Below are positions 1-44,311 of a DNA stretch of 44,311 nucleotides, piece by piece (the stretch's first letter is position 1; every line of letters begins with the position of its first letter). The notes under the pieces were generated by a model. That model searched no databases and was not told the DNA's origin. It saw only the letters and a list, made by a program, of their open reading frames with translations. The stretch comes from an uncultured Chloracidobacterium sp. (GTDB lineage: Bacteria; Acidobacteriota; Blastocatellia; Chloracidobacteriales; Chloracidobacteriaceae): positions 1 through 44,311 of the forward strand of contig CALCKX010000072.1 of assembly GCA_937966115.1 (NCBI GenBank), in the 5' to 3' direction. The position numbers and the translations under genes are program-made.

Positions 1-1051
1 GGCCGCCGACGTTATGATGACTCTTGATAACGGCAGACGGTCCCCTGACCGACACTGATTCAATCACATCCGGGTAAAGCGTCCCCTGCACCAGAAAGTC
101 CGCCTGACCGAGCTGAGCAGCTTCTTCTTGAAAGACTTCGACGAAAAGGCGCCCGATGATTTTGCGCTTGGCTTCGGGGTCCTCGACCCCGGCCAGCGCC
201 GTCAGAAAGCGCTCGCCGGCAGCGATGCCCTTGACGTTCAAATGCATGGTGTCGCGAAACGTCGCCAGCACTTCGTCGAACTCGCCCAGCCGGAGGAGAC
301 CGTTATCCACAAACAGGCATGTCAGGCGGTCCCCAATCGCCTCGGCGACGAGCGCAGCCGCCACCGACGAATCCACGCCGCCCGAAAGTCCGCAGACGGC
401 GCGGCCATCGCCGATGCACGCCCGAATGTCGGCCACCGCCCGCTCGACAAAGCCGTGCATGGTCCAGTCGGCGCGCATGCCGGCGATGCCGACAAAAAAG
501 TTGCGAAGGATGTCACCGCCAAGCGGCGTATGGGCAACTTCCGGGTGAAACTGCACGCCGTACAGCCCGCGCGCAGGGTCTTCCAGGGCCCCCAGCGCGT
601 CATCGGTCTGGGCTGTTACGGCAAAGCCCGGCGGCGGCGCAACAACGTGGTCGCCGTGGCTCATCCAAACATCGAAATGCTCCGGCAACCCTTCGAGAAG
701 ACGGCTTGGGCCGGAGCGCCGAACGCGCGCCGACCCGAATTCGCGCCGCGCGGATGGCGCGACCTGTCCGCCAAAATGAACCGCGATGGCTTGCAGGCCG
801 TAACAGATGCCAAGGATTGGCGCGCCAAGGTCAAAAATCCTGGGATCGCACCGCGGAGCGTCGGCGGCGTAAACCGACGCCGGTCCGCCCGATAGCGCCA
901 AGGCGCGCGGCGAGCGCGAGCGAATCTCGTCCGCCGAGGCGTGACACGGGATGATTTCGCAATAGACGCCCAACTCGCGCGCGCGACGGGCGATGAGTTG
1001 CGTATATTGCGAGCCAAAGTCGAGAATCAGGGCAAGTTCGGAATGGGTCAC
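1..1051 (-). CDS. guaA: GMP synthase (glutamine-hydrolysing), 5' part, cut by the window edge
   Basis: GuaA converts XMP to GMP with ATP and glutamine in cytosolic purine synthesis. About 350 codons are present and the frame stays open to base 1, so the C-terminal dimerisation part lies outside. The class I amidotransferase domain comes first, with DFGSQYTQLIARR near residue 11 and the nucleophile Cys83 in GICYGLQ. The His and Glu of the triad are in QFHPEV. The ATP-pyrophosphatase P-loop SGGVDSS follows near residue 225, and the last visible motif is the XMP-site region with IKSHHNVGG. I chose GTG at 1051 because there is no in-frame ATG and it places the conserved LILDFGSQ at the normal distance from the start. 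In-frame TTG codons upstream are possible alternatives. The gene is divergent from the gene at 1217. Confidence 0.95.
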   Translation of the reverse strand, partial: MTHSELALILDFGSQYTQLIARRARELGVYCEIIPCHASADEIRSRSPRALALSGGPASVYAADAPRCDPRIFDLGAPILGICYGLQAIAVHFGGQVAPSARREFGSARVRRSGPSRLLEGLPEHFDVWMSHGDHVVAPPPGFAVTAQTDDALGALEDPARGLYGVQFHPEVAHTPLGGDILRNFFVGIAGMRADWTMHGFVERAVADIRACIGDGRAVCGLSGGVDSSVAAALVAEAIGDRLTCLFVDNGLLRLGEFDEVLATFRDTMHLNVKGIAAGERFLTALAGVEDPEAKRKIIGRLFVEVFQEEAAQLGQADFLVQGTLYPDVIESVSVRGPSAVIKSHHNVGG

Positions 1052-1090
1052 TGGCTTGGCGGCAACTCGCGGAGTGGAAACAGCGGAGAT

Positions 1091-1120
1091 ATTCAAACAC
1101 GTCGTATCGCCGAATGGCAA
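1091..1120 (-). promoter_or_regulatory. Candidate sigma-70 promoter for guaA
   Basis: On the minus strand a TTGCCA box (1115-1120) is followed after 18 nt by TTGAAT (1091-1096), about 40 nt upstream of the GTG start. This is a consensus match only. In GC-rich DNA such matches can arise by chance. Confidence 0.35.
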
Positions 1121-1161
1121 AACGGCATGCTATCGTTACGCCGCTTTCATGGGTCGCTGGT

Positions 1162-1189
1162 TTGGTTACGCGTGCGTCTCAACTATGTT
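1162..1189 (+). promoter_or_regulatory. Candidate sigma-70 promoter for the 1217 gene
   Basis: TTGGTT (1162-1167), a 16-nt spacer and TATGTT (1184-1189) lie 28 nt before the ATG at 1217, in the 165-nt divergent gap with guaA. Each box matches four of six consensus bases. Confidence 0.4.
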
Positions 1190-1216
1190 CGGAGCAACGA
1201 CCGTGCTGGAGGGGTT

Positions 1217-2038
1217 ATGCCACGCTGGATTGCTGCAACCGTCATTGCCGCGAGCGCGCTTTTGTGGTCAAGCGTCGCTCTTGCCGCGGACTACGTGCTA
1301 GTGCTGCGGGACGGCAAGCGTCTGGAAGTGCGGGCTGACTACCGCATCGTGAGCGATGTCGCCGTCTTCACGACCTCCGACGGCAGGCGCGTCTCCATTT
1401 CGCTGTCCAACATCGACATTGCCGCGACGGAGCGAGTCAATGGGCAGGGCGACGGAGCGTTTCGCGCCAAGGCGGGACTGCCAAAGGTGATTGGCGCCGG
1501 CGATACGGTCGCGCCGCTCGCCGCGCCGCCGTCTGCCGTTGCGTCCGTCAGCGCGCCAGCCACTGCCGCGCGAAAGCCAGCCCGAACGCTGACCAATGCC
1601 GATTTTGGCAGGAGCCTGCCGGGCGCGCCGCCGCCGGCGCGCCCAGTTCCCGTTCCAGATCCGGCAGAGCTTCCGTCCGCGGCGTCCTCCGCCGCGCCAG
1701 GACAATCCGGCGAGGAATCCCACTGGCGCGCCCGCGCCCGCGCGATCTTGATAGACATCTACACCCAGCAGGAAATCATCCGCTCGCTCAACGGTCAGGC
1801 CCAGACTCTGCAGCGGAAAATCGACGCCCGGGGCACGACTTATCTTTTAGGATGGGATGGGTTTGGAAACCGCGTGCTGCTGCCTCAGGAAGTCATCACC
1901 GTCGAGAAGCAGGAGCTGATTAGCGTGCGCGACCGCATTCGCGAGGCGCAGGCGCGGCTGACTGGACTCTATGTGCAATACGCGGTTTTACAAGAGGAAG
2001 CCCGCCGCCTGGGCGTTCCCCCAGGTTGGCTGCGCTAA
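1217..2038 (+). CDS. Secreted protein of unknown function with C-terminal coiled coil
   Basis: This is a 273-residue protein of no family I can name. It starts with a clear Sec signal peptide (about residues 1-23, ending VALA before ADY), so it is probably periplasmic. A small beta-rich unit follows (LRDGKRLEVRADYRI ... SDGRRVSISLSNID), of a type common in acidobacterial exported proteins. Then comes a long Ala/Pro-rich linker (about residues 85-180). The C-terminal 95 residues are helical and probably form a coiled coil (IYTQQEIIRSLNGQ; LISVRDRIREAQ). I chose ATG 1217 because GGAGGGG lies 3 nt upstream and the signal peptide begins there; the frame is open further upstream without such a signal. 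The VWA gene follows 81 nt later. Confidence 0.8.
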   Translation: MPRWIAATVIAASALLWSSVALAADYVLVLRDGKRLEVRADYRIVSDVAVFTTSDGRRVSISLSNIDIAATERVNGQGDGAFRAKAGLPKVIGAGDTVAPLAAPPSAVASVSAPATAARKPARTLTNADFGRSLPGAPPPARPVPVPDPAELPSAASSAAPGQSGEESHWRARARAILIDIYTQQEIIRSLNGQAQTLQRKIDARGTTYLLGWDGFGNRVLLPQEVITVEKQELISVRDRIREAQARLTGLYVQYAVLQEEARRLGVPPGWLR

Positions 2039-2119
2039 CTGGGCTGGCGCTGTCAAGACTCAGACCGGCTCGGCGGCGAGCTTGGCCAGGCTCTCTTGAG
2101 CGCGTTGAGAGGAGGCCTT

Positions 2120-4108
2120 ATGACAGCCGGCGAACAGTGGCGCTTGTGGCGTTTCATCGCCTTGCTCGCGTGTCTAGGCGCCTGGTCTCTGCCAGCGATG
2201 GGTCAGCGCCCGATGCAGGGGCAGCTCAAGGTTTTCGAGCAAAGCTTCGAGTCCGGTCTGGGACGCTCGATTCACGTTGAAAACACGTTAGGGATGACCG
2301 TGGTCGAGGTCTGGGGCGAAGACCTGATCCACGTCCGGGCGATGCGCACGGATGGGCGCTTGGTGGATGAGAAGGATATCAAGATCGCGGCGACGCCGTC
2401 GCAGGTGACGGTGCGCTGCATGCCGACCATGGGCGGCATCAATCTGAAGCTCTTCATTCCGGCCGAGTCCCACGTCCGCCTCATGTCTCAGGCGGGCGGA
2501 ATCGAGCTCATTGGCCCGGTCGCCAGCGCCCAGGTCGAGACTGACACGGGCGACATTACGGTTGAAATGCCGCGCTGGCTCGATGCCGATGTTGACCTGC
2601 ATTCCGTCCATGGCACGGCGACCAGTCATCTGACCCTGGCAAGGTATGACGAAAAGAGCCGCCGCGCCATCAAAGGGCGGCTTGGAAGCGGCGGACGGTC
2701 CATGATTGTGCGGTCCGCCGCCGGTCACATCGATCTCAAGTCGCTTCGGTCAAGCATCGCTATCGCCGACCCGACGCCAATGCCGCCGCTGGCGACGACC
2801 GCCGATGCGATGCCGTCCCGGCCGACCCGCTTCCCGCCGCCCGATGATCGCCCGGCTGACCGCCCCCTGACGCCGATTTTCGGGGGCGGCGCGCAGTCCC
2901 AGGACGACCTGAGCGCCACGCGCGGCGGCAGCGGCGGCATTGGTCGCCGACAACAGCGCCGGAGCGATGACCTGACCCTGTCGGGCGGCATTGGCGCGCG
3001 CATCATCCCGCCGCCCGGGTATGGCGGCGCAGCCCCGCCCCGGTCGTCGAGCGACGGCGCCCTCGCGCCGGACGCGTCGTCGGATCCGGATAAGGGGCGC
3101 TTTTCGGCAGCTGACGAGGCGCTGGCCAACCTGCCTCGCCGCGACCCGCTTCGCGCGTCGCCGGACAGTCACCCAACCCTGCGCCGCCGAGCGCTGGAGG
3201 CGCCGGCGGATGCGGACGCTGACGCGCCTGCCGACGCCGACGCCATTCGCATTGACGCCCGTTTGGTGAACCTCAACGTGATCGCCACGACCCAGGACGG
3301 CCGCGCCATCACGAATCTGACCTCCGAAGACTTCACGATTTTCGACGAGGAAGCCAAACAGGAAATCGCGCACTTCAAGCCAACCAACGCGCCCTTCAAT
3401 CTGGTGCTGTTGCTCGATCTGAGCGGCAGCACCCGCGAGAAAATTGATTCCATCCGTAAAAGCGCCTGGCGCTTCGTCGAGGCGACCAGCCTGCAGGATC
3501 GCGTCGCGATTGTGACGTTCACGCGCAGCGTGCACGTGCTTTGTCGCCCCACCAATGATCGCGCCTTGCTCAAACAGCGGATTGCGGAAATGCGCGCCAC
3601 GGACGGCGGCACGGCCTACTACGAGGCGATGTGGTTTACGCTCACGGAAGTGCTGGCTCCCTTTCAGGATGAGCGCAACGCGATCATCGTGATGACTGAC
3701 GGCGTGGACAACAGCATCAGCGCGGCGTATCCCGCCCCGACGCGGGTCTCGTTTCGGCAAATGATTGAGGCGATTCTGGAGTCGGGAACGCTGGTTTATC
3801 CGATCTACCTCGATACCGAAGAGGAAAACTATCGCAATCACTGGGGCGAAACAGCCGAAGTCTATGCGCTGGCGCGGACGCAGCTCCAACAGGCGGCGGA
3901 CGCCTCCGGCGCGACGCTCTACGTCGCGTCGCGCGTCGAGGACTTGACCGGCGTCTATCAAAAAGTGATTGCGGAATTGCGCACGGTCTATGGTTTAGCG
4001 TATTACCCCACCAACGCGGAACATAAGAGCCAGTGGCGGCGCGTCAGGGTGGTCGCCCGGCGCCCGGGCATCGTCATTCGCACTCGCCGCGGCTATTACG
4101 ACCGATGA
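2120..4108 (+). CDS. Exported DUF4097-like / VWA-domain protein, acidobacterial type
   Basis: This 662-residue exported protein has three parts. After a signal peptide (about residues 1-29) comes a beta-strand-rich region (about 35-200; IHVENTLGMTVVEVWGEDL) that resembles the DUF4097 putative-adhesin repeat. A low-complexity Pro/Arg/Asp linker (about 210-380) ends in an Ala-Asp run. The C-terminal part is a von Willebrand factor A domain of the acidobacterial VWFA-related family. Its metal-binding (MIDAS) residues are intact: DLSGS, then Thr in DGGT, then MTDGVDNS. MIDAS domains bind ligands through a divalent metal, so a surface-binding role is likely; the partner is unknown. The start at 2120 has GAGAGGAGG just upstream. 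Confidence 0.85.
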   Translation: MTAGEQWRLWRFIALLACLGAWSLPAMGQRPMQGQLKVFEQSFESGLGRSIHVENTLGMTVVEVWGEDLIHVRAMRTDGRLVDEKDIKIAATPSQVTVRCMPTMGGINLKLFIPAESHVRLMSQAGGIELIGPVASAQVETDTGDITVEMPRWLDADVDLHSVHGTATSHLTLARYDEKSRRAIKGRLGSGGRSMIVRSAAGHIDLKSLRSSIAIADPTPMPPLATTADAMPSRPTRFPPPDDRPADRPLTPIFGGGAQSQDDLSATRGGSGGIGRRQQRRSDDLTLSGGIGARIIPPPGYGGAAPPRSSSDGALAPDASSDPDKGRFSAADEALANLPRRDPLRASPDSHPTLRRRALEAPADADADAPADADAIRIDARLVNLNVIATTQDGRAITNLTSEDFTIFDEEAKQEIAHFKPTNAPFNLVLLLDLSGSTREKIDSIRKSAWRFVEATSLQDRVAIVTFTRSVHVLCRPTNDRALLKQRIAEMRATDGGTAYYEAMWFTLTEVLAPFQDERNAIIVMTDGVDNSISAAYPAPTRVSFRQMIEAILESGTLVYPIYLDTEEENYRNHWGETAEVYALARTQLQQAADASGATLYVASRVEDLTGVYQKVIAELRTVYGLAYYPTNAEHKSQWRRVRVVARRPGIVIRTRRGYYDR

Positions 4109-4113
4109 CGGTC
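4100..4113 (+). other. Short inverted repeat around the stop codon of the VWA gene
   Basis: GACCG and CGGTC flank ATGA, so the TGA stop (4106-4108) lies in a 4-nt loop. Five base pairs is short and could be chance, but the same arrangement recurs at other gene ends in this window. Confidence 0.3.
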
Positions 4114-4139
4114 TCGCTCCGCAGCGCCTGAAGCCCGCC

Positions 4140-4167
4140 CGCTTTCGCTCGGCCGCTTTCGCCCGCC
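4140..4167 (+). repeat. 14-bp tandem duplication, two copies
   Basis: Copies at 4140-4153 and 4154-4167 share 12 of 14 bases (core CGCTTTCGC). They lie in the 140-nt gap between the VWA gene and the membrane protein gene. Confidence 0.7.
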
Positions 4168-4248
4168 GCGCGGCCTTCCGGGTGAAAGTCAAGTCGGCGC
4201 AGGGCGCTGGCGCCAAGTTTCCGTAAGGCGACGGTCGGGGTTCGGGGT

Positions 4249-5283
4249 ATGAAGGTCAAGCTCAAAACGGTCACCATCTGGCTCGGCATCCTGCTCAGCA
4301 TCGTTTTTGCCGGACTCGCTTTCTATGGCATTGATTGGAGAAAAACCGGGCTCGCCCTGCGCGCCGTGCAGTGGTCCTACCTGGTCGTCGCGTTCGCGCT
4401 GATGTGGGCTGGGTTCGCCTGGCGCACGGTGCGCTGGAAGCGCCTGCTCGATGTCGGGCGCGCGCCGGATGACGCCATCCGGTTCGGCGACTGTTTTTCG
4501 GTCATGACGGTGGGCTACATGGCCAACAATGTCCTTCCGGCGCGGATTGGGGAAGTCGCGCGCGCCTATCTGGTCGGGCGCAAGACTCGGATGACGAAAA
4601 GCTTCGCCCTGGGCACGATTGTCACCGAGCGGCTGGCGGATGTGCTGATGCTGCTTCTGCTCATTTCCTTTACGCTGCTGACGCTCAAGCTCCCGCCAGA
4701 GAGCAAGGTCATTGCCACCAGCGTGGCCTGGCTGGGGTTCGGATGCGCGGCCGGGTTGATTTCAGCGATCATTCTGCGCCCGACCGTCGCTCGCCTGGTC
4801 GAGCGCGGCGTCAGGGCGGTTGGCCTGGGCCGGTACGCCGCTCGGATGTCGGATATCGCCGACCGGTTTCTGCGCGGCGTGAGCTGCGGCGGCTCGCTCC
4901 GCACCCTCGCCCTGGTGTGGATGGACTCCTTCGGCATCTGGGTGGCGAGCCTTTACATGACCTGGTTCGTGGCGCTGGCCTGCAACCTGGAAGTCAGCGT
5001 CACGCAGGTTCTCTATGTGATGTGTTATGTGAACTTGGGCGCGATGCTGCCGTCAGCCCCGGGCTATGTGGGGACGTACCAGTGGTTTTGCACGCATAGC
5101 CTGAGCGCCTTCGGCGTCGAGAAGGAAAAGGCCCTGGCGTTTTCCTTTGTCTCGCACGTGGTGTGGTACGTTCCGCTCACGCTGTTGGGACTATTGCTCT
5201 TTTTGCGCGAGCGACTGAGCTGGGGGCAGTTGACCGCCGCCGCGGGAGAAGCTGAGGCTCCGCAGCGGTCGCTTCCGGCTTGA
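4249..5283 (+). CDS. YbhN/AglD-type integral membrane protein (flippase-like, LPG-synthase TM family)
   Basis: This 344-residue polytopic inner-membrane protein has roughly eight hydrophobic segments, the first at residues 8-28. It matches the lysylphosphatidylglycerol-synthetase transmembrane family (UPF0104). The typical motifs are present: ANNVLPARIGEVARAYL near residue 95, TERLADV near 128, and PSAPGYVGTYQW in the C-terminal third. There is no soluble lysyltransferase domain, so this is the stand-alone form, thought to act in lipid-linked or glycolipid handling. The substrate cannot be read from the sequence. The gene starts at ATG 4249; the upstream Shine-Dalgarno is weak (GGGGTTCGGGGT). 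Confidence 0.85.
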   Translation: MKVKLKTVTIWLGILLSIVFAGLAFYGIDWRKTGLALRAVQWSYLVVAFALMWAGFAWRTVRWKRLLDVGRAPDDAIRFGDCFSVMTVGYMANNVLPARIGEVARAYLVGRKTRMTKSFALGTIVTERLADVLMLLLLISFTLLTLKLPPESKVIATSVAWLGFGCAAGLISAIILRPTVARLVERGVRAVGLGRYAARMSDIADRFLRGVSCGGSLRTLALVWMDSFGIWVASLYMTWFVALACNLEVSVTQVLYVMCYVNLGAMLPSAPGYVGTYQWFCTHSLSAFGVEKEKALAFSFVSHVVWYVPLTLLGLLLFLRERLSWGQLTAAAGEAEAPQRSLPA

Positions 5284-5334
5284 CAGGCTTTCGCGCGCCC
5301 CTTACGTTGCCGTAGCCGCGCCGCGCCAAGCTGA

Positions 5335-5363
5335 TTGATTTGTTCCTGTTGATTTCGTTCCTG
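5335..5363 (+). repeat. 14/15-bp tandem duplication upstream of the HU-like gene
   Basis: TTGATTTGTTCCTG (5335-5348) is followed directly by TTGATTTCGTTCCTG (5349-5363). The copies are identical except for one inserted base. The pair lies in the leader of the HU-like gene and could affect promoter spacing. Confidence 0.75.
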
Positions 5364-5411
5364 CCAACGCCGGGGCAAACTTCCATTACTCTTTGGGAAT
5401 GCGAGCGAGCC

Positions 5412-5675
5412 GTGATCAAGCTTGATATTGTCAATCGAGTTGCCGGGGCGACTGGAATTGCCAAATCCAAGGCGGAAGTTGCCGTAGAAGCCCTGTTCGA
5501 CGGTCTCAAGGAGGCCCTTGAGCGTGGAGAGCGGATTGAGTTGCGCGGATTCGGCGTCTTTGTCGTAAAGCCGCGCAAGCGCGGCATCGGTCGTAACCCG
5601 CGCACTGGCGAAGCGGCCGATATCCCCCCTGGGAAAACCATTCGCTTCAAGCCGGGCAAGGAGCTTGCGCACTGA
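5412..5675 (+). CDS. HU/IHF-family DNA-binding protein
   Basis: This 87-residue histone-like protein would bend and compact DNA as a dimer. The bacterial DNA-binding family is clear: an N-terminal helical pair (IVNRVAGATGIAKSKAEVAV), then ELRGFGVFVV, then the beta-arm signature with RNPRTGE near residue 60, and IRFKPGKEL at the end. I chose GTG 5412 because it gives the normal HU length and N-terminus; a longer frame from 5340 would add 24 residues with no family support. HU and IHF cannot be separated safely by eye. The phosphatase gene begins 31 nt downstream. Confidence 0.93.
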   Translation: MIKLDIVNRVAGATGIAKSKAEVAVEALFDGLKEALERGERIELRGFGVFVVKPRKRGIGRNPRTGEAADIPPGKTIRFKPGKELAH

Positions 5676-5698
5676 CTTTCAAGCCTAACCTGCGCAAG
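5664..5698 (+). other. 8-bp inverted repeat spanning the HU-like stop codon
   Basis: CTTGCGCA (5664-5671) and TGCGCAAG (5691-5698) form a perfect 8-bp stem with a 19-nt loop that holds the TGA stop. The right arm abuts the AAGGA ribosome-binding site of the next gene, so pairing could mask that site and couple its translation to HU. That effect is inferred. Confidence 0.4.
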
Positions 5699-5706
5699 GA
5701 TTAGCT

Positions 5707-6450
5707 ATGGGCAATACGTATGTCTTTGGGGATATTCATGGCCGCGCGCGGCAACTGCGAGAAATCCTGCAGGCCGTTGATTACGATGAGCGCCGCGACC
5801 GCGTCATCCTGGTTGGGGATTTGATAGACCGCGGCGAGGATTCGCCGCAGGTCGTGGAGGATGTCTTACAGCTTTGCCGCCGCAACCCCAACGTCGTGTG
5901 CCTGCGCGGCAACCATGAGCAAATGCTGCTGGATTTACTCGATTACGGCGACCCTTTGTGGCTCATCCCTGAAAACGGAGGGATTCAAACGCTCCAGCAA
6001 TATGGCTTCGACATAGATGAAAGCACGGCCTCGCTGTCGATCGGAATTCCTGAATCGCACATTGAATTTTTGCGAAGCCTGCCGTTTTTTTACGAGGATG
6101 CCGGCGCGCTTTATGTTCACGCTGGCATTGCCGCTGGGCGGCATCCCGCCGAGTGCGAGCCGGAGGTTTTGATGTGGACGCGCGACCTAAACTTTTTCAC
6201 GCTGTACGATGGCGAGAAGCCGTGCTTTTTCGGGCATACGCCGGCCCGGCTGCTGCCGGCCGAGGGCGTGCGCAATCCAGGCGAGATTTATGTGTTCGGC
6301 AAGGCGATTGGGATGGATACCGGGTGTACCGAAGAAGACTGCCTGAGCTGCCTGCATGTCGAGTCGCAAACTGTGTATCGGAAGTATCCTGATCAGCCGG
6401 TGTCCGCTTACGAGATAGAGATACCGTGCCTCGCGGCTTTTTCAGCCTAA
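5707..6450 (+). CDS. PPP-type metallophosphoesterase (serine/threonine phosphatase-like)
   Basis: This 247-residue cytosolic phosphatase has the calcineurin-like two-metal motifs in order: GDIHG (8-12), GDLIDRG (near 38-44) and RGNHE (near 67-71). It also has a distal HAGI near 138 and FFGHTP near 177, the standard metal and phosphate ligands of bacterial PrpA/ApaH-like enzymes. Length and motif spacing fit the bacterial PPP family that dephosphorylates Ser/Thr or Tyr residues. A nucleotide substrate such as diadenosine tetraphosphate cannot be excluded. ATG 5707 is preceded by AAGGA at good spacing. The FHA protein encoded 61 nt downstream is a natural partner type in phospho-signalling, but no kinase is encoded here. 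Confidence 0.9.
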   Translation: MGNTYVFGDIHGRARQLREILQAVDYDERRDRVILVGDLIDRGEDSPQVVEDVLQLCRRNPNVVCLRGNHEQMLLDLLDYGDPLWLIPENGGIQTLQQYGFDIDESTASLSIGIPESHIEFLRSLPFFYEDAGALYVHAGIAAGRHPAECEPEVLMWTRDLNFFTLYDGEKPCFFGHTPARLLPAEGVRNPGEIYVFGKAIGMDTGCTEEDCLSCLHVESQTVYRKYPDQPVSAYEIEIPCLAAFSA

Positions 6451-6511
6451 GCTTGTCTCGCCTGAGCGTCGCGCCCGTTTGCATCGCTTTTCTTGCCTGT
6501 GGTAACCCCCG

Positions 6512-7510
6512 ATGAACAACGACACTCGCCGGAGCTTACTCGACCTCGAGCGCTTTCTGACGGAAGCCATTCGCTCCAACCCCATTCTGACCCCAGACGA
6601 TGTCAAGCCCAACCTCCTGGTGCGCCAAATTTTGGATCAGCTCTCGCTCAAGCGGTTCATCTGGGTTGGCAACCAGACCTTTGTGCCCAATCGCTTGGTG
6701 TTTACCGCGCCCAACCCGCGCCCGGCCAAGCTCGAGGAGTTGGAAGTGCTCTTCAACTCCATCGTTTTCACCAAAATGGTGTATGACTACATTGCCGGCT
6801 CAGGCTTCCGATTGCTGGAGCCGCTGGTGGTTGAAATCCGCCCGACGGTAGGCGGAGCGGGCGCGCCGACCTACTGCTCGGTAAGCTTTGAGTGGGCTTC
6901 GCCCGCCGAGCCGGCGGAGGGCTTCGCCGTGACGGTGGATGAGCAGTCGGGTCGGATCGTTGAGGTAAAGGGCTTCAAGCCGCAGATTCCGCGGTTGGCC
7001 CGGCTGACGGCCCTCAACGGCGAAGTGTACCGCTCGCCCTTCATTATTACGAAGCGCACAACGTTTCTGGGGCGGTTGCGCACGGTGCTCGACCTCAAGT
7101 CAGGCGAGGTGCTGCGTCGCAACGACTTCGTCTATGCGCGCAGCGACCAAGCCGACTCGCCCAACAAAAGCGTTTCGCGGCAGCATGCCTCGATTGTCTT
7201 CGACAACGGCGACTTTTGTCTTTTTGACACGGGGAGCGCCAATGGCACGGCGGTTGAGCGCGCCGGGCAGTCCATCGAGACGCCGGCCGGCGATACGGCG
7301 GGGATTAAGCTGGAAGATGGCGACATCGTTCGCTTGGGGACGGCGCTGGCGCGCTTTGAACTCGACCCGCCGCCGGCCGAGCTGCCGGACCTGGCCGCCG
7401 AGACGGACGCGCCTGCGGATGACGCGAGCCCAACTTCCGGCAATGCGACCGTTCGGATTTTGCGCAGCGAAATTCTTTTCGAGACGAGTAAGGTCCTAGA
7501 CTCCGAATAA
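6512..7510 (+). CDS. FHA-domain protein with DUF3662-like N-terminus
   Basis: This is a 332-residue cytosolic protein. The N-terminal half (about residues 1-150) looks like the domain that precedes FHA in FhaA-type proteins (DUF3662-like; LERFLTEAIRSNPILTPDD). The C-terminal part holds a forkhead-associated domain (about 195-285) with the phosphothreonine-binding signature SRQHAS and the later SANGT. FHA domains read phosphothreonine, so the protein probably recruits a phosphorylated partner in signalling, cell-wall or secretion control. The last 45 residues are acidic and probably flexible. It lies between a phosphatase gene and a small conserved gene in the same direction. Confidence 0.85.
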   Translation: MNNDTRRSLLDLERFLTEAIRSNPILTPDDVKPNLLVRQILDQLSLKRFIWVGNQTFVPNRLVFTAPNPRPAKLEELEVLFNSIVFTKMVYDYIAGSGFRLLEPLVVEIRPTVGGAGAPTYCSVSFEWASPAEPAEGFAVTVDEQSGRIVEVKGFKPQIPRLARLTALNGEVYRSPFIITKRTTFLGRLRTVLDLKSGEVLRRNDFVYARSDQADSPNKSVSRQHASIVFDNGDFCLFDTGSANGTAVERAGQSIETPAGDTAGIKLEDGDIVRLGTALARFELDPPPAELPDLAAETDAPADDASPTSGNATVRILRSEILFETSKVLDSE

Positions 7511-7555
7511 CCGCCGACCGCTGAGTCAGCCACTGAGCGCGAAGAGAGGCTTCTT

Positions 7556-7879
7556 ATGATTCGACCGGGCGCTTGCGTTGTCCTGGGGCTGCACAGCCCG
7601 CGCGAAAAACTCTGGGGTATCCTGACCAGTCTCGATCCGTCAGGCATTCACTTACGGGGGCTGGACATCAACGCTTTTGACGACTGGCTCAGCGCCATCA
7701 GCAATGGCGAAAGCAACATTGGTCTCACGCACAGCTTTTTCCCCATGTGGCGCGTCGAGCGCGTGCTGCTCGACGAGTCGCTAGGCGAGATTCACTCCAT
7801 GGGACAGCTTTTCGCCAAGCGAATCGGCATGAGCGTCATGGATTATCTCGGTTGCGGCAGCGAGGAATCCATTAGCTGA
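7556..7879 (+). CDS. Small conserved protein, possibly an SH3/Sm-like barrel
   Basis: This 107-residue protein belongs to no family I can name. It starts at ATG 7556 with AGAGG upstream. There is no signal peptide or membrane segment. The first 45 residues alternate as beta strands (GACVVLGLHSPREKLWGILT, then GIHLRGLDI), and a further strand MWRVERVLLDE follows near residue 65. This resembles the strand-turn pattern of a small Sm-like or SH3 barrel; that is inference. The C-terminus is helical (MGQLFAKRIGMSVMDYLG). It is the last gene of the rightward run and ends 20 nt before a strong hairpin. Confidence 0.7.
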   Translation: MIRPGACVVLGLHSPREKLWGILTSLDPSGIHLRGLDINAFDDWLSAISNGESNIGLTHSFFPMWRVERVLLDESLGEIHSMGQLFAKRIGMSVMDYLGCGSEESIS

Positions 7880-7898
7880 GGAAATCCTTGAGCTGAAC

Positions 7899-7929
7899 CG
7901 CCCTGAGCGCCCGCGAAGCGCTCAGGGCG
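7899..7929. terminator. Perfect 12-bp hairpin between convergent genes, probable bidirectional terminator
   Basis: The arms 7899-7910 and 7918-7929 are exactly complementary, with a 7-nt loop (CCGCGAA). The hairpin sits between the stop of the rightward gene (7879) and the stop of the leftward gene (7960). No U-tract follows on either strand, so it may act as a GC-only terminator or 3'-end stabiliser. Confidence 0.7.
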
Positions 7930-7959
7930 CGCCGTTTGCGCCGCTAGGCTGGGACGCGC

Positions 7960-8412
7960 TCAGGTTTGGACGCAATGCGCGCGAAACAACGCGTTCGCGC
8001 TCAAGCGCTCGCGGGCGTTCCAAAAGGCGCAGATCCACCAGGAAACCTCGTCCTGCCGATAGATGCCGCGCGTCATTGCGCATCCGTCCAGCTCGCGGAG
8101 CATCTGCGCCAAGGCGGGCGCGTCGCCGAGGCAGGCCGCCCATTGCTCGTCATCCATCGCTTCAAGGGCGTAGTCCGCGGGAAACAGCGCCTGGCAGGCT
8201 TCCAGGCTCGCTTGCTCGGTCAGCAAAAGCTGGGCCGGATCGCTGGACTCTGAGCCGAGCCGGTCGCCAACCTGAAAGGTCAACTGAAACAGGCGATTGA
8301 TGGCGTCAAACTGGTCATGCGTCATGAGCTTATCCTCAAGCGAGCCGTCGCCGGCTTTTTGCGGGGCAAAGTGCATGGGAGGGTGGGCTTGGGCGCTGCT
8401 TCCGGGCGTCAC
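7960..8412 (-). CDS. Unknown small protein coupled to zapA
   Basis: This 150-residue protein has no family I recognise. Its GTG start overlaps the zapA stop (GTGA), which suggests translational coupling. Internal ATGs at codons 13 and 30 are alternative starts; the second would begin MTHDQFDAINRLFQ. The protein is mostly helical, acidic and cytosolic, with several Trp and Cys residues towards the end (EVSWWICAFWNARERL). The 3' end meets the convergent hairpin. A role linked to division is possible from position only. Confidence 0.65.
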   Translation of the reverse strand: MTPGSSAQAHPPMHFAPQKAGDGSLEDKLMTHDQFDAINRLFQLTFQVGDRLGSESSDPAQLLLTEQASLEACQALFPADYALEAMDDEQWAACLGDAPALAQMLRELDGCAMTRGIYRQDEVSWWICAFWNARERLSANALFRAHCVQT

Positions 8413-8747
8413 TTCGGCGCGGTTTCCGTCGCCGGGCTTTTATCCTTGCGCAACACTGAGTCAATCAGGTTGGCGTAATCGTTACTGCGCTCGCCGACCA
8501 CGGCGTCGAGCTGCTCGATGCGTCGGTTGGCCTGGAAAAGCTCGTCGGCAATGTTGAGCGCCGAGAGAATTGCCACCCGGAGGCTGTCCACCGTATGGGT
8601 GGTGCTCATGATTTCCCGCATCTTTCGGTCAACATAGGCGGCCAGCTCCGAGATGTAGGCGCTGTTACCATCGCCGCGAATGTTATAGACCTGCCCGTAG
8701 ATGCGAACCTCGACCGTTTGCGTGCCGACTTCACGTGGGTTTGCCAT
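8409..8747 (-). CDS. zapA: Cell division protein ZapA
   Basis: This 112-residue ZapA-family protein binds FtsZ and cross-links its filaments in the Z-ring. The N-terminal globular part has the family pattern VEVRIYGQVYNIRG near residue 13, then YISELAAYVDRKMREI. A long helix (ADELFQANRRIEQLDA) makes the dimerisation coiled coil. The pheT - small coiled coil - zapA order is a familiar bacterial neighbourhood. Start ATG 8747 is preceded by GAGGTC. The next gene overlaps its stop by 4 nt. Confidence 0.88.
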   Translation of the reverse strand: MANPREVGTQTVEVRIYGQVYNIRGDGNSAYISELAAYVDRKMREIMSTTHTVDSLRVAILSALNIADELFQANRRIEQLDAVVGERSNDYANLIDSVLRKDKSPATETAPK

Positions 8748-8891
8748 TCAGATGACCTCTGCGCTTGTGCCGGCGTTGCACAGAGCCGGCGCGAGATACC
8801 CTGGCTGGCTCCATCGCCGCGGCCCGCCCGGCCGGCGAGGCGGCTGGCGCAATGCTAACCTGCTTCCTCGCCGGCGCGAAAGCGAAATCGG

Positions 8892-9173
8892 TCAGCGCCG
8901 GGCGGCTTCCGTCAGCTCCGGCTCGACGAGGGCGATGGCGTCGAGCATGGCCTCGACCTTGTTTTTGATGGCGTCCCGTTCATTGAGCATCTGGTGCAGG
9001 CGCTCGCTCAGGCGCTCGTTTTCTTCGGCGCGCGAAGCCGCCTCGCGCTTGAGCGCGGAGACCTCGCGTTCGAGCGATTCCTTCTCCTGGCGCAGCAGCT
9101 TGGCATACTCGACAATGCGGTAAAGCTTGTCCTCCAGATGATTGAACTTCTCCATCCCGTTGAGCGTTGTCAC
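8892..9173 (-). CDS. Short coiled-coil protein, ZapB-like
   Basis: This 93-residue protein is almost entirely one amphipathic coiled coil (heptads over about residues 10-80; LEDKLYRIVEYAKLLRQEKE). It lacks a signal peptide and membrane segment. Size, coiled coil and position directly upstream of zapA fit ZapB or its functional counterparts, which bind ZapA at the division site. Coiled coils converge in sequence, so homology is not proved. GTG 9173 was chosen because GAGGG lies about 6 nt upstream; ATG 9155 is an alternative. It is separated from zapA by 144 nt with no visible gene. Confidence 0.75.
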   Translation of the reverse strand: MTTLNGMEKFNHLEDKLYRIVEYAKLLRQEKESLEREVSALKREAASRAEENERLSERLHQMLNERDAIKNKVEAMLDAIALVEPELTEAARR

Positions 9174-9254
9174 GGCTTTCCCTCTGGCTCAGTCGATTCG
9201 CAAGCGATGCATAAGCGATTTTCAAGTTTTCGTCGGTCGCGCGCAGCCGGCGGA

Positions 9255-11303
9255 TCAGCGTAGCGTCGCTCCCAGGCGGGCGCATAGCGTTTCCACAACT
9301 CGGCGGTGGCGGTCGGCCACCTCATCGTCGGTGAGCGTGCGATCAGCGGCACGATACCACAAATTGAGCGTGACGGCGCGGCAGCCGGCTGGAATCCGCG
9401 CCCCGGTAAAGACATCCCGCAGCCGAACCTGCTCCAGCTCCGGGATGCCAAGGTCGAGGATGGCTTTTTGGATGTCGGCGAATGGCAGCGCGGCGTCGAA
9501 AAGCGCTGAAATATCGCGCTCGACCCGCGGGTAGCGGGGTAGCGGGCGATAAGCGGCGAAGCCCCGCTCGCCGGCCAGCAATGCGTCTAGCTCGAGTTCC
9601 GCAACGTAAACCGGCGACTTGAAGTCAAATCGCTCGGCAAGGGCCCGGCTAACCCGCCCAAGGCGTCCGATGGGGCGGTCGGCGAGTTGGATGACACCGA
9701 CTTGTCCCGGCAGGAAGCCCAGGGTCGCGGCCTCATCCGCCGGCGCCGTGACGGCGAAGCCCGGGCGCCGCGCCACGTCGCACAGCGCCTCGACGACGCC
9801 TTTGAGGGTGTGGAAGCTCTCCGCGCCAGGCTGTCCGCGCCAATCCTCGGGCAGGGCGCGACCGGCCAGCGCCAGCGCCAGCCGCTCGCTTTCCTCCACC
9901 TTGCCGTTTGCAAGGCGAAAAACCTTGCCGATTTCAAAGAGTCGGGCATCCTCCGCGCCAAATCGGAAGTTGCGCGCCATGGCGGTCAGCAGCCCTGGCA
10001 GCAGCGAGGCGCGCAACTCGCTTTCGCTTTGGTCGAGCGGATTGGCGATGCTGATCCCGGTTGGCGCGCCAGTGGCCGCCAGCAGGTCGCCGGAACACCA
10101 GCTAAACGAAATGGCTTCGTGAAAGCCCTGCGTCAGAAGGGCTTGGCGCAGCGCGCGCCGCCGCTCGTCGCCCGGCAGATACTCGCCCGCTCCATCCCAG
10201 GCGGGGAGCGTGACGGGAATGGCGTCATAGCCAACCTGGCGGGCGACCTCTTCGACCAAATCCTCTTCAATCGCCACATCCACCCGAAAGCTTGGCGCCA
10301 GCCACTCGCTTTCGCCCTCGTCCTCGGCGACAAGCTCAAAGCCCAGCCTGGTCAGAATCTCGGATACCCGCGCCGGCGGCACGGCGAGGCCGGTCAGCTC
10401 GGCGATGCGCGCATGGCGCAGGCGAATGGCGACCGGCGCGCGCGGCGTCGCCACGATGTCAAGCGGCCCGCCCGCCACTTCGCCGCCTGCCACTTCGATG
10501 ATGATCTGGGCGCAGCGATCAAGCGCCCGGCGAACGTTTTCAAAGTCCGCGCCGCGCTCGAAGCGCCGCGAGGCTTCGGTATGAAGCCCTAGCCTGCGGG
10601 CTGAGCGGCGAACCGCCGCCGGCGCGAACCAGGCGCTCTCCAGGAAAACCTGGGTGGTCGCGGCGGAAATTTCGCTTTCCGCCCCGCCCATCACGCCGGC
10701 GACTGCCACGGGGCGCTCGGCGTCGCAGATCGCCAGCAGGTCAGGCGATAACGCGCGGGTCACGCCATCCAGGGTGACAATCGTCTCGCCAGGGCGCGCG
10801 CGGCGAACGACAATGCGCCGCTCGGCCAGCCGCTCGAAGTCAAAGGCGTGGAGCGGATGCCCAAGCTCCAGCAAGACGAAGTTGGTTGCGTCCACGATGT
10901 TGTTGATGCTGCGCTGTCCGACCGCCGCAAGTCGCCGCGCCAGCCAATTGGGCGATGGGCCGACCCGCGCGCCCTGGATGAGGCGCGCCGCGTAGCGGTG
11001 ACAGAGGTCCGGCGCGGCAACCTCAATCCGCGCCGGCATCGCGCTCCGCTCGGCGCGCTCGACAAGGCGGATTTCAGGAAAGGACAGCGGCGCGCCCGTC
11101 AGGGCGGCCGCCTCGCGGGCTAAGCCAAAGTGACACAGCGCGTCGGGACGATTGGTCGTCAGGTCAAAATCCAGGATGAAATCGCTCTCATAGGGCGTGA
11201 CCGCATCCACGGCCAAGCCGGCGGCTGTAAATCGCTCGGCCAGCTCGCGGGCCGAGAGGTTGGGCTTGACATACATTTCAAGCCAGTCGTAGCTAGCTTT
11301 CAT
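9255..11303 (-). CDS. pheT: Phenylalanine-tRNA ligase beta subunit, short form
   Basis: PheT pairs with PheS to charge tRNA(Phe). The protein begins MKASYDWLEMYV, then goes by residue 50 straight into DFDLTTNRPDALCHFGLARE. The roughly 110-residue EMAP-type tRNA-binding domain that normally separates these blocks is missing, giving 682 residues instead of about 800. The B3/B4 editing region (GQRSINNIVDATNFV; HPLHAFD), the B5 region, the catalytic-like core (PTGISIANPLDQSESELR) and the C-terminal ferredoxin-fold anticodon-binding domain (RYPRVERDIS ... DRTLTDDEV) are present. ATG 11303 was chosen because it matches the usual N-terminus; the frame is open 37 codons further. pheS is not adjacent: the gene 43 nt upstream is haaO. 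Confidence 0.95.
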   Translation of the reverse strand: MKASYDWLEMYVKPNLSARELAERFTAAGLAVDAVTPYESDFILDFDLTTNRPDALCHFGLAREAAALTGAPLSFPEIRLVERAERSAMPARIEVAAPDLCHRYAARLIQGARVGPSPNWLARRLAAVGQRSINNIVDATNFVLLELGHPLHAFDFERLAERRIVVRRARPGETIVTLDGVTRALSPDLLAICDAERPVAVAGVMGGAESEISAATTQVFLESAWFAPAAVRRSARRLGLHTEASRRFERGADFENVRRALDRCAQIIIEVAGGEVAGGPLDIVATPRAPVAIRLRHARIAELTGLAVPPARVSEILTRLGFELVAEDEGESEWLAPSFRVDVAIEEDLVEEVARQVGYDAIPVTLPAWDGAGEYLPGDERRRALRQALLTQGFHEAISFSWCSGDLLAATGAPTGISIANPLDQSESELRASLLPGLLTAMARNFRFGAEDARLFEIGKVFRLANGKVEESERLALALAGRALPEDWRGQPGAESFHTLKGVVEALCDVARRPGFAVTAPADEAATLGFLPGQVGVIQLADRPIGRLGRVSRALAERFDFKSPVYVAELELDALLAGERGFAAYRPLPRYPRVERDISALFDAALPFADIQKAILDLGIPELEQVRLRDVFTGARIPAGCRAVTLNLWYRAADRTLTDDEVADRHRRVVETLCARLGATLR

Positions 11304-11346
11304 AGCGGGCGTCGCTCGAAGGGGCGTTGGATTCGCGAATGGATGG

Positions 11347-11850
11347 TCAGGGTTGAAGCTGGTGCCCGCAATCGGCGCAGGCGCGCGCCCGCTCGTCGGC
11401 CCAGAAGGCGTCAAACAGCGGCTTGAGCTGCGTCGTGATGTCGGTCACGTGCAGCGCGACCGCGTGCAGCCGGTTGCCGCAGCGGTCGCAATACCACTCG
11501 AAACGGTCTTGCTCATCGGGCCGTCGAACCCGCTCGATGACCAGTCCGAGCGTGTTCGGGCCGCGCTGCGGGGAGTGGGGCACCAGCGGCGGCAGCAAAA
11601 AGATTTCGCCCTCGCGGATGGGCAGATTCCGAAACTGCCCGTTTTCAATCAGGCGCAAGGTCATGTCGCCTTCAAGCTGATAGAAAAACTCTTCGCCCGG
11701 ATCGATATGGTAGTCCTTGCGCTGGTTTGGCCCGCCGACGACCGTCACCATGAACTCGCGGTCTTTCCAGACTTGGGCGTTGCCCACGGGCGGGCGAAGC
11801 AGGTGACGGTGGTCTTCGATCCACTGGCGGAAGTTAATGGCGGTCAGCAT
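11347..11850 (-). CDS. haaO: 3-hydroxyanthranilate 3,4-dioxygenase
   Basis: This 167-residue cupin opens the ring of 3-hydroxyanthranilate on the kynurenine route to quinolinate and NAD, or in tryptophan breakdown. The Fe(II) ligands are visible in DYHIDPGEEFFYQ (His, Glu) and PPLVPHSPQR (His) near residues 45-95. The bacterial C-terminal extension has the second, rubredoxin-like iron site: WYCDRCG and CADCGHQ. ATG 11850 has TGGAG upstream. It lies directly upstream of pheT. No other kynurenine gene is in view, so the path it serves is unresolved. Confidence 0.93.
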   Translation of the reverse strand: MLTAINFRQWIEDHRHLLRPPVGNAQVWKDREFMVTVVGGPNQRKDYHIDPGEEFFYQLEGDMTLRLIENGQFRNLPIREGEIFLLPPLVPHSPQRGPNTLGLVIERVRRPDEQDRFEWYCDRCGNRLHAVALHVTDITTQLKPLFDAFWADERARACADCGHQLQP

Positions 11851-11942
11851 GCTGGGGCGCTCCAGAGAAAGGCTGGCGTCATTCTATGTTCCCGCTCGGC
11901 GGGATGAAAAGGCTTGCCGAGAAGGTCGTCGCTCGCCTTTCG

Positions 11943-11972
11943 CCGGGCCGCTGTTCACCGGGCCGCTTTCGC
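11943..11972 (+). repeat. 15-bp imperfect tandem duplication
   Basis: Copies at 11943-11957 and 11958-11972 share the exact 10-base core CCGGGCCGCT and 11 of 15 bases overall. They lie in the 295-nt divergent gap between haaO and the rhomboid gene. I see no gene and no convincing promoter in that gap. Confidence 0.5.
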
Positions 11973-12145
11973 GGGCGGCGGTCCGGGCCATTTGTCGCGC
12001 CGGGCGGAAGCGCGCCCAGCCACAATGGAGCGTTCCGTTGCTTTGGTCGCTATCCCCGTGCAATAGTCAGCCCTCGGTTAGGTCTGCCGCCCTGCAGCCA
12101 AGCGCCTGCAAAAGCCTTTCGTCGTCCTCCAAGGACTTCCCGCCC

Positions 12146-12907
12146 ATGCGTCAAATATTCAATGATCCGCCATTAGGCACTGGCAGCCCGCTGCCTGGCA
12201 CGCTGTTTCTGATGGCCGCCACGACGATTGTCGTGATTGTTCGGGCGCTGGCGCCGGTTCCGCTATTTTTCCTGCCGGAAGCGGTCCTGAGCGGCGCCGT
12301 GTGGCAGCTCCTGACCGCTACCGTCACCCCGATGACGCCTTTCGGATGGCTTATCGGGTTGTTGGCTCTCTACCTATTTGGCAATGTCATCGAGCGGATG
12401 CTTGGCACGGGGCGCTTTCTGACGCTGTGCTTTGCCGGCGGGGCGGCGGCGTACCTAGGGACGCTGCTGACCGCCCTGGGCGCTCGTCTCCTGCTCCCTT
12501 CGCCGTCCCCCTCGTTTGTCTTCGCGGCCAGCTCGGCCACGCTCTTCTCGCTCATGGTGGGGGCATTTGCCGCCCGCTTGTGGAATACGCCGACATTTTT
12601 CAACTTTGTGCAGCTTCGCGGACAGACAATCTTTTATGTTTCCGCCGCGATTGACGCGGTTTTTCTTCTATATGGGTATCCTGATTCCATTTCGGGGCTG
12701 TGGGCGCTAGGCATTGGCTTTCTCTTCGCGCGGGAGGCGGGGTTCGCGCCGCTTCGGGCGGCCCGCGACTGGGCGACCGGCCCTTTCCGCCGCTGGAGGA
12801 TTCGGCGCAAGTATAAAAACTTCCAGATTGTCGAGTCGGAAATGCAGCGGATGTGGGATGATCTCGAAGAGCGCCTGAATCGCAAGGACCGCCATCCGCG
12901 CCGCTAG
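12146..12907 (+). CDS. Rhomboid-like membrane protein lacking the catalytic dyad
   Basis: This 253-residue protein has about six membrane segments in the rhomboid layout, with a basic, soluble C-terminal helix (about 205-253). The family marker after the first loop is WQLLTATVTP, where active rhomboids have His residues (WRLxTxxFxH). The serine-loop position reads FAASSATLFSLM instead of GxSG, and the last helix reads SISGLWALG where the catalytic His would be expected. It is therefore probably a proteolytically inactive rhomboid-like protein, perhaps binding or guiding membrane clients. ATG 12146 has AAGGA about 10 nt upstream; a longer open frame from 11837 lacks support. Confidence 0.8.
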   Translation: MRQIFNDPPLGTGSPLPGTLFLMAATTIVVIVRALAPVPLFFLPEAVLSGAVWQLLTATVTPMTPFGWLIGLLALYLFGNVIERMLGTGRFLTLCFAGGAAAYLGTLLTALGARLLLPSPSPSFVFAASSATLFSLMVGAFAARLWNTPTFFNFVQLRGQTIFYVSAAIDAVFLLYGYPDSISGLWALGIGFLFAREAGFAPLRAARDWATGPFRRWRIRRKYKNFQIVESEMQRMWDDLEERLNRKDRHPRR

Positions 12908-12958
12908 CGCGCAGGCGAAAAGTCTCTGGAGAAAAGAGAAACGAGGAGTTTCCGCGGT

Positions 12959-13330
12959 ATGAAACGCATTTTGGTCGCCGATGATGATGTCGGCATTCGC
13001 GCCGTTATCAAGAGCGCGCTTGGGCGCGAGTTCGATGTGATGGCGGTCGAGAACGGCAAGCTCGCTCTGGAGATGCTACAGCGCGACCCTCAGATCTCCT
13101 GCCTCTTGCTCGATCTGGACATGCCGGAAATGGACGGCAGCGAGGCTTATCGCCGGCTGCGCCAGATGCCGGGGCTAGCCGACTTGCCAGTCATCATCCT
13201 CACCGGCAATGCCAGCGTTCAGACTGAAATGGATGCGCTGCGGGCGGGCGTCGTGACCTACTTCCGCAAGCCGTTTTCGCCGTCGCAGCTCCTGTCCATC
13301 GTCAAGGCGACCACTCGCAATCGTCCATAA
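12959..13330 (+). CDS. Single-domain response regulator (CheY-like receiver)
   Basis: This 123-residue stand-alone receiver has no output domain. The acidic pocket is ADDD (residues 7-10), the phospho-acceptor is Asp52 in LLLDLDMPEMDG, the switch Thr is in ILTGNA near 82, and the conserved Lys is in YFRKPF near 104. It would be phosphorylated by a histidine kinase encoded elsewhere and act through protein contact. GAGGAG lies upstream of ATG 12959. gatB begins 14 nt after its stop, so the two may share a transcript without an obvious functional link. Confidence 0.93.
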   Translation: MKRILVADDDVGIRAVIKSALGREFDVMAVENGKLALEMLQRDPQISCLLLDLDMPEMDGSEAYRRLRQMPGLADLPVIILTGNASVQTEMDALRAGVVTYFRKPFSPSQLLSIVKATTRNRP

Positions 13331-13344
13331 GCCCGCCCGCTCCT

Positions 13345-14844
13345 ATGACTGATCTTGCCACGCTGCTGCGCGAAAAGTACGAGCCGGTCATCGGTCTCGA
13401 AATTCATGCCCAGCTCAACACGCGCAGTAAAATTTTTTGCCCCTGTCCAACCGATTTCGGCGCCGAGCCGAACGCCAATACCTGCCCAGTCTGCCTGGGG
13501 CTGCCTGGCGCGCTGCCGACGCTTAATCAGGCCGTGACGGAAAAGGCGGCTTTTGCGGCCTTCGCCCTCAACCTGCGCATCAATGAGGTCTCGGTCTTTT
13601 CGCGGAAAAACTACTTCTACCCGGACCTGCCCAAGGGCTATCAGATTTCGCAGTACGACCAGCCGTTCTCCGTCGCGGGCTATGTCGAGATTCCAACGAG
13701 CGAGCGCGATGAGGCCGGGCGCCCCATTGAGTGGCGCCTGAAGCGGTTTCGCATTCAGCGCATGCACATCGAGGAAGACGCGGGCAAGAGCCTGCACGAG
13801 GGCATGCCGGATTCGGCCACTTCGTCTTATGTCAACCTCAACCGCAGCGGCGTGCCGCTCGTCGAAATCGTGAGCGAGCCGGACTTCCGCAGCAGTTGGG
13901 AAGCGTACGATTACGTGCAGTATCTGCGCCGGGCGCTGCTTTACGTGGACGCCTGCGACGGCAACCTGGAAGAGGGCAGTCTCCGCTGTGACGCCAATGT
14001 CTCGATTCGGCGACGCGGCAGCGAAACGCTCGGCACGCGCACCGAGACCAAGAACCTCAACTCGTTTCGCTTCATCCAGCGGGCGATTGACTACGAAATC
14101 GCCCGGCAGATTCGCGTGCTCGAGGAAGGCGGCCGCATCGTCCAGGAAACGCGCCTGTGGAACGAGCGCGAGGCGCGCACCTACGCGATGCGCAGCAAGG
14201 AAGAGGCGCATGACTATCGGTACTTCCCTGAACCCGACCTGCCGCCGCTGGTCTTGAGCGCGGAAGCCATCGCCGCCCTGCGCGCCCGGACGCCGGAGCT
14301 GCCAGAGCCGCGGCGGCGGCGCTTCGCCGAGACCTATGGGCTTTCCCTGGAAGATTCCACCCTGATGACGACGACGCGCGAGGCGGCGGATTTCTTCGAG
14401 TCCTGCGCCGCCGCCGCCGGCAATGCGCGCGCCGTTTTCAACTGGATCGCCAACGAGCTGCTGGCCCGCGTCCCGGTCGAGAAGCTTTCCCTCGCGACCT
14501 CGCCCGTCGCGCCGGAGGCGCTAGCCGAGCTGATTGCGCTCATTGCGGACGGCACGCTGAGCAATAAGCTGGCCAAGGAAGTTTTTGAGCAAATGCTGAC
14601 CACCGGCAAGCCGGCGAAAGCCATTGTCCAGGCGCTGGGCGGCGGGCAGGTTTCGGACGCCGGGCAGATCGAGGCCATCGCGGCGGAAGTCATCGCGGCC
14701 AACCCGAAGCAGACGGCCGAGTATCGCGCCGGCAAGACGCCGCTATTCGCCTTCTTCGTAGGACAGGTCATGAAAGCGACCAAGGGCAAGGCGAATCCGC
14801 AAGTCGTCAACGAGGCTCTCAAGCGCCTGCTAGACGCGCCGTAG
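13345..14844 (+). CDS. gatB: Aspartyl/glutamyl-tRNA(Asn/Gln) amidotransferase subunit B
   Basis: GatB is the kinase/transamidase subunit of GatCAB, which converts Glu-tRNA(Gln) to Gln-tRNA(Gln) and/or Asp-tRNA(Asn) to Asn-tRNA(Asn). The 499-residue length is normal. Early motifs are EPVIGLEIHAQL and the zinc cysteines in CPCP and CPVCLGLPG (residues about 32-55). SVFSRKNYFYPDLPKGYQIS and LVEIVSEPD follow in the catalytic cradle. The C-terminal YqeY-like tail that binds tRNA is complete (KATKGKANPQVVNEALKRLL). gatA and gatC are not in the window, so the subunits are encoded apart. Confidence 0.97.
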   Translation: MTDLATLLREKYEPVIGLEIHAQLNTRSKIFCPCPTDFGAEPNANTCPVCLGLPGALPTLNQAVTEKAAFAAFALNLRINEVSVFSRKNYFYPDLPKGYQISQYDQPFSVAGYVEIPTSERDEAGRPIEWRLKRFRIQRMHIEEDAGKSLHEGMPDSATSSYVNLNRSGVPLVEIVSEPDFRSSWEAYDYVQYLRRALLYVDACDGNLEEGSLRCDANVSIRRRGSETLGTRTETKNLNSFRFIQRAIDYEIARQIRVLEEGGRIVQETRLWNEREARTYAMRSKEEAHDYRYFPEPDLPPLVLSAEAIAALRARTPELPEPRRRRFAETYGLSLEDSTLMTTTREAADFFESCAAAAGNARAVFNWIANELLARVPVEKLSLATSPVAPEALAELIALIADGTLSNKLAKEVFEQMLTTGKPAKAIVQALGGGQVSDAGQIEAIAAEVIAANPKQTAEYRAGKTPLFAFFVGQVMKATKGKANPQVVNEALKRLLDAP

Positions 14845-14952
14845 CCGACGCGTATCCGCCAAGCCAGCCGCCGCGCGCGGGGAAGGGATTGCGTTGAGCG
14901 CGGCGCGGAAGGGCAGCGTCCTTTCAGCCGGCGCTTTGCGACGGGCGGCGGC

Positions 14953-15771
14953 TCACGGGACGATAAACTGCACTTCCATGCCGCGCCGCGCTTCCAAAAC
15001 GCGCGCCGCCGGCGTTTTCAAGGCTGCGATCTCAAGGTGCCCGGCGCTCGAAAAGAGCGCGAAAAGCTCGTTTGGCTGAGCCTCCGCGTAGTGGGTGACA
15101 AACTTGACGACTTCGCGGCTTTTCGCCGGGTCCTGCGGGTGAATGACGACGAACTTGCCGCCGCTGCGCAGCGCCGCCAGCGAGATGTGTTCCTTGGTGA
15201 AGTTCGTAAAGCAGTTGCCGAACCGGTCAATGTGCAGAATCGCGCCGCGCAGCCGCTTGGGATCGGAAACATCAGGGCGCGGCGTGTCAAAGCGAACATA
15301 ATCCGTAATCGGCTCGCCCATCTTGCGCGCGTCCACGCCCTTGGCCAGATACCCGGCGATGGGGGCGAAAATGTCGCGCCCATGAAAGGTCGGGCAAACT
15401 GGCTGGCGAAAATAATAATCAGCCGTGATGTGGATGACCCGGTTGACAGTTTCCGCCTGATAGACGTAGCTGAAGAGACCGTTGTCCGGGCCAATGAAAT
15501 TGTAGTTGTCGGTCATGACCAGAATCGGTCGGCGCGCCGAGCCAACCGTTGGGTCAACCACGGCGACGTGTGTCGTGAAGCGCGGGAAATAGGACATCGC
15601 GTTGTACAGCGTGAATGCCCCCGCAAACACGTCATGCGGCGGAATGTCATGCGAGATGTCCACGATGTCCACCTCGCGCTGGATGTCGAGGATGACGCCC
15701 TTCATCGCCGCGACAAAGTGGTCATTGGTTCCAAAGTCGGTGAGGAGCGTCACAAGTGGGCGCTTGGACAT
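14953..15771 (-). CDS. SAM hydrolase / hydroxide adenosyltransferase family protein (DUF62)
   Basis: This 272-residue protein belongs to the family of S-adenosyl-L-methionine:hydroxide adenosyltransferases, which split SAM to adenosine and methionine and are related to fluorinase and chlorinase. Typical blocks are TLLTDFGTNDHFVAAMKGV (8-26), VDISHDIPPHDV (37-48), VVDPTVGS, PDNGLFS and FHGRDIFAP. The C-terminal beta-barrel domain has IDRFGNCFTNF. No halogenase-specific change can be assigned by eye, so hydrolysis is the default reading. ATG 15771 gives the standard N-terminus. It converges with gatB; the 108-nt gap shows no clear terminator. Confidence 0.88.
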   Translation of the reverse strand: MSKRPLVTLLTDFGTNDHFVAAMKGVILDIQREVDIVDISHDIPPHDVFAGAFTLYNAMSYFPRFTTHVAVVDPTVGSARRPILVMTDNYNFIGPDNGLFSYVYQAETVNRVIHITADYYFRQPVCPTFHGRDIFAPIAGYLAKGVDARKMGEPITDYVRFDTPRPDVSDPKRLRGAILHIDRFGNCFTNFTKEHISLAALRSGGKFVVIHPQDPAKSREVVKFVTHYAEAQPNELFALFSSAGHLEIAALKTPAARVLEARRGMEVQFIVP

Positions 15772-15847
15772 AGGGGCAGGTCTCCGGGCAAGCTAACGAC
15801 TGCAATTGTTTTGCGCGCCTGACTCTAACGCCTGGCGCGCCGCATTG

Positions 15848-16423
15848 TCACCGAACGCATCGCCAGACATAAGCTGGCGGCAGGTTTCGCCAGGTCGGAT
15901 GGCGCTCGATGCGCTGGAAGCGGCGCGCCAGCGCGCGCTGCACTTGGCGTCCGGGCGGCGTCCAGGCGGCGTGGATGTACTGAAAAAGCGTGAATGTTCC
16001 GCCCGGCGGCAGGACGGCGGCAGCGGCGTCCAGGATGGCGTCGCGCTCGGACGCCGGCAGCCACGACAGCGGCAGCCCGCAGAAGACGGCGGAGGGTGGC
16101 GCGGCGCGCTTGGCCGCATGCCGTCGCAGATGCGCCGCGTCATCGCAAGTCACTTCCGCCTGCGGCAGCCGCCGCCGTAGAAAAGCCGCAAGCTCAGGGT
16201 TGCGCTCGATGGCGAGAAAGTCCGCGCCGGGGGGCAGGGCCGCCAAAATCGCCGCTGTGAACGCGCCGGTGCCCGGCCCAAGCTCGATGACGAAGCGCGC
16301 GCGACTCAAGTCGGCGCCCGCGAGCATTGCCCGCGCCAGGTGACGGGAACTCGGCGCAATCGCGCCGGTCTGTCGCGGGTGCTTGATGAACGACTTCCAA
16401 AAAATCGCGGTCGCGTCTTCCAT
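15848..16423 (-). CDS. PmtA-like class I SAM-dependent methyltransferase
   Basis: This 191-residue methyltransferase carries motif I, VIELGPGTGAFT (about residues 45-56), and the acidic motif II, FLAIERN, near 70. The N-terminal FIKHPRQTGAIAPSS is typical of phospholipid N-methyltransferases of the PmtA type and related rRNA-methyltransferase-like proteins. The likely reaction is methylation of phosphatidylethanolamine at the membrane face, but the substrate is inferred from family resemblance. It lies 76 nt upstream of the SAM hydrolase-family gene on the same strand; both use SAM. Confidence 0.82.
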   Translation of the reverse strand: MEDATAIFWKSFIKHPRQTGAIAPSSRHLARAMLAGADLSRARFVIELGPGTGAFTAAILAALPPGADFLAIERNPELAAFLRRRLPQAEVTCDDAAHLRRHAAKRAAPPSAVFCGLPLSWLPASERDAILDAAAAVLPPGGTFTLFQYIHAAWTPPGRQVQRALARRFQRIERHPTWRNLPPAYVWRCVR

Positions 16424-16432
16424 GGCGAGACT

Positions 16433-16456
16433 GCCCGGCGAATGCGCCGGCGAATG
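16433..16456 (+). repeat. 12-bp tandem duplication at the methyltransferase 5' end
   Basis: GCCCGGCGAATG (16433-16444) is followed by CGCCGGCGAATG (16445-16456), with 10 of 12 bases shared, just upstream of the methyltransferase start. Confidence 0.5.
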
Positions 16457-16495
16457 AGGATGAGACGGCGCGCATCATATAGCGTAACCCGCGGC

Positions 16496-16524
16496 TTGGA
16501 GACAAACGCCTTGTTGGAAACAAA
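16496..16524 (+). repeat. 11-bp direct repeat with 18-bp period
   Basis: TTGGAGACAAA (16496-16506) recurs as TTGGAAACAAA (16514-16524). It lies in the 246-nt divergent gap between the methyltransferase gene and the 16670 gene. The rest of the gap shows no gene. Confidence 0.5.
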
Positions 16525-16669
16525 TATTCGGCGCCGGCGTTATGGCGAGCGACGACCGGAGAGGGGCTGCGCGATCTTTCCCATTTGACTTGCGGGCCGG
16601 CCGCGCCGTCCGTCACCATGGGGGGCGGACGCTTTTTCGAGAAGGACTTTTTCGATAAGGAAATGACGC

Positions 16670-17647
16670 ATGAGCCGTATCGCTAACGCTTTCGCTGGAT
16701 GGCGCGGGCTAGTCCTGCTAGCGCTGCTGGCATTGCTGGTCGCGCCGCCGCGCGCCCTGCGGATGGTCGCCGCCGCCGGTCAGGTCGCGCAAGACCCGGC
16801 CAAGCCCGCCGGCGGCAGCCAAGCCGGCGAGAAGCCGGCCGAGAAGGGGCGCTCAAAGGCCGCTCCCGAAGATGCCGTCAGGGACAAGGCGCCCAAGGCG
16901 GAGAAGCCCAAGGCCGCCAAGCCCGGCAAGCCCGAAACGTGGGACGGGGAAACGATTGCCGAGATTGTGATTTACGCCTACGGCAGCCGCCCCGTCATCG
17001 ATTACGTCTTCACGAACGCCCGTCTGGAAGGCGTTATCAAGATCATGGGCGGCGAGGACGCGCCGCCGGTTGAAGGGAAGATTCTGGAGCATATCCTGCG
17101 CCGCGAGACCTCCGACCGCAACTGCGTCCGCATCGAGGTCGAGCTGCCCGATCCGCAGGGCGACGAGCCGCAGCAGCTCGTGTTCGGCTTCAATGGCTAT
17201 ACCAACTGGGCGGCGCAGAATCGCCAGCCCATCACCTTGACGACCCAGGCGCAGGCGACTTTCCTGGCGTCGCTCAAGCATGACTACCTCGCCCTGCTGC
17301 GCTACAAGGAGGATGGGGCGAGCGTGACCCGCGTGCCGGGCGAGCGCATCATGGGGATCGACACCATCGGCTTGGAGCTTACGCGCCGCGACGGCTCGAA
17401 AACCAAGTATTTCATCAGTAGCCAGACCTACCGCATTCTGCATCTGGAGTATGAGGTGCAGCCTGCGCCCGAGGATAAGCCGCTCAAGTTTCGGGAGTCG
17501 TTTTACGACTTCCGCGCCGTGCAAAACCTGCTCGTCCCCATGCGCAAGGAGCTGTATGAAAACGGCAAGCTCAAGCAGCGAATTGAGTTCCGCGACGCGC
17601 GATTCCGGCTGGCCAAGCTTGATGAGGACATTTTTTTACGCCTGTAA
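16670..17647 (+). CDS. Exported LolA-like protein of unknown function
   Basis: This 325-residue protein has an N-terminal hydrophobic export signal (about residues 10-36). A Lys/Ala/Pro-rich linker follows (about 40-97), then a soluble domain (about 98-325). The soluble part is rich in beta strands and has the feel of outer-membrane lipoprotein-sorting (LolA/LolB-like) domains seen in acidobacterial exported proteins, for example GLELTRRDGSKTKYFISSQT followed by YRILHLEYEV and REDGS-like turns. That fold is inferred. AAGGA precedes ATG 16670. Its 3' end overlaps the start of the NfeD-like gene by 26 nt. Confidence 0.75.
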   Translation: MSRIANAFAGWRGLVLLALLALLVAPPRALRMVAAAGQVAQDPAKPAGGSQAGEKPAEKGRSKAAPEDAVRDKAPKAEKPKAAKPGKPETWDGETIAEIVIYAYGSRPVIDYVFTNARLEGVIKIMGGEDAPPVEGKILEHILRRETSDRNCVRIEVELPDPQGDEPQQLVFGFNGYTNWAAQNRQPITLTTQAQATFLASLKHDYLALLRYKEDGASVTRVPGERIMGIDTIGLELTRRDGSKTKYFISSQTYRILHLEYEVQPAPEDKPLKFRESFYDFRAVQNLLVPMRKELYENGKLKQRIEFRDARFRLAKLDEDIFLRL

Positions 17648-17900
17648 GCGACTGGCCCGCCGCTGGCGGGCGCTGCGCCGGGAGAAGCGCGCCGGGACGA
17701 CTGCGGCCCGGATTGGCGCGCCCGGCGTGGTCGCCGCGGCGCTGACGCCGACGGGCTTCATCGCCATCGCCGGGGAGCTGTGGCCGGCGGCAACGGTTGG
17801 CGGCGGGCATCTCGCGGCGGGCGCGCCCGTGCTGGTCATCGGCGTCGCGGGAACGCGGCTGCGGGTCGCCCCGCTCCCGAGCGCGAGGCGCGGGCTATGA
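17622..17900 (+). CDS. Small NfeD-type OB-fold protein, overlapping both neighbours
   Basis: This is a 92-residue protein in the +1 frame relative to its upstream neighbour. After a basic N-terminus (KRLARRWRALRREKR) comes a complete NfeD C-terminal OB-fold pattern: GVVAAALTPTGFIAIAGELW, then a short loop, then LAAGAPVLVIGVAGTRLRV. NfeD domains of this kind accompany stomatins and membrane proteases, normally on a membrane-bound protein. Here there is no membrane segment and no stomatin gene nearby. The stop overlaps the start of uvrD (ATGA), and the 5' end overlaps the preceding gene by 26 nt, so the three genes are probably coupled. Only one in-frame ATG (17622) exists and its ribosome-binding site is weak. 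Confidence 0.65.
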   Translation: MRTFFYACKRLARRWRALRREKRAGTTAARIGAPGVVAAALTPTGFIAIAGELWPAATVGGGHLAAGAPVLVIGVAGTRLRVAPLPSARRGL

Positions 17901-20128
17901 GTCATCTGCTGGAAGGTCTGAACCCTGAGCAGTGGGCGGCGGTCACGACGACCGAGGGCCCGCTGCTGGTCATTGCCGGGGCCGGGTCGGGTAAAACGCG
18001 CGTGATTGTCCATCGGATCGCCTACTTGCTCGACCAAGGCTTGGCGCGACCGGAGCAAATCCTGGCGGTCACCTTCACGAACAAGGCCGCGCTCGAAATG
18101 AAAGAGCGAATTCATCAGCTTGTCCCCCCCTCGCGGCGGCGGGGCGAGTTGTTGATCGCGACCTTTCACAGCTTTTGCGTTCGAATGCTGCGGCGGCACC
18201 TCGACCGCCTTGGCGGGGCCTATACCCGCGACTTCACGATTTACGACGCCGATGACCAGGGGCGGCTCGTCAAAGCCTGTCTGAAGGAGCTTGGGCTGGA
18301 TGAGAAGCTGTATCCGCCGCGCGCCATCCAATACGGCATTAGCGCCGCCAAGAATCGAGGCGAGACGCCGGATACGCTGCCGCCGAGCAGCGATCCCAAG
18401 CGCGACGCGCTTATCAAGGCGTTCCGCCTGTACGAGACGCGCCTGGCGGCGGCGAACGCGCTGGATTTCGACGATCTGCTGCTCCTCGCGGGGCGGTTGC
18501 TGCGGCGCTTCCAAGATATTGCCGACGATTACAATGACCGCTTTCGCTACATCCTCATTGACGAATACCAAGACACCAATCCGCCGCAGCTCAGCCTGAC
18601 GCGCCTGTTGACGCAACAGCGCCAGAACCTATGCGCGGTGGGCGATCCTGACCAGTCCATTTACAAGTTTCGAGCGGCGGACATTCGCAACATCCTCGAC
18701 TTCGAGCGGCACTACCCGAAGGCGAAGCTGATCGTTTTGGCGCGGAATTACCGCTCGACGAAGACGATTCTCGCCGCCGCCAACGCCGTCATCCAAAACA
18801 ACCGCGCGCGGCGGAAAAAAGACCTCGCGACGGAGAATGCCGCCGGCGAGCCGATCCGCTGCTTCGTCGCCGCGAACGCCGAGGAGGAGGCTGATTTCGT
18901 CGTCCGGGAAATCATCGCCTGGCAGCGCCGGCAGGAGCCTCTGCCGGCGGCCGAGGCGCGGGCCGCCGTGCTTTACCGCACCAACGCCCAGTCGCGCTCG
19001 TTTGAGGAAGCTTGTCGGCGGCGCGGGCTGCCATACGCGCTGGTCGGCGGGTTTTCGTTTTACGAGCGGGCGGAAATCAAGGATGCGCTGGCCTATCTGC
19101 GGCTGCTGCTCAACCCGCATGACGACGCGGCGCTTGAACGGGTCGTGAACGTCCCGCCGCGCGGCGTCGGCAAGGCCACGCTTGACATTCTGACGGCGCG
19201 CGCAGCGAGCGACGGCGTCTCGCGCTGGACGGCCATGACGCGCCTGTTGGAGGAAAATGGGCTAGGCGCGCGGGCGCTGACGGCGCTTAGGGGCTTCGCG
19301 GCGCTGATCGAGTCGCTTCAGTCGGCGCTCGCTGGGGCAAAGCTGGCCGAGCTGGTCCGGATGGTCCTGGCGCGCTCCGGCTACGACGCCATGCTAAAGC
19401 AGGAAGGGACGCTGGAAGCCGAAGGTCGCAAGCAAAACCTCGACGAGCTGATCTCGGCTGCGGCCGAAGCCGACGAGCGCGGCGAGCGGCTGCGCGAGTT
19501 CCTCGACCGGGCGGCGCTGGTGGCCGATACGGACGACCTCGAGGAAAGCGCCCGCGTGACGCTGATGACCATTCACAGCGCGAAGGGGCTGGAGTTTCCG
19601 CTGGTCTTTATCGCGGGGCTGGAAGAGGGTCTGTTTCCGCATGCGCGCGCCGCCCACGACGATGAAGACCTCGAGGAAGAGCGGCGCCTGTTTTACGTCG
19701 CCCTGACGCGCGCCAAGCGGCAGCTTTACCTGACGCAGGCCGAGCGCCGTCGGGTGTATGGCGAGGAGCGCCTGACCGACCCCTCGCGCTTTCTGGATGA
19801 AATACCGGAGGCGTTGCTGACGACGCAGGCTGGGCCGACAACCGCTGGCCGACGGGCGGGAGAGGGAATGCGGGCGCTCCAGCCGACCGCCAACCCTGAC
19901 CTCCGCCGTTTCCCGAAGCCCAAGCCGGCCGGCGCGCCGCGGTCAAGCTGGAGCGCGCCGGCCGCCGCGGGCAGCTTCAAGGTTGGCGATCGGGTCGAGC
20001 ATGCAACCTATGGCGCGGGGCAGGTCGTCCGCGTCGCCGATGGGAAGCTCGACATCGCTTTTCCCGGGAAGGGCGTCAAGCGCTTTGTCGCCGAGGCCGC
20101 GCCGCTGACCAGAATCAGCCGCCAGTGA
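17897..20128 (+). CDS. uvrD: UvrD/PcrA-type superfamily 1A DNA helicase
   Basis: This 743-residue 3'-5' helicase would act in repair and replication-fork clearance. Motifs in order are Walker A AGAGSGKT (27-34), TFTNKAALEM, motif II LIDEYQDTN near 220, motif III VGDPDQSIYKFRAAD, motif V TIHSAKGLEFPLVF and motif VI FYVALTRAKRQL. The C-terminus has the PcrA-type Tudor-like domain (about 690-735; GDRVEHATYGAGQVV), which binds RNA polymerase in PcrA. ATG 17897 overlaps the stop of the NfeD-like gene. UvrD and PcrA cannot be separated without a tree. Confidence 0.95.
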   Translation: MSHLLEGLNPEQWAAVTTTEGPLLVIAGAGSGKTRVIVHRIAYLLDQGLARPEQILAVTFTNKAALEMKERIHQLVPPSRRRGELLIATFHSFCVRMLRRHLDRLGGAYTRDFTIYDADDQGRLVKACLKELGLDEKLYPPRAIQYGISAAKNRGETPDTLPPSSDPKRDALIKAFRLYETRLAAANALDFDDLLLLAGRLLRRFQDIADDYNDRFRYILIDEYQDTNPPQLSLTRLLTQQRQNLCAVGDPDQSIYKFRAADIRNILDFERHYPKAKLIVLARNYRSTKTILAAANAVIQNNRARRKKDLATENAAGEPIRCFVAANAEEEADFVVREIIAWQRRQEPLPAAEARAAVLYRTNAQSRSFEEACRRRGLPYALVGGFSFYERAEIKDALAYLRLLLNPHDDAALERVVNVPPRGVGKATLDILTARAASDGVSRWTAMTRLLEENGLGARALTALRGFAALIESLQSALAGAKLAELVRMVLARSGYDAMLKQEGTLEAEGRKQNLDELISAAAEADERGERLREFLDRAALVADTDDLEESARVTLMTIHSAKGLEFPLVFIAGLEEGLFPHARAAHDDEDLEEERRLFYVALTRAKRQLYLTQAERRRVYGEERLTDPSRFLDEIPEALLTTQAGPTTAGRRAGEGMRALQPTANPDLRRFPKPKPAGAPRSSWSAPAAAGSFKVGDRVEHATYGAGQVVRVADGKLDIAFPGKGVKRFVAEAAPLTRISRQ

Positions 20129-20206
20129 GGCCGGGCGTGGCGCCGCGCTTGGCGGGCGCGCCTGGCTTGCGGATGCGCGCGCGGCGGATGGGGGCGCTTG
20201 CCTCGC

Positions 20207-20234
20207 GACAAGCCTTGAAAGACAAGCCTTGAGA
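20207..20234 (+). repeat. 14-bp tandem duplication
   Basis: GACAAGCCTTGAAA (20207-20220) is followed directly by GACAAGCCTTGAGA (20221-20234), 13 of 14 identical. It lies in the 248-nt gap between uvrD and lptB. Confidence 0.8.
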
Positions 20235-20315
20235 GACGTCGCGCGCTTGCCGTTGCTTCCGCGTTCTCAGTACACTCGCGCCGCTCCCGCCTTCGGCGGC
20301 GCAACGCCGAGGCGT

Positions 20316-20354
20316 CTTGCCGAGCCATCTTGCCGAGCCGCCTTGCCGCGCCCA
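20316..20354 (+). repeat. 13-bp tandem repeat, three copies
   Basis: CTTGCCGAGCCAT, CTTGCCGAGCCGC and CTTGCCGCGCCCA lie end to end at 20316, 20329 and 20342. They lie just upstream of lptB, separate from the 14-bp pair in the same gap. Confidence 0.75.
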
Positions 20355-20376
20355 GCGCAGGTCGTAACGAAAGCTT

Positions 20377-21168
20377 GTGAAAAAAAAAGCCGCTCGCTTG
20401 AAGGTCGTCGCCGCTGAGCGCGACCCCGTCCCGCTTCCTAGAACCGTCGAAACCCTTTCCGCTCAGCGCCTGCGCAAGTCCTACCGCGGACGCGAAGTCG
20501 TTTCGGAGGTCACGCTCGCCATACGGCGCGGCGAGGTGGTCGGGCTGCTCGGTCCCAACGGGGCCGGCAAGACGACGACCTTCTCGATGATTGTCGGTCT
20601 CGAAACGCCGGACGCCGGCCTCATCGCGCTGGAAGATGAAGACATCACCGCCCTGCCAATGTATCGGCGGGCGCGCCTCGGCATCGGCTACCTGCCGCAG
20701 GAAGCCTCGATTTTTCGGAAGCTGACGGTCGAAAACAATATTCTCGCGATTCTCGAAACGCTCAATCTGTCGGCCACCGAGCGCCAGACGCGACTGGAAG
20801 CCCTGCTGGACGAGCTGGACATCGCGCACGTCCGGCGCACCATGGGCTATGCGGTCTCGGGCGGCGAGCGGCGGCGGACGGAAATTGCCCGCTGCCTGGC
20901 CATTGAGCCAAAATTCATCCTGCTTGACGAGCCCTTCGCCGGCATTGACCCCAAGGCCGTCATTGAAATCCAGGGCATCGTGGCGCGGCTGCGGAGAAAA
21001 GGCATCGGCGTGCTGATTACCGACCACAATGTGCGGGAAACGCTCGCCATCACGGATCGGGCCTATATCATCAGCGAAGGTCGCATCTTTCGGTCTGGCC
21101 AGCCCGCCGAGCTCGCCTTTGATCAGGAGGTGCGGCAGGTTTATCTTGGCGAAAATTTCCGGCTGTAG
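20377..21168 (+). CDS. lptB: Lipopolysaccharide export ABC ATPase LptB
   Basis: LptB is the cytosolic ATPase of the LptB2FG complex that extracts LPS for transport to the outer membrane. The 263-residue protein has Walker [10 protein letters not shown] near residue 66, the LptB-type Q-loop segment [19 protein letters not shown], signature SGGERRR near 166, Walker [14 protein letters not shown] and the H-loop LITDHNVRE. An N-terminal basic extension of about 25 residues precedes the family start. GTG 20377 was chosen; later starts would cut into the domain less safely. rpoN follows after 19 nt, a common lptB-rpoN order, and supports an outer membrane with LPS-like lipid. Confidence 0.93.
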
Positions 21169-21187
21169 GTCTTTTGGGTCGTTGGCG

Positions 21188-22747
21188 ATGATGAACTTGC
21201 GTCCACAACTCGCGCCCCGCGTCGAGCAGCGCCTGGGACTGGTGCTCACGCCCCAGATGCGTCAGCGCATCGAGATGCTCAGCATGACGCTGACCGATCT
21301 CGCCGAGCTGACCACGCAGGAAATGACCGAAAACCCGATTCTCGAAGAGGTCGATCCGGATGAGCCAGCCGAGGGGTTGACCATCACGGACGACCTGCTC
21401 CCGGAAGCGGTCGGCGCTGGCGACTTCGAGCTGACCAACGGCGCGGCGGATGACGCCTCGTCCGCGCCGGCGGGCGCGGCGCCGGCGGGCGAGCTGTCCC
21501 TGGAAGACCCTGCCGACGAGCCGGCGGAAGCCGTTGACCCATTCGCCGAAATAGACTTCGGCGCGACCTTCGAGAACTACCTTGACCCGGGCTATCGCGC
21601 GCAGGGCGAGTATGAGGAGCGCGAGGAGTATGCGCTGGAAAATCGGCTCAAACGCCACCCGACGCTCTACGAGCACCTGCAATCGCAAATCGTCCTGCTG
21701 CGCGCGCCCGAAGAGATTCGGGCGGCGGCCGAAGCCATCGCGGCGAGCCTTGACGAGCGGGGCTTTCTCGCCGATCCCTGCGAGGAGATTGCCGCCATCG
21801 GCGGGTGGACAATCGAGACTGTGGAAGCCGCCCGGCGCTTGGTTCAGCGACTCGACCCGGTGGGCTGCGCCTCCCAAGACGCGCGGGAATGCTTCCTGAC
21901 GCAGCTCGAGCAGCAGGGGCGCGGCGACCGTCTGGCCGCGCGGCTGATTCGCGATTACCTGGATCGCCTCGCGCCCTTTCGCTGGCCCGAGCTGTCCAAG
22001 TCGCTCGGCGTGAGCTGCGAGGCGATTGCCGCGGAAGTCGCGCTGATTCGCCAGCTCGACCCCTTTCCAGGGCGTCGCTTCGCCCGCATCGGCGAGGGCA
22101 TTCTCAACGGCGCGCAGCTCATTCAGCCGGAGATTTTCATCGAGAAAATCGGCGACGAGTACGTGATTCGATTCAACGACGATGGGCTGCCGCAACTTCG
22201 CATCAACGCCAAGTATCGCCGCATTCTGGAAAACCCCGCCGCCTCGCGCGAGGAGCGCGAGTATGTCCGCGACCGGCTGCGCGCCGCGATTGACCTGATG
22301 CGCAACATTGACTACCGCCGCCGAACAATTTACCGGATTTGCGAGGCAATCGTGGAGCGGCAGCGCGATTTTCTCGACCACGGCCCAGCGCGCATCAAGC
22401 CTATGATGCTCAAGGATATCGCCGAGCGCGTCGGCATTCACCTCTCGACGGTCAGTCGCGTGGTCAACGGCAAGTATGTGCAAACGCCGCTGGGCATCAT
22501 CGAGCTGCGGCGCTTTTTCACCGAGGGGCTGACGAACGATGACGGCGAAGCGGTTTCCACCGACATCATCAAGCTCAGAATCAAGAAGCTGATCGCCGAC
22601 GAAGACCCCCGCGAGCCGCTCACCGACGACGAAATCGCCCGCATCCTGGCGCGCGAAGGGCAAAAGCTCTCGCGGCGAACGGTGGCGAAATACCGCGACC
22701 AGATGCATATTCCTGGCTCGCGCGAGCGCCGGGCCGTCCTGGGTTAG
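21188..22747 (+). CDS. rpoN: RNA polymerase sigma-54 factor
   Basis: RpoN directs polymerase to -24/-12 promoters and needs AAA+ activators. In this 519-residue protein region I is at the start (LTPQMRQRIEMLSMTLTDLAEL). An acidic, low-complexity region II follows (about 55-130). The core-binding region comes next (RLDPVGCASQDARECFLTQL), then the helix-turn-helix IAERVGIHLSTVSRVVNGKY, and the RpoN box LSRRTVAKYRDQM ends the protein. ATG 21188 is followed at once by a second ATG (21191); either fits, and the Shine-Dalgarno is weak. I found no sigma-54 promoter (TGGCAC-N5-TTGCA type) in the gaps of this window. Confidence 0.96.
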   Translation: MMNLRPQLAPRVEQRLGLVLTPQMRQRIEMLSMTLTDLAELTTQEMTENPILEEVDPDEPAEGLTITDDLLPEAVGAGDFELTNGAADDASSAPAGAAPAGELSLEDPADEPAEAVDPFAEIDFGATFENYLDPGYRAQGEYEEREEYALENRLKRHPTLYEHLQSQIVLLRAPEEIRAAAEAIAASLDERGFLADPCEEIAAIGGWTIETVEAARRLVQRLDPVGCASQDARECFLTQLEQQGRGDRLAARLIRDYLDRLAPFRWPELSKSLGVSCEAIAAEVALIRQLDPFPGRRFARIGEGILNGAQLIQPEIFIEKIGDEYVIRFNDDGLPQLRINAKYRRILENPAASREEREYVRDRLRAAIDLMRNIDYRRRTIYRICEAIVERQRDFLDHGPARIKPMMLKDIAERVGIHLSTVSRVVNGKYVQTPLGIIELRRFFTEGLTNDDGEAVSTDIIKLRIKKLIADEDPREPLTDDEIARILAREGQKLSRRTVAKYRDQMHIPGSRERRAVLG

Positions 22748-22780
22748 GCGCGCCGCTATTTCATCGGGGATAAGACTGGC

Positions 22781-23728
22781 ATGAGCTCTTCTTTCACGGC
22801 CGCTTCCGTCCGCGGCGCCGCGCCGCCTGACCGTCTGGTGCAAGCCGTCGCGGCTGACGACGCCGTTCGCGTCGTCGCCGCCACGACGACCCGCCTGGTT
22901 CAAGAGGCCTGTCGTCGCCATGGCTCGTGGAAAACCGCGACGGTCGCCCTGGGGCGCGCGCTGACCGGCGCGGCGCTCATCGCCAGCTCGCTCAAAACCA
23001 GCGAGCGGGTGACGATTCACATCGAAGGGCGCGGCCCGGTCGGCACGATCACCGCGGAAGCCAATGCCCAGGGCGGCGTGCGCGGCTACGCGCGCCATCC
23101 CCAGACGGATGTGCCGCTGCGCCCCGACGGCAAGCTGGACGTGGGCGCGGCGGTCGGCAAGGGCGTGCTCCACGTCATCCGCGAGGGGAGCTTTGAAATC
23201 GGGCTGATGGAGGCGTACCGCGGCTCCGTGCCGCTGGTGTCGGGCGAAATTGCCGAGGACTTGACCTACTATCTGTCGCGCTCGGAGCAAACCCCATCCG
23301 CGATGAGCCTAGGCGTTTACATGGAGGCCGGCGATGGCGTGGTCGGCGCGGCGGGCGGCTTTCTGGTGCAAACCCTGCCCGATGCCGACGAAGCTATCAT
23401 CAGTCGCCTCGAGCGGACGATTGCCGCCGCCCCGCTGATCACCGAAATGACGCGGGCCGGCGCGACCCCGGAAGACATCATTCGGCAGGCGCTTGGGGAT
23501 TTGGATTGGCGCCCGCTTTCGGAGCGCCCGCTGAGCTTTGTCTGCGCCTGCTCGCGGGAGCGCGCCGAGCGCTTGCTGCTGGCCCTTGGCGGGGATGAGA
23601 TGCGGGCGATCCTGGCCGAGCAAGGGCAAGCCGAGCTTAACTGCCACTACTGTAACGCCGTCTATCGCCTCTCGGCCGCCGATCTGCAACGCCTCATCGA
23701 GGCCGAAGCGTCCGGCGCGGAGGCTTAG
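22781..23728 (+). CDS. hslO: Redox-regulated chaperone Hsp33
   Basis: Hsp33 is a cytosolic holdase that turns on when oxidative stress releases zinc from its C-terminal cysteines. The 315-residue protein has the N-terminal domain blocks LGRALTGAALIASSLK and GPVGTITAEAN, the central EDLTYYLSRSEQTPSAM, and the C-terminal redox switch: CAC near residue 250, then CHYC near 289, giving the CxC...CxxC zinc set. It begins 33 nt after rpoN and probably shares the transcript. The usual rpoN neighbours hpf and ptsN are absent. Confidence 0.95.
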   Translation: MSSSFTAASVRGAAPPDRLVQAVAADDAVRVVAATTTRLVQEACRRHGSWKTATVALGRALTGAALIASSLKTSERVTIHIEGRGPVGTITAEANAQGGVRGYARHPQTDVPLRPDGKLDVGAAVGKGVLHVIREGSFEIGLMEAYRGSVPLVSGEIAEDLTYYLSRSEQTPSAMSLGVYMEAGDGVVGAAGGFLVQTLPDADEAIISRLERTIAAAPLITEMTRAGATPEDIIRQALGDLDWRPLSERPLSFVCACSRERAERLLLALGGDEMRAILAEQGQAELNCHYCNAVYRLSAADLQRLIEAEASGAEA

Positions 23729-23853
23729 GCGCGCTGCGGCGCCGCGGCAGGAGCGCAGAGGCATTCCGGGCGGCGCGTTCGCGGAAAGGCCGCGCGCCAG
23801 CCGGAGCCGCGGCTTGCGGATTTCGGCGTCCGGTTGCTTTTCGCGCGCGCCTT

Positions 23854-23901
23854 GGCTATTGAGCGAGAAGGCTATTGAGCGAAAGGGCCGGTGAGCGAAA
23901 G
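23854..23901 (+). repeat. 16-bp tandem repeat, three copies, leader of the sortilin-like gene
   Basis: Three adjacent 16-bp units start at 23854, 23870 and 23886. Units 1 and 2 share 14 of 16 bases and units 2 and 3 share 13 of 16 (core TGAGCGA). The third copy contains the alternative GTG start at 23891. Confidence 0.8.
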
Positions 23902-23974
23902 CGCTTGCCCTCTTCCTCGCGACGCCCCATCCCTCATCACGACTTGCCAGGACGCCCTGGCGCCCGACTCGCCC

Positions 23975-26900
23975 ATGCCGCGCACCTCGCCCCTAACCCT
24001 TCCGGCGCGCCGCCTTGCCGCGCTCGTCGCGCTCGTCGCGCTCTTTGCCGCCGCCGCTCCGGCGCAGATCAATCGTCCCAAAGCCGAGCCAAGAAAGCCC
24101 GAAGCCGGCGCGCTGGTGACAAAAAAAGACGAGTCTCCGCTGTCTGAGAGCGTCTTCGCGGGCTTGAAATTTCGCTCGCTGGGGCCGGCCTCGGCTTCCG
24201 GGCGCATTGTCTCGCTGGCAGTCGATCCGCGCAATCGGCGGCGCTATTTCGTCGGGGCGGCTTCCGGCGGGGTCTGGAAAACCGTCAACGCCGGCGTGAC
24301 CTGGACGCCCGTTTTCGATGATCAGCCCTCCTTTTCCATTGGCGCGGTCGCCCTTGATCGGCAAAACCCCTTCCGCCTCTGGGTAGGGACAGGCGAAAAC
24401 AACTCGCAGCGCAGCGTTGCCTACGGCGATGGCGTGTATCGCTCTGACGATGATGGGCGAACGTGGCGTAACGTCGGCTTGAAGGACTCAGAACACATTG
24501 CTCGCATCCTCATTGACCCGCGCGATTCCGAGACGGTCTATGTCGCCGCGCAGGGGCCGCTCTGGCGGTCGGGGGGCGATCGCGGTCTTTACAAGACGAC
24601 GGATGGCGGCCAGACCTGGCAGCGCATTCTCGACATCAGCCCCGACACCGGCGTAACCGAAGTCGTCATGGATCCGCGCAACCCCGACGTGATGCTGGCG
24701 GCGGCATACCAGCGGCGGCGGCACGTTTGGACGCTCATCAACGGCGGGCCTGAAAGCGCCATCTACAAAACGACCGACGGCGGCCAGACCTGGCGCAGGG
24801 CGATGACCGGCCTGCCGAGCGTTGACCTGGGCCGCATCGGCCTGGCCATCTCGCCCGCCAATGCCGATGTCATCTATGCCAGCGTCGAGGCCGCCGACGG
24901 GAAGGGCGGGCTTTTTCGCTCGCTGGACGGAGGGGAAACCTGGGAGCGCCGCAACCCATTTGACCAAACGGCGATGTATTTCAGCAAAATCGTCGCCGAC
25001 CCGCGCCATGCGGAGCGGGTGTATGTCCTGAACGTCTTCCTGATGGTGTCCGACGACGGCGGCAAGACCCTGTCGCCGATGCCGGGGATGCGCCACGTCC
25101 ACGTGGACCACCACGCCCTGTGGATTGATCCGGACGATCCCAGCTACTACCTCGTCGGGTGCGACGGCGGCGTATATGAGAGCTTCGACCGCGGCCAGTC
25201 CTGGCAATTCAAGGCCAACCTGCCGGTGACGCAGTTTTACGATGTGACCGTGGATAACAGCGAGCCGTTCTACTTCGTCTATGGCGGGACGCAAGACAAC
25301 AACACGCTGGGCGGCCCCTCGCGGACGCGCAACGCCCACGGCGCGACCAATGCCGACTGGTTTATCGTCGTTGGCGGCGACGGCTTTCACGTCCGCGTGG
25401 ACCCAACCGACCCGAACATCGTCTATTGCGAGTATCAGTACGGCAATTTGTTTCGCTTTGACCGGCGAACCGGCGAGCGCGTCGGCATCCAGCCCAAGGT
25501 TGGTCAGGACGAGCCGCCGCTGCGATGGAACTGGGACTCGCCCCTGATCATCAGCCCGCACGATCCCAAGCGGCTCTACTTCGCCGCCAATCGGCTGTTC
25601 CGCAGCGATGACCGGGGCGATTCCTGGCGGGCGGTCAGCGGCGATCTCACGCGGCAGCTTGACCGCGACAAGCTGCTGGTTTTTGGCAAGGTCTGGGGCC
25701 CTGACGCCGTGGCCAAGCATGCCTCGACATCGTTTTACGGCAACATCACGACCATTGCCGAGTCGCCCAAGCGCGAGGGGCTGCTGTTTGTCGGCACGGA
25801 CGACGGCCTGGTTCACATTTCAGAGGACGGCGGCGCGACGTGGCGCAAAATTGAAGCCTTTCCCGGCGTGCCGGAGCGAACGTTCGTGAGCCGCATCGTG
25901 CCGTCGCAGCGCGACGCCAATGTGGTGTACATCGCCTTTGACAACCACAAAAACGGCGACTTCAGGCCCTACGCGCTCAAGTCGTCTGACTGCGGCCGCT
26001 CGTGGGCGTCGCTCGTCGGCAATCTGCCGGAGCGCGGCTCGATCAAGGTCATCGCCGAAGACCCGGTCAATCCCAGCCTCCTGTTCGCCGGAACGGAGTT
26101 CGGGCTGTTTTTCACGCCGAACGGCGGCGAGCGCTGGGCGCAGCTCAAGGGCGGGCTGCCGACCATCGCGGTGCGCGACATCGCCATCCAGACGCGGGAG
26201 CATGATCTAGTCATCGCCACGTTTGGGCGCGGCTTTTACGTCTTGGATGACTACCGGGCGTTGCGCGAGATCACGGAAGAGCGGCTATCGCAGCCAGCGC
26301 GCACTTTCCCGGTGCGCGACGCCTGGCTGTATGTCGAAGCCGAGCCGCTGGGCGGCGGCAGGCGCGGGTTTCAGGGCGACGCGCTCTATGTCGCCGACAA
26401 TCCGCCTTTCGGCGCCACGCTGACCTACTATCTGAAGGAAGCCCCGAAAACCAAGAAACAGCGCCGCCAGGAAGCCGAGAAGAAAGGCGACGCGCCCTAT
26501 CCGTCCCGCGACGCGCTGCGCGACGAGGCCGAGGAGGAAGCGCCGCTGACGTTCGCCGTCGTGACCGATGATCAAGGGAACGTTGTCCGGCGCATTGCCG
26601 CGCCCCAGGCAGCTGGCTTCAACCGCGTGACGTGGGACCTGCGGGCGCCGGCCCCGCAACTGCCGCCGCCGCCCCGCGAGGATGAAAATCCCTTTGCGCG
26701 CCGCCCTTCGGGATGGCTCGTCGCGCCCGGAACCTACACGCTGACGCTCTATCAGCGAGCCGACGGCGTGACAAAGCAGCTCGGAGCGCCACAAGCCTTC
26801 CAAGCGCGCTTCCTGGACGAGCGATCCGCCGAAGATGCGCGCGCCGTCGAGGATTTTCATCGGCGACTGCTCGCCGCGCAGCGGACGATGCACGGCGCGC

Positions 26901-27307
26901 TGGAAACCGCGCAGGAGCTTCAGGCGCGCCTGGCCGCCGTCCGGCGCGCCATCTTGGAAACGCCTGCCGCCGACGCGAAGCTGCTCGATGACGCCGCGGC
27001 GCTCAGCCAGCGGATGAATGCCCTGTTGGTCAAGTTGCGCGGCGACCGGGCGCTTCAGGCGCGCAATGAAAACACGCCGCCGGGCTTCGCCGAGCGACTG
27101 GCGGAGATCGTCTCCGAGCGAAGCAACACGCTGGCGCGACCGACGCAGACCCATGAGGCGCAATACGCCATCGTGGCCGAGGGGTTGCGTCAGTCGCTCG
27201 AGGCGCTGCGCGGCATTGCGGACGATCTGGGCCGTTTGGAGAAAACGCTGGAGGCGTTGGGCGCGCCCTTCACGCCGGGCCGCTTCCCAGCCTGGCCCGA
27301 GCGCTAA
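23975..27307 (+). CDS. Secreted sortilin/VPS10-type beta-propeller protein
   Basis: This is a large exported protein (1110 residues from ATG 23975) of the sortilin / BNR-repeat 'glycosyl hydrolase' group that is abundant in Acidobacteriota. A signal peptide (residues 1-31, ending in AAAAPAQ) precedes at least six Asp-box repeats of the form DGGxTW, for example SDDGRTWRN, TDGGQTWQR, LDGGETWER and EDGGATWRK. These make one or two beta-propellers over about residues 60-780. A beta-sandwich-like part and a helical tail (about 950-1080) follow. No catalytic residues can be assigned, so binding or peptide handling is as likely as hydrolysis. GTG 23891 with a better Shine-Dalgarno (AAAGGG) is an alternative start that would add 28 residues before the signal. 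Confidence 0.87.
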   Translation: MPRTSPLTLPARRLAALVALVALFAAAAPAQINRPKAEPRKPEAGALVTKKDESPLSESVFAGLKFRSLGPASASGRIVSLAVDPRNRRRYFVGAASGGVWKTVNAGVTWTPVFDDQPSFSIGAVALDRQNPFRLWVGTGENNSQRSVAYGDGVYRSDDDGRTWRNVGLKDSEHIARILIDPRDSETVYVAAQGPLWRSGGDRGLYKTTDGGQTWQRILDISPDTGVTEVVMDPRNPDVMLAAAYQRRRHVWTLINGGPESAIYKTTDGGQTWRRAMTGLPSVDLGRIGLAISPANADVIYASVEAADGKGGLFRSLDGGETWERRNPFDQTAMYFSKIVADPRHAERVYVLNVFLMVSDDGGKTLSPMPGMRHVHVDHHALWIDPDDPSYYLVGCDGGVYESFDRGQSWQFKANLPVTQFYDVTVDNSEPFYFVYGGTQDNNTLGGPSRTRNAHGATNADWFIVVGGDGFHVRVDPTDPNIVYCEYQYGNLFRFDRRTGERVGIQPKVGQDEPPLRWNWDSPLIISPHDPKRLYFAANRLFRSDDRGDSWRAVSGDLTRQLDRDKLLVFGKVWGPDAVAKHASTSFYGNITTIAESPKREGLLFVGTDDGLVHISEDGGATWRKIEAFPGVPERTFVSRIVPSQRDANVVYIAFDNHKNGDFRPYALKSSDCGRSWASLVGNLPERGSIKVIAEDPVNPSLLFAGTEFGLFFTPNGGERWAQLKGGLPTIAVRDIAIQTREHDLVIATFGRGFYVLDDYRALREITEERLSQPARTFPVRDAWLYVEAEPLGGGRRGFQGDALYVADNPPFGATLTYYLKEAPKTKKQRRQEAEKKGDAPYPSRDALRDEAEEEAPLTFAVVTDDQGNVVRRIAAPQAAGFNRVTWDLRAPAPQLPPPPREDENPFARRPSGWLVAPGTYTLTLYQRADGVTKQLGAPQAFQARFLDERSAEDARAVEDFHRRLLAAQRTMHGALETAQELQARLAAVRRAILETPAADAKLLDDAAALSQRMNALLVKLRGDRALQARNENTPPGFAERLAEIVSERSNTLARPTQTHEAQYAIVAEGLRQSLEALRGIADDLGRLEKTLEALGAPFTPGRFPAWPER

Positions 27308-27328
27308 TGAGCGCCTGAGCGCTCGGGC
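27295..27328 (+). terminator. 11-bp perfect hairpin over the stop of the sortilin-like gene
   Basis: GCCCGAGCGCT (27295-27305) pairs exactly with AGCGCTCGGGC (27318-27328) across a 12-nt loop. The TAA stop (27305-27307) lies at the loop edge, so the last codons form the left arm. No U-tract follows. Confidence 0.6.
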
Positions 27329-27422
27329 GCCCCGGCCCCAGGCTGGACAGTGATCCGGGCGGGGCGATGCGCTATGCTCCGGTCGCTCGTTATATCCGCT
27401 CGCGAAGGGAAACTCGAAGCCT

Positions 27423-28853
<1,431 letters not shown>

Positions 28854-28887
28854 CGCGCGGGCAAGTGAAGCTCGGCGCGCCGTCGGC

Positions 28888-28916
28888 TTGGTCAATCGGC
28901 TGCGCAGTGGTAAGAT
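28888..28916 (+). promoter_or_regulatory. Candidate sigma-70 promoter for the CobW-type gene
   Basis: TTGGTC (28888-28893), a 17-nt spacer and TAAGAT (28911-28916) lie 60 nt before ATG 28976. Spacing is ideal and both boxes match four of six consensus bases. Confidence 0.5.
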
Positions 28917-28975
28917 AAGCAGTCTTGCGTCAACCGCGAGACTTGCGACCGCCAGCTTGCTGAGGGGAAACGTTT

Positions 28976-29980
28976 ATGGATGTTCAAGCGCCTGCGCCAT
29001 CGCCAGCCCCGGCCATCGTCATTTCCGGCTTTCTCGGAAGTGGAAAAACCACCCTGCTGCTGGCGGCGCTTCATCACCTGCGCCGGCTGGGGCGCAAGGT
29101 GGCCGTTCTGATGAACGAGTTTGGCGACATCAGCATCGATGGCGAAATTCTGCGCGGCGAGGGCTTCAGCGTCATGGAGCTGAGCGATGGCTGTATTTGT
29201 TGCCAGATAGGCGAGGACTTCGTGCAGGCGTTTACCGAAGTCGCTTCCCGCAAGCCGGAGCTCATCTTCGTCGAAGCCACCGGGCTAGCCGACCCGGTGG
29301 ACTTGCTCGATCAAGCCACCGCGCCCCACTTGCTCGACCGCGTGACGGTTGTCAAGATGGTGACCGTCGCCGATCCGAAGAATTTCACGCGCCTTGGCAA
29401 GGTTTTGCGGGCGATTGTCAAGCGCCAGACGCAATTCGCCGACGTGGTCGTGATTGGCAAGGCGGATGAGGCGACGCCAGAGCAAATCGCGGATATTCGG
29501 CGTTACGTCGAGGAGCACAACCCGCATGCGCCGGTGTATCTGGCCACGCAAGGACAAGTGCCTGGAGACGAGGGCTTCCGCTGGCTGCTGGCGGATGTCG
29601 AGCCGGCGGAGCGCGAGCGCCGCCGAGCCGCGATGCGGGCCAACCTCGACGCTCTGAGCGAAGACGAGTACAAAGCCCATACGGATTTTCACTCGCTGTC
29701 CTGCCGGCTGTTGCGTCCGCTGGCGCGCGAGCGCTTCGAGCGGTTCATGCAGAGTCTGGCGCCCGATGTCGTGCGCGCCAAAGGGTTTGTTCGCTTTGAG
29801 GGCGAAGCGGGCTTGTGGGTGACGATGTATGTCAACGGCGACCTTTACATCCGCCCGGTGACGCTGTCGCCATCGCCGGAAGAGCACCTGGTTTTCATCG
29901 GCGCCAAGCTTGACCATGCGCGGCTAGCCAAGGACTTGGCCGCTTGCGAGGCGCGGCGGCGGGCGCTGGCTGTGTTATAA
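28976..29980 (+). CDS. CobW/COG0523-type G3E GTPase, putative metal chaperone
   Basis: This 334-residue cytosolic GTPase belongs to the G3E family. Walker A is GFLGSGKTT (18-26), the metal-binding CxCC motif is GCICC (72-76), and Walker B and the base motif lie in LIFVEATGLADP and VIGKADE (NKxD position). The C-terminal CobW domain is complete (KGFVRFEGEAGLW). Members deliver Zn, Co or other metals to apo-enzymes; which metal cannot be told. GAGGGG precedes the ATG. No cobalamin-synthesis or zinc-uptake gene is adjacent, so the client protein is unknown. Confidence 0.9.
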   Translation: MDVQAPAPSPAPAIVISGFLGSGKTTLLLAALHHLRRLGRKVAVLMNEFGDISIDGEILRGEGFSVMELSDGCICCQIGEDFVQAFTEVASRKPELIFVEATGLADPVDLLDQATAPHLLDRVTVVKMVTVADPKNFTRLGKVLRAIVKRQTQFADVVVIGKADEATPEQIADIRRYVEEHNPHAPVYLATQGQVPGDEGFRWLLADVEPAERERRRAAMRANLDALSEDEYKAHTDFHSLSCRLLRPLARERFERFMQSLAPDVVRAKGFVRFEGEAGLWVTMYVNGDLYIRPVTLSPSPEEHLVFIGAKLDHARLAKDLAACEARRRALAVL

Positions 29981-30002
29981 ACGTAAGGCGTCACTCCGTC
30001 AG

Positions 30003-30020
30003 GGCGCTTTTTCAAGCGCC
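30003..30020 (+). terminator. 7-bp hairpin between the CobW-type and TPR genes
   Basis: GGCGCTT and AAGCGCC enclose TTTC (stem 30003-30009 / 30014-30020). It lies 22 nt after the CobW-type stop and 11 nt before the TPR start, so it could be a weak terminator or a leader hairpin that affects the TPR gene. Confidence 0.4.
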
Positions 30021-30031
30021 GCTCCATTTCT

Positions 30032-31138
30032 ATGCCCGGTAAATCACGCAAGTCGAAAACATCGCCCAAGCCGACGACCCTTTCGCTGGATAAGCTTTTG
30101 GAGAAAGGCGATGCCTGCCTGGAAGAAGGCGATATGGATGAGGCCGAAGCGGCCTACGCCAAGGCGCTCGCGCTGGCCCCGCAGTCGCCGGAGGTTCTGG
30201 TTCGTCTCGGCGCCTTGCTGCTGGACACTGAGCGGTATGAGGAGGGCGTGAATTATTTGCGCGAAGTTGAGCGCCTATCCCCGGAGGACGTGCGCCCGCT
30301 ACACTTGCTAGGCGCCTTCTACATCGAGGAAGGGGAGTTCGACCTCGCCGAGGAGTATTTCAAGCGGGCGCTCAAGCTAGAGCCGAATGAGGGGCTAAGT
30401 CATTATAACTATGGCAATTTTCTATCTGAAGCCGGGCGGTTGCCCGAGGCCGAGGTCGCTTACCGGCGGGCGATTGAGCTAGGGCCGGAAGAGCCGCTGC
30501 ACTACCTTGGGCTGGGCGGGCTGCTGGCCGATATGGAAAAGTATGACGAGGCCCTCAAGCAGTTCCAGATTGCGCTCGAGCTTGATCCCGATGATCCGCG
30601 CATCTACCTCGATCTTGGCGACCTCCTCATGGCGATGGAGCAAACCAAGGAAGCGCTCGAGGCTTACCGCGAGTCGGTGGCGATTGATCCCCATAACCCT
30701 CTGGCGCGGTATGGGCTTGGGGCGGCGCTGCTGGCCGACGGAGAAGCGGTCGCCGCCGCGCGCGAGCTGAAAGACGCGATTGCGGATGGCTTGGAGGTGC
30801 CCCTCGCCTTTGTCAAGCTCGGCGTCGCCCTGCGCATGGCCAACAAGCTGGACGAGTCCCGGGAAGCCTTTCAGCAAGCGTGCGAGCTTCTCGAGGAAGA
30901 GCGTTCAAGCGGGGCCGAGATCGGCGACATGTGCTACGAGGAAACCATCGCGTTGTTGGGGCTGGGGCGCGCCAGCGCCGCCCACGAGGTGGTGGACAAC
31001 CTGCGAGCGGATGACCTCGACCCCCAAGCCGTGGCGGAGCTTAGCGCCGATTTGAGACGCCTGGCGACCCTGGGCCTCGAAGAGGCGAATGAACTGCTCC
31101 GCAAGCTGCGGCTGCCGCCGAAGGAATTGATTCACTAA
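30032..31138 (+). CDS. Tetratricopeptide-repeat protein
   Basis: This 368-residue protein has a Lys/Ser-rich N-terminus (1-20), then about seven or eight TPR units from residue 25 to about 290. The 34-residue register is clear in EEGDMDEAEAAYAKALALAP, FDLAEEYFKRALKLEP, LPEAEVAYRRAIELGP and YDEALKQFQIALELDP. There is no signal peptide or membrane segment, so it is probably a cytosolic scaffold. The last 70 residues are helical but less repeat-like. Its partner is unknown; neighbours give no firm clue. Confidence 0.9.
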   Translation: MPGKSRKSKTSPKPTTLSLDKLLEKGDACLEEGDMDEAEAAYAKALALAPQSPEVLVRLGALLLDTERYEEGVNYLREVERLSPEDVRPLHLLGAFYIEEGEFDLAEEYFKRALKLEPNEGLSHYNYGNFLSEAGRLPEAEVAYRRAIELGPEEPLHYLGLGGLLADMEKYDEALKQFQIALELDPDDPRIYLDLGDLLMAMEQTKEALEAYRESVAIDPHNPLARYGLGAALLADGEAVAAARELKDAIADGLEVPLAFVKLGVALRMANKLDESREAFQQACELLEEERSSGAEIGDMCYEETIALLGLGRASAAHEVVDNLRADDLDPQAVAELSADLRRLATLGLEEANELLRKLRLPPKELIH

Positions 31139-31204
31139 GCGGCGCCCCGGCCGCTGCGCCAGGCAGCGCGCCTGCCGCAGGGTCGCTGGGGGCTGATGGT
31201 CATT

Positions 31205-31234
31205 GCATGAAAGCGTAAGGCATGAAAACGCAAG
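31205..31234 (+). repeat. 15-bp tandem duplication upstream of rpsR
   Basis: GCATGAAAGCGTAAG (31205-31219) is followed by GCATGAAAACGCAAG (31220-31234), 13 of 15 identical. It lies just before the rpsR leader. Confidence 0.8.
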
Positions 31235-31261
31235 CGAGAATAAATAGGAGCGTGTCCAACG

Positions 31262-31585
31262 ATGGCTGAAACGACAGAATCGACCGCTGGAGCGGCGCAA
31301 GCTCAGGAACGGCGTCCGGCCGGCTCGGGAAATGCGGGGCGACGCCCCGGCGGTGGTCGCCCCGGCGGCAACCGCCGCATGGGACGGCGCAAGAAACGGT
31401 GTCCGCTGCTGGAAGCCAAGGTTGATTATATTGACTACAAGGACGTAAAGCTGCTCGAGCGGTTCATTGGCGATAACAAGCGTATTCTGCCGCGCCGCCT
31501 GACAGGCGTGAACACCACCATGCAGCGGCGCTTGGCGCGCGCCATCAAGCGGGCCAAGCACATCGCCTTACTGCCCTACGTCTAG
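31262..31585 (+). CDS. rpsR: 30S ribosomal protein S18, with extended N-terminus
   Basis: S18 pairs with S6 on the 30S platform. The last 65 residues are the classical protein: [20 protein letters not shown], then [20 protein letters not shown] and [12 protein letters not shown]. The first 40 residues are an added Gly/Pro/Arg-rich tail ([19 protein letters not shown]), giving 107 residues against about 75 in E. coli. The gene stands alone: rpsF and rplI, its usual partners, are not beside it. GGAG lies 13 nt before the ATG, a long spacing. Confidence 0.95.
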
Positions 31586-31682
31586 GCCGCTCTGCGCCAG
31601 GCGCGCCGGCGCCGCGCCCGCTTTTGGCGAAGTCCGGGCGCTGCCCTGATTGAGGTCGCCTGGGATGGCGCGCCCGCCTTCT

Positions 31683-31715
31683 AAAGGGGACTCCCAAGCC
31701 AAAGGGACCTCCCAA
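31683..31715 (+). repeat. 15-bp direct repeat with 18-bp period
   Basis: AAAGGGGACTCCCAA (31683-31697) recurs as AAAGGGACCTCCCAA (31701-31715), 13 of 15 identical. It lies in the 235-nt convergent gap between rpsR and the oxidoreductase gene. The rest of that gap holds only imperfect GC-rich inverted repeats. Confidence 0.6.
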
Positions 31716-31820
31716 AAGCGTCTCCACAAGGCGTGGCGTCCAGCAAGCCCGCCTGGGCGGTCGCCGGCCTGGCGCAAGGCAGTCCCCGCGACCGGCGTCG
31801 GCGAGTCAGCGCCGGCCCGG

Positions 31821-32807
31821 TCAAGGCGATAAGCGGACGCGCTGTCCGGTCTGGACGGCGCGTTCCGCGGCGTCGGCGAAGCGCAGCGTCTCAACCACAT
31901 GGGAAAGCGAGGCGTAGGGTCGCCCTGTCCCCGCAATCGTATCCAGAAAGGCAGCGATGTCTTGTCCGAACAAGCCGCTGCGCGGCAGGACGGGGAGTGA
32001 CTCAGCCGCGCTGCCATCGTGGCTGGCGAGCCAGACCTCGCGGTGCGCGCGCCCGGCGAGCGCCCCGTTTTCGCCGGTTACGCGCAGCTCGGCTGCCGGT
32101 CCGGCTTCTTCCGCGCTGGTTAGGATGTCCGTAATTTCTCCCGTCCCGTTGTCGCCAAAGCCAAAGCGCAGGCGAGTTTCCCGGCGGGCGAAGCGCGTCC
32201 CGCTTTCGCCGGAGAAGCTCTCCTCGCCCTCGATCCACGTCGCCTGTCCGACGCAGGCTAGAATTCGGCTGGGCAGGCTGGCTTGCTGAAAAAGCGAAAA
32301 GCCGTGGGCGCGATCAAAGGTCCAGTCTTCGGGCGTAGCGGCGCGATAGCTGACATTGCGCCAGGCAATGGCGCGAATGCGCCCGAGGCGGGGCAGGGCC
32401 TCCCGGAGCGTGATGAACCAGGCCGACAGCAGCTCGATGTGCTCGACGTGCAAGACGACGCCGCGCGCCCGCGCCAGCTCAGCCAGTTGCTCGGCATCGC
32501 CAAGGGAAAGCGCCAGCGGATAATCCACGCTGACCGGCTTGCCCGCTTCAATCGCCGCCCGCGCCATTGGCGCATGATAGGGATTGGATGAGCAAACCAT
32601 GATGGCATTCGCGTCCGGTCGAGCGATGGCCTCTTCCCAATGGTCAGTCGCGGCGGCGGCGATGGGGAAAGCCAGCTCGTAGGCGCGGTCAAAGCTATGC
32701 GACGCCACGACCGCCACCCGCGTGTCAGGGCGCTCATTGAGCTCGCGCAAGCGGGCGCGCGCGACGCGCCCGCTTCCCAGGATGGCAATGCCAAGCACGG
32801 TCGGCAT
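31821..32807 (-). CDS. Gfo/Idh/MocA oxidoreductase resembling cyanobacterial biliverdin reductase
   Basis: This 328-residue NAD(P)-dependent oxidoreductase has a Rossmann N-terminus (ILGSGRVARARL, residues 9-20). The family's catalytic EKP segment reads VDYPLAL here (94-100), as in cyanobacterial BvdR (EYPLAL). It continues with LHVEHIELL (119-127), which also matches BvdR closely, and near the end RSGLFGQDIAAFLD parallels BvdR RRGLFRQDTEAVLD. From memory, Synechocystis BvdR is the same length. So a linear or cyclic tetrapyrrole substrate is a reasonable guess. ATG 32807 was chosen; it lies 10 nt after the acsF stop, so the two are almost certainly cotranscribed. Sugar-dehydrogenase function is the main alternative. 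Confidence 0.75.
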   Translation of the reverse strand: MPTVLGIAILGSGRVARARLRELNERPDTRVAVVASHSFDRAYELAFPIAAAATDHWEEAIARPDANAIMVCSSNPYHAPMARAAIEAGKPVSVDYPLALSLGDAEQLAELARARGVVLHVEHIELLSAWFITLREALPRLGRIRAIAWRNVSYRAATPEDWTFDRAHGFSLFQQASLPSRILACVGQATWIEGEESFSGESGTRFARRETRLRFGFGDNGTGEITDILTSAEEAGPAAELRVTGENGALAGRAHREVWLASHDGSAAESLPVLPRSGLFGQDIAAFLDTIAGTGRPYASLSHVVETLRFADAAERAVQTGQRVRLSP

Positions 32808-32817
32808 GGCGTCGCGC

Positions 32818-33918
32818 CTAGGCCATGGCCGGCTGCGCTCCGCCCTTGACGGAAGCTCCCTTGACCACCGGCGCAACCGGGTATTCGGGAATCGGCGGCG
32901 GCGCGTCCTGGCGAACGCTCATTGCGAACAGCCGCAGGTAATCCGCCGCCATCGCCGCCTTCATCGGCGCGAGCGCCAGCTTGCCGGCGCCGGCCGCCTC
33001 GCGCTCGGTCATCCGCGCGTAGCGTTCGGCCATGCGATCCAGGATGCGAATGAATTTGGGGTTGTCCACATCGAGCCGGAGCCCGAAGACGCGCTGCGCG
33101 TAGGCGTTCGTCTCGCGAATGACTTTTAGATCATATGCCCGCCAGTCCATGCCGATGGAGGCGTAAAAATCCTGCGCCTTGAGGTCGCGCAGCCACATCG
33201 TCACATAGACGGCCAGCGAGAAGAAGCGAATGAGCATCCGATTGACGCCGCCGCTCAGGTAGAGGTTCTTCTGCGCTTCGAGCTGGAGGCCGATGAAGTC
33301 GCCATGCTTGAGCTCATCCTGGCACCAGCCGCCGAAATACTTGAAAATCGGGTGGTACCGATGCTCGGGGCGCGCCTGGAGGTGGGAGTAGATGTTGATA
33401 TACCGGAAGTAGCCGATGACTTCCGATAAATAGGTCGTGTAGAGGATGATCTTCGGGTGCATGCTGACGAATTCCTTTTCGCCCTGGAGCAACTGAAGAT
33501 CGAGGTCGGCGTCAATGTCGCGCATCGCCAAGCGAATGAAGCCGCTGTGCCGCCCCTCGTCGCGCGCCATGAGCCGATAGGTATCGCTCAGAATCGGGTC
33601 TTCAATCCGCTCGGCGATCTCTTTGTAGAGCAGCGCGCCGGAAAACTCGCCCAGACAGCCCCGGATAAGAAAATCCTTGAATGACGCCGGGAGCTTTGAA
33701 AAGTCCTGATCAAAGTCCGGGTCATCGTCGCGCTTGAAGAAGTGCTTGTTGGGGTCGTCGGCGAAGCGCTTATGCATGGCCTTGAACGCATCGGCCATGT
33801 GGTCAAAGCGCAGGGCGTTCATCTTCTTATAATCAGTGACATAAAAACGCGGGCTGATCAGGCTTTTGTCAGCCGCCGCCGCCTTTGTCTCTTGAATGAC
33901 AGATTCCGTGGCAATCAT
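32818..33918 (-). CDS. acsF: Mg-protoporphyrin IX monomethyl ester oxidative cyclase (diiron, oxygen-dependent)
   Basis: AcsF forms the fifth (isocyclic) ring of (bacterio)chlorophyll using O2 and two irons. The 366-residue protein is a clear family member: LISPRFYVTDYKKMN (20-34), then EFSGALLYKE with Glu91, RDEGRHSGF with Glu121 and His124, YLSEVIGY with Glu166, and WCQDELKHGDF with Glu202 and His205. These are the diiron ligands. ATG 33918 has GAGG about 10 nt upstream; the frame is open 13 codons further. The gene marks the host as a chlorophototroph able to make chlorophylls with oxygen. It follows lepB by 105 nt and is followed by the BvdR-like gene. No other bch gene is in the window. 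Confidence 0.95.
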   Translation of the reverse strand: MIATESVIQETKAAAADKSLISPRFYVTDYKKMNALRFDHMADAFKAMHKRFADDPNKHFFKRDDDPDFDQDFSKLPASFKDFLIRGCLGEFSGALLYKEIAERIEDPILSDTYRLMARDEGRHSGFIRLAMRDIDADLDLQLLQGEKEFVSMHPKIILYTTYLSEVIGYFRYINIYSHLQARPEHRYHPIFKYFGGWCQDELKHGDFIGLQLEAQKNLYLSGGVNRMLIRFFSLAVYVTMWLRDLKAQDFYASIGMDWRAYDLKVIRETNAYAQRVFGLRLDVDNPKFIRILDRMAERYARMTEREAAGAGKLALAPMKAAMAADYLRLFAMSVRQDAPPPIPEYPVAPVVKGASVKGGAQPAMA

Positions 33919-34023
33919 GGGGCGCGACCTCGTAGAGGAACCAAAAGTGGAAGCCAAGACTTCGCTTCCAACCTACTTTGCCGCCACCCGGATTTGAAAC
34001 GGAATTTTTGAGGCGCCGGCGGG

Positions 34024-34863
34024 CTATTTCACCAGCGCGCCAAGCCGCTTCCAGCGACCCTTGGAGAAAAACGAGCTAAGTCGCTCCCCCAGCGAAGCCT
34101 GCGGGCTTGGGTCGAATGAGGCATAGACGAAGAGCGGGCGACCGATGACGTAATCGCGCGGAACAGGTCCCCAATATCGGCTATCAAGGCTGTTGTCGCG
34201 GTTGTCGCCCATGGCGAAATAGCAGCCTTCGGGAATCTTGAAGGGGCGCCCGATGCCATAGTGCGGCTCGTTCTTGTAGTCGCGATAGCGCCCGCTGGGC
34301 AGCGGCGCCTCGGCGAGCGGCTCGTCCGCGCGGGCTTCGTACTCGAAGTCCGCGCCCGGACGGTAATAGACCTTCCACTGCGCGCCGTCCGCCGGATAGT
34401 CCTCCAGCGCGTTCAGCCGCCCGCCGTCTTCCAGATCGCTCTCGGCAATGACGCGATGCTCCGGCAGCTCCTTGCCGTCAATGTAAACCCGCTGTCCGCG
34501 AATCTCGATGGTCTCGCCAGGCAGGCCGATGACGCGCTTGACGTAGTTCTGGTCTTCGCTTTGCGGGAACTTGAACACGATGATGTCGCCGCGCCGAATC
34601 GGCCGGTGCGGCGTCAGCCTGTCGAGCGGGAGGCCGCCCTCGTAGCCGAAGATGAATTTGTTGACCAGCAAAAAGTCGCCGGAATAAATCGCGTTGTTCA
34701 TCGAGCCAGTCGGGACATTCACCGACCGCGCGACGAAGGTAATCCCGAAAAGCGCCATGATGAGCGTCGTGATGATCATCTCGACGAACTCGCGCAGCTC
34801 GGAACGCTTAGGCGCGCCGGCCTCGGCGGCGTCTGGCTTGGACTTGGGCGCATCGTCGGGCAT
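34024..34863 (-). CDS. lepB: Signal peptidase I
   Basis: This is a 279-residue inner-membrane serine protease that removes Sec and Tat signal peptides. An N-terminal membrane helix (about residues 28-46) precedes box B with the nucleophile Ser in VPTGSMNNAI. Box C holds FLLVNKF. The general-base Lys is in NYVKRVIGLPGE, and box E is GDNRDNSLDSRYWG near 235. The periplasmic domain has an insertion of about 60 residues before box E. ATG 34863 is chosen; the gene starts 17 nt after the ychF stop, so they probably share an operon. Confidence 0.95.
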   Translation of the reverse strand: MPDDAPKSKPDAAEAGAPKRSELREFVEMIITTLIMALFGITFVARSVNVPTGSMNNAIYSGDFLLVNKFIFGYEGGLPLDRLTPHRPIRRGDIIVFKFPQSEDQNYVKRVIGLPGETIEIRGQRVYIDGKELPEHRVIAESDLEDGGRLNALEDYPADGAQWKVYYRPGADFEYEARADEPLAEAPLPSGRYRDYKNEPHYGIGRPFKIPEGCYFAMGDNRDNSLDSRYWGPVPRDYVIGRPLFVYASFDPSPQASLGERLSSFFSKGRWKRLGALVK

Positions 34864-34880
34864 GGCGGAAGCATCAAACC

Positions 34881-35939
34881 TCAAACATTGAAGCGGAAAT
34901 GGATGATGTCGCCGTCCTGGACGACGTATTCCTTGCCTTCCAGCCGCAGCTTGCCAGCTTCCTTGCACTTGGCTTCCGACCCGTAGGCGATGAAGTCATC
35001 GTAAGCGATGACTTCGGCGCGAATGAAGCCCCGCTCGATGTCGGAATGAATCTTGCCGGCGGCGCGCTGGGCCTTGGTTCCGCGCTGGATAGGCCAGGCG
35101 CGGCACTCATCCTCGCCGGCCGTGAGAAAGCTCATGAGGTCGAGCAAGCCATAGGCCGCCACGATGAAGCGGTCGCGCGCCGGCGCCGGCAAGCCCAGAT
35201 CGCGTAAAAAATCGCCCTGTTCTTCCGGCGCAAGCTGCGCGATGTCCATTTCAACCTGTCCGCACATGGCCGTGACGGCGGGAATCGCGCGCGCCTGGGC
35301 CGCTTTCTGGATGGCCGCCGGGATGCCGGCGGCTATGTCGGCTTCGGCGACGTTGAGCAGAATCATCTGCGGCTTGAGCGACAGAAAGCGGAAGCCGGTC
35401 ATGAGGTGGCGCTCCTCGTCGTCGAAATCCAGCGCCCGGAGCGGCTGCTCGGCATCGAGCGCCGCCTTGCACCGGGCGAAGAGGTCGCGCTCGCGCGGCG
35501 TCGCCTTCTGATCCTTTTTCAGACGCTCCAGGCGGTTTTCGACTTGAATCAAATCCGACAGGATAAGCTCGGCGTCGAAGGCCGCGATGTCGGCGGCCGG
35601 ATTGGTCGGGCGCGTTTCGAGCGGGTCGGGGAAGGCCCGGACGACATGCGCCAGGGCGTCCACGTCGCGCATGGCGGCGACGAGCTTGGCGTCCAGCCCG
35701 CCCGCGCTCGAGCCTTCCGCCGGCCCGGCGACATCCACGAACGCCACTTCGGCGTAGGCGCGCTTCTTCGTTCGGTAAAGGTCGCCGAGCTTATCCACCC
35801 GCGCGTCGGGCACCTTGATGTTGCCCAAGTTCGGACGGTCTTTTCCGCCGTAGCCGCCGACTTCGGCCGCCAGGCCCGTCAGGGCGTTGAACACGGTCGT
35901 CTTGCCGGCGCCGGCAAAGCCGACGATGCCTACTTTCAT
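34881..35939 (-). CDS. ychF: YchF-type P-loop ATPase/GTPase
   Basis: YchF is an Obg-family P-loop protein that binds ribosomes and is linked to oxidative stress and translation. The 352-residue protein has G1 GFAGAGKTT (7-15), where the family more often has NVGKST. G3 is DVAGP. LLNVAE gives the NxxE form at G4, which favours ATP. The C-terminal TGS domain is complete (RAEVIAYDDFIAYGS near 305). It is slightly shorter than the usual 363 residues. lepB follows 17 nt later. Confidence 0.92.
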   Translation of the reverse strand: MKVGIVGFAGAGKTTVFNALTGLAAEVGGYGGKDRPNLGNIKVPDARVDKLGDLYRTKKRAYAEVAFVDVAGPAEGSSAGGLDAKLVAAMRDVDALAHVVRAFPDPLETRPTNPAADIAAFDAELILSDLIQVENRLERLKKDQKATPRERDLFARCKAALDAEQPLRALDFDDEERHLMTGFRFLSLKPQMILLNVAEADIAAGIPAAIQKAAQARAIPAVTAMCGQVEMDIAQLAPEEQGDFLRDLGLPAPARDRFIVAAYGLLDLMSFLTAGEDECRAWPIQRGTKAQRAAGKIHSDIERGFIRAEVIAYDDFIAYGSEAKCKEAGKLRLEGKEYVVQDGDIIHFRFNV

Positions 35940-36002
35940 AGGTTTTTCATTCCAGAGCTTTTTGTTCCAGGGGCTTGCAAGGCGTGATGCATCGGCTCGC
36001 GA

Positions 36003-36050
36003 CGCTCGCTTGGCTGGCGCGGTTGGCTAGCCGCGCCAGCCAAGCGAGCG
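36003..36050. terminator. Perfect 20-bp hairpin over the cytochrome stop codon
   Basis: The arms 36003-36022 and 36031-36050 are exactly complementary, with an 8-nt loop (TTGGCTAG). The minus-strand TAG stop (36027-36029) of the cytochrome gene lies in the loop. The last seven sense codons (RSLGWRG) form one arm, and the 3' untranslated region copies them in reverse. It should end or protect the minus-strand transcript; no U-tract is seen. Confidence 0.75.
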
Positions 36051-36413
36051 GACATACGCCACTAGCGCCTCGATGTCCGTTGCCGAGCCTTTGAACGGCG
36101 GCATCGCGCCCTTCCCCTCGGCGATGGCTTTGGCGAAGTCGCTATCCGCGCGCTGGCTTTGCCAAGCGGCATCGGTCAGGTCAGGGGCGTCGGGCAGGCT
36201 TGGCTTGCCGTCCGCGCCATGGCAGGCGAGGCAGGCGGCATTGTAAAGCCGCTTGCCTCGCGCCAGGCGCTTGGCGGCGGCCTCGTCAGCGACCGCCGCG
36301 CCGCGCCCAGCCGCCAAGCTGCCGCCAAGCGTCGCCAAGAGCACGATGAGCGCCAGCTTTTTTCTAACATTGTTGTTGCTAACATTCTTGGCAGCGGCTT
36401 GCCCAATAGCCAT
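36027..36413 (-). CDS. Small monohaem c-type cytochrome, exported
   Basis: This 128-residue class I cytochrome c has an N-terminal signal (Lys/Asn-rich start, hydrophobic stretch about 20-38). The haem site is CLACH (61-65) and the likely Met ligand is in AMPPFKG near 103. It would carry electrons in the periplasm. GGAGG lies 8 nt before ATG 36413. It is clearly paralogous to the lipoprotein cytochrome encoded just upstream: GKRLYNAACLACHGADG against GRELYNGNACAGCHGDKG, and a shared VAYxRxLG ending. A photosynthetic or respiratory electron donor role is possible but not shown. Confidence 0.9.
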   Translation of the reverse strand: MAIGQAAAKNVSNNNVRKKLALIVLLATLGGSLAAGRGAAVADEAAAKRLARGKRLYNAACLACHGADGKPSLPDAPDLTDAAWQSQRADSDFAKAIAEGKGAMPPFKGSATDIEALVAYVRSLGWRG

Positions 36414-36517
36414 TGGCGGCGTCCTCCATTAGGGAGCGCCTCGACGAAACGCGAAGCCGGGTGGGCCAGCGCCGACCCTGGACGGCTGCGCGCTCGCCGT
36501 TGACGCTTCCGGCGCGG

Positions 36518-36991
36518 TTATTTGCCGGCTTCCTTGCCGAGGAAGCGAATGTAGGCCACCAGCGCCTTGTGCTCCTCATCCGTGCCGTTGCCGCCCTTGA
36601 AGGCCGGCATGCCCTGAGCGGCTTTCGCGCCCTTAAGGGAAGCGATGATTTCCTCATCCTTCTCGTTCTTCTGCCAGTTGGCATCGGTGAATTTCGGAAC
36701 ATTCGGCAATACGCCCTGACCCTTGTCGCCGTGGCAGCCGGCGCAGGCATTGCCGTTGTAAAGCTCGCGACCCTTGACCAGGATCGGATCCTCCGCGCCT
36801 TCGACCGGCTTGGACGGCTCAGCCGGCTTCGCGCCCGTTTCGGTAGCGGGCTTGGTCGGCTCGACCGTCTTGACTTGCTCTTCCTTTGGCTTCATCGGCG
36901 GCGGCGGAACGTTGTCTTTCACGACGCAAGCGGCGAAGAAGCCGGCGGTCGCCACGGCGCAGAGTGATAGGGATCGCTTCAGGTTAGGCAT
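36518..36991 (-). CDS. Lipoprotein monohaem c-type cytochrome
   Basis: This 157-residue lipoprotein cytochrome would be membrane-tethered on the periplasmic side. The signal peptide ends in a lipobox-like FFAAC with Cys22 as the modified residue. A Lys/Pro/Glu-rich tether (about 25-68) leads to the cytochrome domain with CAGCH (83-87), and the Met ligand is in GMPAFKG. AAGGAG lies about 12 nt before ATG 36991. It shares origin with the gene at 36027-36413. Both sit between ychF and glyS, and no quinol oxidase or reaction-centre gene is adjacent. Confidence 0.88.
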   Translation of the reverse strand: MPNLKRSLSLCAVATAGFFAACVVKDNVPPPPMKPKEEQVKTVEPTKPATETGAKPAEPSKPVEGAEDPILVKGRELYNGNACAGCHGDKGQGVLPNVPKFTDANWQKNEKDEEIIASLKGAKAAQGMPAFKGGNGTDEEHKALVAYIRFLGKEAGK

Positions 36992-37032
36992 ACAAACTAA
37001 CGCTCCTTGAAAAAAACAGAATGTCAGGATGT

Positions 37033-37058
37033 TCTTGGCATGGGGTCTTGGCATGGCT
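37033..37058 (+). repeat. 13-bp tandem duplication upstream of the lipoprotein cytochrome
   Basis: TCTTGGCATGGGG (37033-37045) is followed by TCTTGGCATGGCT (37046-37058), 11 of 13 identical, in the 88-nt gap between glyS and the cytochrome gene. Confidence 0.6.
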
Positions 37059-37070
37059 GCGGGGGCTGCG

Positions 37071-37091
37071 CCGGCCGCTTCACAGGGCCGG
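37071..37091 (-). other. 6-bp inverted repeat around the glyS stop codon
   Basis: CCGGCC (37071-37076) and GGCCGG (37086-37091) enclose a 9-nt loop that holds the glyS TGA stop (37080-37082, minus strand). It is short, but it matches the arrangement at other gene ends here. Confidence 0.35.
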
Positions 37092-38525
37092 ACCAAGCCG
37101 TTCGGCGAAAAATTCGGGCAGGCCGGCGATGGGAATGCGCGCTTGCTCCCACGTATCCCGGTCGCGCACCGTCACCGTGTCTTTGAGCGCCGTGGTCACG
37201 GGCGAAGTCGCTGGCTCGCCAGCCTGCGCTTTGCCGACGCCGAGCGTGTCGTAGTCCACCGTGACGCAAAATGGGGTGCCAATTTCGTCCTGCCGCGCGT
37301 AAAGCTTGCCAATCGCCGCCGTATCGTCATAGACGGCGCGGATGCCGCGCCGTTGCAGGTCGGACTTGATGGCTTTGGCTTTTTCCACGAGTTCCGATTT
37401 GTTGCGCGCCAAGGGCAGGACGGCGACCTTGATCGGGGCCAGCGCCGGATGCAGCTTCAGCACGACGCGCGGCTCGCCGTCCGCGCCTGCTTTTTCGCTG
37501 TAAGCGTCCAGGAGAAACGCCAGCGTCGCGCGGTCGGCGCCGGCCGACGGCTCGATGACGTAGGGAACGAATTTCTCGTTCGTGACCGGATCGCGGTACA
37601 GCAGGCTCTGGGTTGAATGCTCGTTGTGCAGTCGCCACTTTTCCTGCTTGCCCTTGGAATGCACGCTGAGATCGTAGTCAGTGCGGTTGGCGATGCCTTC
37701 GAGTTCATCCCACTGCTTTTCCGCGTCCTCGCGCTCCGGGAAGAAGCGGTACTGCAAGTCGGTGCAGGCGCGGGCGTAATGCGCCAGCTCGGCGGGCTGT
37801 TGAACGTAGCGGCGCAGGTTTTCCGGCCGAATGCCATAGCGCAGATACCAGTTGTGGCGCTCTTCGATCCAGTGGGCGTGCCAGTCCTCATCCGTGCCGG
37901 GCTTGCAGAAAAACTCGATTTCCATCTGCTCGAACTCGCGGGTGCGGAAGGTGAAGTTGCCCGGCACGATTTCATTGCGAAACGCCTTGCCAATCTGGGC
38001 GATGCCAAAGGGCACCTTGCGCCAGCGGGAGTCCACAATGGCTTTGAAGTTGACGAAGATGCTCTGCGCCGTTTCGGGACGCAGGTACGCGAGCGCGGCG
38101 TCTTCCTCGACCGGGCCGACCTGAGTCTTGAACATCAGGTTAAAGGCGCGCGGCTCGGTTAGGTTGGCGCTGCATTCGATGACTTTGCGCTTGTAGCGCG
38201 GGCAGTCAAGCTCGTAGGCTTTGTCGGCGCGGAAACGCCCCTTGCACTCCCGGCAGTCTGCCAGCGGATCGCTGAACGTCGCCTCGTGACCAGAGTATTT
38301 CCATACAAGGCGATTCATCAGGATCGCGCCGTCCATGCCCTCGATGTCGTCGCGATCATAGACGACGGCTTTCCACCAGGCGCGCTTGACATTGTTTTTG
38401 AGCTCGACGCCGAGCGGGCCGTAATCCCACGTCGAGCCGAGCCCGCCGTAGATTTCGCTCGCAGGGAAAATGAACCCGCGTCGCTTACACAGGGAAACAA
38501 TCGTTCCAATGTCAACCGTCGCCAT
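37080..38525 (-). CDS. glyS: Glycyl-tRNA synthetase, alpha2 (eukaryote/archaea-like) type
   Basis: This 481-residue class II synthetase is the single-chain homodimer type, not the alpha2beta2 GlyQS type. Class II blocks are GLGSTWDYGPLG near residue 30, RPETAQSIFVNF (motif 2 region), AFRNEIVPGNFTFRTREFEQME near 200, and the C-terminal anticodon-binding domain (LHPALAPIKVAVLPL). A zinc-like cluster is visible in ADCRECKGRF and ELDCP. ATG 38525 starts the protein at the conserved IVSLCKRRGFIFP block. pilT lies 215 nt upstream on the same strand. Confidence 0.95.
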   Translation of the reverse strand: MATVDIGTIVSLCKRRGFIFPASEIYGGLGSTWDYGPLGVELKNNVKRAWWKAVVYDRDDIEGMDGAILMNRLVWKYSGHEATFSDPLADCRECKGRFRADKAYELDCPRYKRKVIECSANLTEPRAFNLMFKTQVGPVEEDAALAYLRPETAQSIFVNFKAIVDSRWRKVPFGIAQIGKAFRNEIVPGNFTFRTREFEQMEIEFFCKPGTDEDWHAHWIEERHNWYLRYGIRPENLRRYVQQPAELAHYARACTDLQYRFFPEREDAEKQWDELEGIANRTDYDLSVHSKGKQEKWRLHNEHSTQSLLYRDPVTNEKFVPYVIEPSAGADRATLAFLLDAYSEKAGADGEPRVVLKLHPALAPIKVAVLPLARNKSELVEKAKAIKSDLQRRGIRAVYDDTAAIGKLYARQDEIGTPFCVTVDYDTLGVGKAQAGEPATSPVTTALKDTVTVRDRDTWEQARIPIAGLPEFFAERLGPAL

Positions 38526-38669
38526 CGCGTGTGGCTACCTCTGCGTCAGGTCAGCGCGCTTGCGCTCATCTACGGCGCGCCTTCAGCGCGGCGCAAGCGT
38601 CGGTCAGGACATAAGTGAGCAACTATACACGGCGACGCCGGGCTTGTCGCGCCGTTTTCGCACGCGCGG

Positions 38670-38685
38670 GCCTGGCCGGCCAGGC
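38670..38685. repeat. Perfect 16-bp palindrome between pilT and glyS
   Basis: GCCTGGCCGGCCAGGC reads the same on both strands. It lies downstream of the pilT stop (38741) and upstream of the glyS start (38525). It could be a repressor site or part of a terminator; with no loop, an operator-like site is more natural. The rest of the 215-nt gap shows no gene. Confidence 0.5.
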
Positions 38686-38740
38686 GGGTTTGGCCGCGGG
38701 CGGGCGCCGCTCGCGCCAAGGTCAGCGGTGGCCTTCGAGG

Positions 38741-40426
38741 TCAGGCGCTGGCGCTCGCCAGGTTCGTGAGAAAGCTCACGTCAAGGTTGTGCCGCTTGAG
38801 GAGCCCTTCAAAGCCGGTTTTGTCCACGGCCTTGATGTAGGCCTCTTGCGACTCGACCCGCTTGTTTTTGACATGGTCGAGCAGCGCGTCGTTGAGCGTG
38901 ACATTGCCCTTGGCCTTGCCGGTCTGCATCGCCGAGGGAATCTGGAACGTCTTGCCTTCGCGGATGAGGTTGGCGATGCCCGTGTCGCAGATGAGCGTTT
39001 CGAGCGCCGCCACGCGCCCGCCGCCGATTTTCTTGCACAGCGTCTGCGCGATGACGCCCTTGAGCGACTCTGACAGCATCACTCGAATCTGCGCCTGCCG
39101 GTCGGATGGGAACTGGTCGATGATGCGGTCCACGGTCGAGGGAGCGGTCGAGGTGTGGAGCGTCCCAAAGACTAGGTGTCCGGTTTCAGCGGTTTCGATG
39201 GCAATCGAAATCGTTTCGAGGTCGCGCATTTCGCCGACCAGAACGATGTCAGGGTCTTCGCGCAGGGCGGCGCGCAGGGCGTCCTTGAACGAGTCGGTGT
39301 GGTTGTGAACCTCGCGCTGATTGATAAGGCACTGCTTGTTTTCGTGGACGAACTCGATTGGGTCCTCGATGGTGATGATGTGGTCGCGGCGGTTGCGGTT
39401 GATGAAGTCGATGAGCGCGCACAGCGTCGTGGATTTGCCGCTCCCGGTCGGGCCGGTGACCAGCACCAGCCCCTTGCTCAGATAGCACAGCTTGAGGATT
39501 TCCTTGGATAGCCCGAGCATCTCGGCCGTGAGAATTTTGCTCGGAATGACGCGGAACACGCCGCCCATGCCTTTGCGGTCCATGAAGACATTGCAGCGGA
39601 AGCGCGCGACGTCGCCGAACTCATAGGCGAAGTCGGTGTCATGCCGGCGGTTGAATTCCTCGCGGTTCTTATCGGGCATCAGCTCCCACAGAATGCGCTC
39701 GGTGTCGCTCGCCATGAGCGGCTGCCCTTCGTAACCCTGCATGACCACCATATCGCCATCCAGGCGCAGCATCGGCGGCATCGAGGCTGAGATGTGCATG
39801 TCGGACGCCTCAAGCTCGAGTTGCTTTTCGAAAAGCTTGTCAATCTCGAGCGCGCCGCGCTTGCGCAGGTGAACAGCCGTCCCCTGACCCATCGGGGAAG
39901 GCGCGGACGGCGGCGGCTGATGCGAGCCGGTCGGCGGCGCGACCGGCGGCTGCTTGCCCGACGCCGCGCCTGAAAACGCCATCCCGGATGACGGCGTCAG
40001 CGGGCGCGGCGTCGGGCGCGCCGGCGTGGCGCTGGGCATCGGCGCGAAGTGGCCTGACGCTCGCGCGACTGGCGGCGACGGCATCGGCGCGCTTGGCGTG
40101 GCGGGCTTGGCGGCGGCGGCTTCGACCGGCGCGAAGGCGACCTTCATGCCTCCGCCTTCTTTGGTGATCGAGACATCGAAGGTGCCAGCCCCATTGACGC
40201 TAAGCCGAAAGTTGGTGGTTGGCTGGCTCATGAGAGCCGTTTTTTTGTCATCGGGAATATGCGGTTGGAGGAGGCGATAAATGTCAAACGGCGTCATCGG
40301 GCTGCGGCTGAGTTCCGTCGCCCCGGATGAGTTGATCACTGTCGGAGCTTTGCCCGCCTGCAGAATGAGCTGGTCAGCGCCCGCCATCCGCGGGTCTTTG
40401 AGCATGCTTTCAATTGTCGCCGACAT
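38741..40426 (-). CDS. pilT: PilT-type pilus retraction ATPase with an extra N-terminal PilT-N-like domain
   Basis: PilT disassembles type IV pili for twitching motility. The C-terminal 370 residues are a full PilT: the N-domain ASDMHISASMPPMLRLDGD, then Walker A VTGPTGSGKSTT, the Asp box with ITIEDPIEFVHEN, Walker B DPDIVLVGEMRD, the His box HLVFGTLHT, and GIANLIREGKTFQIPSAMQ near the end. The first 105 residues look like a worn second copy of the N-domain (ADQLILQAGKAPTVINSSG; PFDIYRLLQPHIPDD), followed by a Pro/Ala-rich linker of about 80 residues. Total length is 561, against about 350 for PilT. GGAGGG precedes ATG 40426. It is divergent from the export operon. Confidence 0.92.
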   Translation of the reverse strand: MSATIESMLKDPRMAGADQLILQAGKAPTVINSSGATELSRSPMTPFDIYRLLQPHIPDDKKTALMSQPTTNFRLSVNGAGTFDVSITKEGGGMKVAFAPVEAAAAKPATPSAPMPSPPVARASGHFAPMPSATPARPTPRPLTPSSGMAFSGAASGKQPPVAPPTGSHQPPPSAPSPMGQGTAVHLRKRGALEIDKLFEKQLELEASDMHISASMPPMLRLDGDMVVMQGYEGQPLMASDTERILWELMPDKNREEFNRRHDTDFAYEFGDVARFRCNVFMDRKGMGGVFRVIPSKILTAEMLGLSKEILKLCYLSKGLVLVTGPTGSGKSTTLCALIDFINRNRRDHIITIEDPIEFVHENKQCLINQREVHNHTDSFKDALRAALREDPDIVLVGEMRDLETISIAIETAETGHLVFGTLHTSTAPSTVDRIIDQFPSDRQAQIRVMLSESLKGVIAQTLCKKIGGGRVAALETLICDTGIANLIREGKTFQIPSAMQTGKAKGNVTLNDALLDHVKNKRVESQEAYIKAVDKTGFEGLLKRHNLDVSFLTNLASASA

Positions 40427-40491
40427 GGCGCGCCCTCCGCTTGGGACACAGGTTTAGGTGGTGAAGTCGGGTGGAATCCAAAGCCGCTCGG

Positions 40492-40527
40492 GATGCTTCG
40501 GCGCTTTGGGATTCTTCAGCGCTTTGG
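40492..40527 (+). repeat. 18-bp tandem duplication
   Basis: GATGCTTCGGCGCTTTGG (40492-40509) is followed by GATTCTTCAGCGCTTTGG (40510-40527), 16 of 18 identical, in the pilT / export-operon gap. Confidence 0.85.
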
Positions 40528-40613
40528 ACTCTAGTCTGTTCATTTAGCCTTGCGCAAGGAAGGAACCAAGAAAGCGGCTAAGGCTGCCTGACCAGGGCCG
40601 CCCTGGGCGGCAG

Positions 40614-40641
40614 TTGCCCTTTGAAGTCGCTTTTGTAATCT
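40614..40641 (+). promoter_or_regulatory. Candidate sigma-70 promoter for the export operon
   Basis: TTGCCC (40614-40619), a 16-nt spacer and TAATCT (40636-40641) lie about 125 nt before ATG 40767. The GCCGCC-CTG-GGCGGC inverted repeat abuts the -35 box, where a repressor could bind. Confidence 0.5.
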
Positions 40642-40766
40642 AGGCTCCCGCAAAAGAGATGAACGTGCGGAATCTCGCACAGCGGCTTCGTCGCGCTCGG
40701 CTACAAAGGCAAAGCTCAGCTTCACTCTTCGGCAGACTGCGGGCTTGGAAGGAGAGTACGGTCATC

Positions 40767-42584
40767 ATGGGTGACGCCGCAATCCAAGGCGCGACAGCCG
40801 CTTTTTCGGATTCCAGTGGAGATCACACGCACCCAACGCCTGTCCAGCGGCTGTGGCATCTGCTGTCGCTCGATTCGCGCGACCTGCTGGCCGTCCTCGC
40901 CTACACGACAGTCGCGGGTCTGTTTTCTCTGGCCGTTCCCATCACGGCTCAGGTGCTCGTCAATAACATCGCGCAGGGGCAGTCGCTGCAACAGCTCGTG
41001 GTGTTATCCTCCCTGGTCCTGTTTTTCCTCAGCTTCGCCGGCCTTTTGCGGCTCTTTCAATTGGTACTGCTGGAACGTCTCCAGCAGCGCATCTTCGTCC
41101 GGGTGGCGATCAACCTGGGCAATCGCCTGCCGCGGGTGCAGCTTGCGGCGCTGACCAGCGAATACGCTCCGGAACTGGTCAACCGCTTCTTCGATGTCAT
41201 CAACATTCAGAAAGCCTTTGCCAAGCTGGCGCTGGATGGCCTCGACGCCCTTCTCAAGGTCTTTGTCGGGCTGCTGCTGCTCGCCTTCTACAGCCCGATT
41301 CTGCTGGGCTTTGACCTGGCTGTGGTTTTGTCGGGGCTGTTCATCATCTTCGTGCTCGGAATCAACGGGCTGCGCACGAGCATTCTGGAGTCGAAGAAAA
41401 AATACAAACTCGCCGCTTGGCTCGAGGAGCTGGCGCGTTGCCACATTAGTTTCAAAATGAGCGGCACGCTCGCGTTTCTGTCCGAGCGAACCGATGCCCT
41501 GGCCGTCGCCTACCTGAAAGCCCGCCGCTCTCACTTCACGGTGCTGTTCCGCCAGGCCGTCGGAAACTACTTTTTCTATGCGCTGGCGAGCGCTGGCATC
41601 CTGGCCGTTGGCGGCTGGCTGGTGATCAACCGGCAGATCACCATCGGGCAGTTGGTGGCAGCCGAGATCGTCGTGGTGTCAGTGTTGGCCGGGCTAGACA
41701 AAGTCATCAGCCAGCTCGAACACGTTTACGACCTGCTGACCGCCCTCGATAAAGTGGGTCATATCGAGGACCTTCCTATCGAGCGGGCGACCGGCACTGA
41801 AATCCCTGTTCGGGAAGAGGGCGCGTCGGTGCTGTGTCGCAACGTGCGCTTCAGTTACTACTCTGGGGCGGAGGTGTTGTCCGGGGTGGAGCTGAGCGTG
41901 AAGCCGGGCGAATGGGTGAGCGTCGTCGGGCTGAGCGGCGCCGGCAAGTCAACGCTGATGGCGCTGATTTGCGGGCTGCTCGAGCCATCCCACGGCACGG
42001 TGGAGATCAACGGCGTGGACGTTCGGGACGCCAACCTGGACGCGCTGCGACTGGTGGTCGGCATGGTGGGTGACCGCGAGGAAATTTTCGAGGGCACCAT
42101 TGAAGATAACCTCCGGGTTGGAGCGGGCTGGCTGACGCAGGAGGACCTCCGCTGGGCGATTGACCTGATGCAGCTCTCCGATGAGCTGGCCGTCCTGCCG
42201 CAGGGACTGCAAACGCCGCTGGTAAGCGGCGGCTACAACTTGTCCCGCGGCCAAATTCAGCGTCTGCTGCTGGCGCGAACCATCGCCCGCCACCCCAAGC
42301 TGCTCATTCTGGACGAAGCTTTCATGGGGATTGACGAGCGCTCCAAGCTCAAAATCCTTGACGCCATTTATGACCGCGCGCACCGCTGGACCATCATTGA
42401 CATTTCGCATGACGCCGAGGTGGTCATTCGCTCGTCGGTCGTCCACGTTCTCGATAAAGGAGTCATCGTTGAGTCCGGCTCGCCGGAGGAGTTGTCGTGG
42501 CGGCGCAGCGGCGCGTTCGCCTCGCTGTTCCCGGAGGTGTCGCGCCAGCTCGTCGGGAAACGGCTAACCGCAGGCAAGGGATGA
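40767..42584 (+). CDS. ABC exporter, fused permease and ATPase (type I secretion-like)
   Basis: This 605-residue half-transporter would act as a dimer in the inner membrane. About six membrane helices occupy residues 35-300. The ATPase (about 355-600) has Walker A GLSGAGKST, signature YNLSRGQIQRL (Gly replaced by Arg in LSGGQ), Walker B LLILDEAFMGID with the catalytic Glu, and H-loop DISHDAE. It lacks the C39 peptidase domain of bacteriocin exporters. GGAAGGAGAG precedes ATG 40767; an earlier ATG at 40659 is less likely. The adaptor gene follows 36 nt later, so the pair forms a type I exporter; the substrate is not encoded here. Confidence 0.9.
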   Translation: MGDAAIQGATAAFSDSSGDHTHPTPVQRLWHLLSLDSRDLLAVLAYTTVAGLFSLAVPITAQVLVNNIAQGQSLQQLVVLSSLVLFFLSFAGLLRLFQLVLLERLQQRIFVRVAINLGNRLPRVQLAALTSEYAPELVNRFFDVINIQKAFAKLALDGLDALLKVFVGLLLLAFYSPILLGFDLAVVLSGLFIIFVLGINGLRTSILESKKKYKLAAWLEELARCHISFKMSGTLAFLSERTDALAVAYLKARRSHFTVLFRQAVGNYFFYALASAGILAVGGWLVINRQITIGQLVAAEIVVVSVLAGLDKVISQLEHVYDLLTALDKVGHIEDLPIERATGTEIPVREEGASVLCRNVRFSYYSGAEVLSGVELSVKPGEWVSVVGLSGAGKSTLMALICGLLEPSHGTVEINGVDVRDANLDALRLVVGMVGDREEIFEGTIEDNLRVGAGWLTQEDLRWAIDLMQLSDELAVLPQGLQTPLVSGGYNLSRGQIQRLLLARTIARHPKLLILDEAFMGIDERSKLKILDAIYDRAHRWTIIDISHDAEVVIRSSVVHVLDKGVIVESGSPEELSWRRSGAFASLFPEVSRQLVGKRLTAGKG

Positions 42585-42620
42585 TGCCCCGCGGCGGCGG
42601 GAGAAGGAGGATTCGTCATC

Positions 42621-44108
42621 ATGGCTCAGACTGCGCGTCAGCCCAGCGCCTTCCCAGTCAAGTCGTTATCGCCCGCGCCGCAAGCCCTGCGACTTGTCGA
42701 GTCGCCGCGCCCGGCGCGTCCGTTCGCCTTCATCCTAATGCTGTTCCTGGCGCTGTTTATCCTGGCGCTGATTTATGTGCCGTGGCAGCAATCGGTGACG
42801 GGCGTCGGGCAGCTGATTGTCTTTTCGCCGGGCGAGCGCCCGCAAAACGTGCAGGCCCAGATTCCCGGACGGCTCAAGGGCTGGAGGGTCCAGGAAGGCG
42901 ACATCGTCGAAGCCGGGACGGTCATCGCGGAAATCGCCGAAATAGACGCGAAGTTTCTCGACCCAAACCAGCTCGAGCGCCTAGAGCGCCAGCGCGAGTT
43001 CCTTGTCGCCCAGCGCGAGGCTGCGCAGAGTCGAGCGGAGGCGCTTCAGCGACAGATCCGCGCCCTGGACCAGTCCCGAAACCTGGCCATTCCGGCGGCG
43101 GACGAGCGGGCGCGCCAGGCCGCCGACCGCCTGCGCTCCGCCGAGCAATCGCTGGTGGCAGCCAAGCAAAAGCTGCTGGCCGATGAACTCAACTTCGAGC
43201 GCATTCGGGACCTCAATAAGGGCAAAAAGGACGCCGACGGCAACTGGGTGGTCCAGCCGGGCTTGCGCTCCGACCGCGACTTTGAGCTGGCGCGTCAGAC
43301 GGTCGAGACTTCTCGCGCGGATGTCGAGCGCTTACAAGCGCTGCTGGATGCTGCCGTCCGCGACACGAAAGTCGGCGACCTCGATGCGCGCCGGGTCGAA
43401 AACGATACCCTCGCGACGCTGAGCGGGGCGCAAAGCTCCTATGCCGCGGCGCAGGAGACAATCGCTTCGCTTAGCAACAGCATCCAGAAGATCGACATTG
43501 AAATCCAGAACTTTCGAGAGCGGGTCGCCCAGCGCCAAGTGATTGCCCCGCGCGCCGGGCAGATCACGCAGCTCCGGGCGGTTGGCGAGACGGAAACGCT
43601 CAAGTCGGGCGATGTCCTGTGCGTGCTGATTCCGCAGGCCCGGGAGGAAGAGCAAGCCGTCGAGCTGGTGCTGAGCGACTTTGACGCGCCGCTGGTGCGC
43701 TTGGGCGATCCTGTGCGGTTGCAGTTCGAAGGCTTTCCGGCCGTCCAGTTCGTTGGCTGGCCATCGGTCGCGATCGGCACGTTTGGCGGGCGAATCGTCG
43801 CTATCGACTCTGTTGACGACGGCCTGAACCGCTTTCGCTTGCTGGTCAAGCCTGACTACGAGGCAATTGAAGCCGGAAAGGATGATCCGTGGCCTGAGCC
43901 GAGCATGCTGCGTCCGGGAACGCAGGCTACGGGCTGGGTAATGCTGCGCGTGGTGTCGCTCGGCTTCGAGCTGTGGCGGCAGTTCAACGGCTTCCCGCCG
44001 ATGTTCGACCGTAACCCCATCGAGCGGAAGAAAAAGCCAAAGGATGAGAAAGCTAAAGCCAAGGGCAAAGGCGGCCAGGGCGGCGAGGGCGATAAAGATG
44101 ACAAGTAG
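42621..44108 (+). CDS. HlyD-type membrane fusion protein
   Basis: This 495-residue periplasmic adaptor has one membrane helix near residues 33-54 (FILMLFLALFILALIYVP). Split lipoyl-like motifs flank a long coiled coil: VQAQIPGRLKGWRVQEGDIV near 75, the coiled coil about 110-310 (LERQREFLVAQREAAQSR), and VIAPRAGQI near 308. A beta-barrel domain follows, and the C-terminus is a Lys-rich tail (about 465-495). It would bridge the ABC pump to an outer-membrane channel. AAGGAGG lies upstream of the ATG. Its last codons overlap the start of the next gene. Confidence 0.92.
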   Translation: MAQTARQPSAFPVKSLSPAPQALRLVESPRPARPFAFILMLFLALFILALIYVPWQQSVTGVGQLIVFSPGERPQNVQAQIPGRLKGWRVQEGDIVEAGTVIAEIAEIDAKFLDPNQLERLERQREFLVAQREAAQSRAEALQRQIRALDQSRNLAIPAADERARQAADRLRSAEQSLVAAKQKLLADELNFERIRDLNKGKKDADGNWVVQPGLRSDRDFELARQTVETSRADVERLQALLDAAVRDTKVGDLDARRVENDTLATLSGAQSSYAAAQETIASLSNSIQKIDIEIQNFRERVAQRQVIAPRAGQITQLRAVGETETLKSGDVLCVLIPQAREEEQAVELVLSDFDAPLVRLGDPVRLQFEGFPAVQFVGWPSVAIGTFGGRIVAIDSVDDGLNRFRLLVKPDYEAIEAGKDDPWPEPSMLRPGTQATGWVMLRVVSLGFELWRQFNGFPPMFDRNPIERKKKPKDEKAKAKGKGGQGGEGDKDDK

Positions 44109-44311
44109 GCCCGGTTTGCGCTCGGTCGCCTGGATTGGGCTTTGGCTGACTGGGGCGTGGGCAGCGCCCGCGTCGGCTCAAGTGGCGGGCGCGGGCATCG
44201 TGTTGGCGGCCAAGGATGACGAGCGGCGACTGGCGTCCGCGGCGGCGCGCGCCGGGGCGGGTCCGCAATCAGGACGCCGCCCCGGCCTGCCGGCGCCGCG
44301 CCCGGGAAGCC
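44098..44311 (+). CDS. Exported protein, 5' part only, possible TolC-type outer-membrane channel
   Basis: ATG 44098 overlaps the end of the adaptor gene by 11 nt, and the frame stays open for 71 codons to the window edge. The start encodes a signal peptide (LRSVAWIGLWLTGAWAAPAS, then AQ). The rest is Ala/Gly/Arg/Pro-rich and not diagnostic. A TolC-family channel would be expected third in a type I export operon, but the visible part does not show it. Confidence 0.6.
   Translation, partial: MTSRPGLRSVAWIGLWLTGAWAAPASAQVAGAGIVLAAKDDERRLASAAARAGAGPQSGRRPGLPAPRPGS

Follow-up and report, generated by a model that had tools for sequence, protein, structure and literature searches.

A perfect hairpin around a cytochrome c stop codon in Chloracidobacterium and its probable recent origin

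Introduction

How does a long perfect inverted repeat come to enclose the stop codon of a protein-coding gene, and does it serve any purpose once it is there? This question is raised by the 3' end of a c-type cytochrome gene in an uncultured Chloracidobacterium, a photosynthetic hot-spring bacterium. The gene lies on contig CALCKX010000072.1 (assembly GCA_937966115.1), of which we analysed a stretch of 44,311 nucleotides, hereafter the window. Long perfect stems are not easily made by point mutation, and the birth of terminator-like hairpins is rarely caught. An earlier note on this DNA, written from the sequence alone, described the repeat as an exact copy, placed directly after the stop codon, of the last seven codons of the gene, and read it as a template-switch duplication kept as a terminator or as a protector of the mRNA end. 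Here, we follow up this reading against six further genomes of the genus, which together with the window genome make a set of seven. Since the window genome is a 2.8-Mb draft assembly (151 contigs, 85%-complete), the hairpin is known from a single assembly.

Results

Geometry and stability of the hairpin

A repeat search found positions 36003-36022 and 36031-36050 to be perfect reverse complements of 20 nt each (100% complementary), with 8 nt between them. Read along the minus strand, the hairpin is CGCTCGCTTGGCTGGCGCGG-CTAGCCAA-CCGCGCCAGCCAAGCGAGCG, and it is composed as follows:

36003..36050, minus strand: perfect 20-bp hairpin with an 8-nt loop (repeat search; minus-strand RNA fold of -55.1 kcal/mol, z = -5.6 against dinucleotide shuffles)
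36031..36050, minus strand: upstream coding arm, which takes up 20 nt of the seven final codons (21 nt, RSLGWRG) (sequence, ORF)
36023..36030, minus strand: loop CTAGCCAA, with the TAG stop at 36027-36029 (sequence)
36003..36022, minus strand: non-coding downstream arm, which shares 36003-36012, its outer 10 nt, with the sister genome G002 (comparison with relatives)

The 20-bp repeat, the 8-nt loop holding a minus-strand TAG and the protein-coding nature of one arm, which is the end of the cytochrome c gene, are therefore exactly as first described. In the loop, the final base of the seventh codon is followed by the TAG and then by CCAA. Consequently, the supposed exact copy of the last seven codons holds for 20 of their 21 nt, the 21st being in the loop, and the copy does not directly follow the TAG, as had been stated, but begins 4 nt past it. 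The claim that such a stem is far beyond chance is borne out: the number expected is ~1.5e-6 for the window and 9e-5 for a genome of 2.8 Mb with the same composition, and in 1.02 Mb of first-order Markov sequence no perfect stem was longer than 12 bp.

Genes around the hairpin

The hairpin joins the end of the cytochrome gene to a short gap in front of a co-directional gene:

36518..37096, minus strand: upstream paralogous cytochrome c gene (Pfam; similarity search)
36027..36413, minus strand: c-type cytochrome gene of 128 aa (Pfam PF13442 and PF00034)
35940..36026, minus strand: 87-nt gap between cytochrome c and ychF, with no stop in the reading frame that the two genes share (translation)
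34881..35939, minus strand: co-directional ychF GTPase gene (Pfam PF06071)

The product of 36027-36413 (minus strand) matches Cytochrome_CBB3 with an E-value of 1.9e-15. Along the minus strand, the order is a glycyl-tRNA synthetase-like gene, a cytochrome c gene, the cytochrome c gene with the hairpin, ychF and a signal peptidase gene. The two adjacent paralogous cytochrome genes (36027-37096, minus strand) form a pair that is retained across the genus. By eye, the protein encoded at 32818-33957 (minus strand) looks like AcsF, which in bacteriochlorophyll synthesis is the aerobic magnesium-protoporphyrin ester cyclase. An Rfam search of 30000-42000 gave no match at the gathering score.

The cytochrome c gene and ychF share a reading frame, in which the TAG of the loop is the sole stop between them; the open frame of ychF extends to 381 aa, as against 352. 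As the frame is open, we considered stop-codon read-through into a cytochrome-YchF fusion. We judge it unlikely, because it would join an exported haem protein to a cytosolic GTPase and because the arrangement is kept in no relative.

The same junction in six relatives

In a ychF tree, the window genome pairs with G002 (support 85/93; nucleotide identity 89%), a genome of 3.4 Mb in 390 contigs and the nearest relative in the set. The junction was placed by pairwise alignment, since a MAFFT multiple alignment misplaced it. At the same site, G002 carries a perfect 10-bp palindrome, CGCTCGCTTG-C-CAAGCGAGCG, and its alignment with the window has a single gap of 27 nt, which falls within the palindrome, while directly downstream 30 of 35 bases are identical. 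The window sequence is thus the palindrome of G002 with 27 nt inserted at its centre, an insert that doubles the stem and brings the TAG. Two differences from relatives mark the junction:

36014..36040, minus strand: 27-nt segment at the centre of the 10-bp palindrome of G002, absent from six of six relatives, with a 1-nt ambiguity of placement (pairwise alignment; six junction sequences)
36006..36008, minus strand: CGA at the position of the TGA that ends the cytochrome gene in five relatives (junction comparison)

The five other relatives lack the insert and have their TGA stop where G002 has CGA; the cytochrome frame of G002 passes this old stop position and ends at a later TAA. The junctions of G006 and G003 are imperfect palindromes (e.g. 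CGCTCCCTCGCCAAGTGAGCG), and the outgroup genomes have imperfect palindromes or none at the site. No orthologous cytochrome-ychF junction in the relatives has a comparable stem, and ychF lies within ~200 nt of the junction in G002, G003, G005 and G006. A scan of GTDB genome contigs for named relatives returned a distant cytochrome only.

Since the sister has a 10-bp palindrome and the other five genomes are devoid of the insert, this comparison makes the hairpin lineage-specific, recently formed and something other than a single plain copy of the seven final codons. The earlier note had proposed this comparison and counted an absence from close relatives, together with the lack of an RNA 3' end at the repeat, against its own reading. 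The long stem is indeed absent from all six, and the sister has a shorter perfect palindrome in its place.

It follows that the outer 10 bp of both arms are older than the hairpin and that only the central 27 nt are new. Within these, the two inner arms are reverse complements of each other, and the segment supplies the present stop close to the position of the ancestral one. The search for a local donor of the inner arm and loop gave no convincing match; the best was 10 nt in the ychF start of G002, equalled by 3.9% of random 18-mers.

Hairpins at other gene ends

Genome statistics were taken from 1.02 Mb of sampled stretches, counting perfect stems of at least 12 bp with loops of 3-10 nt. 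We found 39 such stems, against 2 in first-order Markov sequence of the same length. With ORFs called heuristically and a hairpin between convergent genes counted twice, 26 hairpin-end pairs fell 0-100 nt after gene ends, compared with 3 in the final 100 nt of genes. Among 26 genes with such a stem, the 8 nt after it held at least four T in 7 and fewer than four in 19. Long hairpins occurred in 22 of 338 convergent gaps and 17 of 438 co-directional ones, a weak excess. Across bacterial phyla, perfect inverted repeats are enriched just past stop codons (PMC13155455).

By the same measure, the window genome is about six times denser in perfect stems of at least 12 bp than a related complete genome, G001 (39 per 1.02 Mb versus 2 per 0.30 Mb). 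Two of the 39 stems reach 21 bp; these perfect hairpins (L101:17318-17362 and L127:7188-7234) lie shortly after gene ends, where the hairpins of the relatives differ and are mostly shorter. At three gene ends besides that of the cytochrome gene, the hairpins that relatives carry in similar positions are not the same, and several of them have U-tracts; gene-end hairpins thus have a rapid turnover.

A 16-nt segment that is absent from G002 (L181) makes a perfect 12-bp hairpin past a gene at L067:9465-9492. This segment resembles a reverse-complement copy of the adjoining sequence and completes the inverted repeat; this U-less hairpin may represent a second hairpin birth.

Discussion

Origin of the hairpin

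The origin that we consider most likely, judging from the seven junctions, is that a 27-nt palindromic insertion enlarged a short palindrome through a replication error of the kind seen at quasipalindromes or in template switching. The most parsimonious order would begin with an imperfect palindrome containing the TGA stop. In the common ancestor with G002, TGA would then have changed to CGA, so that the stop was lost and the opposite arm matched. The palindromic insertion would have followed in the window lineage, where TAG was gained.

A shorter palindrome (G002) or an imperfect one (G006, G003) at the same site is what a quasipalindrome origin calls for. In E. coli, template switching associated with quasipalindromes perfects and enlarges inverted repeats (PMC7202029), and template switching can create hairpins; long perfect RNA stems have been suggested to arise in this way (PMC8794818). 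Our case resembles those described there in its passage from an imperfect to a perfect and then an enlarged repeat, which can be traced on a tree of close relatives, and in the confinement of the change to the palindrome. It differs in that no convincing nearby source of the inner arm and loop was found, and we therefore infer the copying step rather than regard it as proven. The template-switch duplication first proposed therefore fits as a type of origin, given the palindromes of the relatives, but not as one copying of the last seven codons.

Terminator, mRNA 3'-end barrier or neutral by-product

A GC-rich stem-loop at a gene end (here 20 bp, -55 kcal/mol) is also what characterizes an intrinsic (Rho-independent) terminator. 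In contrast to such a terminator, the present structure lacks a U-tract, has a 20-bp stem and overlaps the stop codon. The tail after the stem, TCGCGAGC, has one T in 8 nt, and because of this missing U-tract the stem is unlikely to end transcription alone. A scan for canonical terminators and promoters did not return the stem among its sites, the total of which was no higher than in shuffled sequence. Together with the absence of the stem from the sister and the five other relatives, and a co-directional gene only 87 nt further on, these data do not support the proposal that the repeat was kept as a terminator.

One might still argue that a stem of this stability halts RNA polymerase by itself, as a stand-alone U-less ('I-shaped') intrinsic terminator, a debated class. 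The great stability of the stem and its position at a gene end would fit, as would the replacement, elsewhere in this genome, of the relatives' U-tract terminators by a longer, U-poor stem. We nevertheless find this improbable, given the single T in the 8 nt past the stem and the lack of a comparable stem at the junction in relatives with ychF within ~200 nt (G002, G003, G005, G006). Moreover, under coupled transcription and translation, a ribosome positioned at the stop codon within the loop would cover the stem (cf. PMC7858274).

If the hairpin has a role at all, we infer that it is most likely that of a barrier at the mRNA 3' end. This preference rests on the lack of a U-tract, the absence of such a stem in the relatives, the presence of Rho and the U-less ends elsewhere in the genome. 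Rho (PF07497 over the cut-off) is present in all seven genomes. The stem would form in the mRNA once the last ribosome leaves the stop codon; it would then block 3' exonucleases, so that transcripts terminated by Rho or cleaved would be trimmed back to it, and it would separate the cytochrome c mRNA from the downstream ychF mRNA. On this account, the hairpin probably only guards or marks the mRNA end. Since a ribosome ending in the loop is expected to melt the stem (cf. PMC7858274), the structure would exist only on ribosome-free RNA.

Parallels exist in other bacteria. Intercistronic stabilizing hairpins are known from the puf operon of Rhodobacter and from the REP elements of E. coli. Like these, the present stem lies between co-directional genes and could give segmental mRNA stability; unlike them, it overlaps coding sequence, is not conserved and is not repeated. 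In E. coli, according to the summary given in PMC13289151, GC-rich hairpins at RNA ends without a U-tract are read as the product of Rho termination followed by trimming to the stem, and similar U-less (HS-U-lack) ends are common in the GC-rich Streptomyces (PMC8269248). Our hairpin shares with these ends a stable GC-rich stem after the gene, the lack of a U-tract, Rho and a GC-rich genome, but departs from them in having its stop in the loop and a coding arm.

The main rival to a role at the 3' end is neutral existence, i.e., a by-product of palindrome mutagenesis with no RNA function, tolerated because the stop was restored near its original place. As the stem is conserved in none of the relatives, whose orthologous cytochrome-ychF junctions have nothing comparable, it may be neutral. 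Furthermore, without the TAG of the loop the frame into ychF would be open, and therefore the stop could by itself account for the retention of the insertion. On the other hand, long hairpins in this genome cluster past gene ends, which is not obviously neutral unless coding sequence rejects them. Overall, we regard a purely neutral hairpin as rather unlikely.

Two further explanations fare far worse. One is that a dispersed palindromic repeat, similar to a REP, a MITE or an uptake signal, entered the gene end. This might account for an insertion at the very centre of a palindrome, and one 11-nt word is common to this hairpin and another of 21 bp. Yet the arm has no other copy in the genome at up to 2 mismatches, the 35-mer occurs at this locus only across the seven genomes (up to 3 mismatches), hairpin arms resemble each other no more than shuffled arms do, and no over-represented word of the uptake type stands out. 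This explanation is thus largely refuted, and we give it very little credence. An artefact of assembly or amplification, for which an 85%-complete assembly in 151 contigs gives some ground, seems more remote still: synteny is unbroken on both sides and into ychF, a fold-back chimera would run on in reverse order, and a feature of 48 nt is short enough for short reads.

Taking the two parts together, we consider it reasonably probable, from the sequence comparisons, that the hairpin arose by a 27-nt palindromic insertion and now acts, if at all, at the mRNA 3' end, as a barrier that separates cytochrome c from ychF.

Significance

The hairpin itself is of an ordinary kind; what is unusual is how clearly its recent origin can be read. 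A bolder proposal is that replication errors extending palindromes give rise again and again to new hairpins at gene ends in this lineage, at a rate that lets sister species differ, and that here one such error removed the stop (TGA to CGA) as the palindrome was perfected, before a second one re-set it in the loop. We hold this to be unlikely; if true, the growth of the hairpin would itself have reset the end of the cytochrome gene.

Across seven genomes, imperfect, short perfect and long perfect stages of a palindrome are found at one gene end, together with a stop that was lost and regained. These staged palindromes therefore make the birth of a hairpin by template switching testable, in a bacterium with many U-less hairpins at its gene ends.
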